Positions 1 through 64,000 of a stretch of 64,000 nt of DNA are shown here, piece after piece. The position numbers and the translations under genes are program-made. The notes under the pieces were generated by a model. That model worked only from the letters and a program-made list of their open reading frames with translations, searched no databases and was not told where the DNA came from. This DNA comes from Tritonibacter mobilis (GTDB lineage Bacteria > Pseudomonadota > Alphaproteobacteria > Rhodobacterales > Rhodobacteraceae), in the NCBI RefSeq assembly GCF_001681715.1, contig NZ_LNWY01000016.1, positions 62,001 through 126,000 on the forward strand, given 5' to 3'. Position 1 is the stretch's first letter, and every line of letters begins with the position of its first letter.

Positions 1-1175
1 TGCTGGTCAGTCGGCAGTTGGATGTCCTCGCGCGGGGCGGCGGTGAGCGGGTCAACGGCGCTGAACCACGCCTCCTTGAGGGTGGCGGAGGGGGCGGCGA
101 ATTGCAGATCGCCAAGCGCCGCGTCCAGCAGCTCCAGCCCGACGCGGGCATCGCAGCAGAGCGGCTCAGCGCCATGTTTCATTGCGTCATAGGCAGCAAC
201 ATTGAGGGAAACGAGCGTGCGAGCCGGGTTCTGGAACAGGTTCCACGAGCCGGTGGTGAAATCCTGAAATCTTGTGCCAACACCGAGAACCAGATCGGCC
301 CCGGCGCAGATCTCATTGGCAGAGCCCGCACCGGTCACGCCTACGGGGCCGAGGTTCAGCGGGTGATCCCATGCAAGGGCGGATTTGCCCGCCTGGCTTT
401 CGACAACCGGGATCTGATGCGCCTCGGCAAAACTTTGCAGCGCGGCGCAGGCGTCCGCGTAATGCACGCCCCCCCCGGCCACGATCACTGGAGATTTTGC
501 GGCTTTCAGCAGGTCGGCCACCCGCGCCAGCTCGCCCTCATCGGGGCGGGGACGGCGGGTTTGCCAGACGCGCGGCGCAAAGAAGGCCTCGGGCCAGTCA
601 TAGGCCTCGGCCTGCACGTCCTGACAGAAGGACAGGCAGACCGGACCGCAGTCTGCCGGATCGGTCATGGTGCGAAAGGCGCGCGGCAGGGCGGTCAGCA
701 GCTGTTCAGGGCGCGTGATGCGGTCGAAATAGCGCGTGACCGGTTTGAAGCAATCATTGGCGCTGGTGGTGCCATCGCCGAAATCCTCGATCTGCTGCAA
801 CACCGGGTCGGGGCCCCGGTTGGCAAAGACATCGCCGGGGATCAGCAACAGCGGCAGCCGGTTCACATGCGCCAGCGCCGCCGCCGTCACCATATTGGTG
901 GCACCGGGGCCGATGGAGGAGGTGACCGCCATCGCTCGTTTGCGCGCGGACTGCTTGGCATAGGCAATCGCTGCATGGGCCATGGTTTGCTCGTTATGGC
1001 CGCGATAGGTGCGAAATTCGTCGCGCGCGCCATGTAACGCCTCGCCCAGACCGGCCACATTGCCATGGCCAAAGATCGCCCAGATCCCGGCTAGGAAGGG
1101 TTCGCCCTCCTCGTTCAGTTGTGCGGCGATATATTTCACCATCGCCTGCGCTGCAGTTAGCCGGATCGTGCTCAT
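1..1175 (-). CDS. iolD: IolD, trihydroxycyclohexane-1,2-dione hydrolase (partial)
   Basis: Thiamine-diphosphate enzyme that opens the ring of 3D-trihydroxycyclohexane-1,2-dione in myo-inositol catabolism. About 391 N-terminal residues are visible; the rest runs off the left edge. The start reads MSTIRLTAAQAMVKYIAAQ, followed by the ThDP-binding acetolactate-synthase-type pattern: GIWAIFGHGNVAG, then YRGHNEQTMAHAAIAYAK with the conserved Glu, then SIGPGATNMVTAAALAHVNR. The start codon overlaps the iolC stop as ATGA, so the two are translationally coupled. Family length is about 610 residues, so roughly a third is missing because of the window edge, not because of damage. Confidence 0.93.
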   Translation of the reverse strand, partial: MSTIRLTAAQAMVKYIAAQLNEEGEPFLAGIWAIFGHGNVAGLGEALHGARDEFRTYRGHNEQTMAHAAIAYAKQSARKRAMAVTSSIGPGATNMVTAAALAHVNRLPLLLIPGDVFANRGPDPVLQQIEDFGDGTTSANDCFKPVTRYFDRITRPEQLLTALPRAFRTMTDPADCGPVCLSFCQDVQAEAYDWPEAFFAPRVWQTRRPRPDEGELARVADLLKAAKSPVIVAGGGVHYADACAALQSFAEAHQIPVVESQAGKSALAWDHPLNLGPVGVTGAGSANEICAGADLVLGVGTRFQDFTTGSWNLFQNPARTLVSLNVAAYDAMKHGAEPLCCDARVGLELLDAALGDLQFAAPSATLKEAWFSAVDPLTAAPREDIQLPTDQ

Positions 1176-3085
1176 TGTGCCGCCTCCATCGTGCGTGCGC
1201 GTGCCTGCGCCCAGATATCGCAAAGCCGGGCGTAATTTTCTGTCATGCGCGCCACGGCGCTGTCGTCGTCAATGCGGCCTGCAAACCAGTCGCGGGCCAC
1301 ATCGCCAAAGATCGTCCGCCCCACGGCAAACCCCTTGACCAGCGGGAAGCGCACGGCGAGGGCAAAGCTCTCGCGCAGCTGGTCCTCCGGGGCGTCCAGA
1401 CCGAGCACCACGATACCACGGGTGCGTTTGTCGTTGCGCTCGATCGCATCGCAGCTTGCGGCCCATGCGGCCTCGGAGCGGAAGGGTTCAAGCTTCCACC
1501 AATCAGGGTAGATGCCCGCATCGTAAACGCGCTGGATGACATCTGGCGTGGTTTTATCGTCAAAGGGGCCGACCTTGGAGGGGATCACCTCCAGCAGGAA
1601 TTCAAGCCCGTTGCGGCGGCAGGACTGGAACACGCGCGTAATGGTGGCGATCTGGTCGGCCCACATCGCGTCATCATCGTCGGGATGCGGGAAGCACAGG
1701 CATTTGACCACATGTTCGCCGGGCCATTCCTTCAGCCCGCCCGCATCCTCGCCCACCTGCGGTTCCAGCCGCAAGGGGCGCGAGCCGGGCCATTCCACCG
1801 GGCGGCCGATCCACAGACCCTGACCCGCTGCCGCATAGAGCGCGCGCGCGCCAAGGCGACCGTCGCAGAGGATGCCGTGACCGGGGCGGCCAGCGGCCTG
1901 TGTAACAGCGGCCCTGAGGCAGAGCTCCTTGAACGCGCCGATGCGCTCGGGCGTGGCGCCGTCCATCTCTTCCATCTGCATGCGGTGATCAAAGGCAAAG
2001 ACCCGCAGATCGTCCCAGTCACGCTTGCGGGTGGTGGACCAGTGGATCTGCTCCAGTGCTGTGTCGTTGCGCAGGGCTTTCTCCACCACGCCGCGCTGGA
2101 GGAAGAATTGCAACTCTTCCCAGCTGGGGTAGGCGGGGGTGCAGCCATGACGGCTGACGGCAAAGGCCCCGCAGGCATTGGCGTATTTGAGCGAGGTGGG
2201 CCAGTCTTCACCGTCGAGCCAGCCCTTTAAAAGACCGGACATGAAGCCATCGCCCGCGCCAAGCACATTAAAGACCTCGATGGGAAAGCCGGGGCCGCTT
2301 TGGCCCGCGTCCAGCCTGTCCGGGATCGCGCCGGTGAAGGCCACCGCGCCATCGGCACCGCGCTTGCACACCAGCGTCGCCCCCGAGACCGCGCGCACGG
2401 CGCGCAGCGCTGCGACCGTGTCGGTGGTGCCGCCTGCGATGTGGAATTCCTCTTCAGTGCCGACGATCAGGTCAAACAGATGCAGGGTGGATTGCAGTTT
2501 TTCCGTCACCGCTGCTGAGGCAATAAAGCGGTTTTCGCCGTCGCCGTGACCGGAGAGCCCCCAGAGGTTGGGGCGGAAATCAATGTCCAGCGCGGTCTGC
2601 GCGCCGTGTTTGCGCGCGAAGTCCAGCGCTTTCAGCACCGCCGCCTCGGTCCGCGGGTTCGACAGGTGGGTGCCGGTGGCGACCACGGCGCGGGCGCGGG
2701 CAATGAAGCCTTCGTCCACGTCCTGCGCGCTCAGCGCCATATCGGCGCAATTCTCGCGGTAGAAAATCAGCGGGAACTGGTCCTCATCGCGAATGCCGAG
2801 CAGCACAAGGGCCGTCAGTCGTTCCGGGTCGGTGAGGACGCCGGTGACGTCGACGCCCTCCTTCACCAGTTCCTCGCGCAGGAAACGGCCCATATGCTCG
2901 TCCCCGACCTTGGTCATCAGCGCCGAACGCAAGCCCAGACGCGCGGTGCCCGTCGCCATATTGGTCGGGGAGCCACCGACGTATTTCTCGAAACTGCGCA
3001 TGTCCTCCAGACGGCCACCGACCTGCGCGCCATAAAGGTCAACGGACGCGCGCCCGATGGTGATGAGGTCCAGATCCTTGGTCAT
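1172..3085 (-). CDS. iolC: IolC, 5-dehydro-2-deoxygluconokinase fused to DUF2090 domain
   Basis: Residues 1 to about 320 are a PfkB-family sugar kinase that phosphorylates 5-dehydro-2-deoxy-gluconate. The sugar-binding motif GGSPTNMA is at residues 37-44 and the GAGDG motif with the catalytic Asp at 276-280. Residues about 325-637 form a DUF2090 domain, a TIM-barrel family related to class I aldolases and usually predicted to do the next step (the IolJ reaction). The 637-residue length is about twice that of a Bacillus IolC, which shows the fusion directly. It lies between the transporter ATPase (1-nt TAATG overlap) and iolD (ATGA overlap). The aldolase role of the second half is inferred from family knowledge. 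Confidence 0.93.
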   Translation of the reverse strand: MTKDLDLITIGRASVDLYGAQVGGRLEDMRSFEKYVGGSPTNMATGTARLGLRSALMTKVGDEHMGRFLREELVKEGVDVTGVLTDPERLTALVLLGIRDEDQFPLIFYRENCADMALSAQDVDEGFIARARAVVATGTHLSNPRTEAAVLKALDFARKHGAQTALDIDFRPNLWGLSGHGDGENRFIASAAVTEKLQSTLHLFDLIVGTEEEFHIAGGTTDTVAALRAVRAVSGATLVCKRGADGAVAFTGAIPDRLDAGQSGPGFPIEVFNVLGAGDGFMSGLLKGWLDGEDWPTSLKYANACGAFAVSRHGCTPAYPSWEELQFFLQRGVVEKALRNDTALEQIHWSTTRKRDWDDLRVFAFDHRMQMEEMDGATPERIGAFKELCLRAAVTQAAGRPGHGILCDGRLGARALYAAAGQGLWIGRPVEWPGSRPLRLEPQVGEDAGGLKEWPGEHVVKCLCFPHPDDDDAMWADQIATITRVFQSCRRNGLEFLLEVIPSKVGPFDDKTTPDVIQRVYDAGIYPDWWKLEPFRSEAAWAASCDAIERNDKRTRGIVVLGLDAPEDQLRESFALAVRFPLVKGFAVGRTIFGDVARDWFAGRIDDDSAVARMTENYARLCDIWAQARARTMEAAQ

Positions 3086-3918
3086 TACACAGTGCCCCCA
3101 AGCGAGCCTTCGAGCTGGGCCATTTCCTGACCACCCGCCATGAGATCCTGCAGCTCTTCCGGTGTGATCTGGCCGCGCTGTGCGGTGCCCAGCGTCTTGC
3201 CGCGATTGAGCACGGTGAACCGGTCGCCCACGGCCAGCGCGTGGCGCACGTTGTGACTGATGAACACCACGCCGACGCCTTGTTTGCGCACCCGGTCGAT
3301 GGTGGCGAGCACATTCGAGGTCTGCCGCACGCCAAGCGCCGAGGTGGGCTCATCCAGGATCAGCACCCGCGCGCCGAAATAGACCGCGCGCGCAATGGCA
3401 ACTGTCTGGCGTTCACCACCTGAGAGCGTGCCGACCGCCTGATCGGGGCCGCGCAGGTTGATGCCCATCTTGCGCATCTCCTCCACGGTGGTCTGGTTCA
3501 TCATCTCGATGTCCATGCGGCGGAAGGGCTTGGAACCCTTGAGCGGCTCGCGCCCCATGAAGAAATTGCGCGTCACACTCATCAGCGGGATCATGGCAAG
3601 ATCCTGAAACACCGTGGCAATCCCGGCCTCCATCGCATCACGCGGGCTGTCGAAATTCATCGGTTGCCCGTCGATGGTGATTGCGCCCTTGGTGGGTTTG
3701 TGCACGCCCGACATGGTCTTGATAAAGGTCGATTTGCCCGCGCCATTGTCGCCAAGCAGACAGTGGCATTCGCCCGGTTTCACATCAAAGCTGACACCGG
3801 CAAGCGCGATGATATTGCCGAAATGCTTCTCGATGTTCTGCATTTCGATGATCGGCTTGGCCGCGTCCTGCGGGCTGCCGTGGTGAAAGGTCGTGTCTTC
3901 GGTCATCTGCTGGGTCAT
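3085..3918 (-). CDS. Sugar (probably inositol) ABC transporter ATPase
   Basis: Energises import of a sugar or polyol across the inner membrane. It has a single nucleotide-binding domain of 277 residues, unlike the double-domain ATPases of most CUT2 systems, and so resembles FrcA-type subunits. Walker [10 protein letters not shown] is at 56-64, the Q-loop VFQD at 103-106, the signature LSGGE at 165-169 and Walker B LILDE at 186-190, so all catalytic elements are intact. It starts one base past the permease stop and is followed immediately by iolC. The inositol substrate is inferred from the operon and from the IolR-type operator upstream. Confidence 0.9.
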
Positions 3919-3919
3919 C

Positions 3920-5026
3920 TCAGCGTTCCCCCGTCACGCGCTTGCGGATGTAGTTGTTGAACAGAACCGCGATCAACAGCATGCCGCCAAGGAAGATCTG
4001 GAACCAGTCCTGATCGAAGTCTGTATAAGTGAGGCCGATGGTGACCATGCCAAAGATGATCGCGCCAAAGAATGCGCCGATGGCGGAGCCGTAGCCGCCT
4101 GTCAGCAGGCAGCCGCCGATCACTGCGGCGATGATGGCCTCGAACTCTTTCATGAAGCCGCGGCGGGCGTCGGTCGAGCCTGCATCCATCACGGTGATGA
4201 TCGCAACCAGCGCGCCGCAGAGCGCCGTCACCATAAAGAGCGAGATCTTCACCTTGCGCACCGGCACACCGGAATTGGAGGCCGCGTTGCGATCGCCGCC
4301 CGAGGCAAAGATCCAATTGCCCTGCGGGGTGCGCAGCAGCACATAGGTCGCCACCAGCGCCAGCGCGATGAACCAGAGGATTTCAACCGGGACGCCGGGC
4401 ACTTTTGGGGTGCCGTTCTTGAAGGTGTCGATCAGGCCGATCTGGGCAAGCCAGGCAAAGATCGGGCCGAATGCGTCGCCAGAAAACATAGGCGCAAGCC
4501 AGTCGCCCTCGATCGCATCGCGCACGCCGCGCAGCTGGGTGGAGCCGCCAGAGGCCAGTTTCAGCCCCACCAGCGACGCGCCGCGCAGGATGAACAGGAA
4601 GGCCAGTGTCACAATAAAGGAGGGCAGGCCGGTTTTCAGAACGATCACGCCATTGACCGCGCCAAGCCCAGCCGCCACCGCCAATGTCAGCGGGATCGCG
4701 AGGATCAGGGGCAGGCCAAGGGTGACGACGCAGGCGCCAAAGATCAGACCCGCAAAGGCCACCATAGAGCCGATGGAGAGGTCGAATTCACCGCCGATCA
4801 TCAGCATCGCCGCACCGATGGCGAGGATGCCGAGCTGCGCCGCAGGGGTCATGAAGTTCATGATGCCCGAGAGCGTGAACATGGTGCTGTCGGCAGTGAT
4901 CAAAAAGAATGTGGTGACAAGAATGACACCGGCGATGGCCCCAAGCTCCGGGCGCTTCATCAGCCGCGCGCCAAAGCCTTCTTGTTTCAGGCGTTCGTCG
5001 GTGACGGTTTGGGCCGTGTCGGCCAT
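3920..5026 (-). CDS. Sugar (probably inositol) ABC transporter permease
   Basis: Membrane subunit of a CUT2/BPD_transp_2 family importer, 368 residues with about nine or ten hydrophobic segments. The conserved stretch [16 protein letters not shown] and the C-terminal [22 protein letters not shown] region are typical of the RbsC/FrcC family. The ATG at 5026 was chosen over an upstream ATG at 5080 because GGGAGG lies just before it. A loop of about 50 residues between the middle membrane segments contains a run of charged residues around [13 protein letters not shown], as in FrcC-like permeases. It forms one transcription unit with the binding protein, the ATPase and iolCD. Confidence 0.9.
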
Positions 5027-5054
5027 GGCGTGATCCTCCCTTGGGGACAAAGAA

Positions 5055-5085
5055 GGGCCGTGGCGCGGCGTTTGCACCACGGCCC
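5055..5085 (-). terminator. Intercistronic hairpin after the binding-protein gene
   Basis: Arms GGGCCGTGG (5055-5063) and CCACGGCCC (5077-5085) form a perfect 9-bp stem in the 90-base gap between the binding-protein gene and the permease gene. There is no uridine run long enough for full termination. Hairpins at this place in binding-protein operons often protect the upstream mRNA or give partial termination, so the binding protein is made in excess. That role is inferred. Confidence 0.6.
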
Positions 5086-5116
5086 CAAATGCGATTTAGC
5101 GTTTTAAGTGCGTGAC

Positions 5117-6043
5117 TTAGCGGATGCCTTCAGCACTCAGCTCGACCACCTGGGCAGCTTTGTCCTGGGTGATCAGGTTGGGGCCGGAGGGAACGTTGCC
5201 GCCGGGGATCAGGCCGTAGTTGGCATTGAGCGCCAGGAACGAGACCGGCAGATAGCCTTGCAGGAATTGCTGCTGGTCGATGGCAAAGGCCGCTTCGCCT
5301 TTTGATACACTCTCAAGGAAGCTTGCCGACAGGTCAAAGGTCGCCACATTCACCTCGCCGGTGCGGCCAACGGCTGCGACGGCGCGCACGGAGGGCTCAC
5401 CCACCAAGGAGGCACCAAGGCCCATCACGGTGTCGATGTCAGGGTTGGATTCCAGCGCCGCTTTGACCTTGGCTTCGACTTCGGCAGGGTCGTTCTGGGT
5501 CGGGATCACCTCGACAGAGCCGCCGAACCCGTCAGAAAAGCCCTGACAGCGCAGGTCGAGCGCCACGTTGCCCACTTCTTGGTTGACGCAGATGCCGACC
5601 GTGCCACCCATGGAGGCGAGCTTTTCACCGGCGGCCTTGCCTGCGGTGTATTCGTCCTGGCCTACGTGCAGCAGTGCGCCGAGATCCTTGGAGACGTCAG
5701 AGCCGGAGTTCATCGAGATGACTGGAATGCCAGCCTCGACCGCGCGGCGGATCGAGGGCGACAGCGCGTCGGCGTCGGGGATGGAGACCACCAGCCCGTC
5801 GGGTTCCTGATTGACGGCGGCGTCGATCAGCTGGCTCATCTGCACCATGTCAAAGGTCTCGGGCGAGCGGAAATCGACATTCGCGCCTGTGTCCTTGGCG
5901 GCCTTTTCCACGCCGTTTTTCACCACGGACCAGAATGGATCGTTGGCCTGACCATGGGCGACCACGATGATGTCCTGCGCCATGGCGGGGGCTGCGACGG
6001 CCATCCCGGCGACAACAGCTGCGGTTTTCAAGAAGTTTTTCAA
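5117..6043 (-). CDS. Periplasmic sugar (probably inositol) binding protein
   Basis: Periplasmic solute-binding protein of the Peripla_BP_4 / ribose-binding type, 308 residues. A signal peptide is clear (KNFLKT, a hydrophobic core, then APAMA-Q cleavage near residue 22). The mature protein begins DIIVVAHGQANDPFW, the usual start of this fold, and contains DGLVVSIPDADAL and MGLGASLVGEPS. The start codon is TTG, preceded by GGGAGGACAAA, an excellent ribosome binding site. The nearest functional analogues are inositol-binding IbpA-type proteins. Specificity is inferred from the adjoining iolC and iolD and from the GGAA-N6-TTCC site upstream. Confidence 0.9.
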   Translation of the reverse strand: MKNFLKTAAVVAGMAVAAPAMAQDIIVVAHGQANDPFWSVVKNGVEKAAKDTGANVDFRSPETFDMVQMSQLIDAAVNQEPDGLVVSIPDADALSPSIRRAVEAGIPVISMNSGSDVSKDLGALLHVGQDEYTAGKAAGEKLASMGGTVGICVNQEVGNVALDLRCQGFSDGFGGSVEVIPTQNDPAEVEAKVKAALESNPDIDTVMGLGASLVGEPSVRAVAAVGRTGEVNVATFDLSASFLESVSKGEAAFAIDQQQFLQGYLPVSFLALNANYGLIPGGNVPSGPNLITQDKAAQVVELSAEGIR

Positions 6044-6167
6044 TTTGTCCTCCCTTAGACAAAGCCCGGTATCCCGGATTGTAGGCGCCTCGGCTCGCTG
6101 AAGGCTGAGGTGCTCCTTATGACCGGCCTCCCACCGGTCAGCGCGAAACGGTGTCGAATCGTGCTAT

Positions 6168-6181
6168 GGAACATTTATTCC
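6168..6181. promoter_or_regulatory. Probable IolR operator, transporter-iolCD operon
   Basis: GGAACATTTATTCC matches GGAA-N6-TTCC exactly, the binding motif reported for the RpiR-type inositol repressor IolR of Sinorhizobium and for the Caulobacter iol regulon. It sits in the 155-base gap between the regulator stop and the binding-protein gene, about 125 bases before the TTG start. A second exact copy lies at 7081-7094. Confidence 0.7.
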
Positions 6182-6198
6182 GTTTTGACGCGAGCCTG

Positions 6199-7029
6199 TC
6201 AAGATTCGCGTCGTTGCGAGCCGACCAGCACTGAAAGGGCGGTGGTGAGCGTGATGGAGGCGTTGAGTGCGCGAAAGCCTGCGACCTCATGTTCGTGTAC
6301 GATGAGCTCCTCGCGGGCGAATTCAAACAGCGGGCATTTTTCGGAATCGCTCAGCCCGTAGACCGGAACGCCACGCTCGGCGGCCTCTCTGGCCTGCTGG
6401 ATCACGTCCTCGGAGAAGGGCGCGAAGGTCACTGCAAACAGCGCATCATCGGGCGTCATCAGGGGAGGGCTGTCAAGGTGGCCAACGTCGGTATGCAAGA
6501 GAGCGGGTACATCCATCTTGCCAAGGAGATAGGACATATTGCTGACCACGGCAAAGGCGCGGCGCATACCCAATAGATGCAGAATGCGCGCCTGCGCCAA
6601 GCCGCTTGCGACACTGTTAAGTCCCTCATTTGCAACAGAATTTCCCAAGGATAGCAGTGATTTATGGCCCGCCTCGGCAAATTCTCCCAACAGCTGACCA
6701 CTGCCCTGCGCCACATCGGGGCGCACCTGGGCAAGGCGCTGTTCATAGTCGGGGCGAAAGGACGTGTACTGCACCCGAAACAGCCCCTGCATTTCGGAAT
6801 AGCCGCTAAAGCCAATGGCCTGACAGAACCGGATGTAGACCGAAGGCGCAACGCCCGATGCCTTGGCCATATCAGAGACCGTAGAGACCGCCACAAGATG
6901 CAGGTGACGACGGGTGAAGGATGCACATTGCTTCAGCCGCTTGGGCAGCTCATCCTGCATCTGGTCCAGCCGCTCGATGGTCTGGGTGATGTTGGTCGGG
7001 GGTGTGGCGATACCCTCGTTCTCACTCAT
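6199..7029 (-). CDS. iolR: RpiR/MurR-family regulator, probable inositol repressor IolR
   Basis: DNA-binding regulator of 276 residues. The N-terminal about 80 residues form an RpiR helix-turn-helix (SDMAKASGVAPSVYIRFCQAIGFSGYSEMQ). Residues about 120-260 form a SIS sugar-isomerase domain that binds a phosphorylated ligand (LLGMRRAFAVVSNMSYLLGKMDVPA, VTFAPFSEDVIQQAREAAERGVPVYGLSD). It lies between the transporter operon and the divergent dehydrogenase operon, and both carry GGAA-N6-TTCC sites. Family knowledge suggests it represses both operons and is released by a phosphorylated inositol intermediate made by IolC. The IolR name rests on context and operator match, not on a search. Confidence 0.85.
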   Translation of the reverse strand: MSENEGIATPPTNITQTIERLDQMQDELPKRLKQCASFTRRHLHLVAVSTVSDMAKASGVAPSVYIRFCQAIGFSGYSEMQGLFRVQYTSFRPDYEQRLAQVRPDVAQGSGQLLGEFAEAGHKSLLSLGNSVANEGLNSVASGLAQARILHLLGMRRAFAVVSNMSYLLGKMDVPALLHTDVGHLDSPPLMTPDDALFAVTFAPFSEDVIQQAREAAERGVPVYGLSDSEKCPLFEFAREELIVHEHEVAGFRALNASITLTTALSVLVGSQRRES

Positions 7030-7080
7030 TCAACGTCCTCTCTCTTGACAGGTTCACTGTAATCGCTCATCACCGAAAAT

Positions 7081-7094
7081 GGAATGAAAATTCC
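7081..7094. promoter_or_regulatory. Probable IolR operator, dehydrogenase operon
   Basis: GGAATGAAAATTCC is an exact GGAA-N6-TTCC match and sits inside the longer perfect dyad TGGAAT-GAAA-ATTCCA. It ends 15 bases before the GTG start of the first dehydrogenase, so a bound repressor would block transcription or early elongation. A TTGACA hexamer at 7045-7050 is a possible -35 element, but no convincing -10 follows at the standard distance. Confidence 0.72.
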
Positions 7095-7109
7095 ATATGG
7101 GAGGTTTTT

Positions 7110-8225
7110 GTGACTCTGGGTCTTGGTTTGATCGGAACCGGCTTCATGGGCAAGGCGCATGCGCTGGCCTATGGCTCTGCCGCGGCGGTATTTGGGGATC
7201 TGGCGCCGGTGCGTCTGGCGCAATTGTGCGACACGCCCGTACAGAAGGCGCGCGATCTGGGGGCTCAGTTCGGGTTTGCCGCCGCCACCGATGACTGGCG
7301 CGCCCTGATCGCCAACCCGGAGGTCGATATTGTCTCCATCACCACACCCAATGCGTTGCATAAGGAGATGGCGCTGGCGGCGATTGCGGCCGGGAAACAT
7401 GTGCATTGCGAAAAGCCACTGGCGCTGACGCTGGAGGATGCGCAGGAGATGGAAGCCGCGGCGCGTGCCGCCGGGGTGCGCACAAAGGTAGGGTATAACT
7501 ACATTCATAATCCCGCAGTCAGCCATGCCCGCGCATTGATTGCCGAAGGGATGATCGGAAAGCCCGTGCATTTCCGGGGCTGGGTGGATGAGGATTATCA
7601 GGCCGACCCGGACCTGCCGTGGACATGGCGCGCCACCCGTGCGGATGCGGGGCTTGGTACGCTGGGCGATCTGGGCTGTCATCTGGTGTCGATGTCGCAT
7701 GTGCTGATGGGCGAGATCGAGAGCCTGATTGCCGATACGCAGATCATCCATGAAACCCGCCCCCTGCCCGATGGAAGCGGCCGCGCAGCGGTGGAGAACG
7801 AAGACACCGCCTCGGCCATCATCCGCTATCGCAACGGGGCGCAGGGCACGCTTTGCACCTCGCGTTCGGCCTGGGGACGTAAGAACAAGCTCGACTGGGA
7901 GGTGCATGGCACCAAGGGTATGATTACCTTCAGTCAGGAGCGGCTGAATGAACTGAAGCTCTACGTCAACGAAGGCCCGCGCGCGCAGCAGGGGTTCCGC
8001 ACCATTCTGACGGGGCCGGAGCATGCACCCTATGGGGCGTTCTGCCCGGCACCGGGGCATCAACTGGGCTTTGGCGATCTGAAAACCGTCGAGGTCGCGG
8101 GGTTTCTGCGTGCCATTGCGGCTGGCGAGGAGAGCTTTCCCAATTTCACCGACGCGCTGGAGTTTGAGCGCGTCATCCACGCTATCGACACTTCGGCCCG
8201 TGAGGGCCGCCGCGTCACCCTGTGA
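7110..8225 (+). CDS. Gfo/Idh/MocA-family dehydrogenase in inositol locus
   Basis: NAD(P)-dependent oxidoreductase of 371 residues. The N-terminal Rossmann motif is GLIGTGFMGKAHA, the catalytic Lys lies in CEKPLALTLEDA, and the DxxxH-type motif is GDLGCHLVS. The GTG at 7110 was chosen because GGGAGG lies five bases before it and homology begins there. It is longer than IolG and resembles the Gfo/Idh/MocA enzymes that oxidise scyllo- or chiro-inositol or related ring sugars. The exact substrate cannot be read from sequence. It leads the plus-strand operon and is followed 24 bases later by iolG. Confidence 0.85.
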   Translation: MTLGLGLIGTGFMGKAHALAYGSAAAVFGDLAPVRLAQLCDTPVQKARDLGAQFGFAAATDDWRALIANPEVDIVSITTPNALHKEMALAAIAAGKHVHCEKPLALTLEDAQEMEAAARAAGVRTKVGYNYIHNPAVSHARALIAEGMIGKPVHFRGWVDEDYQADPDLPWTWRATRADAGLGTLGDLGCHLVSMSHVLMGEIESLIADTQIIHETRPLPDGSGRAAVENEDTASAIIRYRNGAQGTLCTSRSAWGRKNKLDWEVHGTKGMITFSQERLNELKLYVNEGPRAQQGFRTILTGPEHAPYGAFCPAPGHQLGFGDLKTVEVAGFLRAIAAGEESFPNFTDALEFERVIHAIDTSAREGRRVTL

Positions 8226-8249
8226 CGCCAGCACAAAAGGAATACGCCT

Positions 8250-9251
8250 ATGAAAGTCGCATTGTTTGGCGCGGGCCGCATCGGCAAGGTCCATGCCGCC
8301 TCCATCAAGATGGATCCGCGCTCGGAGCTGGTTGCAGTTACTGACGTTATGGCCGAGGTCGCCGAGGCGCTTGCGCAGGAGCATGGCATCGCGGTGCGCA
8401 CACCGGAAGAGATCTTTGCCGATGCGAGCATTGACGCGATCCTGATTGCCTCCTCGACCAACACGCATTCCGACCTGATCGAGGCGGGCGTGAAGGCGGG
8501 CAAAGCGATCTTTTGCGAAAAGCCCATTGATCTGTCGCTGGAGCGCGCGCTTCAGGTTCGCCAGATTGCCGCCAGCCACGACAAGCCGATGATGATGGGC
8601 TTCAACCGCCGCTTTGACCCGAACTTTGCCGCCGTCAAGGCCGCGCTGGACGCGGGCGAGGTCGGCAAGGGCGAGATGCTGGCGGTGACCTCCTATGACC
8701 CTGCGCCGCCGCCGGTGAGCTATATCAAGGTTTCTGGCGGTCTGTACCGGGACATGATGATCCATGATTTCGACATGTGTTCGTTCCTGTTTGGGATGCC
8801 GGTGAGCGTGATGGCGCATGGGTCGTGCCTTGTCGATCCGGAGATCGGCGCGGCGGGCGATGTCGACACCGCCGTTGTGGTGCTGACCTATGCGGACGGG
8901 CGCATCGCCACCATCCGCAATTCGCGCCGCGCGCCCTACGGCTATGACCAGCGGGTGGAGGTTCTGGGCTCCGAGGGTACGCTGGCCGCCGAGAATGAGG
9001 TTGAAAACACCGTGGTGAAATCGACCACCGCCGGGGTGCAGTCGGCCAAGCCCGTCTATTTCTTCCTTGAACGCTACATGCGCGCCTATGCGATCGAGTG
9101 GTCTGCCTTTGTCGATGCGGTGGTTGCGGGCGCGCCGGTGCCCGCATCGATACAGGACGGCGTCAATGCGCTGGCGCTGGCCGAGGCGGCGAACCGTTCG
9201 CTGGCCGAGGGGCGTCCGGTGGCGATTACTTCCGATCTGATCGGAGGCTGA
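8250..9251 (+). CDS. iolG: IolG, myo-inositol 2-dehydrogenase
   Basis: Oxidises myo-inositol to 2-keto-myo-inositol with NAD, the first step of the pathway. It has 333 residues, the usual IolG length. The Rossmann motif is GAGRIGKVHAASI at the N-terminus, CEKPIDLSLERAL carries the catalytic Lys, and GGLYRDMMIHDFDM carries the catalytic Asp and His. It is preceded by a clear AAAAGGAAT ribosome binding site. The downstream isomerase-like gene starts 3 bases after its stop, so the plus-strand genes form one operon. Confidence 0.9.
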   Translation: MKVALFGAGRIGKVHAASIKMDPRSELVAVTDVMAEVAEALAQEHGIAVRTPEEIFADASIDAILIASSTNTHSDLIEAGVKAGKAIFCEKPIDLSLERALQVRQIAASHDKPMMMGFNRRFDPNFAAVKAALDAGEVGKGEMLAVTSYDPAPPPVSYIKVSGGLYRDMMIHDFDMCSFLFGMPVSVMAHGSCLVDPEIGAAGDVDTAVVVLTYADGRIATIRNSRRAPYGYDQRVEVLGSEGTLAAENEVENTVVKSTTAGVQSAKPVYFFLERYMRAYAIEWSAFVDAVVAGAPVPASIQDGVNALALAEAANRSLAEGRPVAITSDLIGG

Positions 9252-9254
9252 TCC

Positions 9255-10031
9255 ATGGCGTTTACCCTTGCCGCCTGCGCCGAGATGCTCTGGCAGGACA
9301 AACCGATCGAGTGGCGCTGCGCGCAGCTGCACGAGATGGGGTTTCAGGTTGGGCTGTGGAACTGGCCCGACCATGATCTGAAGAAGCTGGAGGCCTCTGG
9401 CGCGGTGTTCTCGATCATGAATGGCTACCTTGAGGGGCGGCTGTCGGATGATGCGGGCGCAGATATGCTGCTGGCCTCGGCACGGGAAACGGCGCTGGTG
9501 GGCAAGCGGCTGGGCGTAGCGCGGCTGAACCTGCATGGCACCGGGCTGGGTGAAGGCGGACGGCCAAAGCTGGCCGAAGTGGCGACGCCGCTGAAATGGG
9601 TCAAGGCCATCGACACGCTGCACCGGATCTGTGATCTGGCCGAAGAGCTGGACGTGCAGTTCACGTTGGAGAACCTGAACCTGCCGGTGGACCACGCGGG
9701 CGTGCCTTTCGCACGGGCCGAAGAGACGCTGGCCTTGGTCTCGGCGGTGAACCGGCCTCAGTTGCGCCTGAACCTCGACCTCTATCATGCGCAGATTGGC
9801 GAGGGGAACCTGATCGAGCTGTGTCAGGCCTGCCTGCCGTGGATCGGAGAGATTCAGGTCGCCGATGTGCCGGGGCGGTGCGAGCCGGGCACGGGCGAGA
9901 TCAACTACGCCGGGGTTGCGCGCGCCTTGCAGAACATGGGCTATGACGGCCCGGTGGCGATGGAGGCCTTTGCGGCGGGCGATGAACTGGCGGCGCTGGA
10001 TGCGTTTCGCGCGGCCTTTACACTAGCTTAG
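9255..10031 (+). CDS. Hydroxypyruvate isomerase-like TIM-barrel protein
   Basis: TIM-barrel sugar isomerase of the AP-endonuclease 2 superfamily, 258 residues. The metal-binding and catalytic pattern of hydroxypyruvate isomerases is visible: VQFTLENLNL, LNLDLYHAQ, QVADVPGRCEPGTGEINY and VAMEAFA. In E. coli, Hyi converts hydroxypyruvate to tartronate semialdehyde. In an inositol operon a related barrel could instead isomerise an inosose or keto-sugar (an IolI-like role). The sequence fits Hyi better than IolI, so the substrate here is open. It is the last gene of the operon and is followed by a strong terminator. Confidence 0.75.
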   Translation: MAFTLAACAEMLWQDKPIEWRCAQLHEMGFQVGLWNWPDHDLKKLEASGAVFSIMNGYLEGRLSDDAGADMLLASARETALVGKRLGVARLNLHGTGLGEGGRPKLAEVATPLKWVKAIDTLHRICDLAEELDVQFTLENLNLPVDHAGVPFARAEETLALVSAVNRPQLRLNLDLYHAQIGEGNLIELCQACLPWIGEIQVADVPGRCEPGTGEINYAGVARALQNMGYDGPVAMEAFAAGDELAALDAFRAAFTLA

Positions 10032-10053
10032 CGCATCAATCCTGCGGGAACAA

Positions 10054-10080
10054 AAAACGCGCCCTCTTGGGGCGCGTTTT
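10054..10080. terminator. Bidirectional rho-independent terminator
   Basis: Stem AAAACGCGCCC / GGGCGCGTTTT (11 bp) with a five-base loop lies between two convergent genes. The A-run on one side and the T-run on the other make it work in both directions. Confidence 0.9.
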
Positions 10081-10104
10081 CGTATTCAGCCATGATGAGG
10101 CGGA

Positions 10105-11289
10105 TCAGACGCCAGCGTCGACGATTGCCTTGGCGAGGATCGGCACGGTCTGTGCGTTGAGGCCTGCGATATTGAGGCGGCTGTCACCGACCATGTAGAT
10201 GCCTGCATCCACACGCATTTTCTCCACCAGCTCCGGCGTGGTGCCAAGCAGAGAGAACATGCCGCGGTGCTCTGCGATAAAGCCGAAACGGTCAGATCCG
10301 GTCAGGCGCTGCAACTCGTCCGCGAGCTGCTGACGCAGGGCGAGCATGCCCAAACGGGTTTCTTCCAGTTCCTTCTGCCAGTCCGCGCGCAATTCAGGAT
10401 CGTTCAGGATCGTGGTCACAACGCGCGCGCCGTGATCGGGCGGGAAGGAGTAGTTCTGACGGTTCAGATAGGCGAGTGTCTTTTGGTTCAGACCTTCTGC
10501 ATCGCCCTGCTGGCTGATCGCCATCAACAGGCCGGTGCGTTCGCGGTAGATGCCGAAGTTCTTGGAGCAGCTTGCCGCAATCAGGCATTCCGGCACCGAG
10601 GAGGCCACGAGGCGCACGCCAGCGGCGTCTTCTTCCAGACCGTCGCCAAAGCCCTGATAGGCGATGTCGATCATCGGGATCAGGCCGCGCTCGTTGAGCA
10701 ATTCAACCACGGCTTTCCACTGGGTGAGGTTCAGGTTGGCACCCGTCGGGTTGTGGCAGCAGCCGTGCAGCAGCACCACGTCGCCTTCTTTTGCGCCTTT
10801 GAGATCCTCGATCATACCGTCGAAGTTCACGGCACGAGTCTCTGCGTCAAAGTAGCGGTAAACCACGGTCTCGATGCCGACGTATTTCAGGATCGACACG
10901 TGGTTCGGCCATGTGGGATCGGACACAAAGACGCGCGCATTGGGGTTGGCCATCTTGATGAGTTCAAAGGCCTGACGCACCGCGCCGGTGCCGCCGGGGG
11001 TGGCGACGGCGGCGATTTTGCTGCGCTCGACTGCTGTATCGAGGATCAGACCGATCATTGCGTCGGCATAGGCGGGATCGCCTGCGAGGCCGGTGTAGGC
11101 CTTGGTGGCTTGCTCGTCGATGATGCGCTGTTCTGCGGCCTTTACGGCGCGCATCACCGGGGTCACACCCTCGGCGTTCTTGTAGACACCTACACCCAGA
11201 TCGACCTTCTGGTCCCGCGGATCATCGCGGTACATCTGCATCAGCGCCAGAATCTTGTCGGCAGGCTGGGGTTTCAGGTTCTCGAACAT
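10105..11289 (-). CDS. Aromatic/aspartate aminotransferase (PLP, class I)
   Basis: PLP-dependent transaminase of 394 residues in the AspC/TyrB (Ia) subgroup. It begins MFENLKPQPADKILALM, has VDLGVGVYKNAEGVTPV near residue 30 and LHGCCHNPTGANL in the middle. The PLP Lys lies in SCSKNFGIYRERTG and a substrate-binding Arg in GDSRLNIAGL. It transfers amino groups between aromatic or acidic amino acids and 2-oxoglutarate. It could supply phenylpyruvate or hydroxyphenylpyruvate, but nothing links it directly to the homogentisate genes. It starts 3 bases after the sulfurtransferase stop, so the two are co-transcribed. Confidence 0.9.
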   Translation of the reverse strand: MFENLKPQPADKILALMQMYRDDPRDQKVDLGVGVYKNAEGVTPVMRAVKAAEQRIIDEQATKAYTGLAGDPAYADAMIGLILDTAVERSKIAAVATPGGTGAVRQAFELIKMANPNARVFVSDPTWPNHVSILKYVGIETVVYRYFDAETRAVNFDGMIEDLKGAKEGDVVLLHGCCHNPTGANLNLTQWKAVVELLNERGLIPMIDIAYQGFGDGLEEDAAGVRLVASSVPECLIAASCSKNFGIYRERTGLLMAISQQGDAEGLNQKTLAYLNRQNYSFPPDHGARVVTTILNDPELRADWQKELEETRLGMLALRQQLADELQRLTGSDRFGFIAEHRGMFSLLGTTPELVEKMRVDAGIYMVGDSRLNIAGLNAQTVPILAKAIVDAGV

Positions 11290-11292
11290 GTC

Positions 11293-12150
11293 TTAGTTGT
11301 CTCCGGTTGCAACGGGAAGAGTGGGGAAGGCGCCCCATTCGCTCCATGAGCCGTCATAGAGCGCGTGATCGTGCTTGCCCATGCGCTCCATGGCGAGGCT
11401 GAGCACGGCGGCGGTGACGCCCGATCCGCAAGAGGTAATGGCAGGCTTCGTGAGGTCAACACCAGCGCTTTCAAAGATGGAGCGCAAGGTGTCCGGGTCT
11501 TTCATGGTGCCGTCGTCATTGAGCAATGTGGTGAAGGGCACATTCTTAGAGCCGGGAATATGGCCTGCGCGCATACCGGGCCGGGGTTCGGGGGCTTCGC
11601 CGCGGAACCGGTCCGCCGCGCGGGCGTCGATAATTTCGTGATCGCCGAGTTTGGCGGCAGAGGACACTTGTGTCACATCGCGCACCAGCTGGTTTTGTAC
11701 CCGCACCGTCATGTGGCGGTCGCGGATCACCGGCGGCAGATCCTCCAGCGGGCGGCCCTCTGCGGTCCATTTTGGCAGACCGCCATCCAGTACGGCCACA
11801 TTGACCTGACCCATCAGGCGGAAGAGCCACCAGACACGGGCGGCGGAAAACAGGCCCGCGCCATCATAGACCACCACCTGATGCCCGTCGCCGACGCCCA
11901 TGGCGCGCAGGCGGGACATGAATTTTTCAACCGGGGGGGCCATATGCGGCAGATCGGAGCGATGATCAGAGATATCGTCGATATCAAAGAAGCGCGCGCC
12001 GGGGATGTGCCCCGCGTCATACTCTGCCTTAGCATCGCGTTCCATCTGCGGCAGATACCAAGACGCATCGAGAATCCGCAAATCGGGGTCCTTTAGATGC
12101 GCGGCCAGCCAGTCGGTGGAAACCAGGGTTTTCGGATCGTCCATACTCAA
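11293..12150 (-). CDS. sseA: 3-mercaptopyruvate sulfurtransferase
   Basis: Two tandem rhodanese domains, 285 residues. The catalytic Cys lies in SCGSGVTA, and the CGSGVT loop is diagnostic of mercaptopyruvate rather than thiosulfate sulfurtransferases. The first domain has lost its Cys, as usual (DGAGLFSAARVWW). The second has the conserved MRAGHIPGSKNVPF. It moves sulfur from 3-mercaptopyruvate, the transamination product of cysteine, to an acceptor. Pairing with an aspartate/aromatic aminotransferase that can make mercaptopyruvate is a sensible operon, although that link is inferred. Confidence 0.9.
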   Translation of the reverse strand: MSMDDPKTLVSTDWLAAHLKDPDLRILDASWYLPQMERDAKAEYDAGHIPGARFFDIDDISDHRSDLPHMAPPVEKFMSRLRAMGVGDGHQVVVYDGAGLFSAARVWWLFRLMGQVNVAVLDGGLPKWTAEGRPLEDLPPVIRDRHMTVRVQNQLVRDVTQVSSAAKLGDHEIIDARAADRFRGEAPEPRPGMRAGHIPGSKNVPFTTLLNDDGTMKDPDTLRSIFESAGVDLTKPAITSCGSGVTAAVLSLAMERMGKHDHALYDGSWSEWGAFPTLPVATGDN

Positions 12151-12273
12151 CGCCTCCCGGGACTTGCGTTGGCAAAATGCCTACTACCCGCGCCCCGGTC
12201 GTGCAAGGCCGCTTGCCATGCTTTCACGCAGGCGGCCCCGGTTGTGCGATGAAATACCGGTTTTGCGCCGTGT

Positions 12274-12774
12274 TTACCCCACAACGCGCAGGGCAGGTGC
12301 GCCGCGCAGCCGTTGCCGCGCGCCCGAAGGAAAGCGATCTGCAAATGACAGACCGGCGCGGATGAGGTCGGGGTCCATTTGCCCGTGGGTCAGGGCCTCG
12401 ACCGCGTCGCGCGCCTTGGCGGTATTGTCGCGGCGCATGTGGTGCAGCATGGCGATAAACTGCGCTTCATCGGCGCTGAGCAAGTCGCGGGTATCCAGAT
12501 CAAGCGGATCATTGGAGCTGAAATCGCCGCTTCTGAGTTCAAGCACCTCGCGCACCACGGGCCACAAGGTATGGGCAACCGCCAGACCATGTGCCTCGCC
12601 CCAGTTTTCAGCCGCAATGATAAAGGCGCGGTGCCACGCTTGACTGCCCGGCGCGTTGGCCGCCGTAACAAAGTGGCGCATGATCGACACCAGCCGGGTC
12701 TCAAACGGATCAAAGCCAAAAGCCACCAGCGGGGCCTGCGCCAGTTCGGGAGTGAGAGGAACCTGAAGTGTCAT
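12274..12774 (-). CDS. Conserved hypothetical protein, 166 aa
   Basis: Not recognised as a named family. It is a soluble, mostly alpha-helical, acidic protein with no signal peptide and no membrane segment. Distinctive stretches are LVAFGFDPFETRLVSIMRHFV and FIIAAENWGEAHGLAVAHTLWPVVREVLELR. An AAAGGCGC sequence precedes the ATG. It stands alone, 123 bases from sseA. Codon use matches the neighbours, so it is a genuine gene of the core chromosome. Nothing in the sequence supports a function. Confidence 0.7.
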   Translation of the reverse strand: MTLQVPLTPELAQAPLVAFGFDPFETRLVSIMRHFVTAANAPGSQAWHRAFIIAAENWGEAHGLAVAHTLWPVVREVLELRSGDFSSNDPLDLDTRDLLSADEAQFIAMLHHMRRDNTAKARDAVEALTHGQMDPDLIRAGLSFADRFPSGARQRLRGAPALRVVG

Positions 12775-12903
12775 AATCTGCGCCTTTTACCTGTCCGCCC
12801 GCAGCGGTCGCATCAGGGATGCGGTCGGGCTGTTCACATTCTGACCGGGCAAAAAAGGCTGGGCGCTATTTCCTTAGTTATTTTGTCGGATATTGGCAAG
12901 AGG

Positions 12904-12939
12904 CAAAAAAAACACCGCAGGGCAAGAGGCTCTGCGGTG
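12904..12939 (-). terminator. Terminator of trcR
   Basis: Stem CACCGCAG (12913-12920) / CTGCGGTG (12932-12939) with an 11-base loop. On the minus strand it is followed by eight T residues. It lies 44 bases past the trcR stop. Confidence 0.9.
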
Positions 12940-12982
12940 CATCTTCGGCGTCAGACGGTGCTGAGGCGAGCGGGGTGCCCTC

Positions 12983-13750
12983 TCAGTAGCGCGGATCGTC
13001 GCTGTCGTCGTCTTCGTCCTCATCGCTGCTGGCGGGGAGGTTGAAGAAGCTGTCGGCGTCGACGATTTCGTCTTCTTTTTTGTCCTCGTCATCGGAGGAG
13101 CCAAGCGTAAAGGTCTCAAGCCCCTCAATGGCGGTAGGGATCTTGGGCTCTGCGTCCATTTCCAGCGATTGTTCGGTGGAGACCAGTTTGCGGCGCTCGT
13201 CGTCGCTCATCACGCCACCTTCGGCAGCGCGTTTCTTGGCGGCTTTTTGCACGGCGGCATCCAGTTCGGACTGTTTACACAGGCCAAGGGCCACCGGGTC
13301 AATCGGCTCCATGTTGGCGATGTTCCAGTGGGTGCGCTCGCGGATCGACTGAATGGTCGGCTTGGTGGTGCCCACCAGCTTGGCGATTTGGGCATCGGCC
13401 AGCTCGGGGTGGAATTTCACCAGCCAGAGAATCGAGTTCGGGCGGTCCTGGCGTTTGGACAGCGGGGTGTAGCGCGGGCCACGGCGCTTTTCTTCGCCTG
13501 CGGCTGCGGCGTTGAACTTCAGCTTCAGCTTATGCAGCGGGTTGTTTTCCGCTGTGTTGATCTCGTCCTGCGTCAGCTGGTTGTTGGCAATCGGGTCAAA
13601 GCCCTTCACGCCAGCAGCCACATCGCCATCTGCGATGCCCTGAATTTCAAGCTCGTGCATGCCAACGAAATCGGCGATCTGCTTGAAGCTGATCGTGGTA
13701 TTGTCCACCAGCCACACGGCGGTCGCCTTGGCCATCAACGGTTTTGCCAT
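12983..13750 (-). CDS. trcR: TrcR, DUF1013 cell-cycle transcription factor
   Basis: DUF1013 protein of 255 residues. In Caulobacter, TrcR tracks with RNA polymerase and adjusts cell-cycle transcription. The conserved region includes TAVWLVDNTTISFKQIADFVGMHELEIQGIADG, NSILWLVKFHPELADAQIAKLVGTTKPTIQ and IRERTHWNIANMEPIDPVALGLC, all helix-turn-helix-like. The C-terminal quarter is a low-complexity acidic tail rich in Asp, Glu and Ser. The start at 13750 has GGAG eight bases upstream; a longer frame to 13906 has no such signal. It is transcribed divergently from the RNase T2 gene and has its own terminator. Confidence 0.88.
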   Translation of the reverse strand: MAKPLMAKATAVWLVDNTTISFKQIADFVGMHELEIQGIADGDVAAGVKGFDPIANNQLTQDEINTAENNPLHKLKLKFNAAAAGEEKRRGPRYTPLSKRQDRPNSILWLVKFHPELADAQIAKLVGTTKPTIQSIRERTHWNIANMEPIDPVALGLCKQSELDAAVQKAAKKRAAEGGVMSDDERRKLVSTEQSLEMDAEPKIPTAIEGLETFTLGSSDDEDKKEDEIVDADSFFNLPASSDEDEDDDSDDPRY

Positions 13751-13920
13751 GTGCTTTACTCCTTCGAAACACGTCTGCCCCCGACGGTGTGACCGGACAA
13801 CCTGCGGATAAACCTCTCCCGTCGCCTTAGATCGGCTTCCCCGGAGCTTCGGGGCGGGTTTCCGTTGTCGGGGAACTTCAGGTCTATATAGTCGCCTCGA
13901 AACCATAAGGAAAGAGGCGA

Positions 13921-14565
13921 ATGCGGGGAGTTTTGTTCACAATATTAGCGGCTGCGGGGCTCTTGGGTGGTGTGGCGCAGGCCGAAGGTGAGCGAGCGGG
14001 TGAGTTTGACTATTACGTGCTGGCGTTGAGTTGGTCGCCCAATTGGTGCGCGATTGAGGGCGACGCCAAGAGATCAGAGCAATGCGATGAGCGGTATGAT
14101 TACGGCTGGACGTTGCACGGGCTGTGGCCGCAGTTTCATCGCGGCTGGCCCAGCTATTGCCGCACCAAAGAGGCGCCGCCGCGCCGGCGTCAGACCAGCG
14201 AGATGAGCGATATCATGGGCACATCGGGGCTGGCGTGGCATCAGTGGAAGAAACACGGAACCTGCAGCGGTCTGTCGGCGCAGGGCTATTTCGACCTATC
14301 GCGTGAAGCCTACGCAAAAATCACCCGCCCTGAGGTGTTCCGCCGTCTCGACAAGGCGGTGAAACTGCCTGCCTCCGTTGTGGAAGAGGCGTTCCTGAAG
14401 GCCAATCCAACACTTACGGCCGACAGTCTTACGATCACCTGTCGCGATGGGTTCATACAAGAAGCGCGGGTCTGTCTGTCGCGTGATCTGGAGCCGGTGC
14501 CCTGCGGACGGGATGTTATCAAGGACTGCACCTTGCCCAACGCGGTGTTCGAGCCGGTGCGCTAA
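13921..14565 (+). CDS. Secreted RNase T2-family ribonuclease
   Basis: Exported endoribonuclease of 214 residues that would cleave RNA through a 2',3'-cyclic phosphate. A signal peptide runs to about residue 21 (GVAQA-E). The first active-site block is TLHGLWP with His66. The second is WHQWKKHGTC, with His107, Lys111 and His112. Family members usually have HEWxKHG, so Gln108 replaces the catalytic Glu. Several Cys pairs fit periplasmic disulfides. It overlaps no neighbour and ends at a strong terminator. The likely role is scavenging RNA in the periplasm. Confidence 0.88.
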   Translation: MRGVLFTILAAAGLLGGVAQAEGERAGEFDYYVLALSWSPNWCAIEGDAKRSEQCDERYDYGWTLHGLWPQFHRGWPSYCRTKEAPPRRRQTSEMSDIMGTSGLAWHQWKKHGTCSGLSAQGYFDLSREAYAKITRPEVFRRLDKAVKLPASVVEEAFLKANPTLTADSLTITCRDGFIQEARVCLSRDLEPVPCGRDVIKDCTLPNAVFEPVR

Positions 14566-14581
14566 CACGCTGAAGACAATG

Positions 14582-14611
14582 AAAAACGCGGCCCCGAAGA
14601 GCCGCGTTTTT
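14582..14611. terminator. Bidirectional terminator between RNase T2 and amtB
   Basis: Stem AAAAACGCGGC / GCCGCGTTTTT with an eight-base loop lies between the convergent RNase T2 and amtB genes. There is an A-run on one side and a T-run on the other. Confidence 0.9.
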
Positions 14612-14632
14612 TGGTCTTTATCGGGCTGAGGG

Positions 14633-15955
14633 TCAGCTGGCTTTGAACTCCGGGTAGGCGTCCATGCCAAGCTCCGCCATGTCGAGGCCGTTGATCTCGT
14701 CTTCTTCGGTCACGCGGATGCCCATGGTGGATTTCAGGATCATCCAGACCACGCCGGAGACCACGAAGGTAAAGGCACCGATGGCTGCAAAGCCGATGAT
14801 CTGGGTCACAAAGGACGTGTCGGCGGTATAGAAGGGAACCGCAAAGGTGCCCCAGAAACCGGCCAGAAGGTGAACCGGGATCGCACCCACCACATCGTCG
14901 ATCTGCATCTTGTCGAGCATCGGCACGGCGAAGACCACGATCACACCACCCACGGCACCAATCCACAGCGCGCCAAACAGCGTCGGATCAAGCGGACCTG
15001 CGGTGATGGAGACCAGACCGGCCAGCGCGCCGTTCAGGATCATGGTCAGGTCAGGCTTTTTGAACAGCAGTTGCGTCAGCAGCAGCGCGGTGACGGCCCC
15101 CGCCGCAGCGGCCATATTGGTGTTGGCAAAGATACGGGACACATCAGTCACATCGCCTACGGTGCCCATCGCCAGTTGCGAGCCACCGTTAAAGCCGAAC
15201 CAGCCGAGCCACAGGATGAATGTCCCCAACGTGGCCAGAGCAAGGTTGGAACCGGGCATCGGAACGGTGCGGCCATCTTTGTATTTGCCAATCCGCGGAC
15301 CGAGGATCAGGGCACCGGCGAGGGCGGCAAAACCACCAGCGGCATGCACCAGAGTAGAGCCTGCAAAGTCAGAAAAGCCCATCTCGGAGAGGAAGCCGCC
15401 GCCCCACTGCCAAGACGCCTCGATCGGATAGATCACACCGGTGAGGATCGCGACAAAGATCAGGAAGGGCCAGAGCTTGATCCGCTCGGCCAATGTGCCA
15501 GACACAATAGATGCGGTGGTTGCGCAGAACATCAGCTGAAAGAAGAAGTCAGACCCGGCGGAGGCATAATCAAGCGCTGCAGCATCCGCGCCAAGGCCCA
15601 CAGGCTCCAGCGAGGTGACCGCAAAGAGCGGGCCGAGTACGCCCGGAACAATCCAGCCTTCGCCCGGATACATCAGGTTAAAGCCGATCAGCCAGTACAT
15701 GATTGCGGCAATGGAGAAGAGCGCCACGTTCTTGGTGAGCTGCATGGTCACGTTTTTGGAGCGCACGAGGCCTGCTTCGAGCATGGCAAAGCCTGCGGCC
15801 ATCCAGAAGACCAGAAATCCGCCGATCAGGAACAGGAGCGTGGTGAAGATATAGGGGGTGATGTCTGGTGTCTCTGCTGCGGCGTCCTGCGCGAAGGCCA
15901 GACCCGGCAGGGTCGCCAGCGCCGTGGCGGCGAGTGTCACTGTCAGTTTCTTCAT
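14633..15955 (-). CDS. amtB: Ammonium transporter AmtB
   Basis: Inner-membrane ammonium channel of 440 residues with a signal peptide (ending near GLAFAQ) and eleven hydrophobic segments. Family features include DYASAGSDFFFQLMFCATTASIVSGTLAERIKLW, DFAGSTLVHAAGGFAALAGALILGPRIGKY and the pore His region FWGTFAVPF. The C-terminal cytoplasmic tail NGLDMAELGMDAYPEF is the site where GlnK docks. It follows glnK on the same strand with 30 bases between, the classic glnK-amtB operon. Confidence 0.95.
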   Translation of the reverse strand: MKKLTVTLAATALATLPGLAFAQDAAAETPDITPYIFTTLLFLIGGFLVFWMAAGFAMLEAGLVRSKNVTMQLTKNVALFSIAAIMYWLIGFNLMYPGEGWIVPGVLGPLFAVTSLEPVGLGADAAALDYASAGSDFFFQLMFCATTASIVSGTLAERIKLWPFLIFVAILTGVIYPIEASWQWGGGFLSEMGFSDFAGSTLVHAAGGFAALAGALILGPRIGKYKDGRTVPMPGSNLALATLGTFILWLGWFGFNGGSQLAMGTVGDVTDVSRIFANTNMAAAAGAVTALLLTQLLFKKPDLTMILNGALAGLVSITAGPLDPTLFGALWIGAVGGVIVVFAVPMLDKMQIDDVVGAIPVHLLAGFWGTFAVPFYTADTSFVTQIIGFAAIGAFTFVVSGVVWMILKSTMGIRVTEEDEINGLDMAELGMDAYPEFKAS

Positions 15956-15985
15956 TTTATTTGGCTTTCCTTTGCGAAAGGCGCG

Positions 15986-16324
15986 TTAGAGCGCGTCTTG
16001 ATTGGTTTCGCCGGTGCGCACACGCACGGCTTGGCCGACATCCAGAACGAAGATCTTGCCATCGCCGATCTTGCCGGTGCGGGCGGTCTGGGTGATGGTC
16101 TCGACGACCTGATCTGCGAGGTCGGAGGGCACCACGATTTCGAGCTTCACCTTGGGGACGAAGTTCACCTCGTATTCGGCCCCGCGGTAGATCTCGGTGT
16201 GACCCGCCTGCGCGCCAAAGCCCTTGATTTCGGTTACCATCAAACCTGACACCCCAAGAGCGGTCAGCGCCTCGCGGACCTCTTCGAGTTTGAAGGGTTT
16301 GATGGCTGCAATGATCAATTTCAT
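15986..16324 (-). CDS. glnK: Nitrogen regulatory PII protein GlnK
   Basis: PII signal protein of 112 residues that senses 2-oxoglutarate and ATP/ADP and blocks AmtB when nitrogen is plentiful. The start MKLIIAAIKPFKLEEVREAL is canonical. The T-loop EIYRGAEYEVNFVPKVKLE carries the uridylylation Tyr51 (GAEYEVNF), followed by the B-loop TGKIGDGKIFV. An upstream extension of the frame to 16576 lacks a ribosome binding site and any homology, so it was excluded. Nitrogen control by NtrC is expected, but no clear NtrC or sigma-54 site was found in the 289 bases upstream. Confidence 0.95.
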   Translation of the reverse strand: MKLIIAAIKPFKLEEVREALTALGVSGLMVTEIKGFGAQAGHTEIYRGAEYEVNFVPKVKLEIVVPSDLADQVVETITQTARTGKIGDGKIFVLDVGQAVRVRTGETNQDAL

Positions 16325-16613
16325 CTCGTCACCCTTTCCCGGGCCCTGCGCCCGCTGTTTGCAGGTGCAGAAGATCGCTCCTCTCGAGTCGTGGGAACGC
16401 GGGACTGGGGTCAAGACGCCTGCTTTATGGGCTTCGGCTGAATAATTTCGCTGAAAAAAGGAGCTTTGCTTGTTATTTAGGCGCGATTTAGATGGGGTTT
16501 GGCGGAAAACCGCCTCTCTACATCCTGAGCCAGAGCCGCTATTCTGTGCAAAACAGGCAGGGCGTAAGTCCGCCAAGACCTAAGAGACGAGCAGTCAGAA
16601 CAGGATTTTCAGT

Positions 16614-18836
16614 ATGACGCAGGGGCGCAATTCCGGGCGCGGAACTTCTGGTCGCGGGCGTGGCCCGCTGGTTGCGGAAAAACGCAACGTGGGCGGGGCA
16701 ACACGCAAACCGGCAAAAAAGGCAACAAAGACGCGCACACCGCGCAAGGCCAAGCGCGGCTGGAGCCTGTTTGGACGCCGCAAGACAAAGCGTGCCGCGC
16801 CCCGCAAGCGCGGCCTCATTGGCTGGCTCTTGATGCCGTTTCAGATCGTGTTGCGCGTTGTCTGGGCGGTGAGCTGGCGTATGGGGGTTGTTGGCGGCAT
16901 CTTCTTGGCGGGCGCGGTGGCCTATCATTATTCCAAGCTGCCCGAGTATCAGGCGCTGCTGGATGGCCGTCATCAAGGCTCGGTGACGCTTTTGGACCGC
17001 GAGGGCAAAACATTTGCGTGGCGCGGCGATCAGTTCGGCGGCGTGGTGACGGCGGATACGGTCTCTCCCCATCTGAAAAACGCGATTGTCGCCACCGAGG
17101 ATAAACGGTTCTACCGCCACTTTGGGATCTCGCCACGCGGTATTGCCAGTGCGGTGCGTATCAACCTGAGCGAAGGTCGCGGGCCCTTGTCGGGTCACGG
17201 CGGGTCAACGATCACCCAGCAGACTGCCAAGCTGATGTGTCTGGGTGTGCAATATGACCCCACCGTCTGGGAGAGCGAAGCCGCTTATGAGAGCGATTGC
17301 CGCCAGTCTTCGCTGTGGCGCAAGGCCAAGGAAGCCATCTTTGCGATGGCAATGGAGGCCAAATACACCAAGAACGAGGTCCTCTCGATCTATATGAACC
17401 GCGCCTATATGGGCGGCGGGGCCCATGGTGTAGAGGCCGCGTCTCAGCGCTATTTCGGCAAATCCGCAAATCAGGTGAACCCGCCTGAGGCCGCGATGCT
17501 GGCGGGTCTGCTGACCGCACCTTCGACGCTGGCACCGACCAATAACATCGAGCGGTCGCGCAATCGCGCCGCCACGGTGCTGCGCCTGATGGAAGAACAG
17601 GGCTATCTGAGCGAACAAGAGCGCCAGATGGCGGCGGCCAACCCAGCAGAACTCAGCGAGGCGGCAGCAGCGCGGGCCGGTGGTTATTTCGCGGATTGGA
17701 TCATGGACACGGTGCCAAGCTACCTTGGCGATCAAACCACAGAGGATGTGGTGATCCGCACCACGCTTGATCAGCGCCTGCAGCAGGCGGCTGAAGATGC
17801 GGTGACCTTTGTGTTTGAAAACAAGGTGCGTGAGGGCTCCAAGGCACAGGCGGCCGTGGTTGTAATGAGCGCCGATGGCGCGGTGCGGGCCATGGTGGGG
17901 GGGCGCAAAGTGCGGGCCTCTGGGGTGTTCAACCGCGCGACACAGGCGAAACGTCAGACCGGATCGGCGTTTAAACCCTTTGTCTATGCGGCTGCGCTGG
18001 AGCTTGGCTATTCGCCATATGACCGGGTTTTGGACGCAGAATACTGCATCGATATTCCGGGATCTGGCCCGTGGTGCCCGCAAAACTACACCCGCAAGCA
18101 CTATGGCGAGATCACACTGGCCCGTGCGTTGCGCGATTCTCTCAACATTCCGGCGGTCAAAGTCTCTGAGGCCGTGGGGCGCGACAAGGTGCGTCTGGTT
18201 GCTGGAGAGTTCGGCATCGACAGCGATCTGGCCGATGGGCCGTCGCTGGCGCTGGGGGCGTCCGAGAGCACCCTGTTGGAAATGACGGGCGCCTATGCGG
18301 GCATTCTGAACGGTGGCTCATCGGTGACGCCTTACGGTGTGGATGCGCTGACCTTGGTGGGCGATTCAGAGCCTTTGATGGGTGCTTCTGGCGGGATGGG
18401 AGAACGGGTGATCCGCCCCGTCGCCGCACAAGAGCTGATCTGGATGATGGAAAAAGTTATCTCAGAAGGCACTGGACGCCGCGCGCAGATTCCCGGCTGG
18501 CAGGCGGCTGGTAAATCCGGCACCACATCGGCAGCGAAAGATGCATGGTTCATTGGCTTCACTGCCGATTACGTCGCCGGGGTCTGGATGGGCTATGATG
18601 ACAACACGCCGCTGACCGGTGTGACCGGTGGTGGTCTGCCCGCAGAGATCTGGCGCGAAACCATGGTGCGTGTCCACAAAGGGTTGGAGCCGCAACCGCT
18701 TCCGATGAAAGCACCAGAGCCAATCGCTGTGCCAGAGCCGCAACCCCAGCCGCAACGCCGCAATGGTGGCGGCGGTCTTGGCCGCGAGATTGAACGCACA
18801 CTCAATGGCGTGTTGCAGGATATTTTTGGCAACTGA
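16614..18836 (+). CDS. Class A penicillin-binding protein (PBP1 family)
   Basis: Bifunctional peptidoglycan synthase of 740 residues. A very basic cytoplasmic tail of about 65 residues (many Arg, Lys and Gly) is followed by one membrane anchor at about 80-105. A GT51 glycosyltransferase domain follows (TEDKRFYRHFG near 162, GGSTITQQTAKL), then a transpeptidase domain with the SxxK motif in TGSAFKPF (Ser near 450), SLN near 509 and KSGTT near 633. A Pro/Glu/Gln-rich linker precedes a short C-terminal tail. All catalytic motifs are intact. It is divergent from glnK and is probably its own transcription unit. Compared with E. coli PBP1A it lacks the OB insert, like PBP1C or short PBP1A types. 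Confidence 0.9.
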   Translation: MTQGRNSGRGTSGRGRGPLVAEKRNVGGATRKPAKKATKTRTPRKAKRGWSLFGRRKTKRAAPRKRGLIGWLLMPFQIVLRVVWAVSWRMGVVGGIFLAGAVAYHYSKLPEYQALLDGRHQGSVTLLDREGKTFAWRGDQFGGVVTADTVSPHLKNAIVATEDKRFYRHFGISPRGIASAVRINLSEGRGPLSGHGGSTITQQTAKLMCLGVQYDPTVWESEAAYESDCRQSSLWRKAKEAIFAMAMEAKYTKNEVLSIYMNRAYMGGGAHGVEAASQRYFGKSANQVNPPEAAMLAGLLTAPSTLAPTNNIERSRNRAATVLRLMEEQGYLSEQERQMAAANPAELSEAAAARAGGYFADWIMDTVPSYLGDQTTEDVVIRTTLDQRLQQAAEDAVTFVFENKVREGSKAQAAVVVMSADGAVRAMVGGRKVRASGVFNRATQAKRQTGSAFKPFVYAAALELGYSPYDRVLDAEYCIDIPGSGPWCPQNYTRKHYGEITLARALRDSLNIPAVKVSEAVGRDKVRLVAGEFGIDSDLADGPSLALGASESTLLEMTGAYAGILNGGSSVTPYGVDALTLVGDSEPLMGASGGMGERVIRPVAAQELIWMMEKVISEGTGRRAQIPGWQAAGKSGTTSAAKDAWFIGFTADYVAGVWMGYDDNTPLTGVTGGGLPAEIWRETMVRVHKGLEPQPLPMKAPEPIAVPEPQPQPQRRNGGGGLGREIERTLNGVLQDIFGN

Positions 18837-18851
18837 TGCTCAGGTTTGTGT

Positions 18852-18879
18852 CGCCCGGTGCGTCTCTGCGCATCGGGCG
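18852..18879 (+). terminator. Hairpin downstream of the PBP gene
   Basis: An 11-bp stem CGCCCGGTGCG / CGCATCGGGCG with one G-T wobble starts 15 bases past the stop and is followed by TCATGTTTTG. It is probably the transcription end, though the T-run is short. Confidence 0.65.
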
Positions 18880-18922
18880 TCATGTTTTGTGCCTAGATAG
18901 CCCCGGATGATCAGCTCTCCAC

Positions 18923-20161
18923 TCAGGCCAGTGAGATCAGCAACTCACAAATCGCATCGGGGTTATAGCGGTCGGTATGGTCCCTGCGGGCGAGGGGCAG
19001 CGCAAGACAGGGGATGCCGTGATCCTGTGTGACGCGGTCGCGCTCCGATGCAGCGACACTCGCGTCGCAGATCACATGGGTCAAAAACGCGCTATTGGGC
19101 ACATCACAAGCGTCTCTGTGCAACGGCTCCAGCAAGGCTGCGACCTGATCGCTGAGGCTCATGGCGTGACATTCTGGGTCAGTGCCAAGGCTTGGAATAT
19201 AGACCTTTGGCACGGTGCGCGCGGCAATGGCCCGGCCCACGCCTTGGGGTAGAAGATTGCATATGACGCTGGAATAGAGACTACCGGGGGGATAGCAGAT
19301 CAGCTCTGAGCTGGCGATCAGCTTCTGGTTCCGGTCGGGCAGCTGCACAGCATCGGCGGGCAATTCCGCCGTGCCGTCCGAGAGGAAGAGGCGCGCGATA
19401 CGGGTGCCGAGCGGCGCGCTCTCCTTGCCTGTCATCTGGCGCTGACCGAAGACGCGCCGCCCGTCCTGAAGCTCCGCGCCGATCTGCAGGTTTACATCCG
19501 CAATCGGGCGCACGGTGCCGCGCACATCCACCATCTTGGACATCAAAAACAGCACCGGCTCCAGCACTCGGTCGTGATCCAGATAGCCCCCGGCGAGGAT
19601 CAGGTTGCCGATGCTGGCGTTGCGATAGTCCAGATCCTCGGGTGCGGCTCTTTCAAAATGGCGCAGATTGCCGACGATCAACTGCCGCATCGGTTTCGAC
19701 AGCGCCTTGAGCAGCGGGTGAGATCCCTCAAACAGGCTGGCGACCTCTTGCATCAGATCCTTCTGGCTGCCGTCTTTTGGTAAGCGGTGTGAAAACAGCC
19801 GGTAAATATCGGGCTGTCCCAGTTCCGTCTCATCCGCCAGCGCCATCAGGCGGCTGCGCAAATCGCCCACCGCGGGCATACCAAAGGCCTCGCGCAGCAC
19901 CTGCGAGGAGCCGCCACTGTCAAAGGGCGTGATCAGATGCACCGAGTTATGGGTGTATTGTTTGAGTTTGCGCGAAATCTCATTCAGGGCGCTGCCACCG
20001 GAAAAGAACAGCAAGCGCGGCCCCAGATTGGGGGCGGCACGAGACCGGGCAATGCGCAGCGTATCGGGAAGGGTGGCGTGGCGTAGAATCGCGATGTCGG
20101 ACATGGTCATCCATTGATGCAGCTCTTCTGGACCATGCCACCCCTTTATCCAAAACGCCAC
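18923..20161 (-). CDS. CofD/YvcK-like protein
   Basis: Protein of 412 residues (396 if the second ATG at 20113 is used) with the nucleotide-binding pattern of the CofD/YvcK family. FFSGGSALNEISRKLKQ matches the YvcK GGGTG-type loop, PFDSGGSSQVLREAFGMPAVGDLRSRL matches the DDGGSSGRLR...GDxR loop, and IGNLILAGGYL matches the usual GNLxLAG segment. CofD makes the F420 side chain and YvcK controls carbon flux and cell-wall growth. This enzyme is longer than both and resembles the uncharacterised group labelled GAK-system CofD-like. No F420 genes are nearby, so an F420 role is unlikely. The reaction is unknown. Confidence 0.7.
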   Translation of the reverse strand: MAFWIKGWHGPEELHQWMTMSDIAILRHATLPDTLRIARSRAAPNLGPRLLFFSGGSALNEISRKLKQYTHNSVHLITPFDSGGSSQVLREAFGMPAVGDLRSRLMALADETELGQPDIYRLFSHRLPKDGSQKDLMQEVASLFEGSHPLLKALSKPMRQLIVGNLRHFERAAPEDLDYRNASIGNLILAGGYLDHDRVLEPVLFLMSKMVDVRGTVRPIADVNLQIGAELQDGRRVFGQRQMTGKESAPLGTRIARLFLSDGTAELPADAVQLPDRNQKLIASSELICYPPGSLYSSVICNLLPQGVGRAIAARTVPKVYIPSLGTDPECHAMSLSDQVAALLEPLHRDACDVPNSAFLTHVICDASVAASERDRVTQDHGIPCLALPLARRDHTDRYNPDAICELLISLA

Positions 20162-20184
20162 CGTGCGCGGCGGATGATGGGTCG

Positions 20185-20820
20185 TTAGCCCGGCTGATGC
20201 TGGTCCGGATGCGCAGCGGCAAAGGCTGGATGATCCGCGCAGGTGGCCTCGATCCGTTCTAGGCGAGGGAAGGGGCTGAGGTCGACCTCCCAGCGCCGCG
20301 CATTATAAAGTTGCGGCATCAGGCAGATGTCAGCCAGCCCGGGGCGATCACCGGTGCAATAGGGGGCCTCATCCCAGCGAGTGAGCAGCGCATCAAATGC
20401 CGCAAGCCCGGGACCAATAAACTGGCGCATCCAGTCGCCCATCTGCAAACTGCCGCCGCTTTGCGCAACGCCGAAACGGGCAACAGAGAGGTTGCAGACC
20501 GGATGCAGATCAACCGCGATAGACTGTGCCAGAGCCTCGACATGGGCGCGCTCGGATGGGGCGCTGGGCAACAAGCCAAGGTCGCGGGTTGTGTTCAGGT
20601 AGGTGAGACAGGCCAGAGACTGCGTAAACCGATGCCCGTCGATTTCCAGCACCGGCACAAACCCCTGAGGATTAAGCGCCAGATGATCCGGCGACCGCTG
20701 ATCGCCCGCCACCAGATCAACGACGCGGCTCTCGTAAGCGATCCCTGCAAGGTTCAGCGCGATGCGCAGACGGTAGCTGGCCGAGGAGCGCCAGTAATCA
20801 TAAAGCACCGCCTCAGTCAT
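20185..20820 (-). CDS. maiA: Maleylacetoacetate isomerase
   Basis: Zeta-class glutathione transferase of 211 residues that isomerises maleylacetoacetate to fumarylacetoacetate, the second homogentisate ring-cleavage step. The N-terminal active-site motif YWRSSASYRLRIALNL, with the conserved Ser pair, is typical, followed by NPQGFVPVLEIDG and the helical C-terminal domain GDRPGLADICLMPQLYNARRW. It overlaps the DUF2783 gene by 8 bases and sits at the end of the homogentisate gene run, which supports the assignment over other glutathione transferases. Confidence 0.9.
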   Translation of the reverse strand: MTEAVLYDYWRSSASYRLRIALNLAGIAYESRVVDLVAGDQRSPDHLALNPQGFVPVLEIDGHRFTQSLACLTYLNTTRDLGLLPSAPSERAHVEALAQSIAVDLHPVCNLSVARFGVAQSGGSLQMGDWMRQFIGPGLAAFDALLTRWDEAPYCTGDRPGLADICLMPQLYNARRWEVDLSPFPRLERIEATCADHPAFAAAHPDQHQPG

Positions 20821-21028
20821 CGCGCAGCCCTCGTTTTGCCTCTGTTAGAGCCTGTTTCAAAACCTGTGAGTCGCCAATGTGGTTGGCCAGAAGCAGGATC
20901 AACCGGGCATTCAGCGCATCGCTTTGGGCCTTGGTCAGCCCCTCATGCGCAGCCAGCAGCAGGGCGTAACTGTCATCAGGTTTCGCAAGGTTCGGGGTCA
21001 GGGTCAGGGCATCGGTCATATGGGTCAC
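20813..21028 (-). CDS. DUF2783 small protein, possible hydroxylase coupling protein
   Basis: Small 71-residue soluble protein of the DUF2783 family (YALLLAAHEGLTKAQSDALNARLILLLANHIGD), predicted to be helical. It overlaps the FAD hydroxylase upstream by 4 bases (ATGA-type) and maiA downstream by 8. The tight coupling suggests it works with the hydroxylase. In Pseudomonas putida the 3-hydroxyphenylacetate hydroxylase needs a small coupling protein (MhaB) beside its flavoprotein (MhaA). A similar pairing here is a hypothesis. No catalytic residue is evident. Confidence 0.7.
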   Translation of the reverse strand: MTHMTDALTLTPNLAKPDDSYALLLAAHEGLTKAQSDALNARLILLLANHIGDSQVLKQALTEAKRGLRDD

Positions 21029-22632
21029 TCCTTACCGATGGCGCGGCGCAGGGCGGCGCGGAAATGGGGCGCGTCAAAGCGGTCCATCCGGGTGGCGACA
21101 TGCTGATCCGGTCGGATCAGATAAACGGCGCAAGTGGCGTCACCTAGGTAACGCTCGGCTAATGCCGTGTGGGTTTCAGTGGTGAGCGCCAAAGACGAGA
21201 CGGTCACGCCGGCCTCCTCGAACCCGTCGGGCACCTCTGCATTGATTGACAGCAAGGTGAACCCGCCGCCGAGCTGCGCCAACAGATAGCCCGCGTCCAG
21301 CGGCACATCGGGGCAGGGTGCACCGGGACGGGTGCGGGCAGGGCCACCGGGCAGCTGATCGGCAGAATTGAGCCGGGAGCCGTCATAGACAGAGGGCACC
21401 GAGAGGCGGCCCGAGTTCACCAGCGGGCGGGCAAAGCCGTGATGTTCAGAGAGATCCAGCACCGCATCGCGGAAGATGCGCGACATCTCTGATTTGGGCG
21501 TAATGAAGTCGGTCGAGCGGGAGGAGTTGAGGATATTCTCATCCGCCGCCGCCAGCCGCTCGGTATCGTAGGTATCCAGAAGGCTCTGATCCGCGTCTCC
21601 GTCCAGCACCAGTTTCAGTTTCCAGATCAGATTGTCAGTGTCTTGCAGGCCGGAATTTGCCCCGCGTGCGCCAAAGGGCGAAACCTGATGCGCGCTATCC
21701 CCGGCAAAGATCACCCGCCCGTGGCGAAATTTTTCCATCCGGCGGCACTGGAACGTGTAGATGGAGACCCACTCCAGCTCGAACTGAACGTCGTCGCCCA
21801 GCATCGCCTTGAGGCGCGGGATCACGTTCTCGGGCTTTTTCTCGGCCTCTTTGTCGATGTCCCAGCCCAGTTGCAAGTCGATGCGCCAGACGCCATCGGG
21901 CTGTTTGTGCAGCAGCGCCGACTGACCTTTGTTGAAGGGCGGATCGAACCAGAACCAGCGTTCGGTCGGGAAATCCGCATCCATGACCACATCGGCAATG
22001 AGGAAGTTGTCCTCAAACACCCGACCCACAAAATCGAGCCCCATCTGCGCGCGAATGGGCGACCCCGCTCCGTCACAGGCAATGAGCCACTCGGTTTCCA
22101 GTGTGTAGGCCCCGTCCGGGGTCTCCACCGTCAGCGCGGCATAATCGCCGTGGTCCGAGACATTCGTGACGCGGTTCTTGCCGCGCATTTCAATCGGCGC
22201 GCCCTCAGCCTGCAGGGCGCGGACGCGGTCAACGAGATATTCCTCGATGTAGTATTGTTGCAGGTTCACAAAGGCCGGAAACTGGTGGCCATCTTCGGGC
22301 AGAAGGTTGAAGTCATAGACCTTGCGATCGCCAAAAAACACCTTGCCGACGTTCCATTCCTCTCCCTTGTTCGCCATCGCATGGCCAACGCCAAGGCGGT
22401 CCGCGATTTCCAGCGTGCGCTTGGCAAAACAGATCGCACGAGAGCCAAAGCTCACTTTGTCATTGTCGTCCAGTACCACGACCGGAACGCCGGATTGTGC
22501 AAGGTCGATGGCGGCGGCAAGGCCCACGGGACCTGCGCCCACCACAACCACCTTGTGGCGCGCAGGCGGATGCGCGTCCTGATCCGCATGACGCGCATAG
22601 GGGTATAGCGGCACCTCGAAAATCTTGTTCAT
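21025..22632 (-). CDS. FAD-dependent aromatic hydroxylase
   Basis: Class A flavoprotein monooxygenase of 535 residues in the MhpA/PheA/TfdB group, which adds a hydroxyl to a phenolic ring using NAD(P)H and oxygen. The dinucleotide-binding motif VVVVGAGPVGLAAAIDL is at the N-terminus, a DG motif in WLIACDGAGSPIR, and the GD motif in VIFAGDSAHQVSPFGARGANSG. A C-terminal thioredoxin-like tail follows. The ATG at 22632 has GGAGGGAGG just before it. Lying beside maiA, fahA and hmgA, it probably makes homogentisate from a hydroxyphenylacetate. The substrate is inferred from context, and no 4-hydroxyphenylpyruvate dioxygenase gene is in the window. Confidence 0.82.
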   Translation of the reverse strand: MNKIFEVPLYPYARHADQDAHPPARHKVVVVGAGPVGLAAAIDLAQSGVPVVVLDDNDKVSFGSRAICFAKRTLEIADRLGVGHAMANKGEEWNVGKVFFGDRKVYDFNLLPEDGHQFPAFVNLQQYYIEEYLVDRVRALQAEGAPIEMRGKNRVTNVSDHGDYAALTVETPDGAYTLETEWLIACDGAGSPIRAQMGLDFVGRVFEDNFLIADVVMDADFPTERWFWFDPPFNKGQSALLHKQPDGVWRIDLQLGWDIDKEAEKKPENVIPRLKAMLGDDVQFELEWVSIYTFQCRRMEKFRHGRVIFAGDSAHQVSPFGARGANSGLQDTDNLIWKLKLVLDGDADQSLLDTYDTERLAAADENILNSSRSTDFITPKSEMSRIFRDAVLDLSEHHGFARPLVNSGRLSVPSVYDGSRLNSADQLPGGPARTRPGAPCPDVPLDAGYLLAQLGGGFTLLSINAEVPDGFEEAGVTVSSLALTTETHTALAERYLGDATCAVYLIRPDQHVATRMDRFDAPHFRAALRRAIGKE

Positions 22633-22727
22633 CCGGTTTCCTCCCTCCGGGCAAGCAGGCACGGGTCCGGTCCCGCGACTTGGGGACCGGTGCAGGGGCG
22701 GACGAAGCCGCCGATGCGTTCAAAATA

Positions 22728-22751
22728 GGCTCTAAATCAGGTGTTAGAGCC
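22728..22751 (-). terminator. Intercistronic hairpin in homogentisate operon
   Basis: Perfect 8-bp arms GGCTCTAA / TTAGAGCC around an eight-base spacer. On the minus strand it is followed by TATTTTG. It lies just past the MBL-fold gene stop and before the hydroxylase, so it may be a partial terminator or mRNA stabiliser. Confidence 0.5.
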
Positions 22752-22756
22752 GAAAA

Positions 22757-23707
22757 TCAGGACTGCAGCGCCTCCCACATCTCCAGATCGCGCTGGGCGG
22801 TCCAGATGCGGGGGGTGTCGATGCCACGGGCCTCGTCATAGGCGCGGGCGACGTTGAACGGCAGGCAGTGTTCGTAGATCGCGTAGTCTTTGAACTTGGG
22901 ATCACAGGCCTCGCGCACCGCGTCCCATGCTTCCTTGAGGGAACCACCACGGGCGGCAACCTTGGCTGCGGGGCGATAGGTGCTCTCGACAAAATCGCGG
23001 GTGTTTTCAATGGCGGCGTTGACCATGTCCTTGCCGACCAGCGCGTCGCCACGACCGGGGGCGATGGCGTCCACATCATAGGCTTTGATATTGTCGAGCG
23101 TGTTGCCCCAGTCGCCAAAATGCCCGTCGCCGCAGTAGCAGGCGGAGTGGTATTCGACGATGTCGCCGGTGAACATGACGTTCTGATCCGGCACATGGAT
23201 CACCGCATCCCCTGCGGTATGGGCGCGGCCCAGATGTTTGATGTCGATGCGGCGATTGCCGAGGTAGACGGTCATACTGTCCGAGAATGTTGTGGTCGGC
23301 CATGTGAGGCCGGGGATGCTCTCATGGCCCTCGAACAGGCGTGGGAAGCGCTGGAATTCGCTGTCCCAGTCCTCCTGGCCGCGTTCCACGACCATGGCGC
23401 GCGCGGTGTCGGACATGATGATGTTCTGGGCACCAAAGGCCGAGGCCCCGAGCACACGCACCGCGTGGTAGTGGGTGAGCACCACATGGCTGATCGGTTT
23501 GTCGGTGACAGAGCGCACACATTCTATCACCTTGTTGGCCAGACGCGGGGTTGCCTGCGCCTCAACAATCATCACCGAGTCATCCCCGATGATGACGCCC
23601 GAATTCGGGTCACCCTCGGCGGTGAAGGCATAAAGGCCCTCGCCCACTTCGGTGAAGGAGATCTTCTTTTCGCTCATGTCGCCTTGGGATGCGAATGCCT
23701 TGGCCAT
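22757..23707 (-). CDS. MBL-fold protein with altered metal site, homogentisate operon
   Basis: Metallo-beta-lactamase-fold protein of 316 residues. The usual HxHxDH motif reads H79-Y-H81-A-V83-R84, so the Asp and third His are replaced by Val and Arg. Other metal ligands seem present (RAHTAGD with His163, FTGDIVEYHS with Asp182). It probably binds one metal ion or has a changed reaction. It sits between fahA and the hydroxylase, with AAGGA before the ATG. A hydrolase acting on a thioester or lactone of the pathway is possible, but no substrate is known to me. The frame is intact, so it is not a pseudogene. Confidence 0.8.
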   Translation of the reverse strand: MAKAFASQGDMSEKKISFTEVGEGLYAFTAEGDPNSGVIIGDDSVMIVEAQATPRLANKVIECVRSVTDKPISHVVLTHYHAVRVLGASAFGAQNIIMSDTARAMVVERGQEDWDSEFQRFPRLFEGHESIPGLTWPTTTFSDSMTVYLGNRRIDIKHLGRAHTAGDAVIHVPDQNVMFTGDIVEYHSACYCGDGHFGDWGNTLDNIKAYDVDAIAPGRGDALVGKDMVNAAIENTRDFVESTYRPAAKVAARGGSLKEAWDAVREACDPKFKDYAIYEHCLPFNVARAYDEARGIDTPRIWTAQRDLEMWEALQS

Positions 23708-23731
23708 GGTTGCGTATCCTTTTTGTCTGTT

Positions 23732-23764
23732 CCGCCGGAGGTCAGGTTGGGATGCCTCCGGCGG
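23732..23764 (-). terminator. Intercistronic stem-loop between fahA and the MBL-fold gene
   Basis: Perfect 10-bp arms CCGCCGGAGG (23732-23741) / CCTCCGGCGG (23755-23764) with a 13-base loop. It partly uses the dispersed repeat copy at 23754-23787. A role in partial termination or mRNA protection is inferred. Confidence 0.5.
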
Positions 23765-23787
23765 AGGTATTTATGAAAAGATGAAGG
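23754..23787 (-). repeat. Dispersed intergenic repeat, copy 1
   Basis: On the minus strand it reads CTTCATCTTTTCATAAATACCTCCGCCGGAGGC (two segments of under 20 bases: CTTCATCTTTTCATAAATA and CCTCCGCCGGAGGC). Copies 2 and 3 lie at 25089-25117 and 62967-62999. It sits in the gap after fahA. Confidence 0.7.
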
Positions 23788-23789
23788 CG

Positions 23790-25046
23790 TCAGCGTGCGA
23801 AAGGATCGCTAAGCGCGGGGAGGACCGTGCCAGTGCAGTCGCCAAACCCGATGGTGTAGCCATCGCCTTTGGCTGCGCCCTTCAGCGTGAGCATGTCGCC
23901 GTCTTCGATAAAGCTGCGGGTGTCGCCCGAGGGCAGCGTGAGTGGCTCCTTGCCGCCCCAGCTGAGCTCAAGGAGCGAGCCACGTTCGTCCTTGTTAGGA
24001 CCTGATATGGTGCCGGATCCCAGCAGATCGCCCGCGTTCATCGGACAGCCCGAGGTGGTGTGATGCGCCAATTGCTGCGCGGCGGAATAATACATTTCCT
24101 TGTAGTTGGTGCGTGCGATGGTGGCCTCTTCGCCACCCTCAGGACGCAGGCTCACGGCAAGGTCGATGTCATAGAGCATCGGGCCGTAGTCCTTCAGGTG
24201 ATCCAGAAGCTCTACTTCGCGTGCAGGTGTGTCGCAGCGGAAAGGCTCTAATGCGGCTTTGGTGACGATCCACGGGCTGATGGTGGTGGCAGTCGCTTTG
24301 GCCTGAAAAGGGCCGAGCGGCTGGTATTCCCAAGCCTGGATATCGCGGGCGGACCAGTCGTTCAGCAGCACATAGCCAAAGATGTGATCATCCGCTTCCT
24401 GCACCGTGATCGGCCCATCCGATGGCGTGCCAACAATAGCGCCCATTTCCAGCTCGATATCAAATCGTGCGCAAGGTGCCCAACGGGGCGCGTCATCATT
24501 TGGCCCCTTGAGCTGGCCCCAAGGGCGCCGCACATCGGTGCCGGACACCACGACAGAGGACGCACGACCGTTGTATCCGATCGGGATGTGCAGCCAGTTT
24601 GGCGGCAGCGCGTTCTCCGCGCCGCGGAACATGGTGCCGACATTGGTGGCGTGGTGACGCCCGGCATAGAAATCGGTGTATTCCGACACCATAAAGGGCA
24701 TGTGCATCTCGGCATCCGCCATCGGCACAAGGCAGGCTTCGACTTTCTTTTGCTCTTCTGCGCCCTCTTGCAAAAGCGCGATCAGGCGATTGCGAAGCGT
24801 GGCCCAGACCGCAGGACCTTCTTCCATAAACTCGTTCCAGAAGGACAACTCGAACAGCGCTTCCTCGCCCATATCAACCAGTCCAGCCGCTTCTGCCGCC
24901 TGCAGGTCGAGGATCATGTCACCAATCGCCACGCCACAGCGCGGATCGCTGTCGGTGGTCGAAAACACACCATAGGGAAGGTTATTCAGCGGAAAAGGGT
25001 GGTCAGCGGAATTGGCCGACGTCACCCAGGATTTTTTCAAAGGCAT
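23790..25046 (-). CDS. fahA: Fumarylacetoacetase
   Basis: Hydrolyses fumarylacetoacetate to fumarate and acetoacetate, the last step of homogentisate breakdown. It has 418 residues, the usual length. Metal and catalytic residues are visible: YTDFYAGRHHATNVG (Asp and the catalytic His), FDIELEMGAIVG (Glu pair) and LNDWSARDIQAWEYQPLGPF (Asp). The C-terminal GDLLGSGTISGP is also conserved. It follows hmgA on the same strand with a 117-base gap that contains a hairpin and the repeat copy 2. Confidence 0.95.
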   Translation of the reverse strand: MPLKKSWVTSANSADHPFPLNNLPYGVFSTTDSDPRCGVAIGDMILDLQAAEAAGLVDMGEEALFELSFWNEFMEEGPAVWATLRNRLIALLQEGAEEQKKVEACLVPMADAEMHMPFMVSEYTDFYAGRHHATNVGTMFRGAENALPPNWLHIPIGYNGRASSVVVSGTDVRRPWGQLKGPNDDAPRWAPCARFDIELEMGAIVGTPSDGPITVQEADDHIFGYVLLNDWSARDIQAWEYQPLGPFQAKATATTISPWIVTKAALEPFRCDTPAREVELLDHLKDYGPMLYDIDLAVSLRPEGGEEATIARTNYKEMYYSAAQQLAHHTTSGCPMNAGDLLGSGTISGPNKDERGSLLELSWGGKEPLTLPSGDTRSFIEDGDMLTLKGAAKGDGYTIGFGDCTGTVLPALSDPFAR

Positions 25047-25088
25047 GCGCGTTCCTTTTTGGTGGTGAGGGCCCTGTCGGCCCTCCTT

Positions 25089-25158
25089 CAGCTTTTCATA
25101 AATATCTCGGGGGGTGAATGCGGCCCCGATTGGGGGCCGCAGAGGGGGCAGCGCCCCC
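25089..25158. repeat. Dispersed repeat copy 2 with GC hairpins
   Basis: CTTCAGCTTTTCATAAATA followed by TCTCGGGGGG matches copies 1 and 3 in the first half. It is joined to a hairpin GCGGCCCC / GGGGCCGC (25120-25140) and a second, GGGGGC / GCCCCC (25144-25158). It fills the hmgA-fahA gap and may act as partial terminator or mRNA protector. Confidence 0.65.
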
Positions 25159-25163
25159 GCCCC

Positions 25164-26528
25164 TTACTTCTTACCGGGTGTTCCGTCGAATTTCTTTTCC
25201 AGATCGCTCCAGCAGTCGATGTATTCATCCTGAAGCGGGGCCTCATTGGCGGCGAACTCCGTCAGATGCTGAGGAAAGCGGGTTTCAAACATGAAGGACA
25301 TAGTGTTCTCCAGCTTCTCCGGCCCGAGGTTGGAATTCGACGCGCCCTCAAAGGCCTCCCGGTCGGGACCATGCGGCAGCATCATGTTGTGAAGGCTCAC
25401 GCCACCGGGGACAAAGCCCTGGGGCTTGGCATCATACTGGCCGTAGATGTTGCCCATCAGCTCCGACATGATGTTCTTATGATACCACGGCGGGCGGAAG
25501 GTGTTCTCGGCCACCATCCAGCGTTCGCGGAACAGCACAAAATCGATATTGGCGGTTCCCGGCTGGCCCGAGGGCGCGGTCAGCACGGTAAAGATCGACG
25601 GGTCAGGATGGTCGAACAAGATCGCGCCCACCGGGCAATAGGTGCGCAGATCGTATTTATAGGGCGCGTAGTTGCCGTGCCAGGCCACCACATCCAGCGG
25701 GCTCTGGCCGATCTTGGTCTCATGGAACTGGCCACACCATTTCACGGTCAGTGTCGAGGGCACCTCGCGATCTTCGTAGGCCGCCACGGGGGCCTTGAAA
25801 TCCCGCGGGTTGGCCATGCAGTTTGCACCGATCGGACCACGGCCGGGCAGATCGAATTTCTGACCGTAGTTTTCGCAGACAAAGCCGCGCGCCGGGCCAT
25901 CCAGCACTTCGACACGGTACACCAGACCACGCGGGAGGATGGCGATCTCCTTGGGCTCAATGTCGATGATGCCGAGTTCGGTGGCAAAGCGCAGGCGGCC
26001 TTCTTGCGGGACCACCAGAAGCTCCGAGTCGGCGGAGAAGAAATATTCATTCTTCATCGACTCGGTCACAAGGTAGATATGGGTCGCCATGCCGACCTGG
26101 GTGTTCACATCCCCCGCCGTCGTCATGGTGCGCATCCCCGTGAGCCAGGTCAGCCCCTGATCCGAATGCGGCACCGGGTCCCAGCGGTATTGGCCGAGCG
26201 AAATCACATCCTCTGGAATATGCGGCGCGCTCTTCCAGTAAGGCAGGTCGATTTTCTCGTAGCGGTGTGAATGTTTGACGCTGGGGCGAATGCGATAGCA
26301 CCAGGTACGTTCGGGGCGTTCTGCGGTAAAGGCGGTGCCGGAAAGCTGTTCGCCATAGAGCCCATATTCGCATTTCTGCGGGCTGTTCATGCCTTGGGGC
26401 AGGGCGCCGGGCAGGGCTTCGGTTTCAAAATCATTCCCAAATCCGGGCATGTAACCCTCATGGGTGCCCTGATTGGACGGGGCTTGAATCATCTGGTCAG
26501 GCAAAGCGTGACGGGTCATTTTAGCCAA
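25164..26528 (-). CDS. hmgA: Homogentisate 1,2-dioxygenase
   Basis: Non-heme iron dioxygenase of 454 residues that opens the ring of homogentisate to maleylacetoacetate. The iron ligands lie in WYHKNIMSE (His and, six residues on, Glu) and LPHGPD (His). Starts such as [25 protein letters not shown] are characteristic. GAGGAGG precedes the ATG. It is divergent from the MarR regulator across a 52 to 67-base gap holding a palindrome, so regulation by that protein is likely. It is the first gene of the minus-strand homogentisate run. Confidence 0.96.
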
Positions 26529-26555
26529 CCTCCTCTTGCATTTCCCTCTCGGTAA

Positions 26556-26573
26556 TAGTTGATTTTGTAACTA
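26556..26573. promoter_or_regulatory. Probable MarR operator, hmgA-marR
   Basis: Arms TAGTT / AACTA, extended to ATAGTT-N8-AACTAA at 26555-26574, form a palindrome in the gap between the divergent hmgA and marR genes. Size and position fit a MarR-family operator controlling both directions. No experiment supports it here. Confidence 0.6.
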
Positions 26574-26595
26574 ACAAGAGATGCGGAGCGCGCGT

Positions 26596-27054
26596 ATGGA
26601 CAAAAATGATGATTTTATAGTGCAGGATTTCCTGCCGTTTCTCCTGAATCGGGCGGCAGAGGATTCCTCGCTGGAGTTTCAAAAGCTCTACAAGGGGCGC
26701 TACGGCATGCTGCGAACCGAATGGCGGGTGTTGTTCCATCTCGGCATGTACAATCGCATGACCGCGCGGGACATCAGTCAGCGGGCTAAGATCCACAAGA
26801 CTAAGATCAGCCGCGCTGTCGCAAAATTGGCGGAACGCCGCTGGGTCAGTCGCAGCCGGGATGAGTCTGATCGCAGGGCAGAGCACCTTGAGTTGACGGC
26901 GGCGGGGCGCGGCGTCTACGACGATCTGCGCAAGCAGGCGCGGGCGTATGACCAGAAACTGACCAAGGGGTTTTCGGCTGGCGATGTGGCGCTCTTGCGC
27001 CGTATGTTACGGCAGTTGGCCAGCATGGAATGCCCGGTCGATCTTGAGATATGA
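26596..27054 (+). CDS. MarR-family regulator, probable hmg repressor
   Basis: Winged-helix regulator of 152 residues. The central region MTARDISQRAKIHKTKISRAVAKLAERRWVSRSRDESDRRAEHLELTAAG is the MarR helix-turn-helix and wing. The start at 26596 is chosen because GGAG lies seven bases upstream; an ATG at 26581 is possible but has no clear site. It sits divergently from hmgA next to a palindrome, so it probably responds to homogentisate or a related acid. Its stop overlaps the adenylate cyclase start (ATGA), coupling the two. Confidence 0.88.
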   Translation: MDKNDDFIVQDFLPFLLNRAAEDSSLEFQKLYKGRYGMLRTEWRVLFHLGMYNRMTARDISQRAKIHKTKISRAVAKLAERRWVSRSRDESDRRAEHLELTAAGRGVYDDLRKQARAYDQKLTKGFSAGDVALLRRMLRQLASMECPVDLEI

Positions 27055-28298
27055 CCCGCCATGAGGAGGATGGGGCAATTCACGCCGCCACCGAAGATCT
27101 AAAGAACTGGCTCACCCGTCAGGGGCTGAAGTCCCGCGGACGTGAAGAACTGTTGCGCGCTTTTTGCGAACGATTGGTCAACCACGGGGTGCCTCTGCTG
27201 CGGATGCAGCTGGCGCAGCGCGCGCTGCACCCTGAGTTTGGGGGCATTGGTTTTACCTGGACCCGCAAGGATGGGATGAACGCCGAATACTTTGGCCGCG
27301 TCGATCACAAAGAATCGCATCATGAGTGGCTGCAAAGCCCGTTTCATGCGCTTCTCACCTCGGGCGAGGCTGAGATGCACAGTGTGTTCAGCGCGCAGGA
27401 TGTGTCGCGTTTTCCGATATTCGCCCGCCTCAAGGCGATGGGCGCAACGAGTTACTTTGCCCATTGGCAGCCGTTGGGACCTGCAAGCGATACCGCCTAT
27501 GAGCCTGAACGCCCTGATGCCGAGGGCCTTGTGGTGTCCTGGAGTTTTGACGGCGCGCCCGAAGATGCCGCGCCCTATCTGGACATCATTCGGGGGGTAT
27601 TTGACACGCTGGCGCTTGTGCTTGCAGGCGCGGGGAACCGCGAAATGGGGCGCGCGCTGTTGCAAGTCTATCTGGGCCGGGATGCCGGCGCGCGCGTGCT
27701 GTCCGGCGAAATCGCGCGCGGATCGTCTCAACATATCGATGCGGTGATCTGCCTGTTCGACCTGCGCGGCTTTACGGCACTCTCTGAGGCTCTGCCGGGC
27801 GAGGCGATGGTCGATTTGCTGAACGACTATTTCGGCCATGTGGTGGAGCTGATCCAGTCGCATGGCGGCAATATCCTGAAGTTCATGGGCGATGCGGTCA
27901 TGGCGATGTTCAACCTTGGCACGCTGCAGGAGGATGCGCAGGCCGCATTGCGCGCCGTCGCGGAACTGGGGCCTCGGATGAAAGCGGTCAATGCCGCCCG
28001 CGCCGCAGAAGGCCTGCCGCTGGCCGAATATACCATGGCCCTACATGCGGGCGAGATTCTCTATGGCAATATCGGTGCGCCCAACCGGCTGGATTTCACC
28101 GTGATCGGCCCGGCCGTGAACCTGACCGCGCGGATTGCGGACATGCATCGCACGGTGGAGCGCTCGATCATCCTCTCGGAAGACGTGCGCAATGCGGCAG
28201 GACCTGACGGAGAGGGTCTGATTTCAGTCGGGCGTTACATGTTGCGTGGGGTAGTAGAGCCGGTGGAGCTTTTTACGCTGTATCAACCGGAGGTGTGA
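27051..28298 (+). CDS. Class III adenylate/guanylate cyclase
   Basis: Cyclic nucleotide synthase of 415 residues. The N-terminal about 210 residues are an uncharacterised sensor-like region. The catalytic domain occupies about 225-400: AVICLFDLRGFT (first metal Asp), NILKFMGDAVMAMF (second Asp and the Lys that selects adenine), and NRLDFTVIGPAVNLTARI (Asp and Thr for adenine, then the Asn and Arg transition-state residues). All catalytic residues are present, so it should make cAMP. No membrane segment is seen. Its ATGA overlap with the MarR gene suggests joint expression with the homogentisate regulator. Confidence 0.9.
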   Translation: MTRHEEDGAIHAATEDLKNWLTRQGLKSRGREELLRAFCERLVNHGVPLLRMQLAQRALHPEFGGIGFTWTRKDGMNAEYFGRVDHKESHHEWLQSPFHALLTSGEAEMHSVFSAQDVSRFPIFARLKAMGATSYFAHWQPLGPASDTAYEPERPDAEGLVVSWSFDGAPEDAAPYLDIIRGVFDTLALVLAGAGNREMGRALLQVYLGRDAGARVLSGEIARGSSQHIDAVICLFDLRGFTALSEALPGEAMVDLLNDYFGHVVELIQSHGGNILKFMGDAVMAMFNLGTLQEDAQAALRAVAELGPRMKAVNAARAAEGLPLAEYTMALHAGEILYGNIGAPNRLDFTVIGPAVNLTARIADMHRTVERSIILSEDVRNAAGPDGEGLISVGRYMLRGVVEPVELFTLYQPEV

Positions 28299-28360
28299 GG
28301 CGCCAACCAAGCCCCGCACATCTTTGCAGGATTTCACAAACGCTGTCGGTCGAAGAGGGT

Positions 28361-28411
28361 TCCACCCGTAACCGGGTGGACCCGCGCGCCGGGCCAAAGG
28401 CCCGGCGCGCG
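28361..28411. terminator. Two strong hairpins after the cyclase gene
   Basis: TCCACCCG / CGGGTGGA (8 bp, loop TAAC) is followed directly by a 13-bp perfect stem at 28383-28411 with an AAA loop. There is no T-run, so rho-independent activity is doubtful. It lies between convergent genes. Confidence 0.55.
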
Positions 28412-28496
28412 CCCTTCGCCGATCCCGATCTGGCACACCGAAGGTGGGTCAGGGCAGGGAGCGGAACCCCTTGGCGCCCTTACGCTGACCGTTAGA

Positions 28497-29306
28497 TCAG
28501 ATGTCGATCTCGACTTCGGGCAAGTCCAGCGCCTTCATCATATCGCGCAGCTCCTGACGTGCGGCGATATTCGAGATGTTGAGTTGTTTGACGCCCACAT
28601 CCTTCAGATCCAGCAAGGTCAGGCCGCGCGGGAAGAGTTCGCGGAAGATCACGCGCTCAGAAAAGCCTGGTGCGACGCGAAAGCCGATCCGCTTGGAGAG
28701 CATATTGATCGCGCGCTCCATCTTTTCCTTGTTGACCATGCGCTGAGTGCCGACCCGGTTGCGGATCACGATCCAGTCGATGGGGGGCAAACCCGCCTGC
28801 GCGCGCAACTGGCGCGCGTTCCAGACCATTTCGGAGTAAACCGAGGGGCCTTTGATTTTCTCGCCCTTCTCATCCGTATGCGCCAGCAGGTCAAAATCCA
28901 CGAAACTGTCATTGAGCGGCGTGATCAATGTGTCGGCCAGCGAATGCGCCACTTGGCTCAGCCGGGTATGCGAGCCGGGACAGTCGATCAGGATGAAGTC
29001 GTATTCCGGCTCCAGTTCGGAGATTGCCGCAGAGAGACGCAAATCATAGATGTTCTCGCCGGGCTGCAACGTGTCTGCGTCGATCTCCGGAAGCTCGTGC
29101 AGCGACACCATCGGTAGGTCGAGGTTAGATGCTGCAATAAATCCGAGCCGGTTTTCCAAGTAGCGACCAAGCGAGCGTTGCCGCAAATCCAGATCCAGAC
29201 CTGCCACCTTGTAACCCATACGTGCCAATGTTGTGGCCACATGCATGGAGACGGTGGATTTCCCTGCGCCGCCCTTTTCGTTTCCGACGACAATGATATG
29301 CGCCAT
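28497..29306 (-). CDS. mipZ: MipZ, division-plane positioning ATPase
   Basis: ParA-like ATPase of 269 residues that sets the division site in alphaproteobacteria by inhibiting FtsZ near the poles. The deviant Walker A KGGAGKST is at 11-18, followed by the switch regions DLDLRQRSLGRYLENR and LIDCPGSHTRLSQVAHSLADTLITPLNDSFVDFD. The start at 29306 has AGGGAT nine bases upstream; the frame extends to 29387 without a site. In the Caulobacter model MipZ binds ParB at the origin. It lies downstream of rpmE on the same strand across a 240-base gap. Confidence 0.93.
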   Translation of the reverse strand: MAHIIVVGNEKGGAGKSTVSMHVATTLARMGYKVAGLDLDLRQRSLGRYLENRLGFIAASNLDLPMVSLHELPEIDADTLQPGENIYDLRLSAAISELEPEYDFILIDCPGSHTRLSQVAHSLADTLITPLNDSFVDFDLLAHTDEKGEKIKGPSVYSEMVWNARQLRAQAGLPPIDWIVIRNRVGTQRMVNKEKMERAINMLSKRIGFRVAPGFSERVIFRELFPRGLTLLDLKDVGVKQLNISNIAARQELRDMMKALDLPEVEIDI

Positions 29307-29477
29307 CTTACGGATCCCTTTAAACCTGCGCTGCTTTTGCTGCCGCGCCTTGTGCTTTGGGTGGACTATAAGCGCCAGTCGAATCAATGGGAAGCGGCCA
29401 AAAGGCCCAAGTTAGAGCCTATTTTCCGTGAGGCCGTGGCGGAATGGCCATTCAGGAGTTTATTGTGTTCAAATGAA

Positions 29478-29505
29478 GAACGCCGCCCGAAAAGGGGCGG
29501 CGTTC
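29478..29505 (-). terminator. Hairpin downstream of rpmE
   Basis: Perfect 11-bp stem GAACGCCGCCC / GGGCGGCGTTC with a six-base loop, about 40 bases past the rpmE stop. On the minus strand it is followed by TTCATTTG, so the T-run is weak. Probably the end of the rplS-rpmE transcript. Confidence 0.75.
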
Positions 29506-29546
29506 GACAGGAAATCCGATGTGGATAAGTCCGTGGAAGGATTGGA

Positions 29547-29768
29547 TTAGAAACCCAGACCTTCGTATTTTTTCTTGAACTTGGACACGCGGCCGCCGGT
29601 GTCCATCAGGCGGGAGGAGCCGCCGGTCCACGCGGGGTGCGCGGAGGGGTCGATGTCCAGTGCCAGCTGGTCGCCTTCGCTGCCCCAGGTGGAGCGCATT
29701 TTGACGATGGTGCCGTCGGTCATTTTGACGTCGATGAAGTGGTAGTCGGGATGGATGTCTTTTTTCAT
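29547..29768 (-). CDS. rpmE: 50S ribosomal protein L31
   Basis: Ribosomal protein bL31 of 73 residues: [19 protein letters not shown], then the conserved [16 protein letters not shown]. It has no Cys residues, so it is the zinc-free type. It sits 11 bases past rplS, so they are co-transcribed. Confidence 0.95.
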
Positions 29769-29779
29769 GAGACCACTCC

Positions 29780-30151
29780 TTACGCTTTGGCTTTGTAGTT
29801 TGCGTCTTCAGCGATACGGGCGGATTTGCCGCGACGCGAACGCAGATAGTAGAGTTTCGCACGACGTACACGACCGCGACGAACAACTTCGATAGAGTCG
29901 ATGTTGGTGGAGTGCAGCGGGAACACACGCTCCACGCCTTCGCCGAAGGAAATCTTGCGAACGGTGAAGGAACCAGCGATGCCGGAGCCGTTCTTACGGC
30001 TGATGCAGACGCCCTCATAGGCCTGCACACGGGTGCGGGTGCCTTCGGTCACTTTGTAGCCGACGCGGATGGTGTCACCGGCTTTGAAATCGGGGATCTC
30101 TTTCCCCAGCGCAGCAACCTGCTCCGCTTCGAGTTGTGCGATCAGATCCAT
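29780..30151 (-). CDS. rplS: 50S ribosomal protein L19
   Basis: Ribosomal protein bL19 of 123 residues near the 30S-50S interface. Motifs such as [57 protein letters not shown] and [18 protein letters not shown] are diagnostic. In most alphaproteobacteria it follows trmD closely, but here four genes (MFS, MerR, DUF1508, lipoprotein) lie between the two. The 273-base leader upstream contains a small stem TCGTGG / CCACGA (30169-30186) and no obvious gene. Confidence 0.95.
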
Positions 30152-30424
30152 GATCGTCTCCTATGTTGCTCGTGGTTATATCCACGAAGGTCTTGTGATC
30201 CCCCAGAGCTCTTGGTCTTCACCGGGTCCGCGATTGCGCCCGCCAGAGATGTGGTGTCGTTACTTGTCGTATTCGCGTTGGGCTGCAGGGCTGCCGAAGA
30301 AGACAGCGCAGACACGCACAGCGAGCCCGGACGACTCATGATGAGCCCCGGACGCGCGGTATCTAGGCCAGATGAGGCCAGTTTGCAAGCCTGTTACGTG
30401 ATGCCAAAAGGTGCTGATGTCCCC

Positions 30425-31627
30425 TCAGACCTCGCGTGTTTGTGGCTTTTGCATGCTGTGGAAGATAAGGGCAGTGAGTGCCGCCAAAACAAGGACCGTA
30501 GCCAGTGTTGCAAAGGTGCCGGAATAGCCAGTGCTGCGCACCAAGGGCAGGGTCAAAAAGGGCGAGATGATCTGCCCCAAGAAGACCGAAGTGGTCATCA
30601 CACCTGCGGCCTGCCCGCGGCGGCTGGCAGGCGCAGAGCGCAGGGCGATTTCGTTGAAATTCGGCGAGACAGTCGCAAAGCCCAACCCAACGAGCGTTGC
30701 GCCGACAAAGATTACCGTAAGCCCCGGCGCAAGGGCCAGCGTTGCCATGCCTGCGCCCATGAGACCATAGCCCAGCATGAACAGTCGGGCATGCCCAAGG
30801 CGTGGCTTTAATGCGCCATAGCGGGTGGCGGCGAGAGTCCCGGCCAGTGTCAGCGCCCCCATGACCGCGCCGATGATGGCTGTGTTCTCAATCCCATGGC
30901 TTGCCACAAAGAACGGCACCTGCGTTGGCATTGTGAAGAAGCAGATCGTGGTGAGCATCTGCAAAGCCGCCATTGCCCAGAGCCCCACGCCCAGCCCTTG
31001 CGTGCTCTCATGATCCTCTGTTGATGTGGTCTGTGCCACATGCGGACGCTTGGGTTCGGTAATTGCCGTCCAAAGAATGGGCAAGATCAGCAAGGCGACG
31101 CCGTGAATTGCAAAGGCGTGCATCGGTGACATCAAGGCCAGAACACCAGCCAGCGTGATCGAGACCAGCCCGCCGAGGTTGCGCGCCGAGATCTGCAACC
31201 CCAAGAGACGACTGCGCGCGGCCCCGTCAAAGTAATCCGCGATGAGCGCGGTTTGAGCCGTCATAATGAGCGCTACGGCAACCCCCAACGCAAGGCGGCT
31301 TGCAAGGATCGCCTCAAGGCTGTTCAGCACCATGCCAAGGCTTCCTGCCAATGCAAACAACAGCACGCCTGCCAACAGGAGTGCGCGCTTGCCAAGCCGG
31401 TCAGCCAGCAATCCGGCCCAGCCTGCGATCAGCACAACGGCGACGGAAGGGGCAGGCACGAGGAAGCGGGTCAATAATGCCGCGTGCGGATGCTCGGCAA
31501 AGCGTGCCTCCAACCCCGGCAGCGCCGGGCTGATGGCGGCATTGGCCATGGTTGTCAAAGTGGCGGCCAGCAAGAGGGCCACCGCGCGGCGATCCAGCGC
31601 GGGGAGGGGAGAGGGGGAGGCAATCAT
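30425..31627 (-). CDS. MFS transporter, MerR-linked
   Basis: Major facilitator protein of 400 residues with twelve predicted membrane segments, of the drug/H+ antiporter type. It carries the intracellular loop GWAGLLADRLGKRALLL after segment two (the MFS signature D-R-x-G-[RK]) and its repeat later (ATRYGALKPRLGHARLF). The substrate is unknown; efflux of a toxic compound is likely because a MerR regulator is divergently placed and a MerR-type promoter drives the gene. It lies in the interval between trmD and rplS. Confidence 0.85.
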   Translation of the reverse strand: MIASPSPLPALDRRAVALLLAATLTTMANAAISPALPGLEARFAEHPHAALLTRFLVPAPSVAVVLIAGWAGLLADRLGKRALLLAGVLLFALAGSLGMVLNSLEAILASRLALGVAVALIMTAQTALIADYFDGAARSRLLGLQISARNLGGLVSITLAGVLALMSPMHAFAIHGVALLILPILWTAITEPKRPHVAQTTSTEDHESTQGLGVGLWAMAALQMLTTICFFTMPTQVPFFVASHGIENTAIIGAVMGALTLAGTLAATRYGALKPRLGHARLFMLGYGLMGAGMATLALAPGLTVIFVGATLVGLGFATVSPNFNEIALRSAPASRRGQAAGVMTTSVFLGQIISPFLTLPLVRSTGYSGTFATLATVLVLAALTALIFHSMQKPQTREV

Positions 31628-31661
31628 CGAGTTCTCCTTGCCAAATTCAAATTCGATGGGC

Positions 31662-31692
31662 AGGCTACGAATTCAAGTTAGCTTGAGGTCAA
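31662..31692 (-). promoter_or_regulatory. MerR-type promoter with 19-bp spacer, driving MFS gene
   Basis: On the minus strand -35 TTGACC (31687-31692) and -10 TAGCCT (31662-31667) are separated by 19 bases, two more than optimal. The spacer holds the dyad TCAAG-CTAA-CTTGA. This is the layout of promoters activated by MerR-family proteins, and it is very close to the SoxR box CCTCAAGTTAACTTGAGG. Position 31674-31687 is the dyad core. Confidence 0.75.
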
Positions 31693-31694
31693 TA

Positions 31695-32120
31695 ATGAAA
31701 TTGCTCGATATTGGTGAGGTCGCAAAGCTGAGCGGCGTGAAGCCGTCAACACTGCGCTACTACGAGGAAAAAGGCCTGATTCAATCGCTGTCGCGCAATG
31801 GGCTGCGGCGCCAATATGGCCCCGGCGTGCTGGAACAGCTGTCGCTCATCGCGCTTGGCAAGCAGGGAGGTTTTGCGCTGGATGACATTGCCGCTATGTT
31901 TGGTCCCGGCGGCCGTCCGGAGATCCTGCGTGAGGATGTGCAGGCGCGCGCTGAAGATATGCGCAGACAAGCCCAGCGGTTGGAGGCGCTTTCGGAAATG
32001 ATGCACCATGTCGCGGTGTGCCCTGCGGAAAATCACATGGAATGCGAGAAGTTTCAGCAACTCTTGCGGTTGGCAACGCGGGTGCAACGGCGGGGTGCAG
32101 CCTCCAAGGCAAAAAGCTGA
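31695..32120 (+). CDS. MerR-family regulator
   Basis: Regulator of 141 residues: LDIGEVAKLSGVKPSTLRYYEEKGLIQSLSRNGLRRQYGPGVLEQL is the winged helix. A dimerisation helix follows, then a short C-terminus with two Cys (VCPAENHMECEKF) that could sense metal, thiol or electrophile stress. It lacks the iron-sulfur CxxCxC of SoxR, so it is not SoxR despite a SoxR-like DNA site. GAGG precedes the ATG. It is divergent from the MFS gene with a shared 67-base region. Confidence 0.88.
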   Translation: MKLLDIGEVAKLSGVKPSTLRYYEEKGLIQSLSRNGLRRQYGPGVLEQLSLIALGKQGGFALDDIAAMFGPGGRPEILREDVQARAEDMRRQAQRLEALSEMMHHVAVCPAENHMECEKFQQLLRLATRVQRRGAASKAKS

Positions 32121-32142
32121 ACCCCGACATTTGCCGGGGTTC
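32119..32142 (-). terminator. Terminator of DUF1508 gene
   Basis: Stem GAACCCCG / CGGGGTTC with an eight-base loop. On the minus strand it is followed by AGCTTTTT. It overlaps the last codon of merR on the opposite strand. Confidence 0.7.
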
Positions 32143-32168
32143 GCATCAAAGGGATCTGTGTGATGGGA

Positions 32169-32501
32169 TCAGGTCAGATCTTCGACGCGCGCGTCCGGCG
32201 CGTTTGATTTGACGGATTCGATGCCGCCATCGCGCCCGGATGCGCTGGCGTAGCTTTGCGAGGTGCCGATGACCTGACCGTTTGTGGCCTTGAGGTTGAA
32301 CATATGCTTGCCCGCAGCGGTTTCCTTGCGCTCATAGCGGGCATCTTCGCTGGCGTTATTCTTGACCGACTCGATGCCATTCTCGGCGCTGGATTTTTGC
32401 TTGTAGCCTTCGCTGGCCAGAATGTTCTCGCCATTGCCAGCTTTGAGGCGAAAGCGGTACTCGCCCGCATTGTCGGTGTAGAGTTCGAACTTACCTGCCA
32501 T
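32169..32501 (-). CDS. YegP/DUF1508 repeat protein
   Basis: Small soluble protein of 110 residues made of two DUF1508 (YegP) repeats: FELYTDNAGEYRFRLKAGNGENILASEGYKQKSSAENGIESVKNNA, then HMFNLKATNGQVIGTSQSYASASGRDGGIESVKSNA. The paired beta-strand repeat is diagnostic. Function is unknown; family members are often stress-induced. The start at 32501 has GGAG near it, and a longer frame to 32576 is less likely. It sits between merR and the lipoprotein gene. Confidence 0.88.
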   Translation of the reverse strand: MAGKFELYTDNAGEYRFRLKAGNGENILASEGYKQKSSAENGIESVKNNASEDARYERKETAAGKHMFNLKATNGQVIGTSQSYASASGRDGGIESVKSNAPDARVEDLT

Positions 32502-32706
32502 CGGAGGTCTCCAGTTATTACGTTCACTTACCGCGAGGACTAAAGCACGACATGAGCCACCCGGCAACGGGGGCATGCCAAGCGACAGGGTGGCGATCCA
32601 ACCATAGTGTCACGCCGATGTCGCCGAAGGTCAGAGCGGGGTTGCACCGGATTGACCCCAGGGCGCGCTCAGGCCACTATGACGACAAATCGCAGGAGAC
32701 ATTTAA

Positions 32707-33099
32707 ATGGTTTTAAAGCACTGTTTTGCATTGGGATTTTCGGCGCTAATGATTGCCGGGTGCGAGTATGCCGGACCCGCCTCTGATGCGGCGGCACAGA
32801 AGCGGGCACAGAATGAGGCGCTTTGGGCCGAGCGTACGACCGTGCGCGATGGCAGCAAGGCCTATGCGTTTAGTGCGGATACAACGCGCGGATTGGCGTT
32901 GATGGCCCCGGCTGCGGATGGGTTTGCCTATACCGCATCGGATCTGGAACGCATCGCCAGCGCCAAAACCGGCTGCACCGCAGTGTTTCAGGATGGTATC
33001 CTTGAGCTCTTGGACGGCTACACGGAGAAAACGAACCTGCGCAGCATGCAAGAGCAACTGGACAGTTTCCGGAGGTGGCAGCTTAAACTGACGTGCTGA
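32707..33099 (+). CDS. Predicted lipoprotein, 130 aa
   Basis: A lipoprotein by its signal sequence: hydrophobic stretch FALGFSALMIAGC with lipobox IAGC, so Cys19 would be lipidated. The mature part has two more Cys (GCTAVF and the C-terminal Cys at the end), which may pair. No known domain was recognised. It ends exactly one base before the trmD stop codon on the other strand, so the genes are convergent with no gap. The export role follows from the lipobox, the function is unknown. Confidence 0.75.
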   Translation: MVLKHCFALGFSALMIAGCEYAGPASDAAAQKRAQNEALWAERTTVRDGSKAYAFSADTTRGLALMAPAADGFAYTASDLERIASAKTGCTAVFQDGILELLDGYTEKTNLRSMQEQLDSFRRWQLKLTC

Positions 33100-33900
33100 T
33101 CACGTGTCAGTCTTGCGGGCCTGATGCGCGGCCCAAAGATCCGGGCGGCGCTCTTGAGTGATCTTTTCGCTCATGTCCTGCCGCCATTGCGCGATTTTGC
33201 CGTGGTGGCCGGACATCAGCACCTCGGGGATCGCGCGTCCTTTCCACTCTGCCGGACGGGTGTACTGAGGATGTTCAAGAAGGCCAGAGGAGAAGCTCTC
33301 TTCCTCGGTTGAGGCCTGATTTCCCAGCACACCGGGGATCAGCCGGACGGTCGCGTCAATGAGCGCCTGCGCGGCCAACTCGCCGCCCGTCATCACAAAA
33401 TCCCCAAGCGAGACTTCTTGGATGCCGTAGTGTTCAAGCACACGTTCGTCGACGCCCTCAAAACGGCCACAGAGCAGCGTCATCCCATCGCAACGGGCGA
33501 AGTTCTGCATCATCTGCTGGTCCATCCGGCGACCACGTGGCGACAGGTAAATGAGCGGCCAGTTGCCGCGTGTGCCTTGCATGGCGTGTTCAATCGCCTC
33601 GCCCAGCACATCGGCGCGCAGCACCATGCCCGCGCCACCACCGGCAGGTGTGTCGTCGACATTCTTGTGCTTGCCGATCCCAAAGGGGCGCAGATCCACG
33701 GTTTCCAACTGCCAAAGCCCCTGCTGAAGCGCTTTGCCGGTCAGGCTCTCGCCCAAGACACCGGGAAAGGCCTCTGGAAACAGGGTCAGGATCTTGGCCT
33801 TCCACACGCCCGCAAGGTCCGGCGTATCGCTCATCAACTCGCGGGGACGCAGGCTGGCACCGATTGAGATGCGCCCATGGGATTTTGTTGGTTTGCTCAT
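33100..33900 (-). CDS. trmD: tRNA (guanine-N1-)-methyltransferase TrmD
   Basis: Methylates G37 of tRNAs with CCN, CUN and CGG anticodons, which prevents frameshifting. It has 266 residues and a SPOUT knot: LIYLSPRGRRMDQ, LLCGRFEGVDERV and SLGDFVMTGGELAA. The conserved AKILTLFPEAFPG begins near residue 34; the N-terminal extension KSHGRISIGASLRPREL is typical of Rhodobacteraceae. Normally next to rimM and rplS, it is here separated from both by extra genes. Confidence 0.95.
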   Translation of the reverse strand: MSKPTKSHGRISIGASLRPRELMSDTPDLAGVWKAKILTLFPEAFPGVLGESLTGKALQQGLWQLETVDLRPFGIGKHKNVDDTPAGGGAGMVLRADVLGEAIEHAMQGTRGNWPLIYLSPRGRRMDQQMMQNFARCDGMTLLCGRFEGVDERVLEHYGIQEVSLGDFVMTGGELAAQALIDATVRLIPGVLGNQASTEEESFSSGLLEHPQYTRPAEWKGRAIPEVLMSGHHGKIAQWRQDMSEKITQERRPDLWAAHQARKTDT

Positions 33901-33966
33901 GGCAAAAGTGCATGCCGCCCTTCAGATTGGTTTGCAATAGGGATTTGGCGGTTGTTATGCATATGA

Positions 33967-34980
33967 ATGCACAGTCTCGGGGCCTCAATGAGCAATAGCA
34001 CCAGAAAAACCGAGCCGGGGCTGGATCGAGATGCAGTCGTGAGGGCATTGGGACTGAACCCCGATCAAGCTACGTGGCGACTGATCAAGTCAGTTTCGAC
34101 GGAGCGCGAGCAACGCGAGGTACTTCTACTCGATCATACCGACCGCAGCTCGCTTGTGGTGAAACATGAGCCGCGCGGGTCCGAGGAGCATTTTGCGCAG
34201 TTGCTTGAATGTTACCGCGCGCTTGAACGTGCCACGAAAGGAAGCCGGGCGTTTCACATGGCGCCGCTGGTTTGGGCAGATTCTGAGCGCCAGATCCTCG
34301 TGCTGGACTATGTGCCGGGATTGACCGCCTATGCACGGTTGCAGGCGTCTGAAATTGAACTGGACACCCGGGCAGATGTGCTTCGTCAGTGTGGTGCGTG
34401 GCTAAGGTATCTGCACAGCGAAACATCTGTTGTGCAGTTTGACGGAAACGGCATGTTACGGCGTGTGCGCCGCTTTGCTCAGAGAACCCGCAACGGAGAA
34501 CATGAAGCGGCCTATCCGAAAAAGTTTCTGGGGATTTGCGCCTTCATGCACCAATTGATGCGCGCGGCGGACGGGGCTGCGTGCAAATATGGTTTGCGCC
34601 ATGGTGATGCACACAGTCGCAATTTTATCTTCGGGCGCGATGGGCTCTATAGTATCGATCCGCTCCCACGCGGCGACGGTCCGGTGGCATTGGATGTGGC
34701 GCGTTTCATGACCCGGCTGGGCTATTCATTTGGGGTAGAGCGCGCAGGTGAGCGCGGCTTGGCCGGGCTTAATGCCGCTGACTGGGTCGCTTTTGGTTCC
34801 GGGTATGGTCAACCCTGTCAGGATGACCCGGTATTGCATGTGTTCTTTTGCCATCAGCTCTTTAATGACTGGCTACAGATCCCGGCCAAGAAAGAGCTGC
34901 GCACACAATCAGAGCAGCGTCGGATCGAGCGAATACTGATGATGTTCCAAACGCTACGTGACCAATTGGGTCGCGATTAA
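33967..34980 (+). CDS. Kinase-fold phosphotransferase (APH family)
   Basis: Protein of 337 residues with an aminoglycoside-phosphotransferase/choline-kinase fold. The catalytic loop [14 protein letters not shown] has the HGDxxxxN motif, and LYSIDPLP supplies the metal Asp. A hinge-like [14 protein letters not shown] lies upstream. The start could also be the ATG at 33988. It sits on the strand opposite rimM and trmD, with its stop overlapping that of rimM. The substrate is unknown. Antibiotic resistance should not be assumed, because this fold also phosphorylates choline, sugars and small metabolites. Confidence 0.75.
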
Positions 34981-35492
34981 AACATCCCTTCTGGTGGGTC
35001 TGCGATGATGCGGCCCTGTGTCAGGTCGACCGTGGGCACCGCCGCCTTGGTAAAGGGCAAGAGCACCGTTGTCGAAAGCCCCGGCCCGTGGAGTTCCAGC
35101 AGGTCATCGGCGCCGTAGTTCTGTACCGCCTTAACGCGCCCTAAGAGCGTACCGCCGGTGTCAAACACCTCCAGCCCGATCAGGTCGGCGTGATAAAACT
35201 CGTCATCAGGCAGCGAGGGAAGGTCGTCTCGCAGTGCATAAAGCTGCACACCCTTGAGGGCATCCGCCTGTTCTTTGGTGTCGACATCCACGATACGCGC
35301 GGCGAAACCGTTCTTGACCGCGCGGGTGATCGCCAGCGTGTAGCGGGTCTGGCCATCTTCTCCGAACAGGGGGGAGTAGTCCTCGATCTCTTCGGGATTG
35401 GCACAGAAGCTTTTTAGGCGGACCTCGCCACGTACTCCAAAAGAGCCCGCCAGCGCGCCGACACAAATCAGATCTTCACTTACATTGCTCAT
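34977..35492 (-). CDS. rimM: Ribosome maturation factor RimM
   Basis: 16S rRNA processing factor of 171 residues that helps assemble the 30S head and binds S19. The N-terminal beta-barrel [22 protein letters not shown] and the PRC-barrel [38 protein letters not shown] are diagnostic. The ATG sits 1 base past the stop of the upstream 49-residue ORF, so they are coupled. Confidence 0.95.
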
Positions 35493-35493
35493 G

Positions 35494-35643
35494 TCACATC
35501 CGGCAAATCATGCCGGTCCCCGTTTGCGTTCTTGCCCAGTCTCCACCAGCGGTGGCGCAGCGCTCGCGGGCACCGCTGCGTTCATAAAGGACCCCGGCGC
35601 CAAAGGCGACAAGGGTGAAGATCAACATGCGGATCAGCCCCAT
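35494..35643 (-). CDS. Small membrane protein, 49 aa, between bluB and rimM
   Basis: A short open frame with AAGGAG seven bases before its ATG; it ends 1 base before the rimM start. It begins with a hydrophobic helix ([14 protein letters not shown]), then a soluble part with Cys pairs near [11 protein letters not shown] and GMICRM. The C-x-GGxW...GxxC pattern looks like small periplasmic or membrane-tethered proteins of Rhodobacteraceae. Operon placement and the strong ribosome site make it likely to be translated. Function is unknown; it may interact with a membrane partner. Confidence 0.72.
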
Positions 35644-35658
35644 AACGGCTCCTTACGC

Positions 35659-36312
35659 CTAGCGGGTCTCAATCGGAAGCGCGGCAAAGCGTTGCTCCCA
35701 ACCTTCCTGCTCCAATTCCGGTGTGTCTGACAGACGCTCCGGGTGGCCGATGCAGAAATAGCCGATGAGGCTCCAGCTTTGGGGCACGTTCAGATCGCGC
35801 GCCATCTGGTCGGGGTCGAGCACCGACACCCAGCCAAGGCCAAGGCCCTCAGCGCGCAATGACAGCCAAAAGAGCGTGATGGCCGTGACCACCGAATAGC
35901 GGCGCATTTCCGGCATGGTGCGCGCGCCGAGGCCGTGGCCTTTTTCGGTCTCGTCATCGCAGAAAAACGCGATCTGAACCGGGGCTTCGCGCATGCCGGA
36001 GAGTTTGAGGCGCGCATAGGTGGCAGCGCGGTCCTCGCTGTAATCCGCCAGCGCCTCGGCATTGGCGGCTTCGAAATTCTTTAGCGCCGCTGCACGTGCG
36101 GCATCAGAGTCGACGCGAATAATGCGCCATGGCTCGCTCAGCCCCACAGAAGGGGCCAGCGAAACAGCAGAGAGGCAGCGCGTGAGCACTGCCTCGTCTA
36201 CCGGATCGGTACGGAAGCGCCGGACGTCCCGGCGCAACTTCATCAACAGATCGAGCTCGGCGCGGAACGCCTGCGGGAAACATCCCTTTGCATCCTGCAC
36301 CGGGCCCGTCAT
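35659..36312 (-). CDS. bluB: 5,6-dimethylbenzimidazole synthase BluB
   Basis: Flavin destructase of 217 residues in the nitroreductase fold. It fragments reduced FMN with oxygen to make the lower ligand of vitamin B12. Typical regions: LRRDVRRFRTDPV, LSAVSLAPSVGLSEPWRIIRV and GLGARTMPEMRRYSVVTAITLFWLSLRAEGLGLGWVSVL. The start at 36312 begins 4 bases after the rpsP stop, so it is inserted into the ribosomal operon. Other cobalamin genes, cbiB and cobC, lie at 56433-58339. The frame extends upstream to 36471 but that part is rpsP. Confidence 0.9.
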   Translation of the reverse strand: MTGPVQDAKGCFPQAFRAELDLLMKLRRDVRRFRTDPVDEAVLTRCLSAVSLAPSVGLSEPWRIIRVDSDAARAAALKNFEAANAEALADYSEDRAATYARLKLSGMREAPVQIAFFCDDETEKGHGLGARTMPEMRRYSVVTAITLFWLSLRAEGLGLGWVSVLDPDQMARDLNVPQSWSLIGYFCIGHPERLSDTPELEQEGWEQRFAALPIETR

Positions 36313-36316
36313 GTGA

Positions 36317-36685
36317 TTATTCCGCGTCTGCTGCGGCTTCGGCTGCTTCAGCTGCCTTGGCGGCTTTTTCTTCAGCGCGCTCCTGAGCTTTTTTGCCCGG
36401 GGTGCCTTTGTTGGGGTTGTTGCGCGTGGCTTTCTCGCGAACGCCTGCTGCTTCGAGCATACGTGCAACACGGTCGGTCGGCTGTGCGCCTTTGTCGAGC
36501 CATGCCTGGATTTTCTCGATGTCCATTTTCACGCGCTCTTCGCTGTCTTTCGGCAGGAGCGGGTTGTAGGTGCCCAGCTTCTCGATGAAGCGGCCGTCGC
36601 GCGGCATGCGGGAATCCGCTGCAACGATACGGTAGAAGGGGCGTTTCTTGGAGCCGCCGCGGGCCAGACGGATTTTCATTGCCAT
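36317..36685 (-). CDS. rpsP: 30S ribosomal protein S16
   Basis: Ribosomal protein bS16 of 122 residues: [43 protein letters not shown] is diagnostic. It has a long Ala/Lys/Glu-rich C-terminal tail typical of alphaproteobacteria. It leads bluB, the small ORF and rimM. Confidence 0.96.
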
Positions 36686-36744
36686 GGTTTCATTCTCCTT
36701 TGATGGCGTTGAACGAGGTGTCCTGATTTCAGGTCAAACCCCGC

Positions 36745-37053
36745 TTATTCCTGGTGCTTCTTGTGGTGGCGGATGACCTCATCAATGATGAAGTTCAAGA
36801 ACGCCTTGGCGAATTTTGGGTCCAGATCGGCCTCTTTCGCCAATTCTTCGAGTCGTGCGATCTGCTTCGCTTCGCGCGAGGGATCGGACGGGGGAAGGTC
36901 GTGTGTGGCCTTGAGCTGGCCAACAGCCTGAGTGCGTTTAAAACGCTCTCCCAGCGTGTAGACAATGATCGCGTCCAGACGATCAATGCTTTCGCGGTGC
37001 TCTTTCAAAAGCTCGGCTGCGCGCGCGGCAGGATCGGTCGTGGTCTCAGTCAA
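36745..37053 (-). CDS. Chorismate mutase, AroQ type
   Basis: Small all-helical enzyme of 102 residues that converts chorismate to prephenate for phenylalanine and tyrosine. ELLKEHRESIDRLDAIIVYTLGERFKRTQAVGQLKATHDLPPSDPSREAKQIARLEELAKEADLD shows the active-site Arg and Lys pattern. The TTG at 37053 was chosen because AAGGAT precedes it; it overlaps the stop of the upstream acetyltransferase gene. The ATG frame from 37116 would overlap that gene by 70 bases. It lies between ffh and rpsP as in related genomes. Confidence 0.88.
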   Translation of the reverse strand: MTETTTDPAARAAELLKEHRESIDRLDAIIVYTLGERFKRTQAVGQLKATHDLPPSDPSREAKQIARLEELAKEADLDPKFAKAFLNFIIDEVIRHHKKHQE

Positions 37054-37651
37054 TGGCCCATCCTTTCGGTTTGAACAACGGGTCGGCGTAGTGACCGATT
37101 TCCATCTCAATGCCATGTGTCAGCTGGCTGTCGCGCAGCTGTGCTGGTGTCGGGTGCCGATAGACCGCGTCGTTGCCGTCGATGGTCTGGGCATCGTGAT
37201 CTTTTTTCGCACCAAGGCGTTCGGCAAGGCGGATGGAATCGAGGTTCTTTGGGTCGATGTAGCTGACCGCGCCGTCCCAGCCTGCCATGTTGTAGAAATG
37301 CTTGCGCGCTGCGTGGGTCGCCTCAAGCGCATAGCCCTTGCCTGCCTTCTCTGGCCAGATGATCCATGCGATCTCGCGCTCCGGCCAGCCTGCAGGCTGC
37401 CAGCCCCCGGCCATGCCGTAGGTTTCATCGGTGATCTTGTCGTGGATCATCCACATGCCAAAACCGCGCACCTGCCAGTGGCCGATCTCGGCAGCATAGA
37501 GCATCCATGCCTCATAAGTGTTGAGCGGCCCGCCCATGAAGCGCGCACGATAAGACGTGAACGTCGCCTTGAAGTTCGGATAGTCTTCAGCCTCTGGTCC
37601 GCGCAGGATCAGACGTTTGGTTTCAATCACCGGAATGGAGGGCGTGCTCAT
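37046..37651 (-). CDS. GNAT-family acetyltransferase 1
   Basis: N-acetyltransferase of the RimJ/RimL type, 201 residues. ETKRLILRGPEAEDYPNF is the usual N-terminus and EIAWIIWPEKAGKGYALEATHAARKHFY is the acetyl-CoA motif A. It is a tandem paralogue of the next gene, overlapping it by 4 bases. The substrate is not known, but RimJ/L-like enzymes acetylate N-terminal residues of ribosomal proteins or small amines. Location beside rpsP and ffh supports a protein substrate, which is speculative. Confidence 0.85.
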   Translation of the reverse strand: MSTPSIPVIETKRLILRGPEAEDYPNFKATFTSYRARFMGGPLNTYEAWMLYAAEIGHWQVRGFGMWMIHDKITDETYGMAGGWQPAGWPEREIAWIIWPEKAGKGYALEATHAARKHFYNMAGWDGAVSYIDPKNLDSIRLAERLGAKKDHDAQTIDGNDAVYRHPTPAQLRDSQLTHGIEMEIGHYADPLFKPKGWAID

Positions 37652-38178
37652 GCGTAGGCCTCCAGTCCGGGGCCCGTGCTGTCGGGGGCATGGCGATAGA
37701 CCAGATCGACCGTGTCGTATGTCGCAGCATCCGGGTCCAGCACCGCGCCCATACGTTCCGCGAGCAGAACCGAGCGGCGGTTGTCACGGTCGATGTAGCT
37801 TACCAGCGTCGGTACTTCGAGAATTTCAAAGGCGAAGTCGCGCATTGCAGAGGCGGCCTCGAAGGCATAGCCAAAGCCTTCAAATCCTTCAAAAACGATC
37901 CAGCCCAGTTCCAATTCGGGAAAGTGCGGCGGTTGGCTGATGCAGACCTGCCCGGCCAATTGACCGTCCTTGGTTTCAATCGCCAGACCACCCCAGCCAA
38001 AGATCTCCCAAGAACCGACCTCAGCAAGCAACCCGGCCCAGAGCTGCGACTGGCTGCTGGGCACGTCCATATAACGCGACCGGTCGCTCTGGTAGAACGA
38101 CCAGAACGCCTCCAGATCACCCGCTTCATGCGGGCGCAGGACCAAGCGGTCGGTTTCTATGGTGGGTGCCGAGGTCAT
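37648..38178 (-). CDS. GNAT-family acetyltransferase 2
   Basis: Second RimJ/RimL-type acetyltransferase, 176 residues, overlapping gene 1 by 4 bases. ETDRLVLRPHEAGDLEAFWSFYQSDRSRYMDVPSS and ELGWIVFEGFEGFGYAFEAASAMRDFAFE are equivalent to the first enzyme's motifs, and SYIDRDNRRSVLLAERMGA is shared in both. Tandem duplication is clear. The substrate is unknown. Confidence 0.85.
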   Translation of the reverse strand: MTSAPTIETDRLVLRPHEAGDLEAFWSFYQSDRSRYMDVPSSQSQLWAGLLAEVGSWEIFGWGGLAIETKDGQLAGQVCISQPPHFPELELGWIVFEGFEGFGYAFEAASAMRDFAFEILEVPTLVSYIDRDNRRSVLLAERMGAVLDPDAATYDTVDLVYRHAPDSTGPGLEAYA

Positions 38179-38187
38179 CTGTCGGGG

Positions 38188-39732
38188 TTACTTCTTTTTG
38201 CCAAAACCAGAGAGGCCGCCGGGCAGCCCCATGCCGCCGCCAAGACCACCCAGTCCGCCGAGGCCACCGGGCAATCCGCCCTTGCCGCCCATCGCTTTGG
38301 CGGCCGCTTCCAGTGCTTTTGGGTCCATCTGCGAGGGGTCCATACCGCCGGGCATACCACCCGGCATCTCGGGCATGCCGCCTTTGCCAAACATGCCTTT
38401 CATGGCTTGTTTCAGCATCTTGCCCTTGCCCATTTTGCCCATCTTTTTCATGACATCCGCCATCTGGCGGTGCATCTTCAGCAGCTTGTTAAGGTCGGCT
38501 ACTTCCATGCCGGAACCTGCGGCAATGCGCTTTTTACGGCTGGCCTGCAGAAGCGCGGGATTGGCGCGTTCCTTTTTGGTCATCGACTGGATCATGGCGA
38601 TCTGGCGCGTGACCATCTTGTCGTCAAAGCCCGACTCTTCGACCTGTTTGGCCATTTTGTTCATGCCTGGCATCATCTGCATCATGCCCTGCATGCCGCC
38701 CATCTGCTGCATCTGTTCCAGCTGCATGCGCAGGTCGTTCATGTTGAACTGACCCTTCATCATGCGCTTCATCATGCGCTCGGCCTGTTCGGCCTCGATG
38801 GTTTCCTGTGCCTTCTCAACAAGGGCGACGATATCGCCCATGCCAAGGATGCGGCCTGCGATCCGGTCCGGCTCGAAGGTCTCGATGGCGTCCATCTTTT
38901 CGCCCAGGCCGACAAAGCGGATCGGCTTGCCGGTCACTGCGCGCATCGAGAGCGCCGCGCCGCCGCGACCGTCACCATCCATCCGGGTGAGGACCACGCC
39001 GGAGATGCTGATCTTGTTGTCGAACTCCTCGGCCACCTCAACGGCGACCTGACCCGTCAGACCATCGACGACCAGCAGGGTCTCGCGCGGGGAGACCACG
39101 TCGCGGACGTCTTCGACCTCTTTCATCAGGACTTCGTCGATCTGCAAACGACCGGCGGTGTCGAGCATATAGACGTCATAGCCGCCCAGCGCCGCCTGCT
39201 GTTTGGCGCGTTTGGCGATATCTACAGGCGTCTGACCTTTGACGATCGGCAGGGTGTCGACGCCGATCTGGGTGCCGAGCACCGCCAGTTGATCCATCGC
39301 TGCCGGGCGATAGACGTCGAGCGAAGCAAGGAGGACTTTCTTGCCCTCTTTTTCCTTGAGCCGCTTGGCGAGTTTACCGGTGGTGGTGGTCTTACCGGAG
39401 CCTTGCAAACCAACCATCAGGATCGGTGCGGGCGGGCTGTCGATCTTCAGCGCGCCGGGGTCGTCTTCGCCGCGCAGCGTATCGACAAGCGCGTCATGGA
39501 CGATCTTCACAACCTGCTGGCCCGGTGTCACCGATTTGGTAACGGCCTGACCCGTGGCCTGTTCCTGCACCTTCTTGACGAAATCACGGGCGACGGGCAG
39601 CGAAACGTCGGCTTCGAGCAGAGCCACGCGCACTTCGCGCAGAGCGGTTTTTACGTCGTCCTCAGAGAGGGCGCCCTGTTTCGTCAGCCGGTCAAAGACA
39701 CCAGACAGGCGTTCGGATAGATTTTCAAACAT
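38188..39732 (-). CDS. ffh: Signal recognition particle protein Ffh
   Basis: SRP54 GTPase of 514 residues that binds signal sequences and delivers ribosomes to FtsY. N domain, then G domain with GLQGSGKTTTTGKLA, DTAGRLQID and TRMDGDGRGGAALS, then a methionine-rich M domain with repeated Met (GGMQGMMQMMPGMNKMAK). A Gly/Met-rich C-terminal tail is present. The start at 39732 has GGAGG about ten bases upstream. It heads the ffh-GNAT-GNAT-chorismate mutase-rpsP run. No SRP RNA gene was found nearby. Confidence 0.96.
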   Translation of the reverse strand: MFENLSERLSGVFDRLTKQGALSEDDVKTALREVRVALLEADVSLPVARDFVKKVQEQATGQAVTKSVTPGQQVVKIVHDALVDTLRGEDDPGALKIDSPPAPILMVGLQGSGKTTTTGKLAKRLKEKEGKKVLLASLDVYRPAAMDQLAVLGTQIGVDTLPIVKGQTPVDIAKRAKQQAALGGYDVYMLDTAGRLQIDEVLMKEVEDVRDVVSPRETLLVVDGLTGQVAVEVAEEFDNKISISGVVLTRMDGDGRGGAALSMRAVTGKPIRFVGLGEKMDAIETFEPDRIAGRILGMGDIVALVEKAQETIEAEQAERMMKRMMKGQFNMNDLRMQLEQMQQMGGMQGMMQMMPGMNKMAKQVEESGFDDKMVTRQIAMIQSMTKKERANPALLQASRKKRIAAGSGMEVADLNKLLKMHRQMADVMKKMGKMGKGKMLKQAMKGMFGKGGMPEMPGGMPGGMDPSQMDPKALEAAAKAMGGKGGLPGGLGGLGGLGGGMGLPGGLSGFGKKK

Positions 39733-40191
39733 GCCTTCGGCCTCCATTGCCGGTTACGATGTGTGCTCCTGATGTAAGGAGCGGTGGAACGAACCTCAAT
39801 CACCTGCCACCAGATCGCAACCACAGGCACAAACCAACAAGGTTTGCCCCCGCCGTGCAAGAAATGTGGGTGCAAACCAACAAGGTTTGCCCCCACGGGC
39901 GCAACGCGCTGGTGGAGGGCGATCCCCGACCCATGCCGAGGACCGGAAGACACGACGACTCCCGGAATTGGCTCTGCCTTACTCTGGGGGCACCTGAGAG
40001 TCAAGAAGAAGGGCGCAAGTGCAAAAGAGGGCACTCCCGGCGGCATCGGCAGTTTTCCACCTGTACCCGCCATTTCTGGCGGATCGTCACCAATAGGTGC
40101 ATTTGATATTCAGTTTTTTCGAGCGGTCCCGTTGACCTTCCCCCGTTGCATTTGCTCAAAGCCGGGTTCGGCAAGGAGTTGTAAAGAAATT
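39733..40191. other. 459-base gap upstream of ffh and the 236-aa gene
   Basis: The longest gap in the window. It holds a direct repeat with hairpins at 39831-39894 (listed separately). No convincing gene, tRNA or SRP RNA is visible. Long frames that cross it on the plus strand lack ribosome binding sites and homology, so they were left out. Confidence 0.7.
39831..39894. repeat. 21-bp direct repeat forming tandem hairpins
   Basis: The 21 bases at 39831-39851 are repeated exactly at 39874-39894, 43 bases later. Each contains AAACC-AACAA-GGTTT, a short inverted repeat. The second copy extends into a 13-bp stem with one mismatch (39867-39899). They lie in the 5' region of ffh, 100 to 160 bases before its start. 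Confidence 0.8.
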
Positions 40192-40902
40192 ATGACAAAA
40201 GTCCTCATACTTGGCAGTGCTCCCTATGCGATCGAGGCCGCAGGCTGGCCGGTCGGACTGTTTGATCATGTGGTTGCAATCCATGATGCGTGGAGCATCC
40301 GTGAAGATTGGACCCATATGATCCACAGAAGGGACTTTTCCGTGGACAGGAGGCCGGTGCTGCTGGAGGGCGACCAGAAGGTTGTCACCGAGGCAGAGTT
40401 TTCACCGGTTCAGACCCTTTATGGCGGCGCGCCATACACCGGCGAGGGCATGGCATTTGTGGCGGGATATTGGGCGCTTGCTGCGTTGATGCCGTCGCAG
40501 ATTTACTACTTCGGTTGTGATATGATCGACCTTGGCGCGGGGCGAACTCAGGGACATGAGGACCAGCTGGGCGAGGCCGGTCGTCCCCACGGCATGGGCG
40601 AAAACACCGCTGCCAAGGCGCGGCGGTTGGAGTATTTTGCGGCTCAGGAAACATGCGGCATCGGCAATCTCAGCCCGTATCGCAGTGCGCTTCCCTACCA
40701 GCGTGTGACGCTTGAAGGTTTGGACCGCCTGCGCCCTGCATCTGTGTCTCCACGGGATGCAGAGCCGGCGCGGCTGCATGAACAGCGTTGTGGCTATCCG
40801 GCGGCCCTCGGGTGCGGCCCGAGTGGAGCAGGCCGCGAGATGGCCGACATTGATGCCGCTTGGCTCAGGTGCTTTGAGCCACGGGTTGCCGCAGTCGCCT
40901 AG
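40192..40902 (+). CDS. Unrecognised protein, 236 aa
   Basis: Starts MTKVLILGSAPYAIEAAGW with AAGGAG 13 bases before the ATG. The N-terminus LILGSAPYA...VAIHDAWSI and IYYFGCDMIDLG suggest a Rossmann-like nucleotide-binding core, like DUF115/MptE-like or sialyltransferase-type proteins, but I do not recognise a named family with certainty. No signal peptide or membrane segment. The C-terminal third is unlike the rest and may be divergent. No functional neighbour. Codon use matches the chromosome. Confidence 0.6.
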   Translation: MTKVLILGSAPYAIEAAGWPVGLFDHVVAIHDAWSIREDWTHMIHRRDFSVDRRPVLLEGDQKVVTEAEFSPVQTLYGGAPYTGEGMAFVAGYWALAALMPSQIYYFGCDMIDLGAGRTQGHEDQLGEAGRPHGMGENTAAKARRLEYFAAQETCGIGNLSPYRSALPYQRVTLEGLDRLRPASVSPRDAEPARLHEQRCGYPAALGCGPSGAGREMADIDAAWLRCFEPRVAAVA

Positions 40903-41001
40903 AGTTCGGTCGCAACAGCGTTGCACAGATACCGGGCAATCTGTCAGAACGGCGGGTGTATAACTGTTACTGCCCGAACTGCCTGATCTGAAGGAGTCAT
41001 T

Positions 41002-41529
41002 ATGGACGCGCCGACTGCTGCTCAGGAGAGCTTGCCCCTGTCTTCTGACGCGTTGCTGGCCCAGCTGGACGCATGGGGGCTGTCTTATATTTTGCACCAG
41101 CACGTGCCATTGCGCACGGTCGAAGAGTCCAAAGCGGTGGAGGACGATTTGCTGGTGCCCGGTGAAACGGCGCTCCGCCTCAAGAACCTCTATCTGCGGG
41201 ATCGTAAAAAGCGAAATTACCTTGTCTCCCTGCAGCAGGATCGTGAGATCGACCTGAAGGCGCTTGGCGCGCAATTGGGGGTGGGAGGGCTGTCATTTGG
41301 GTCCGAAGAGCGCTTGATGGAACATCTCGGCATTCGCCCCGGTGCGGTCACTCCGCTGGCGATGATCAATGGCGCGCCAAAGGGCGTCAGGTTCTTTATG
41401 GACGCTGAGGCTCAAACGGCGGACCGCATATATATGCATCCGCTGGTGAATGACCGCACCGTTGCAATACCGCGCGCGGATTTTATGACGTTTTGTGAGA
41501 AAATCGGCATCACGCCCGAGTGGATCTGA
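41002..41529 (+). CDS. Prolyl-tRNA editing protein (YbaK/ProX family)
   Basis: Trans-editing deacylase of 175 residues that removes alanine, or another wrong amino acid, from tRNA-Pro. HVPLRTVEESKAVEDDLLVPGETALRLKNLYLRDRKKRNYLVSLQQDREIDLKALGAQLGVGGLSFGSEERL is the ProX/YbaK core with the conserved Lys in LRLKNLYL. GAAGGAG precedes the ATG. Probably the ProXp-ala type, though the exact specificity needs testing. Confidence 0.87.
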   Translation: MDAPTAAQESLPLSSDALLAQLDAWGLSYILHQHVPLRTVEESKAVEDDLLVPGETALRLKNLYLRDRKKRNYLVSLQQDREIDLKALGAQLGVGGLSFGSEERLMEHLGIRPGAVTPLAMINGAPKGVRFFMDAEAQTADRIYMHPLVNDRTVAIPRADFMTFCEKIGITPEWI

Positions 41530-41584
41530 ACTGTTTCAAACCTGTGGTTTGAGGTGTTGCGCTCCGCGTTGCGGATCGCCGGGG

Positions 41585-41613
41585 GGCAGGCCGCGCCGCA
41601 GGCGCGGCCTGCC
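41585..41613. terminator. Strong GC hairpin between convergent genes
   Basis: Perfect 13-bp stem GGCAGGCCGCGCC / GGCGCGGCCTGCC with a GCA loop in the gap between the editing protein and azoR. No T-run, so rho-independent activity is uncertain. Confidence 0.55.
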
Positions 41614-41689
41614 GGGCCCAACGGGACGCGAGCAGCCTGTGGCTGATCGGCGGACGGGCGGGAGCGCCCCTCCTCCACGTTCTTGTCAC

Positions 41690-42271
41690 CTATGCGGCCA
41701 GTTGTGCGATGGCGTCCTTGGCCTTTTGTACGGACCCTTCGGCGTCAATGGCTTGCTGATCCGCTGCGACGATTTCAATGTCGGTAATTCCGATAAAACC
41801 CAGCATATGCCGCAGGTAGCGACTGGCGTAGTCGATGTCTGATCCGGCTTCGGTGCCGCCTGATGCAACCGCCAAAATAGCACGTTTGCCCTTCAGCAGA
41901 CCTTCGGGCCCAGTCTCGGTGTATTGGAAGGTCACGCCAACGCGGGCGACCAGATCGATCCAGGCCTTGAGGGTCGTGGGGATGGTGAAATTGTAGATCG
42001 GTACACCGATCACCACGGTGTCCGCCTCTTTGAGCTCGTCAATCAAGCTGTCCGACAAGGCCAGCGTTGCCTTTTGCTCATCGCTGCGTTGATCGGCAGG
42101 GATGAAGTTCGCACCAATCCATGCCTCATCCAGCAGCGGCAGTGGCGTCGACAGATCGCGTCGAATAACGGTCTCGGCATTCAGCCGTTCCACTACCTGC
42201 GCGGTCAACACGCGGGAGGTGGAGCCGGATTGGCGGGCGGAGCTGTCGATATGGAGTACGGTGTGAGCCAT
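41690..42271 (-). CDS. azoR: FMN-dependent NADH-azoreductase
   Basis: Flavodoxin-fold quinone/azo reductase of 193 residues. The start HTVLHIDSSARQSGSTSRVL binds the FMN phosphate; ADTVVIGVPIYNFTIPTTLKAWIDLVARVGVTFQYTETGPEGLLKGKRA is the family's FMN and substrate region. The natural role is quinone detoxification. The start at 42271 has AAGGA upstream; the longer frame to 42370 lacks support. It is divergent from the LysR gene, which probably controls it. Confidence 0.9.
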   Translation of the reverse strand: MAHTVLHIDSSARQSGSTSRVLTAQVVERLNAETVIRRDLSTPLPLLDEAWIGANFIPADQRSDEQKATLALSDSLIDELKEADTVVIGVPIYNFTIPTTLKAWIDLVARVGVTFQYTETGPEGLLKGKRAILAVASGGTEAGSDIDYASRYLRHMLGFIGITDIEIVAADQQAIDAEGSVQKAKDAIAQLAA

Positions 42272-42340
42272 CGTCTTGGTCCTTGTGAGGAGGAAAATTT
42301 GTCTGAGGCTCAGAATGGATATTTGCACACCCGAACACAA

Positions 42341-42358
42341 TTTGTGATATTGAACAAA
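42341..42358. promoter_or_regulatory. Probable LysR-type operator
   Basis: TTTGT-N8-ACAAA palindrome in the azoR-LysR divergent region. Fits the size of LysR-type boxes. Confidence 0.45.
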
Positions 42359-42411
42359 GTCTGTGCGCATCCGCGCAAATACTTACAGACATCTTCGCGA
42401 CGGGGGATCAG

Positions 42412-43290
42412 GTGGAGAATTGGGACGAAGTGCGCACCGCGTATCAGGTTGCGCGGCTTGGCACGGTGAGCGGCGCGGCAGAAGTGCTGGGCGTGCATCA
42501 TGCGACGGTCATCCGGCATATTGATGCGATCGAAGCGCGTCTTGGTGTGAAATTGTTCCAGCGCCATGCGCGGGGGTACACGCCGACTGAGGCCGGGTTG
42601 GATCTGTTGCGTGTCGCGCAGGCGACAGACGATCAGTTCAGCCAGTTGGTGGGGCGGCTCAAGGGGCAGGGCGACGAGGTGTCCGGCGAGTTGGTGGTGA
42701 CATCCCTGTCCTCCATGGCGCCTATGCTGGCGCCTGCGCTGACGGAGTTCCAGCAGATGCACCCGGATCTGGTGATCCGCTATCTGACCGGTGATCGGTT
42801 GTTCCGGCTGGAATATGGCGAGGCGCATGTGGCCTTGCGCGCGGGGGCGGCACCGGAACAGCCGGACAACGTGGTTCAACCCTTCGTGGGGCAGCGCCTC
42901 GCGCTTTATGCCTCGGAAGAATACGTCGCGCGCCACGGCATGCTCAAAGGGCAAGACGATATGGTGAACCATCGGTTCGTTGCCAGTGACAATGAAAACA
43001 CCCGCGCCCCGTTCGAACGCTGGCTGCGCGCGACCATCCCGGCTGAGAACATTGTGTTTCGCTGTTCGGATGCGGTGGCCGGACATAAGGCCATCCGGGC
43101 TGGGGCGGGCATCGGGTTTATCTCCTTGTGGGAGGCGGCAAGTTGCCCGGATCTGGTGATGATGATGGACCCTCGAGACGAATGGTCCGGCAAGATCTGG
43201 CTGGTGACCCATGTGGACCTGCATCGCACCAATAAAGTGCAGAGCTTCGTGCGCTTTTTGAAAGAGCACGCAAAAACCTGGCCACAGTGA
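42412..43290 (+). CDS. LysR-family regulator
   Basis: Regulator of 292 residues with GTG start. N-terminal helix-turn-helix TVSGAAEVLGVHHATVIRHIDAIEARLGVKLFQRHARGYTPTEAG, then an effector-binding domain. It is divergent from azoR, so it probably senses quinones or related compounds. It overlaps or touches the EamA transporter gene (TGATG), so both may be co-expressed. Confidence 0.88.
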   Translation: MENWDEVRTAYQVARLGTVSGAAEVLGVHHATVIRHIDAIEARLGVKLFQRHARGYTPTEAGLDLLRVAQATDDQFSQLVGRLKGQGDEVSGELVVTSLSSMAPMLAPALTEFQQMHPDLVIRYLTGDRLFRLEYGEAHVALRAGAAPEQPDNVVQPFVGQRLALYASEEYVARHGMLKGQDDMVNHRFVASDNENTRAPFERWLRATIPAENIVFRCSDAVAGHKAIRAGAGIGFISLWEAASCPDLVMMMDPRDEWSGKIWLVTHVDLHRTNKVQSFVRFLKEHAKTWPQ

Positions 43291-44210
43291 TGAGCGATCT
43301 GGATCTGGCACCCATGCGGGGCGGTCTGCGCGACAGCCACAAGGGGCATCTTGCGATGCTGGCGTTTTCGGCGCTGGTGGCGGGGTCGTTTTCGCTCGGC
43401 GCGCTGATCGCGAATGAGGTCACGCCTGCGGCTTTGAATGCCGTGCGCTTTGTGCTGGCAGGGATCTTGATCGGCGCGGCGGCGGCCATCGGGCCGGGCC
43501 TGAAGTCGCAACATTTCAGCGCACCTTGGCGCTATGCGCTATTGGGCGGGGTGTTCGCGACTTATTTCGTACTGATGTTCTACGGGTTGAAAACCGCAGA
43601 TCCGGTGAGCGCGGCGGCGGTCTTTACGCTGACGCCCGCCATGAGCGGCGTCTTTGGCTGGCTCTTGCTGCGCCAGATCACCACGCCGCGCATGGCGCTG
43701 GCCTTGATGATCGGCGGGGCGGGGGCGCTTTGGGTGATCTTTCGCGCAGATCTTGAGGCTGCGGTTCGCTTTGAGATCGGCCAGGGTGAGGTGATCTATT
43801 TCGTCGGCTGTGTGGCCCACGCGCTCTATACGCCGATGGTGCGCAAGCTGAACCGGGGCGAGCCTGCGCTGGTCTTCACCTTTGGGGTGCTGGTCGCCGG
43901 GGCGGTGGCGCTGATCGCGCTGGCGTGGCGCGATCTGATCGCCACGGATTGGGCGGGGCTAAAGCCCATCGTCTGGATCGGACTTATTTATGTGTCGGTC
44001 TGTGCCTCGGCCTGTACCTTTGTCCTGCTGCAATTTGCAACGCTGCGGCTGCCGTCGGCAAAGGTCATGGCCTATACCTATCTGGTGCCGTCGTGGGTGA
44101 TCCTGTGGGAGATCGCGCTGGGCAAAGGTTGGCCTCCGGCACTGATCTTTGTGGGGATCGCGCTGACGATCGTGGCGCTCTGGCTGCTGTTGAAGGATGA
44201 ACACGGTTAA
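43290..44210 (+). CDS. EamA/DMT-family transporter 1
   Basis: Inner-membrane exporter-type protein of 306 residues with ten predicted helices in two EamA repeats (GSFSLGALIANEVTPAALNAVRF, and YVSVCASACTFVLLQFATLRLPSAKVMAYTYLVPSWVILW). The start at 43290 overlaps the LysR stop. A GTG at 43287 is also possible. Substrates of this group include amino acids, nucleotide sugars or toxic metabolites. None can be assigned. Confidence 0.85.
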   Translation: MSDLDLAPMRGGLRDSHKGHLAMLAFSALVAGSFSLGALIANEVTPAALNAVRFVLAGILIGAAAAIGPGLKSQHFSAPWRYALLGGVFATYFVLMFYGLKTADPVSAAAVFTLTPAMSGVFGWLLLRQITTPRMALALMIGGAGALWVIFRADLEAAVRFEIGQGEVIYFVGCVAHALYTPMVRKLNRGEPALVFTFGVLVAGAVALIALAWRDLIATDWAGLKPIVWIGLIYVSVCASACTFVLLQFATLRLPSAKVMAYTYLVPSWVILWEIALGKGWPPALIFVGIALTIVALWLLLKDEHG

Positions 44211-44249
44211 AGACGCCAAGTATCACTTGCTCCGCGCCGGGCGTGTGCC

Positions 44250-44579
44250 TCACTCGCCGTCGCGGAGCTCTTCTTCGAGAAACCGTTCAAAGGCATCCAG
44301 ATTCACCGGCTCAAACTGACCAAAGCCCTGCATCCAGACCGAGGCGGCGCGCAGAGCATCCGGTTGCAGCTTGCACCATTTCACCCGCCCGCGCTTTTCC
44401 TGCTGGATCAGACCAGCGCGGGTGAGGATGGTGAGATGTTTGGAAATCGCCGCCAGCGACATCTCAAACGGCTCTGCCACATCGGTGACGGCCATATCGT
44501 CTTCGAGCAGCATAGACAGAATCGCCCGACGGGTCGGGTCTGCGAGGGCTGCAAAGACAGTATCAAGAGTATCGCTCAT
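44250..44579 (-). CDS. ArsR-family winged-helix regulator
   Basis: Small regulator of 109 residues: VFAALADPTRRAILSMLLEDDMAVTDVAEPFEMSLAAISKHLTILTRAGLIQQEKRGRVKWCKLQP. It has only one Cys and no ELCVCDL metal box, so it does not sense arsenite in the classic way. It is divergent from the second EamA gene across an 87-base gap, so that transporter may be its target. Confidence 0.88.
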   Translation of the reverse strand: MSDTLDTVFAALADPTRRAILSMLLEDDMAVTDVAEPFEMSLAAISKHLTILTRAGLIQQEKRGRVKWCKLQPDALRAASVWMQGFGQFEPVNLDAFERFLEEELRDGE

Positions 44580-44666
44580 GGGGATATCTCCTAAAGCGCA
44601 GGAAGCGGGTCGACAATCCCGAAGCGTATGCGCAAAACGGCGCGGGCGCTATTGAGGGAGAGCACC

Positions 44667-45554
44667 ATGGCATTGCGGTATTGGGCCATCATCGTGATCC
44701 TCGGCATTGGCTGGGGGATGTCCTTTATGTTCAACGCGGTGCTGCTGCGCGAGTTGGCACCCTTATGGATCTCGGTCGGGCGTGTCGGGCTTGGGGCTTT
44801 GGGGTGCTGGGTTTTCCTGCTGGCGCGCGGGCGCAATTGGCGCATATCGCCATCGCGCGCGCTGGCTCTGGCGGGGTTTGGAGCCCTGAGTTATGCGATC
44901 CCGTTTTCCTGTTATGCGCTCGGGCAGCAGCATATCGCCAGCGGTGTTGCGGGGATCGTCAATGCCTGTACCCCGGCGCTTGCAGTGGTGGTGACCCATT
45001 TCTGGCCGGGTGGCGAACGCGCCAATTGGCGCAAGAGTTTGGGTGTCGCTTCTGGGCTGGCGGGGATCGTTCTGCTGTCTCTGCCGATCCTGCAGGGCGG
45101 GGAGAGCTCTGCCATCTGGGCGATCCTCGTCACGTTGGGCGCGCCGCTGTGTTATGCCTTTTCGGTCAATGTCGCGCGCCAGTTTCGCGATATGGAGCCG
45201 GTGGTGCTGGTGGCCTGGGCCTTGACCGGGGCAACTGCCTTTATCCTGCCACTGGCCCTCTGGTCCGATGGGGTGCCGGGCGCACTGTCTACACAGGCAT
45301 GGGGGGCGTTGCTGATCATCGGGTTTGCGCTGACCTCTGCCGCCTTCATCGCCATGTACTGGGTGCTTCCCAAGATTGGTCCGACCAATGTCACCCTTCC
45401 GACGCTGATCGCGCCAGCCTCGGCGCTGTCATTGGGGGTCTTGGTTCTGGGAGAGCCGCTTGAGGTCAGCCATCTGTCGGGGCTGCTTGCGATCCTTTTT
45501 GGTCTTTTGCTGATCGACGGACGACTGTTCCGACGCCGGGTTCCTGCCGTGTGA
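44667..45554 (+). CDS. EamA/DMT-family transporter 2
   Basis: Second EamA transporter, 295 residues, ten predicted helices. The N-terminal GWGMSFMFNAVLLRELAPLWISVGRVGLGALGCWVFLL and later AFIAMYWVLPKIGPTNVTLPTLIAPASALSLGVLVLGEPL are typical. Start at 44667 has GGGAG nearby. The substrate is unknown. It lies divergently from the ArsR gene and 209 bases before atpI. Confidence 0.86.
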   Translation: MALRYWAIIVILGIGWGMSFMFNAVLLRELAPLWISVGRVGLGALGCWVFLLARGRNWRISPSRALALAGFGALSYAIPFSCYALGQQHIASGVAGIVNACTPALAVVVTHFWPGGERANWRKSLGVASGLAGIVLLSLPILQGGESSAIWAILVTLGAPLCYAFSVNVARQFRDMEPVVLVAWALTGATAFILPLALWSDGVPGALSTQAWGALLIIGFALTSAAFIAMYWVLPKIGPTNVTLPTLIAPASALSLGVLVLGEPLEVSHLSGLLAILFGLLLIDGRLFRRRVPAV

Positions 45555-45703
45555 TTTCAAGATCAACCATTTGGTTGAATATGCCTCGGGCGATGTCGAA
45601 AGGCTTATCCTCAGGCGAAGGACGCCGCGCGCAAACACGTGATTTGGCTTAGTGATCTGAAAATATTGATATTTTGCCCAGAGCAGATCGGCGTAATGCG
45701 CAA

Positions 45704-45732
45704 TTGACTCTGAGCGGAGGACCGCTTAGCAA
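45704..45732 (+). promoter_or_regulatory. Candidate promoter of the atp F0 operon
   Basis: TTGACT (45704-45709) and TAGCAA (45727-45732) are separated by 17 bases, 32 bases before the atpI start. Good spacing, moderate -10. Confidence 0.4.
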
Positions 45733-45763
45733 ACCCTCAGATTTCGCGAGAGGATGCGTCACC

Positions 45764-46105
45764 TTGATCGACGACGACCAAAAGCAGCGCATGGCGCAGC
45801 TGGAGGAGAAACTGGCAGCCGCCAAGAAGGCGCATGAAGAGCCAGAACCTCGCGCGGATGAACACTATTCCATGGCCAATCAGGCCTGGCGGATGGTGAC
45901 GGAATTGGTGGCCGGTCTCGTGATCGGCCTCGGCATCGGATACGGGTTGGATGTTCTCTTGGGAACGACCCCCATTTTCATGGTGCTGTTCATATTGCTG
46001 GGTCTGGCCGCCGGGGTGAACGTGATGCTCCGCAGCGCACGCGAGATTCAGGACAAACAAATGGCTGAGGCGGAAAAATCCGCCGACGCTGATAAAGATG
46101 CATGA
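45764..46105 (+). CDS. atpI: ATP synthase protein I
   Basis: Assembly factor that helps build the c-ring. 113 residues, with two membrane segments (LVAGLVIGLGIGYGLDVLLG and FMVLFILLGLAAGVNVML). The TTG at 45764 is preceded by GAGAGGATG; an ATG at 45791 is also possible. First gene of the F0 operon, as in other alphaproteobacteria. Confidence 0.86.
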   Translation: MIDDDQKQRMAQLEEKLAAAKKAHEEPEPRADEHYSMANQAWRMVTELVAGLVIGLGIGYGLDVLLGTTPIFMVLFILLGLAAGVNVMLRSAREIQDKQMAEAEKSADADKDA

Positions 46106-46144
46106 ATGCTGGGCGACGGCCTAAGCGACAGGAGAAGCGGAACG

Positions 46145-46948
46145 ATGGGCAAACTGTTCTTTTACGTAGCTTTGGCTTTGGTGCTCGTATCGGGCCTGGT
46201 GTTCGCACCGGAAACGGCGGGTCTTGCCATTCACCCGATGGAACAGTTCACCGTGACGCCGCTGTTTGGTGGTGACCATATCGCTTGGTACACGCCCACC
46301 AACGTGACGCTTTGGATGTTCCTTGCCGTGGTTGCGATCATCGGCCTCTTGGTGTTTGGCTCCTCAAACCGGGGCATCGTTCCTTCCCGCGCTCAGTCGG
46401 TTGCGGAACTGGCCTATGGCTTCATCTACAAGATGGTCGAAGACGTGACCGGCAAAGATGCCGTGAAGTTCTTCCCATACATCATGACGCTCTTCATGTT
46501 CATCGTGACGGCCAACTTCCTTGGTCTGATCCCGATGTCCTTCACCACCACCTCTCATTTCGCCGTGACCGCGATCCTCGCGATGCTGGTCTTCGTGACC
46601 GTGACCATCACCGGCTTTGTGCTGCATGGTGCGAAATTCCTCGGCCTGTTCTGGGTCAGCTCCGCTCCGCTGGCGCTGCGTCCGATCCTGGCCATCATCG
46701 AACTGATTTCTTACTTCGTGCGCCCCGTCAGCCACTGCATCCGTCTTGCAGGCAACGTGATGGCGGGCCACGCGGTTCTGAAGGTGTTCGCAGGTTTTGC
46801 TGGCGCGCTGGGTGCCGGGGCGTTCCTGCCGATCTTTGCCATCACCGCGGTCTACGCACTCGAAGTTCTCGTGGCCTTCATTCAGGCTTACGTGTTCACC
46901 ATTCTGACCTGCGTCTATCTGAAAGACGCGCTGCATCCGTCCCACTAA
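46145..46948 (+). CDS. atpB: ATP synthase F0 subunit a
   Basis: Proton-channel subunit of 267 residues with six or more helices. The essential Arg is in [17 protein letters not shown], with [22 protein letters not shown] in the last helices. The start [17 protein letters not shown] has AGGAG about ten bases upstream, and gives an extra hydrophobic N-terminus before HPMEQFTV. The start in most relatives lies nearer HPMEQF. Confidence 0.93.
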
Positions 46949-47004
46949 GGGCAGGCTGCTGGTCTGAACTACTACCTCAACTTCCAATCGTAAGGAGATA
47001 TCAA

Positions 47005-47229
47005 ATGGAAGGCGATCTCGCATACATCGGCGCTGGCCTGGCTGGCATGGGTACTGGTATTGCTGCTCTGGGTGTTGGCAACGTTGCTGCTAACTTCCTG
47101 GCGGGCGCTCTGCGCAACCCCTCCGCGGCTGCTTCCCAGACCGCAACCCTCTTCATCGGCATCGCATTTGCAGAAGCTCTGGGCATCTTCTCGTTCCTGG
47201 TCGCTCTGCTCTTGATGTTCGCCGTCTAA
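47005..47229 (+). CDS. atpE: ATP synthase F0 subunit c
   Basis: c-ring subunit of 74 residues, two membrane helices around the polar loop LRNPSAA. The proton-binding Glu lies in [26 protein letters not shown] precedes the ATG. The gene shows a bias to synonymous codons ending in C or T typical of highly expressed genes. Confidence 0.96.
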
Positions 47230-47315
47230 GACTCCGGAACACTTTTTCCTTACGGCCGGGCGGAGTGCCAACCGCGCCCCGCCCGGTGTAACGGCAAGTT
47301 CCATAGGAGGACGAC

Positions 47316-47861
47316 ATGGCATCTAATACGGCCGATACAGGTCATGGAGCTGCCGACGCGGTGCACGGGTCTTCCGGCATGCCGCAGCTGGACTTCTCGA
47401 CCTACGGAAACCAGATCTTCTGGCTTCTGGTCACGCTTGTCGTGATCTACCTGATCCTGTCGCGCGTCGCGCTGCCCCGTATCGCAGCCATTCTGAACGA
47501 GCGTCAGGGGACTATCACAAACGACCTCGCTGCGGCTGAAGATCTCAAAGCCAAAGCTGTCGAGGCCGAAAACGCTTATAACAAGGCACTGGCTGATGCT
47601 CGCGCGGAAGCGCAGCGCATTGCCGCCGAAACCCGCGCCGAAATTCAGGCAGGGGTCGACGAGGCAATCGCAAAGGCGGATGAGGAAATCTCTGCGAAAG
47701 CAGCGGAATCCGAGAAAGCCATTGCTGAAATCCGCGCTGGTGCGCTGGAAAGCGTCAAAGTCGTTGCAACCGACACCGCATCCGCACTGGTCGCGGCTCT
47801 GGGTGGCAAGGACGACGCTGATGCTGTGGCGGCTGCTGTCGCCAAACGGACGGAGGGCTAA
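47316..47861 (+). CDS. ATP synthase F0 subunit b'
   Basis: Second-stalk subunit of 181 residues with one N-terminal membrane helix ([25 protein letters not shown]) and a long Ala/Glu-rich coiled coil. The b' type is shared by photosynthetic and other alphaproteobacteria. It pairs with subunit b in a heterodimer that links F0 to F1. Followed 4 bases later by atpF. Confidence 0.92.
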
Positions 47862-47865
47862 GACC

Positions 47866-48423
47866 ATGCGCGCAACTTTTGCAATTGCTCTGACCCTCGC
47901 AACCGCATCTCCTGCCTTCGCTGCTGGCGGTGGCTGGAACCTCGGCAACACCGACTTTGTTGTTGTTCTCGCATTCCTGCTGTTCATTGGCATCCTGCTC
48001 GCTGCCAAAGTGCCGTCTTTGATCGGCAAGCAGCTCGACAATCGCGCGGACAGCATCAAGTCGGAACTGGAAGAAGCCCGCGCGCTGCGCGAAGAGGCCC
48101 AGACCCTTCTGGCCTCCTACGAGCGCAAGCAGCAGGACGTCCAGGCCCAAGCCGAGCGCATCGTCGCCAACGCCCGTGACGAGGCCGCTGCTGCGGCTGA
48201 GCAGGCGAAGGCAGATCTCGCGGCTTCCATCGCGCGCCGTCTGGCCGCTGCGGAAGAGCAGATTTCCTCTGCAGAAGCCTCTGCAGTGAAAGAGGTCCGT
48301 GACCGCGCCATCACCATTGCTGTCGAAGTTGCCGATCAGGTGATTTCCAAGCAAATGTCCGCAGCCGATGCAAACAAGCTGATCGACGCGGCCATTCAGG
48401 ACGTGGACGCCAAGCTGCACTAA
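47866..48423 (+). CDS. atpF: ATP synthase F0 subunit b
   Basis: Stalk subunit of 185 residues. N-terminal leader RATFAIALTLATASPAFAAGG looks like a signal sequence and is followed by the membrane helix FVVVLAFLLFIGILLAAKVP and a coiled coil with repeated Ala/Glu. It ends the F0 operon before a strong terminator. Confidence 0.93.
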   Translation: MRATFAIALTLATASPAFAAGGGWNLGNTDFVVVLAFLLFIGILLAAKVPSLIGKQLDNRADSIKSELEEARALREEAQTLLASYERKQQDVQAQAERIVANARDEAAAAAEQAKADLAASIARRLAAAEEQISSAEASAVKEVRDRAITIAVEVADQVISKQMSAADANKLIDAAIQDVDAKLH

Positions 48424-48451
48424 GCAGATCTTGCATGCGACGACTATTGCG

Positions 48452-48480
48452 AAAGCCCCGGCCTAACGGCTGGGGCTTTT
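48452..48480 (+). terminator. Terminator of the atp F0 operon
   Basis: Stem AAAGCCCCGGCC / GGCTGGGGCTTT with a four-base loop and T-run, 28 bases past the atpF stop. Confidence 0.88.
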
Positions 48481-48535
48481 GCATTTGGGAATAAACGGAG
48501 GGCTTGTTTTGCACCTCTCATGCTGCTGCGGTCGC

Positions 48536-48557
48536 TTCATGAATTTTTCATGACAAC
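48536..48557. promoter_or_regulatory. Pho-box-like direct repeat
   Basis: TTCATGA at 48536-48542 and 48547-48553 with an 11-base period. On the minus strand the first half reads TTGTCAT, close to the PhoB half-site CTGTCAT. The gene behind it resembles PstB, so phosphate control is possible but not proven. Confidence 0.35.
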
Positions 48558-48629
48558 TGCAATCGGTGGGATGATCCGTTAACCCTGTCGTGCGAAGAGC
48601 GAGGGCATCCCGATAAGAACAGGGTCCTG

Positions 48630-49451
48630 ATGTTTCATTCATTGCCGCTCCATCACAAGACATCTCAGCTGACAAAAGATCAGGTGACGCTTCCTGCGGC
48701 GATCAGCGTGCGAGAGTTTGGTCTTAAGGTTGGCGGCCGGGATGTGCTTTGCGATGTCACACTAGATATTCGCAAGGGAGAGGTTCTGGGGCTGATTGGA
48801 CGCACAGGAGCGGGTAAGTCCGTCTTGATGCGGGCCATGTGCCGGCTGTTGCAACACGAGCGTCAGCTGGCGACGACTGGCAGCCTGACATATGGCGACA
48901 CAGAGGTGTTCTCACCCCAGTGTGATCTGCCTGCGCTGCGGCGCAAGGTGGCCTATATCCCTGAGACACCAAACCCGTTCCCGCTGTCCGTTTGGGATAA
49001 TATCTCCTATGGTCTCAAACTGAACCAGATCGCGACCAGCCGCCATGAGGTGGCTGAGGCCGTAGAGACGGCATTGCGGCGATGTATGCTCTGGGATCAT
49101 GTGAAGGATGTCCTGCACAAACGACGCGGCGTGGATCTGCCGCGCCACCAGCAACGCCTGCTGTGCATCGCGCGCAGCATCTCGGTGCAACCCGAGGTCC
49201 TGTTGCTGGATCGCTCTACCGGGTCGATTGATCAGGGCGAAGGCGAGGCCCTTTGTGCGCTCTCAGTGGATCTGAAAAAAGATCATGCGGTTGTGGCTGT
49301 GTCTGCAACCTTGGCGGAAACCGCGCAAATTGCTGATCGTGTGGCGTATTTTGAACAGGGCCGCCTCGTTGAGGTGGACAGCGCCGAGATGATCTTTACC
49401 GCCGCACTCAAGGCTGAAACCCGTGGGTTTATCGACAGCACATCCGGCTAG
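48630..49451 (+). CDS. PstB-like ABC ATPase with degraded active site
   Basis: ABC ATPase of 273 residues that aligns end to end with phosphate transporter ATPase PstB. Walker A GRTGAGKS (57-64) is intact. The LSGGQ signature reads LPRHQ (170-174), Walker B LLLD is followed by Arg195 where the catalytic Glu should be, the switch His is Ala226, and the Q-loop Gln is Glu112. ATP hydrolysis should be lost or very weak while ATP binding may remain. The frame is open and codon use normal, so it is not simple decay. No pst permease genes are adjacent. Likely a regulatory or structural pseudo-ATPase. Confidence 0.85.
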   Translation: MFHSLPLHHKTSQLTKDQVTLPAAISVREFGLKVGGRDVLCDVTLDIRKGEVLGLIGRTGAGKSVLMRAMCRLLQHERQLATTGSLTYGDTEVFSPQCDLPALRRKVAYIPETPNPFPLSVWDNISYGLKLNQIATSRHEVAEAVETALRRCMLWDHVKDVLHKRRGVDLPRHQQRLLCIARSISVQPEVLLLDRSTGSIDQGEGEALCALSVDLKKDHAVVAVSATLAETAQIADRVAYFEQGRLVEVDSAEMIFTAALKAETRGFIDSTSG

Positions 49452-50215
49452 CGATTGCGTTCATGTTCCAGTCGCTGCGCTGCAATCCGGGCATTTCGAT
49501 CTGCCCGTATTTGTTCGTCGAGCGCCTGTTTCACATAGTCCATGTGGGTTTCGACAGCCGTTCGCGCAGCATGGGCGTCGCGGGCCTGCAATGCGGCGTT
49601 GATGGCGCGGTGTTGTTCCAGCAGCGCCTCATAAGTGGTGTGCTGGCCGAACATGATACGGCGGTTGTAGAACACGCCTTTGCGCAGCATGTCGAACATG
49701 GAGCGCATCATATGCAAGAGTACGACATTATGGCTGGCTTCCAGAATGGCGGAATGGAATTGCGCGTCTAGCTCCGCAGCGGCCTCTGAAATACTGGGAT
49801 CTCCCGCTTCTTCCATGCGGTCAAAAATCTCCTGAATGACGCCGAGGTCTGCGTCAGAGCCAAATTTTGCCGCGCGTTCAGCGGCCATACCTTCGAGGTC
49901 ACGGCGAAACGACAGGTAGTCAAAGACCGCCTCATCGTCGCTGGCGAAAAGCTGGATCAGCGCAGGCGAGAAGGCGGACCCAAGGACATCGGCCACAAAC
50001 ACACCGGACCCCGCGCGGCTGGAGAGCAATCCACGATCCTGCAATTCTGCCAGCGCATCGCGCAAGGAGGGGCGGGAGACCCCCAGTCGCTCGGCCAGTT
50101 CGCGTTCGGAGGGCAAGCGTTCCCCGGGGCGTAGAATGCCGCGCAGGATGAGTTTTTCGATTTGGCGTACCACTGCGGTGGAGAGCTTTTCCGGCTGCAC
50201 TTTCTGGAACGGCAT
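49448..50215 (-). CDS. GntR/FadR-family regulator
   Basis: Regulator of 255 residues: VQPEKLSTAVVRQIEKLILRGILRPGERLPSERELAERLGVSRPSLRDALAELQDRGLLSSRAGSGVFV is the winged helix, followed by a helical FCD effector domain with metal-binding His/Asp residues (FHSAILEASHN, HRAINAALQARDAHAAR). Similar to LldR and PdhR, which sense 2-oxo or hydroxy acids. It is divergent from the aminotransferase gene, with a palindrome between them. Confidence 0.9.
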   Translation of the reverse strand: MPFQKVQPEKLSTAVVRQIEKLILRGILRPGERLPSERELAERLGVSRPSLRDALAELQDRGLLSSRAGSGVFVADVLGSAFSPALIQLFASDDEAVFDYLSFRRDLEGMAAERAAKFGSDADLGVIQEIFDRMEEAGDPSISEAAAELDAQFHSAILEASHNVVLLHMMRSMFDMLRKGVFYNRRIMFGQHTTYEALLEQHRAINAALQARDAHAARTAVETHMDYVKQALDEQIRADRNARIAAQRLEHERNR

Positions 50216-50238
50216 CGAAGACCTCGAAAAACAAAGAT

Positions 50239-50257
50239 TGGTCAAATCATATGACCA
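50239..50257. promoter_or_regulatory. Probable GntR operator
   Basis: TGGTCA-N7-TGACCA palindrome, 24 bases before the regulator start on the minus strand. FadR-type operators commonly have TGGT...ACCA arms. Confidence 0.6.
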
Positions 50258-50369
50258 CCAACATGAGGGGCCTGCAAGATCACGAAAGCTGAAATAATAG
50301 GTCAGAAATATTGACTTGTTTTGCGCTTTCCTGTCGATTTCGCGAAGGTGACGAAAGGAAGTGATCAAA

Positions 50370-51584
50370 ATGACCCTCGCAGCGCAATATGCAACACGTA
50401 TTGGCCGCATGAAGGCTTCGGAAATTCGCGAGCTGCTCAAATTGCTTGATCAGCCGGGGTTGCTTTCTTTTGCCGGTGGGATACCTGATCCGGCGTTGTT
50501 TCCGGCGCAGGCGTTTGCTGATGCGTTTCAGGCGGCGCTCTCGCCAGAGCATCAGGCGCAATCCCTGCAATACTCTGTCTCTGAAGGTTATCTGCCCCTG
50601 CGTCAGTGGATTGCCGCGCATATGGCGAAGATTGGTGTGCAGTGCGGGCCTGAGAATATTCTGATCACATCGGGATCGCAGCAGGCGATTGATTATCTGG
50701 GTAAACTGTTCCTCAGTCCCAAGGATACGGCGCTGGTGGGCTGGCCCACTTATCTGGGCGCGCTTGCGGCCTTTAACGCATATGAGCCACGCTACGACCG
50801 GCTTCGGTCTGGTGAAAACCAACCGCCCGAGCGTTACGCGCAAGCCGCCGAAGCGGCAGGAGGTCGGGTTAAGTTTGCCTACCTCAGCCCGGATTTTGCC
50901 AATCCAACGGGTGTGACGATGACCCACGCAGAACGTCTGCAGATGCTGGATTTGGCCGAAACGCTTGATACGGCGGTCATTGAGGATGCCGCCTATCAGG
51001 ACCTGCGGTTTGACGGGGAGCCGGTGCCGCCGATGCTGGCGCTGGAGCAAGACCGGAAGGGCGGCGATATCGAGGCCTGCCGGACGATCTATTGCGGCAC
51101 ATTTTCCAAAACCCTGTCGCCGGGTTTGCGCGTGGGATGGGTGGTTGCGGCGTCGCCGATAATCCAGCAGTTGGTGCTGATGAAGCAGGCTTCTGACCTG
51201 CACTCTCCTACGATCAACCAGATCGTGACATATCAGGTGGCGGAGCAGTTGTTCGACACTCATGTTGCGGAATTGCGTTCAGTTTATATGAGGCGACGTG
51301 ATGCGATGCTGGCTGCCCTCAAGGAACATATGCCCGCAGGCGTCACTTGGACCAAGCCCGAGGGTGGCATGTTCATCTGGGTCACGTTGCCTGAAGGCAT
51401 AAGTGGTGCGCAGTTATTGGAGCGTGCCTTGGAGCAGGAAAAAGTCGCTTTTGTGCCGGGACAAGCCTTCCATGCGGATGGGTCGGGCGAAAACACCCTT
51501 CGACTGAGTTTCTCAAACAGTAATGAACCCGCAATCGCCGAGGGGATTGCGCGGCTGGGACATGTGCTGAAAACCGCAATGTGA
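50370..51584 (+). CDS. PLP aminotransferase (2-aminoadipate/aromatic type)
   Basis: Class I/II aminotransferase of 404 residues in the LysN/aromatic subgroup. YSVSEGYLPLRQWIAAHM and SGSQQAIDYLGKLFL near the start, DFANPTGVTMT, and the PLP Lys in CGTFSKTLSPGLRVGW. Divergent from the GntR regulator. Substrate uncertain: 2-aminoadipate, aromatic amino acid, or alanine/valine-type donors are all possible in this family. ATG at 50370 has AAAGGAA upstream. Confidence 0.85.
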   Translation: MTLAAQYATRIGRMKASEIRELLKLLDQPGLLSFAGGIPDPALFPAQAFADAFQAALSPEHQAQSLQYSVSEGYLPLRQWIAAHMAKIGVQCGPENILITSGSQQAIDYLGKLFLSPKDTALVGWPTYLGALAAFNAYEPRYDRLRSGENQPPERYAQAAEAAGGRVKFAYLSPDFANPTGVTMTHAERLQMLDLAETLDTAVIEDAAYQDLRFDGEPVPPMLALEQDRKGGDIEACRTIYCGTFSKTLSPGLRVGWVVAASPIIQQLVLMKQASDLHSPTINQIVTYQVAEQLFDTHVAELRSVYMRRRDAMLAALKEHMPAGVTWTKPEGGMFIWVTLPEGISGAQLLERALEQEKVAFVPGQAFHADGSGENTLRLSFSNSNEPAIAEGIARLGHVLKTAM

Positions 51585-51713
51585 AATGGGGTTATCCACA
51601 AGATATGGTGTGAGCGCAGGTGGGAAACTGCCGATTTTGCGGCATGTACCGTTGACTCGGGGGGCGCAAGGCTGCTGTGATTTGCTGCAACGGAATCACC
51701 AGAAGGGGCGAAC

Positions 51714-54700
51714 TTGCGCTTTTCCAAACTCAGGCTCAACGGCTTCAAAAGCTTTGTGGACCCCACTGACCTGCTCATCGCCGATGGGTTGACAGGTGTT
51801 GTGGGGCCGAATGGCTGTGGCAAGTCGAACCTCTTGGAGGCGCTGCGTTGGGTGATGGGGGAAACCCGTGCCAAGGCGATGCGGGGCGGTGGCATGGAAG
51901 ACGTGATCTTTGCCGGCACCGCCACCCGGTCTGCGCGCAACTTTGCCGAAGTCAGTCTGCAGATCGACAACTCCGAACGATTGGCGCCTTCTGGGTTCAA
52001 TGACTCCGACCAACTCGACATTGTGCGCCGGATCACCCGTGACGTCGGCTCGGCGTATAAGGCCAACGCGAAGGATGTGCGGGCCAAGGACGTGCAGATG
52101 CTCTTTGCCGATGCCTCAACCGGTGCGCATTCGCCCGCGTTGGTGCGGCAAGGTCAGATTTCTGAGCTGATCAACGCCAAACCCAAAGCGCGCCGTCGGG
52201 TGCTTGAAGAGGCGGCCGGGATCTCCGGGCTGTATCAGCGCCGTCATGAGGCGGAACTGAAGCTCAAGAATACGGAACAGAATCTGCTGCGCATCGATGA
52301 TGTGATCGAGCAGCTTGCGACGCAGTTGGGGCAGCTTGGACGACAGGCCAAACAGGCGCAGCGTTACCGCGAGATTGGCGAAAAACTGCGGCTGGCCGAG
52401 GGTATGCTGCTCTATCGTCGCTGGCGTGAGGCGGATGAGGCGCGTCTGGCGGCGGAAGAAGAACTCCGCACGCGTGTGACACAAGCTGCCAAAGCGGAGG
52501 CGCTGGCGCGTGTTGCGGGCGAAAAACGGGCTGAGGCTGAGGACGGATTGCCACCGCTGCGCGAAGAAGAGGCGATCGCCGCGGCTGTGCTGCAGCGTTT
52601 GGTGGTACAGCGCGATGCGCTCTCCGATCAAGAAGCGCAGGCCCGGCAGAATATTGAACGTCTGAACAGCCGCATCCAGCAGCTTGGCAATGATATCGAA
52701 CGTGAGGCCGGGCTGAACCGGGATGCGGGCGAGACGATTGAACGTCTGGAGTGGGAAAAGCGGGAACTGGCCAAGGCGGGTGAGGGGCACGATGACCGCA
52801 TGGCGGAGGCCGCAGAAGTTGCGCAAGAGTCCACATCCATCCTCCACAATGGTGAGGAACATCTTTCGCAGGTGACAGAGGATGTTGCGCGGCTCGCCGC
52901 GCGCCATCAGTCTGCGCAGCGCCTCGTCGAGGATTGCCGCCGCGCCTTGGAACGCGCCGAAGGTGAGGGTGCCAAGTCCCGCGCCGCTCAGGACACTGCG
53001 CGAGAGGCTTTGGCTGCGTCCGAGGCGGCCTATGAGGCGGCTTTGGAGGCGGAGGAAGAGGCCCGCGAAGCCGCCGAGACGGCAGAAGAAGCGCTGGCCG
53101 AGGCGGATGAGCTGCGCACTGAAACGCAGGCACATGAAACCGAAGCGCGTGCGAAACGCTCTGAGGCGGAGGGGGAGCTGGGCGCGCTCAGGGCCGAGGT
53201 CACGGCGCTGGCAAAGCTGGTTGAGCGTGACACCGCCGAGGGCGGTCAGGTCATGGATGATCTGCGGGTGACACCGGGCTACGAGAAGGCTCTTGGTGCT
53301 GCATTGGCGGATGATCTGCGCGCGCCGCTTGCAGATAGCGATGGGCCGACGGGCTGGCTGACCTTGCCGTCCTATGAACGTGATGCGCCACTGCCGGATG
53401 GGGTGGAGCCGCTCGGCAAATATGTCGATGGTCCTGATGCGCTCTGGCGGCGGATTGCACAGATCGGCGTGGTCGACCCGGATGAGGCGGCGCGTTTGCA
53501 GCCTTTGTTGCAGCCCGGCCAGCGTTTGGTGACGCTGGAGGGCGATCTGTGGCGCTGGGACGGGTTCCGCTCTTGGGCAGAAGACGCGCCCTCGGCGGCG
53601 GCGATGCGACTGGAGCAGATGAACCGGCTGGAGGCGCTGAAACAGGATCTGGCGCATGCCACGGCCCGCACCGAAGGAGCGCAGGCCGCACATGAGACCT
53701 TGGTGCGCAAGCTCGAAGAAGTGACCCTTGCGGATCAGGCCGCCCGTCAGGCCCGCCGCACCGCCGATCAGCGCGTCGCGGATAGTGCCCGTGCCCTGAG
53801 CCGCGCTGAGGCGGAAAAGAACCTCGCCGAAGGCAAGCTCGAAAACTTTGGCATTGCTGTCGCGCGCCATGATGAGGATGCGCTGACTGCATCTTTGCAA
53901 CTGAAAGACGCCGAAACGGCGCAGGCGGCTCTTGGGGATCTCGCTGAGGCGCGCGCCAAGGTTGAGGAGATCAAACACGGGGTCGAGGCGGCGCGGATCA
54001 CCATGCTCACGCACCGCTCCGCGCTGGATGAGTTGCGCCGCGAAGGCGAGGCGCGCACCAAACGCGCGCAGACCGTGACCAAGGAAATCTCTGGCTGGCG
54101 GTTGCGTCTGGACTCGGCCGGTAAGCGGATTTCCGAGCTCGAAGAGCGTCGTGAGACCAGCCAAGAAGAACTGGAAGACGCGATGGCGGTGCCCGGCGAG
54201 ATTGCCGAGACCCGCGAAGAGCTTAATGAACAGATCACCGACGCCGAGGCGCGTAAGGCTGAGGCGACGGATGCGCTGGTTGCTGCCGAAGCTGTGCTGC
54301 GTGAGGCGGTCCACAATGAGCGCGAATGCGAGCGCCTGGCCTCCGAGGCGCGCGAAGCACGGGCGCGGTCCGAAGCCCGCACAGAGGCTGCCCGCGAAAC
54401 CGTCGAGGCCACGGCTGAGCGCATCGATGAGGTGATGCAGCTGGAGCCTGCCGAGCTGTTGGAGCAACTAAACGTTACCCCTGAGGATATGCCCAACGCC
54501 GAAGCGCTGGAGGTCGAGGTCGCCCGTCACAAACGCCAGCGCGATGCGCTTGGTGCGGTGAACCTGCGTGCGGAGGAAGACGCCCGCGAAGTTCAAAGTG
54601 AGTATGACACGCTGGTGGCAGAGAAGCTGGATCTGGAAGAGGCGGTGAAGACCCTGCGCTCAGGGATTGCCTCTCTCAACCGCGAGGGGCGGGAGCGCCT

Positions 54701-55169
54701 GCTGACCGCCTTTGAGCAAGTGAACAGCTCTTTTGCGATGCTGTTTACCCATCTGTTTGGGGGTGGCGAGGCAAACCTGCTGATGGTTGAAAGCGATGAT
54801 CCCTTGGATGCGGGGCTTGAGATCATGTGCCAGCCACCAGGCAAAAAACTCTCTACCCTGTCGCTTTTGTCCGGAGGGGAACAGACCCTGACGGCGATGG
54901 CGCTGATCTTTGCTGTGTTCCTGTCAAACCCTGCGCCCATCTGCGTGCTCGACGAGGTCGACGCGCCGCTTGATGACGCCAATGTCACGCGTTTCTGCGA
55001 TCTGCTGGACGAGATGTGCCGCCAGACCGACACGCGCTTTTTGATCATCACCCACCATGCGGTGACGATGGCGCGTATGGACCGGCTGTTTGGCGTGACC
55101 ATGCAGGAAAAAGGTGTGAGTCAACTGGTGTCAGTAGATCTGAAAAAGGCAGAGGCGCTGGTCGCTTAG
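51714..55169 (+). CDS. smc: Chromosome segregation ATPase SMC
   Basis: Condensin subunit of 1151 residues. N-terminal head MRFSKLRLNGFKSFVDPTDLLIADGLTGVVGPNGCGKSNLLEALRWVMGE with Walker A, then long coiled coils around a hinge at about 510-640, then the C-terminal head with LSGGEQTL at 1052-1059 and Walker B VLDEVDAPLDD near 1079-1090. The start codon is TTG with AGAAGGGG before it. All catalytic motifs are intact. Confidence 0.96.
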   Translation: MRFSKLRLNGFKSFVDPTDLLIADGLTGVVGPNGCGKSNLLEALRWVMGETRAKAMRGGGMEDVIFAGTATRSARNFAEVSLQIDNSERLAPSGFNDSDQLDIVRRITRDVGSAYKANAKDVRAKDVQMLFADASTGAHSPALVRQGQISELINAKPKARRRVLEEAAGISGLYQRRHEAELKLKNTEQNLLRIDDVIEQLATQLGQLGRQAKQAQRYREIGEKLRLAEGMLLYRRWREADEARLAAEEELRTRVTQAAKAEALARVAGEKRAEAEDGLPPLREEEAIAAAVLQRLVVQRDALSDQEAQARQNIERLNSRIQQLGNDIEREAGLNRDAGETIERLEWEKRELAKAGEGHDDRMAEAAEVAQESTSILHNGEEHLSQVTEDVARLAARHQSAQRLVEDCRRALERAEGEGAKSRAAQDTAREALAASEAAYEAALEAEEEAREAAETAEEALAEADELRTETQAHETEARAKRSEAEGELGALRAEVTALAKLVERDTAEGGQVMDDLRVTPGYEKALGAALADDLRAPLADSDGPTGWLTLPSYERDAPLPDGVEPLGKYVDGPDALWRRIAQIGVVDPDEAARLQPLLQPGQRLVTLEGDLWRWDGFRSWAEDAPSAAAMRLEQMNRLEALKQDLAHATARTEGAQAAHETLVRKLEEVTLADQAARQARRTADQRVADSARALSRAEAEKNLAEGKLENFGIAVARHDEDALTASLQLKDAETAQAALGDLAEARAKVEEIKHGVEAARITMLTHRSALDELRREGEARTKRAQTVTKEISGWRLRLDSAGKRISELEERRETSQEELEDAMAVPGEIAETREELNEQITDAEARKAEATDALVAAEAVLREAVHNERECERLASEAREARARSEARTEAARETVEATAERIDEVMQLEPAELLEQLNVTPEDMPNAEALEVEVARHKRQRDALGAVNLRAEEDAREVQSEYDTLVAEKLDLEEAVKTLRSGIASLNREGRERLLTAFEQVNSSFAMLFTHLFGGGEANLLMVESDDPLDAGLEIMCQPPGKKLSTLSLLSGGEQTLTAMALIFAVFLSNPAPICVLDEVDAPLDDANVTRFCDLLDEMCRQTDTRFLIITHHAVTMARMDRLFGVTMQEKGVSQLVSVDLKKAEALVA

Positions 55170-55193
55170 ACCGCCCCTCGTCTCAGACTTGGG

Positions 55194-56390
55194 TCAGAGC
55201 GCGTTCAGCAGATCCGGCGTGGGCCAGGCATCTGCGGGGAACCCCAGACGCTTTTGCTCTTTCTGCACCGCCAGTCGGGTGTTCGCGCCGAGTATGCCAT
55301 CAACATCACCTACGTCGTGACCGCGGGCTTGCAGACGGCGCTGCAACTCTTTCATTTGATCGCCAGACAATCCCTGCTCAGAACTTCCGGCATCGTAAAC
55401 AGGCGCGCCTTCCAGTCGGGTCGCAAAATAGGCTGCGGTCAGAACATAGGTAAAGCTCTGATTCCACTCAAAATAAATGTCGAAGTTAGGGTAGGCAAGA
55501 AAGGCAGGGCCCTTGTGACCCTGCGGGAGCAACAGCGAGGCCTCTGCATCCTTCATCGCAAAGCTGGTCGTTCGGGGTGCGACACCCATCGCCTCCCAGT
55601 CGGCAAGGGATTTCTTATAAGCGGGGCCGGAGGCGGAGACATCCATGTCTGCCGGGATCGTGACCTCTTGCAACCATGGCTCATTTGCGCGCCAGCCGAG
55701 GTGCGAGAGCATGCGCGCCGCAGACATCAGCGCATCCGCTGCCGATGTCTTGAGCGTCACGTGGCCATCGCCGTCCGCGTCCACTCCGTGCTCAAGGATA
55801 TCGCTGGGCAGCATCTGCACCATGCCTATTTCACCGGCCCAAGCACCCGTGGTGCGCGCCGGGTCAAAGTCCCCTTTGCGATAAAGCTCCAGCGCCGAGA
55901 AAATTTGCGGCCTGAACAGGTCCGGGCGGCGGCAATCATGCGCGAGCGTCACCAGTGCATTTCGAGTGTTGAAATCGCCCTGCACTGCGCCATAGTCGGT
56001 CTCAAACGCCCAGAACGCCAGCAGGACACCCCGGTTGATGCCATAGGTCGTCTCGATCCGGTCAAAGATTTTGTCGAATTCCTCGCCCTTGCTACGGCCA
56101 CGGTTCAAACGGCTCTGCGAGATCAGGCGGCGGGAAAATTCGACAAACGGTTTCTGGAACACGCCCTGAGAGCGGTCAGCTCGGAGCACGCTCTGGTCTT
56201 GCGAGACGCCATTAAAGAATTCGTTGACGGTACTGATCGCATAGCCTGCCGAAACGGCCTCGTCTTTCAGACCGCGTACGAAGTTTTGAAAACTCCCACC
56301 GCATTGCGCTGCGGCAAGGGTCGGGGCACTCAGTAGGGCAATCAAGGCGGTGCGGTGCAAGACCGCTTTGGCGCTGGGCAGCACACGCAT
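55194..56390 (-). CDS. Lytic murein transglycosylase (MltB type)
   Basis: Cell-wall lytic enzyme of 398 residues. Signal peptide ALIALLSAPTLAAAQ-C with Cys at the cleavage position, though the lipobox is weak. Catalytic domain with ETDYGAVQGDFNTRNAL (catalytic Glu) and GEIGMVQMLPSDILEHGVDADGDGHVTLKTSAADALMSAARMLSHLGWR; C-terminal peptidoglycan-binding repeat LQRRLQARGHDVGDVDGILGANTRLAVQKEQKRLG. It acts in the periplasm to cut glycan strands. Confidence 0.92.
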   Translation of the reverse strand: MRVLPSAKAVLHRTALIALLSAPTLAAAQCGGSFQNFVRGLKDEAVSAGYAISTVNEFFNGVSQDQSVLRADRSQGVFQKPFVEFSRRLISQSRLNRGRSKGEEFDKIFDRIETTYGINRGVLLAFWAFETDYGAVQGDFNTRNALVTLAHDCRRPDLFRPQIFSALELYRKGDFDPARTTGAWAGEIGMVQMLPSDILEHGVDADGDGHVTLKTSAADALMSAARMLSHLGWRANEPWLQEVTIPADMDVSASGPAYKKSLADWEAMGVAPRTTSFAMKDAEASLLLPQGHKGPAFLAYPNFDIYFEWNQSFTYVLTAAYFATRLEGAPVYDAGSSEQGLSGDQMKELQRRLQARGHDVGDVDGILGANTRLAVQKEQKRLGFPADAWPTPDLLNAL

Positions 56391-56432
56391 GGCTCTTTGT
56401 CCTCTGGTCGGATCGGTTCGCGCTAACGATAT

Positions 56433-57344
56433 CTAGAAGAGCAGACCCAATGCAACCACCAGAACAAGTGTCAGACCCCAAGATTTCCAAAGAACGTCGC
56501 AGCACCGTGTGATTGCATGGGCATTGGCGCTTTTTGACCCCGCCTCATTTACCCAAGCAAAATCCCGCATCTCGCCGTCATAGGATCGGGGACCGGCCAG
56601 CGCGACACCCAGTGCGCGTGCCATAGCGGCTTCGGGCCAGCCCGCGTTGGGGGAACGGTGCTTGCGCGCATCGGCACTGATTTCGCCCCACTCGCTCGTG
56701 CGCCATGTGACCACTGCCAGCAGCAGCGCACTCAGACGGGCGGGAATGATATTGAGCACATCGTCAAACCGCGCCGCCGCCCAGCCGAATTCTTCGTAAG
56801 CCTCGGTGCGGTAGCCGATCATACTGTCGGCGGTGTTGATGAGTTTGTAGATGAACAGGCCCGGCAGGCCGGCGACCAGAAACCAGAATGCTGGCGCGAT
56901 GACACCATCCGAGAAATTCTCTGCGCCGCTTTCAATTGCCGAGCGCGCAACCTGCGGGCCGGTCATATTGGCTGTATCGCGACTGACAATTTGCGCAACG
57001 GCTTCGCGCCCCTCAAGGAGGCCATGGCGCAAACCGGTGGCTACCGCGCGTACATGATCAACCAAAGAGCGTTGAGCGATGAGGATGGCAGCGATCAATA
57101 CGCTGACCACATCTCCTAACCACGACACTGCCCAGCCCAGACACAGGCCAGTGACAACAAGGACGAGGACGGCCACAACGCCCTTGCTACGTCGTCCGTC
57201 ACCGTCATTCAGCCCATCATCGAGCGCCTGTACAAGCTTGCCCATCAGAACCGCCGGATGCGGCACGCGGGACCAGAGCCATTTGGGTTCTCCAAAAATG
57301 GCGTCGAGGATCATTGCCGGGATCAATAGCGCAGCGGTGCTCAT
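56433..57344 (-). CDS. cbiB: Adenosylcobinamide-phosphate synthase CbiB
   Basis: Membrane enzyme of 303 residues that attaches aminopropanol (phosphate) to cobyric acid in B12 synthesis. [83 protein letters not shown] and [38 protein letters not shown] are diagnostic. It overlaps cobC by 4 bases. Confidence 0.95.
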
Positions 57345-58339
57345 AAAAGTGCGGTCTCCAGTTGGCTCCAGCGATCTGCGGGCGGCAGGCCGAGGCGCAG
57401 GAAACGGCTGGAATAGGGGAATATACGGCTCCAGATATGAGCGCGGGCAAGGCGGTCTTGCCAGGCACTTGCGTCCTCAACGTCGTAGAGCCGGAACAGA
57501 TCGGTGCCGCCGACAGTTTGCGCACCGGCCTGCTGCATCAGTTGATCCAGTCGAGAGGCTGCGTCAGCCAGTTCAAGCCGTGTGGTGGTCGCCCAGTCGT
57601 GATTGTTCAAAGCATGCGCGCCAATGCGCAGTGCAGGCCCAGAGACAGCCCACGGCCCCATTGCTGCGCGCAACCCTGCGATCAGATCCGGATCACCAAT
57701 GGCAAAACCCAATCGCAGGCCAGCCAGCCCCCAGAATTTGCCAAAACTCTTGAGAATAATGGTGCCCGAGGCAGATGCGCGGGCGATCAGGCTCTGTTCC
57801 GGGCAAATGTCGCAGAAACTCTCATCAATCACGCAGAAGGGGGCGTTGATTTCGTCTGGCTGCCACAGGTGGCCATCGGGGTTGTTGGGGTGGACCACAA
57901 CCTGCGCCTCGGCTGGGCCATGATCCAGAATTTGCCAGCCGCAATGATCAAACGCTGCGGCGTGTTCATTGTAAGTGGGCGTGGTGATCTGAACCGTTCG
58001 CGCAGGGCGCAGTGCGGGGAGGCGTGCAATCAGGGCAGAGGCACCGGGAGCGGCGAGGATGTCTGCCCCCTCCGGCACGCGCCAAAAGCTGCGCGCGGCA
58101 TCGATGAGCGCCTGTTGGGCATCGCGGTCGGGCAATGCGGTCCAGTCCTCAGCCATGAGCGGCGGCAACGGGTAGGGCGCTGGATTGATCCCTGTCGAGA
58201 GGTCAATCCAGTCTTCTCGCAGACCTCCAAATCGGGCGATTGCCGCAGCGAGGTTGCCACCGTGGTCACGTGCTCCCCCGGCAGAGGCCGTGGCCTGCGC
58301 CGGGTCTTGCACAGCGGCAAACTGAGAGGGTTCTGCCAT
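57341..58339 (-). CDS. cobC: Threonine-phosphate decarboxylase CobC
   Basis: PLP enzyme of 332 residues that makes aminopropanol phosphate from threonine phosphate for the B12 nucleotide loop. [61 protein letters not shown] and [14 protein letters not shown] (PLP Lys) are typical. Coupled to cbiB by overlap. No cobalamin riboswitch is visible, as the upstream gap is only about 100 bases. Confidence 0.92.
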
Positions 58340-58442
58340 CGCGGGGCGGCCTTTTATCAGATCAGCGTCTAGGCACGATATGCCTCTGCAATGGCCATAA
58401 AGCAAGCGCGGCAACCCGTAGCCCGCCTCACGAGCGCGGGAC

Positions 58443-59417
58443 TTACGCGCGCCCGTGCGGTGCCTGCCAGTCAAGTACCGGATTGATCGGCAAGATCCGG
58501 TTGGGGTTTATAGTGTCGTGACTGTAGTGATAGTGGCGCACGATATGTGGCATGACCACCGTTTCTGCCACGCCGCTCATTTGGTAGAGTTCACGTGTGT
58601 AGCCCCAGAGGTTGGGGTAATCGATAATGCGACGTTGATTGCATTTGAAATGCAGGTGATAGACCGGATCAAAGCGCACCAATGTGGTGAACAGGCGCCA
58701 GTCGGCTTCTGTGAGTTTGTCGCCCATCAGGTAGCGGTGTTGGCTCAGGATATCTTCCAGCCAGTCAAGGCTCTCAAACAGCGGCACAACGGCGGCGTCA
58801 TATGCCTCTTGCGAGGTCGCAAAACCTGACTTGTAAACGCCGTTGTTCACCGTGTCGTAGACACGTTTGTTCACGGCCTCGATGGGTTCGCGCAGCTCCT
58901 CGGGCCAGAAATCAAGGGTGTTTCCCGTGATGTCGTCAAAGGCGGAGTTTAGCATGCGGATGATGTCCGCGCTCTCGTTAGAGACGATGGTGTTTTCTTG
59001 CTTGTCCCACAGAACAGGGACCGTCACCCGGCCTGAGTACTTTGGGTCCGCCTTGGTGTAGACCTGATGCATATAGTCAAAGCCAAAGAGCGTATCGCCA
59101 GTTGCGCCATCCTCGTCGGTTTTAAACTCCCACCCTTTGTCCAGCATATCCGGGTGAACGACCGAAACACTGATGTGGTCTTCCAGACCCTTGAGTTTGC
59201 GGAAAATCAACGTGCGATGGGCCCATGGGCATGCATACGACACGTAGAGATGGTAGCGCCCGCTTTCAGCCTTAAATCCCTGTTGTCCGTCCGGGCCGGG
59301 GCTGCCATCCGCCGTCAGCCAGTTGCGGAACTGCGATTCCGAACGCTTGAACGCGCCGCCGTTTGATTTCGTGTCGTACCAGACATCTTGCCATTCGCCG
59401 TCTACCAGCAGTCCCAT
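58443..59417 (-). CDS. Glutathionyl-hydroquinone reductase
   Basis: Xi-class glutathione transferase of 324 residues (YqjG/PcpF/ECM4 family) that reduces glutathionyl-hydroquinones. The catalytic Cys lies in YVSYACPWAHRTLIFRKLKGL; VPVLWDKQENTIVSNESADIIRMLN and the C-terminal YPNLWGYTRELYQMSGVAETV are typical. GGAAGG precedes the ATG. The longer frame to 59525 was excluded. Confidence 0.93.
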   Translation of the reverse strand: MGLLVDGEWQDVWYDTKSNGGAFKRSESQFRNWLTADGSPGPDGQQGFKAESGRYHLYVSYACPWAHRTLIFRKLKGLEDHISVSVVHPDMLDKGWEFKTDEDGATGDTLFGFDYMHQVYTKADPKYSGRVTVPVLWDKQENTIVSNESADIIRMLNSAFDDITGNTLDFWPEELREPIEAVNKRVYDTVNNGVYKSGFATSQEAYDAAVVPLFESLDWLEDILSQHRYLMGDKLTEADWRLFTTLVRFDPVYHLHFKCNQRRIIDYPNLWGYTRELYQMSGVAETVVMPHIVRHYHYSHDTINPNRILPINPVLDWQAPHGRA

Positions 59418-59650
59418 AATCGGTCCTTCCTTGTTCGCTTGTAAACAAGGATAGGGTCGGGAAGGGGATGCGGCCACCTGTGCCACTGCGCAGGGTCCCT
59501 GCATGCGCGCACAGGTAAGTGGCACTGCGACAGGCGAAGCCTCATCACCACAATTACCCTTCTCGAAGGAAATTCACCGTTTCTTCACTTGATTTTAGCC
59601 AATTTGACGTCACCCTAAGACTCGGTCTGCTAAAGCCGGAGGTTGAGACC

Positions 59651-60019
59651 ATGACCACATATGTTCCCAAATCTGTTCAGGACGCCCTTGATAAGGCGCG
59701 TATTGAGGGCATGAAGAAAAAGAACCGCCTGCGGGTGCATGTGGGCGATGAAATCTACCCGGTATTGCGCCTGTGGGATCGCGGATTTTCTGTCGAAGAG
59801 GAAACCGTGCCGCAACTACGTGGCCTCGTGGACCTCTATGATGGCGCGCGTCATCTGTCACAGTGTCTCATCGTTGCCTCCGAGGCAGAAGCGGGTGAGA
59901 TGTGCTACGATTTCAAACGCGCCACGGCTGCTGCGGAGACTGCGCCGCTTGATTTCTATCGCGCGCCAGATGCGGCAGTCGGCCTCTTGGGGCATGAGCA
60001 GCAACTGGGCGAGGGCTGA
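59651..60019 (+). CDS. Conserved hypothetical protein, 122 aa
   Basis: Not assigned to a named family. Begins MTTYVPKSVQDALDKAR with GGAGG upstream. Contains RLRVHVGDEIYPVLRLWDRGFSVEEETVPQLRGLVDLYDGARHLSQCLIVASEAEAGEMCYDFKRATAA, which reads like a PilZ-like or small beta-barrel domain (RLRVHVGDEIYPVLRLWDRGFSV). No signal peptide or membrane segment. If PilZ-like, it could bind cyclic di-GMP, but the RxxxR motif is not clear. Seems a conserved alphaproteobacterial protein. Confidence 0.72.
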   Translation: MTTYVPKSVQDALDKARIEGMKKKNRLRVHVGDEIYPVLRLWDRGFSVEEETVPQLRGLVDLYDGARHLSQCLIVASEAEAGEMCYDFKRATAAAETAPLDFYRAPDAAVGLLGHEQQLGEG

Positions 60020-60106
60020 GACGCCCCCTAAGCCACTATGGGCTGAGATTTGACAAACCTCTGTCGCCAGTGATGATCCCGGCGACAGAGACTTCACAAA
60101 CCCGCG

Positions 60107-61279
60107 TTACTGCAAATCAGCGAACGCCTTTGATAGCCGCTCGCAGGCTTCTTCGACCCGCGCGCGCTGCGTGCCGAGGTTGAAGCGTAGGAAACTCTCG
60201 CCACCAGTGCCAAAGGTCGTGCCATGGTTGGCGGCGATCTTCGCACCCTGCTCGACGCGACGGGTAAATTCTTCGCGCTCCATGCCAGTGCCAGAGAAAT
60301 CAACCCAAGCCAGATAAGTGGATTGCAATTCCATCGATTGCAGGCCCGGAATGGCGTTTACCGCTTCATCAAACAGTTTCTTGTTGCCCTCTAGGTAGGG
60401 AACCAGTTCCTCTATATAGGCGACGCCATCGGGAGAATAGGCGGCGATCGTGGCAAACTCTCCGGCCGTATTGCCTTGCAGGTAGATTGCCATCATGCGG
60501 CGGCGGAACTGTTCACGCAGTGTTTCATCGGGGATGATCACTTGCCCGGTGTGAAGGCCTGCAAAGTTAAAGGTTTTCGACGGTGCTGTCAGCATGATCA
60601 AACGCGTGCTGACCTCTGGCACAGCGACGGCCATCGGGATATGCTTGCGCCCGCCAAAGACCAGATCATGGTGGATTTCATCAGAGATCAGCATCAGATC
60701 ATGGCGCTCGCAGAAATCGGCGACCTGCTGCAGTTCGTCCTGTGTCCAGACGCGACCGCCTGGGTTATGCGGCGAGCAGAGGATGACCATCTTCTCCTTA
60801 CCGGTCATCTGCGCGTCATAGGCTGCAAAATCCATCTTGTAGGCGCCATCTTCCTGCACCATCTGGCATTCCACCACCTCGCGTCCGGCAAGGCGGATCA
60901 CCTTGGCAAAGGCATGATAGACCGGAGTAAACAGCACAATGCCATCGCCGGGCTGGGTGAAGGTATCAAGGCACATGCCGACGCCGTTCACCAGACCGGT
61001 TGTGGTAAAGATCGCATCCGCGTCGACGCTCCAGCCGTGGCGGTTTTCCATCCACCATTGAATGGCGTTCTTGTATTGGGATTCGCAGTTCACATAGCCG
61101 TAGACACCATGATCAGCCATCTCGCGCATCTTGGCTGAGACCGCTTCTGGTACGGCAAAATCCGTATCGGCGACCCACATGGCCAAGCCATCCTCAGGGG
61201 TGACGCCATAGAGCGGTTCCATCATATCCCATTTGGCGCAATGGGTGCCGCGTCGGTCGATGATCTTGTCGAAATCCAT
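60107..61279 (-). CDS. MalY/PatB-type cystathionine beta-lyase
   Basis: PLP enzyme of 390 residues that cleaves carbon-sulfur bonds of cystathionine or cysteine conjugates. TTTGLVNGVGMCLDTFTQPGDGIVLFTPVYHAFAKVI, LCSPHNPGGRVWTQDEL, LISDEIHHDLVFGGRKHIPMA and the PLP Lys in TAPSKTFNFAGLHTG are typical of MalY. CGGAGA precedes the start at 61279; the longer frame to 61585 overlaps the deformylase. In marine alphaproteobacteria, such enzymes may also act on sulfonium compounds, but that is not shown here. Confidence 0.9.
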   Translation of the reverse strand: MDFDKIIDRRGTHCAKWDMMEPLYGVTPEDGLAMWVADTDFAVPEAVSAKMREMADHGVYGYVNCESQYKNAIQWWMENRHGWSVDADAIFTTTGLVNGVGMCLDTFTQPGDGIVLFTPVYHAFAKVIRLAGREVVECQMVQEDGAYKMDFAAYDAQMTGKEKMVILCSPHNPGGRVWTQDELQQVADFCERHDLMLISDEIHHDLVFGGRKHIPMAVAVPEVSTRLIMLTAPSKTFNFAGLHTGQVIIPDETLREQFRRRMMAIYLQGNTAGEFATIAAYSPDGVAYIEELVPYLEGNKKLFDEAVNAIPGLQSMELQSTYLAWVDFSGTGMEREEFTRRVEQGAKIAANHGTTFGTGGESFLRFNLGTQRARVEEACERLSKAFADLQ

Positions 61280-61437
61280 TAATCTGTCTCCGTGGTGTTT
61301 GTTGCAAAAGCTAGGGGATTGCGCGCGCGCTGCAAAGCCTTGCCAATGTGCTGGTACAAACACGCCCTGCGGCGTGTCGGTGTCTAACGATGATGAGACA
61401 TTGCGGCCTTGCGGGGATTGGCCTAAAGCCTTTGCCC

Positions 61438-61962
61438 ATGAAACGCTCCATTCTGATCCACCCCGACCCGCGTCTGAAGAAGATCGCCGCCGATGTGCCG
61501 GACCTCTCTGATGAGTTGCGTGCGCTTGCCGATGACATGCTTGAAACCATGTATGCCGCGCCCGGCATCGGCCTTGCTGCGCCACAGATCGGTATTCTGG
61601 ACCGCCTGATCGTACTGGATTGCGTGAAGGAAGGCGAAGGCGAGGCGCGCCCGCTGGTGATGTTCAACCCCCGCGTCATTGCCGCCTCGGATGAGACGAA
61701 CGTCTATGAGGAAGGCTGCCTCTCCATTCCCGAACAATATGCCGAGGTGACCCGGCCCAAAGTGGTGGATGTCGAGTGGTTGGACCGTGATGGCAACCTC
61801 CAGACCGAGACGTTTGACGGGCTCTGGGCCACATGTGTCCAGCATGAGATCGACCACCTCGATGGCAAGCTTTTCATCGACTATCTGAAGCCGTTGAAGC
61901 GTCAGATGATCACGCGCAAGATGCAAAAGCTCAAGCGCGAACGCGCACGCGGCAACGTATGA
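61438..61962 (+). CDS. def: Peptide deformylase 1
   Basis: Removes the formyl group from new proteins. 174 residues. All three motifs intact: GIGLAAPQ (43-50), EGCLSIP with metal Cys94, and QHEIDHLDG with His136, catalytic Glu137 and His140. The ribosome site before the ATG is weak. First of three overlapping def genes leading to fmt. It overlaps def 2 by 4 bases. Confidence 0.94.
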   Translation: MKRSILIHPDPRLKKIAADVPDLSDELRALADDMLETMYAAPGIGLAAPQIGILDRLIVLDCVKEGEGEARPLVMFNPRVIAASDETNVYEEGCLSIPEQYAEVTRPKVVDVEWLDRDGNLQTETFDGLWATCVQHEIDHLDGKLFIDYLKPLKRQMITRKMQKLKRERARGNV

Positions 61963-62468
61963 GCCTCTTACCCATCGTCAAATGGCCCGATCCGCGCCTG
62001 ACGGCGATCTGCGCTCCGGTAGCAGAGGGGGAAGACCTCTCAGGCCTGATCGCGAATATGCTGGAAACCATGTATGATGCGCCGGGACGGGGCTTGGCCG
62101 CGCCGCAGGTGGGCGTTCTAAAACGGTTATTCGTGATGGACGTCGATTGGAAAGATGGGGCACGAAATCCCATTGTGATGGTAAACCCGGACATCCTGTG
62201 GCGTGCGACTGAGACCGCCGAGGGCGAAGAGGGCTGCCTGTCTATTCCTGGCGTCACCACACCAGTCACTCGCCCAACAGAGATCCGAGTGCGCTGGTAT
62301 GATGCCGAAAACGCAGTGAACGAACAGTGTTTTGACGGGTTCGCGGCCCGTTGCATTCAACATGAATACGACCATCTCGACGGGCGCGTAACATTCGATC
62401 ACTTGTCGCCAGAGATGCGCCACACGGCTCAACAGCACTATCTTTCCCAAAAGGAGGCCAATGCATGA
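61959..62468 (+). CDS. Peptide deformylase 2
   Basis: Second deformylase, 169 residues, with intact motifs GRGLAAPQ (43-50), EGCLSIPG (Cys93) and QHEYDHLDG (His135, Glu136, His139). It should be active. It overlaps its neighbours by 4 bases on each side. Substrate preference may differ from the first. Confidence 0.92.
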   Translation: MSLLPIVKWPDPRLTAICAPVAEGEDLSGLIANMLETMYDAPGRGLAAPQVGVLKRLFVMDVDWKDGARNPIVMVNPDILWRATETAEGEEGCLSIPGVTTPVTRPTEIRVRWYDAENAVNEQCFDGFAARCIQHEYDHLDGRVTFDHLSPEMRHTAQQHYLSQKEANA

Positions 62469-62962
62469 CCACCCGAACCTGTCTGCCATGGCCCGATAAA
62501 CGCCTGCGCACTGCAGCGACTGAGGTCAGCGAGATCACTGATGAGATCCGTGCGATCTGGGATGATATGATCGACACGATGGAGGCAATGCCGGGTGTGG
62601 GCCTGGCGGCCCCTCAGATTGGGGTCATGCTGCGCCTCGCAGTAGTAGATGGCTCGACCGAGCGTGGCCGCGCTGTGCGTCTCGCCAACCCCGAAATTCT
62701 GCACGCTTCAATCGAGCTGCGTGAACACGAAGAAGCCAGCCCGAACCTCCCAGGTGTTTCGGCAAAAATCAAACGCCCCCGCGCGGTCACAGTGCGGTTC
62801 CTCAATGAGGATGGCGTGATCGACCGACGTGATTTTGTCGGTATTGAGGCCACGTCAGTGCAGCATCAGATCGATCACCTGAACGGAAAGATGTACTTTG
62901 ACAATCTCTCCAAGGTGAAGCGCGACATGCTGATTAAGAAAGCGCGCAAATTCGCGCGCTGA
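62465..62962 (+). CDS. Peptide deformylase-like protein 3, altered active site
   Basis: Third deformylase-like protein, 165 residues. Motif 1 GVGLAAPQ (44-51) is intact, but motif 2 EGCLSIPG reads EASPNLPG, so the metal Cys is Ser92, and motif 3 HEIDH reads HQIDH, with Gln135 for the catalytic Glu. It is predicted to lack normal deformylase activity but keep the fold and perhaps bind formyl-Met peptides. Start overlaps def 2 by 4 bases, so it is co-translated. Open frame and normal codon use argue against a pseudogene. Confidence 0.92.
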   Translation: MTTRTCLPWPDKRLRTAATEVSEITDEIRAIWDDMIDTMEAMPGVGLAAPQIGVMLRLAVVDGSTERGRAVRLANPEILHASIELREHEEASPNLPGVSAKIKRPRAVTVRFLNEDGVIDRRDFVGIEATSVQHQIDHLNGKMYFDNLSKVKRDMLIKKARKFAR

Positions 62963-62966
62963 GCGG

Positions 62967-62999
62967 TTTCATCTTCTCCCAAATACCTCCACCGGAGGC
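62967..62999 (+). repeat. Dispersed intergenic repeat, copy 3
   Basis: TTTCATCTTCTCCCAAATA followed by CCTCCACCGGAGGC, the plus-strand match to copies 1 and 2 at 23754-23787 and 25089-25117. It lies between def 3 and fmt and could act as a weak terminator. Confidence 0.72.
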
Positions 63000-63121
63000 A
63001 CTGGCCTGACCCAGAGGGGCAGGCTTGACCCGTCGCGCGTCAGCGCGTCTGCTCTGGCCCTGACTGTCATCCTGCGCTAAGCCTTCGTGCACAGACGGTT
63101 GCGGCAAGAAGGGGCTGGAAT

Positions 63122-64000
63122 ATGCGGGTTATCTTTATGGGAACACCGGAGTTTTCTGTCCCGGTACTGGATGCCTTGGTGCAGGCGGGACACGAGATTG
63201 CTGCCGTATATTGCCAGCCCCCCCGTCCAGCCGGGCGCGGCAAGAAAGACCGTCCGACACCCGTTCATGCAAGGGCCGAGGCACTAGGGCTTGAGGTGCG
63301 CCATCCGGTGTCGCTGAAAACCGCAGAAGCGCAGTCGGAGTTCACTGCGCTTGAGGCCGATATCGCTGTGGTGGTGGCCTATGGGTTGATCCTGCCACAA
63401 GCAATTCTGGATGCGCCGAATAAGGGCTGCCTCAACATTCACGCAAGCCTTTTGCCGCGCTGGCGGGGGGCGGCTCCGATCCACCGGGCGATTATGGCGG
63501 GGGATGCAGAAACCGGTGTTTGCATCATGCAAATGGAAGCGGGGCTGGACACTGGTCCGGTGCTTTTGCGCAAGAAAACGGCCATTGGAGCCGAGGAAAT
63601 CACATCTGAACTACAAGATCGCCTCTCGATGATGGGCGCGACACTCATTATCGAGGCACTTGAAGCCCTGCCGGATCTCGCGCCCGAGCCTCAGCCCGAC
63701 ACAGGCGTCACCTATGCCAGCAAGATCGACAAAGCCGAGGCGCAGATCGATTGGTCGCAGCCCGCTGAGGATGTGGACCGCAAGATCCGGGGCTTGTCTC
63801 CCTTTCCCGGGGCCTGGTGTGAAGTGCAGGGGCAGCGGATCAAGGTGCTTGCATCGCGACTGGCTGAGGGTAAGGGGCTGGCAGGAACGGTGTTGGATGA
63901 AAATCTGACGGTGGCCTGCGGCAAGGGGGCGGTAGAGTTATTGCGCCTGCAACGCGCAGGCAAAGGCGCGCAGGATCGGGAGACTTTCTTGCGCGGGTTC
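63122..64000 (+). CDS. fmt: Methionyl-tRNA formyltransferase (partial)
   Basis: Formylates initiator Met-tRNA. The 293 visible residues start [19 protein letters not shown]. The catalytic region is [46 protein letters not shown], with the conserved Asn, His and Asp. It runs off the right edge near the C-terminal domain. Placement behind the deformylase genes matches their opposite functions. AAGGGG precedes the ATG. Confidence 0.96.

Follow-up and report, generated by a model that had tools for sequence, protein, structure and literature searches.

The window (the whole 64-kb stretch of DNA that was analysed) holds a gene for a PstB-like protein in a slot between atpF and a gene for a GntR-type regulator (Table 1). 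It is preceded by the Fo genes of an ATP synthase operon, of which subunits A, C, B' and B were confirmed by NCBIfam; the atpI gene ahead of them was named by its position and had no NCBIfam match. Hairpins similar to the terminator-like one behind atpF are present in the upstream sequences of relatives, and the terminator scan itself is weak (3 hairpins in 1.3 kb versus 1.0 expected). On the other side, the PstB-like gene and the GntR gene converge on each other; an aminotransferase-like gene and then smc come next. Both the GntR regulator and the aminotransferase-like protein score under the cut-offs of named equivalogs. The original prediction had described the PstB-like gene as open, and it indeed runs uninterrupted from an ATG at 48630 to a stop codon ending at 49451, with 48536-48629 being the DNA upstream of it. 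We favour this start because the N-terminus MF[HD][SP]xP is common to all eight sequences of the nearest clade.

Table 1. Features of the locus, in coordinates of the window
Feature	Position	Strand	Basis or remark
atpF (F0F1 subunit B), conserved left-hand neighbour	47866..48423	+	context
Terminator-like GC hairpin and T run after atpF, between ATP synthase operon and gene	48453..48480	+	read directly
Direct repeat of 11-bp period, TTCATG-N5-TTCATG; conserved element TGAAnTTTTTnTGA	48536..48553	+	Pho-box-like mainly on minus strand
TTAAC block	48579..48583	+	in 11/14 degenerate upstream regions, 1/16 active orphans
Predicted pseudo-ATPase paralogue of PstB, 273 aa	48630..49451	+	ORF; predicted fold
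A-loop position, Val34 (Tyr in 26/26 active orphans)	48729..48731	+	alignment
Walker A GRTGAGKS, residues 57-64, kept	48798..48821	+	alignment
Q-loop position, Glu112	48963..48965	+	alignment
Presumed permease-docking segment TPNPFPLSVWDNISYG, residues 113-128	48966..49013	+	4th percentile of entropy, 13 copies
Degenerate signature LPRHQ, residues 170-174	49137..49151	+	alignment
Walker B Asp194 kept, Arg195 replaces catalytic Glu	49209..49214	+	alignment
Switch position, Ala226 replaces His	49305..49307	+	alignment
GntR-type regulator, convergent, conserved right-hand neighbour	49448..50215	-	context, not proven part

The collinearity with PstB that had been read from the letters was recovered with a profile: the top NCBIfam match is PstB (TIGR00972), which the protein follows over residues 25-270, with a score of 202 bits that does not reach the cut-off of 343.2 bits. 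The host's true PstB, to which the protein is 32% identical, scores 408.8 bits. The ABC ATPase domain PF00005 is matched well above its gathering cut-off (73.2 versus 25 bits), E. coli PstB is the top match among PDB sequences (8.4e-43), and the AlphaFold2 model is an intact ABC ATPase fold whose closest match is again E. coli PstB. With PstB of the PstSCAB importer the protein shares collinearity, the predicted fold, the P-loop, the Walker B Asp and the core of the NPFPxS segment; unlike PstB it lacks the signature, the catalytic Glu, the switch His and the A-loop Tyr, and its gene lies outside the pst operon. No homologues of PstS, PstC, PstA or PhoU were found in the 64-kb window (tblastn, E <= 1e-5). 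The host genome has PhoR, PstS, PstC, PstA, PstB, PhoU and PhoB, with the pst genes on another contig.

Distribution and descent

The gene is present in 14 of 18 genomes of the genus, always in the atpF/GntR slot, and true PstB in all 18. The slot is empty in G010, holds another ORF in G013, and in G016 other genes lie ahead of the GntR gene; a search for remnants of the gene gave no convincing match in these three slots. At the thresholds applied, G015 yielded no match to the gene or to its GntR neighbour. At the empty slot of G010 (L092:7298-7393) the gene and the upstream repeat are both missing and the gap between atpF and the GntR gene is 96 bp; these two neighbours are 95% (atpF) and 89% (GntR) identical to those of the window. 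The ORF in G013 (L093:7781-8311) has 176 aa, is unrelated to the predicted pseudo-ATPase and lies on the strand opposite to atpF.

A search for related loci with the single protein returned only distant relatives (23-28% identical). With a profile, 371 of 394 genomes of the family gave a match at E <= 1e-62, a count that includes canonical PstB, which the profile picks up as well. We examined 15 further high-scoring loci (10 active orphans and 5 canonical) and 14 active orphans from other genera, and took lower matches (about 257 bits and below) as canonical PstB. An intact orphan PstB paralogue (RFGWVAQKPNPF type, the active orphans) was recognised in at least 24 of the 392 other genera searched, a lower bound. 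Active orphans are the nearest relatives of the protein (36-42% identical). Unlike it, those from the 24 other genera have intact catalytic motifs, bar one signature Gly in two of them. The degenerate form was not seen outside the genus among the high-scoring loci examined (24 active orphans, 5 canonical). Two genomes of the genus (G001 and G003) carry a second, intact orphan PstB paralogue in addition, beside a gyrB-like gene that was recognised by eye.

In a midpoint-rooted tree whose backbone on the active side is open, and which was built without the truncated G008 and G112, 13 degenerate copies group as a single clade (support 100/100). An active orphan of another genus (G095, L070) occupies the same atpF/GntR slot. 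Since this slot and the upstream repeat are shared, common descent with the active orphans is favoured, and the degenerate clade probably goes back to an intact orphan PstB paralogue such as those seen elsewhere in the family. Several active orphans lie no more than about 10 kb from the ATP synthase operon; the one at L069 lies beside a sugar-kinase-like gene.

The neighbourhoods of 16 active orphan loci, 14 from other genera and 2 from this genus (L070, L063, L064, L069, L071, L072 and L095-L104), were searched for homologues of Pst/PhoU and of the window genes. By tblastn no homologue of PstS, PstC, PstA or PhoU was found in the stretches around these 16 active orphans and the 14 degenerate copies, whereas each of the four was recovered at 4 of 4 canonical pst loci used as a control. 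This contrast speaks for a real pseudo-ATPase that works outside Pst: the orphan PstB line would have worked with some other partner, in the membrane or soluble, and the degenerate copies would be a nucleotide-sensing or scaffold subunit of that complex. ABC ATPases that are not part of a transporter do exist, for example PhnK on the C-P lyase, as far as the titles of the entries tell. However, PstB is the top match of both sequence and fold, the PstB-type NPFPxS core is kept, and no partner gene specific to the pseudo-ATPase was recognised. We consider a role outside Pst somewhat unlikely.

Kept and lost residues

The intact Walker A and the changes to Glu112, LPRHQ, Arg195 and Ala226 that had been claimed were all confirmed by alignment, which added the kept Walker B Asp194 and the loss of the A-loop Tyr (Val34). 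Residues were counted in the full frames of the 14 degenerate copies and in 9 canonical rows, one of them cut at the N-terminus. The A-loop Tyr, Q-loop Gln, signature Ser, last signature Gly, catalytic Glu and switch His are invariant in 26 active orphans and in the canonical rows. When conservation was checked in the relatives, as the original prediction had proposed, the kept residues turned out to be fixed: Walker A Gly57, Gly62, Lys63 and Ser/Thr64 as well as Walker B Asp194 are retained in 14/14 degenerate copies. The changed positions, however, are not all fixed. The signature Ser remains in one copy of 14, as does the switch His; at the catalytic position there are 4 Glu, 9 Arg and 1 Gln; and the Q-loop still has Gln in 10/14 and the Glu of the window in 4/14. 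Because the changes are not all fixed, the hydrolysis residues look as if they had been lost stepwise. One might still imagine that the protein is a normal, functioning ATPase whose catalytic residues are merely unusual, since its P-loop and Walker B Asp are unaltered. However, the signature, Glu, His and (in the window) the Q-loop Gln have all been replaced, and the clade has not settled on a substitute at any of these positions, which leaves this extremely improbable.

The A-loop is aromatic in 4 of the 14 degenerate copies, and the Tyr at this position is described as stacking on adenine (PMC7756269). As the aromatic residue is gone in the other 10, ATP binding is less sure than had been stated at first. 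Judged from this loss and from a Walker A segment that stands only at the 28th percentile of entropy, a descriptive rank, nucleotide binding may be weak. Changes of Glu, His and signature are likewise found in degenerate-site ABC transporters, in which ATP may bind without being hydrolysed (PMC7756269).

Conservation along the protein was ranked by column entropy in 13 degenerate rows (G008, whose start was cut by gene calling, was left out) and 8 canonical ones. The 26 active and 8 canonical rows have 62 invariant columns in common, of which 18 are still invariant in the 13 degenerate rows. The percentiles in the degenerate group are descriptive, as neither adjacent columns nor related rows are independent: the helix after the signature stands at the 1st and residues 113-128 at the 4th, compared with the 68th for the D-loop, the 80th for the H-loop and the 82nd for the signature. 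From general knowledge of ABC proteins we take residues 113-128 to be the permease-contacting segment. The core of its NPFPxSIWDN motif (Pro116 and Phe117 of PF; Trp122, Asp123 and Asn124 of WDN) is present in 14/14 degenerate copies, and Trp122 and Asp123 are more uniform there than in the active orphans (Trp in 10/26, Asp in 7/26). Contact of the Q-loop with the TMD is described in PMC7756269, which is consistent with a permease contact of this segment.

Two further residues are fixed in the degenerate copies. Arg176 (49155-49157) is found in 14/14, versus Gln in 26/26 active orphans, and Asp250 (49377-49379) in 14/14, versus Gly in 26/26 active orphans; Asp250 also occurs in 5/9 canonical PstBs. 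As far as sequence can tell, both are candidate positions for a new function. Fixed residues of this kind, with the reservation given for Asp250, would also suit a protein working outside Pst, as would the C-terminal segment 246-257, which stands at the 9th percentile of entropy in the degenerate group.

Selection on the gene

In codon models omega was 0.086 for 8 copies (clade A) and 0.099 for 4 copies (clade C), with G004 and G008 in neither set. With topology and kappa (2.5) fixed, omega=1 was rejected in both (2dlnL of 895 and 302, respectively). Seven fits of neighbouring genes from the same species gave 0.031-0.105. In eight pairs of copies dN/dS was 0.053-0.225, usually higher than for the neighbours in the pair concerned. 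Most pairs are close to saturation at synonymous sites; G007-G009, the least saturated, has a ratio of 0.078 (dS 0.66, dN 0.052). The fitted codon tree of the gene is longer than those of its neighbours (9.5 versus 2.0-5.9 substitutions per codon), and omega may therefore be underestimated. The protein of G011 is 56% identical to that of the window, versus 97% for atpF, 94% for GntR and 96% for SMC. All 14 copies are open frames, and a stop flagged in L034 is the last codon of that gene. The protein evolves fast but under constraint, and neutrality is far off.

Random decay of the gene, which the original prediction would have recognised by residues varying at random in relatives, is rejected by these dN/dS values: the protein as a whole is under purifying selection, although the lost residues themselves do vary among relatives. 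A slower death might be imagined, with the gene lost in some species and coasting on leftover constraint elsewhere. Its absence from the slot in G010, G013 and G016 and the failure to find it in G015 would agree with this, as would its fast evolution and the variation of its catalytic residues. Nevertheless, the low omega values and the rejection of omega=1, the ratios of the eight pairs, the open frames in every copy and two conserved upstream blocks (see below) all speak against a dying gene, which we regard as quite improbable. Purifying selection that persists despite lost catalytic residues is what is expected of a pseudoenzyme. The lost motifs and the constrained coding sequence bear out the pseudo-ATPase that had been proposed, and the gene very probably encodes one that is kept by selection.

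Upstream repeat and regulation

The repeat that had been called Pho-box-like is present and conserved, but as a Pho box it is weak. TTCATG-N5-TTCATG has its sole exact match in the window here, at 48536-48552; with up to 2 mismatches there are 5 matches versus 6.3 expected by chance. Shuffles for the statistics of the repeat, the Pho box and the TTAAC block were first-order Markov resamplings and not exact dinucleotide shuffles. On the gene's strand the repeat has a Pho-box score of 12/18 (shuffle P 0.18), on the other strand 13/18 (P 0.04). Across the 14 upstream regions P <= 0.05 was reached in 0/14 on the gene's strand and in 6/14 on the opposite one (7/14 with separate shuffles). A generic Pho-box search of the host's own genome was uninformative (6 matches versus 2 for the control). 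The repeat points away from the gene whereas the host's own pstS and phnG boxes point toward theirs, and activation by PhoB is therefore not supported. Judging from the sequence, repression of the gene by PhoB is possible; another regulator of the same type possibly acts at the repeat.

The element TGAAnTTTTTnTGA lies upstream of 12/14 degenerate copies (shuffle P <= 0.05; G003 and G014 are without it) and of 11/16 active orphans (P <= 0.01), some of these in stretches without atp genes. It was not found in G010, where the gene is gone. Since it occurs at degenerate copies and active orphans alike, even where atp genes are absent, it appears to travel with the gene family. A relaxed form of the element has 3 occurrences in the 4.7-Mb genome versus 0 for a reversed control: at this gene, in the divergent promoter region of phnF/phnG, and upstream of a gene for a PAS hybrid histidine kinase. 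The phnF/phnG site (L137:3005-3019) reads CTGTCACGAAACCTTCAC toward phnG with a Pho-box score of 15/18; the site ahead of the kinase gene (L138:2777-2791) has the same orientation as the one at the pseudo-ATPase gene. The repeat element may mark a small shared regulon, and its phn site hints at a connection with phosphate.

The number of degenerate upstream regions with the TTAAC block (Table 1) compares with a shuffle mean of 2.3 and a maximum of 7. This block, which we take to be CtrA half-site-like, may have been gained together with degeneration, because it is frequent at the degenerate copies and found at a single active orphan.

A possible brake on phosphate uptake

Our tentative reading is that the stand-alone pseudo-ATPase docks on PstC/PstA and damps phosphate uptake and Pho signalling, the docking and the phosphate role being the parts that we infer. 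The protein would sit on the coupling helices of PstC/PstA in place of one PstB. In the resulting mixed dimer both composite ATP sites would be damaged, because one chain lacks the signature and the Glu/His alike; the mixed transporter would not turn over, would stay open and would report 'phosphate enough' to PhoR. The open 'replete' state is favoured here since closing uses both signatures, one of which is gone. The outcome would be a brake that acts on both phosphate uptake and Pho induction. Should PhoB bind the inverted repeat, repression of the brake during starvation would be likelier than its activation. That the protein pairs with true PstB and takes part in phosphate uptake, as suggested earlier, is plausible by sequence, with the docking core in 14/14 copies and PstB in 18/18 genomes. 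Against a brake counts that the gene is missing in 4/18 genomes and evolves much faster than its neighbours, that the A-loop aromatic is gone in 10/14 copies, that the repeat points away from the gene, and that no Pst or PhoU homologue was found near the active orphans or the degenerate copies.

An open state that reports 'phosphate enough' has been proposed for the signature mutant Q160K of E. coli PstB, which is stable and transport-dead and signals phosphate-replete (PMC5775613). The mutant E179Q is transport-dead too and signals starvation (PMC5775613). As the loss of Glu alone thus signals the opposite in E. coli, the sign of any signal here ('replete' or starvation) is uncertain, and Arg at the Glu position is not among the PstB mutants considered here. 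Q160K and E179Q resemble our protein in that signature or Glu is changed, and they are stable and transport-dead with a fixed Pho signal (PMC5775613); they are, however, laboratory point mutants of the sole PstB, whereas here a separate natural gene stands beside an intact PstB. A bolder version of the brake would make the protein a natural counterpart of Q160K: a dedicated dead subunit, evolved in this genus, would enter PstSCAB, stop transport and hold PhoR in the phosphate-replete state, and PhoB would silence the gene in starvation from its inverted orientation. We regard this version as unlikely.

Alternatively the protein could form an asymmetric but working heterodimer with PstB that tunes uptake and does not block it. 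Asymmetric dimers are common in exporters (PMC7756269), and Pst of B. subtilis has been modelled with two different PstB chains (PMC11466899). In the asymmetric type, however, one chain carries the altered Glu/His and the other the altered signature, so that one site stays whole, whereas here both defects lie on one chain and would hit both sites of the mixed dimer. Read from the sequence, no whole composite site is expected in a dimer with PstB or in a self-dimer. The classical asymmetric heterodimer was set aside on account of both defects being on one chain, and a working heterodimer of any such kind seems very improbable.

Exporters with degenerate ATP sites are well known (PMC7756269), such sites also occur in fused NBDs of the importer type, among them RbsA and NupO (PMC11466899), and shared stand-alone NBDs are known (PMC7658222). 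Degenerate-site transporters, as described in PMC7756269, keep one whole site and carry their defects on opposite NBDs; in our case all of them are on one stand-alone subunit. In the literature searched we found no report of a separate importer-type ATPase that lacks the signature and Glu/His and is kept by selection beside an intact paralogue, and no earlier report of the pseudo-ATPase gene itself. There is still debate on how Pst signals phosphate to PhoR, and the conformational model considered here was built on laboratory mutants of PstB. A natural, selection-kept PstB unable to hydrolyse ATP would be an independent test of this model and an unusual importer throttle. It also tells which parts are under selection once hydrolysis is gone, namely the Lys of the P-loop, the Asp of Walker B and the face presumed to dock on the membrane part. 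With these parts kept and those for hydrolysis lost, the protein probably acts as a brake or signalling part and not as a motor.

Outside the genus, the first signature Gly is altered in two active orphans that are otherwise intact (LSLGQ in L128 of G233 and LSVGQ in L130 of G359). Going by their sequences, these are possibly early steps of degeneration.
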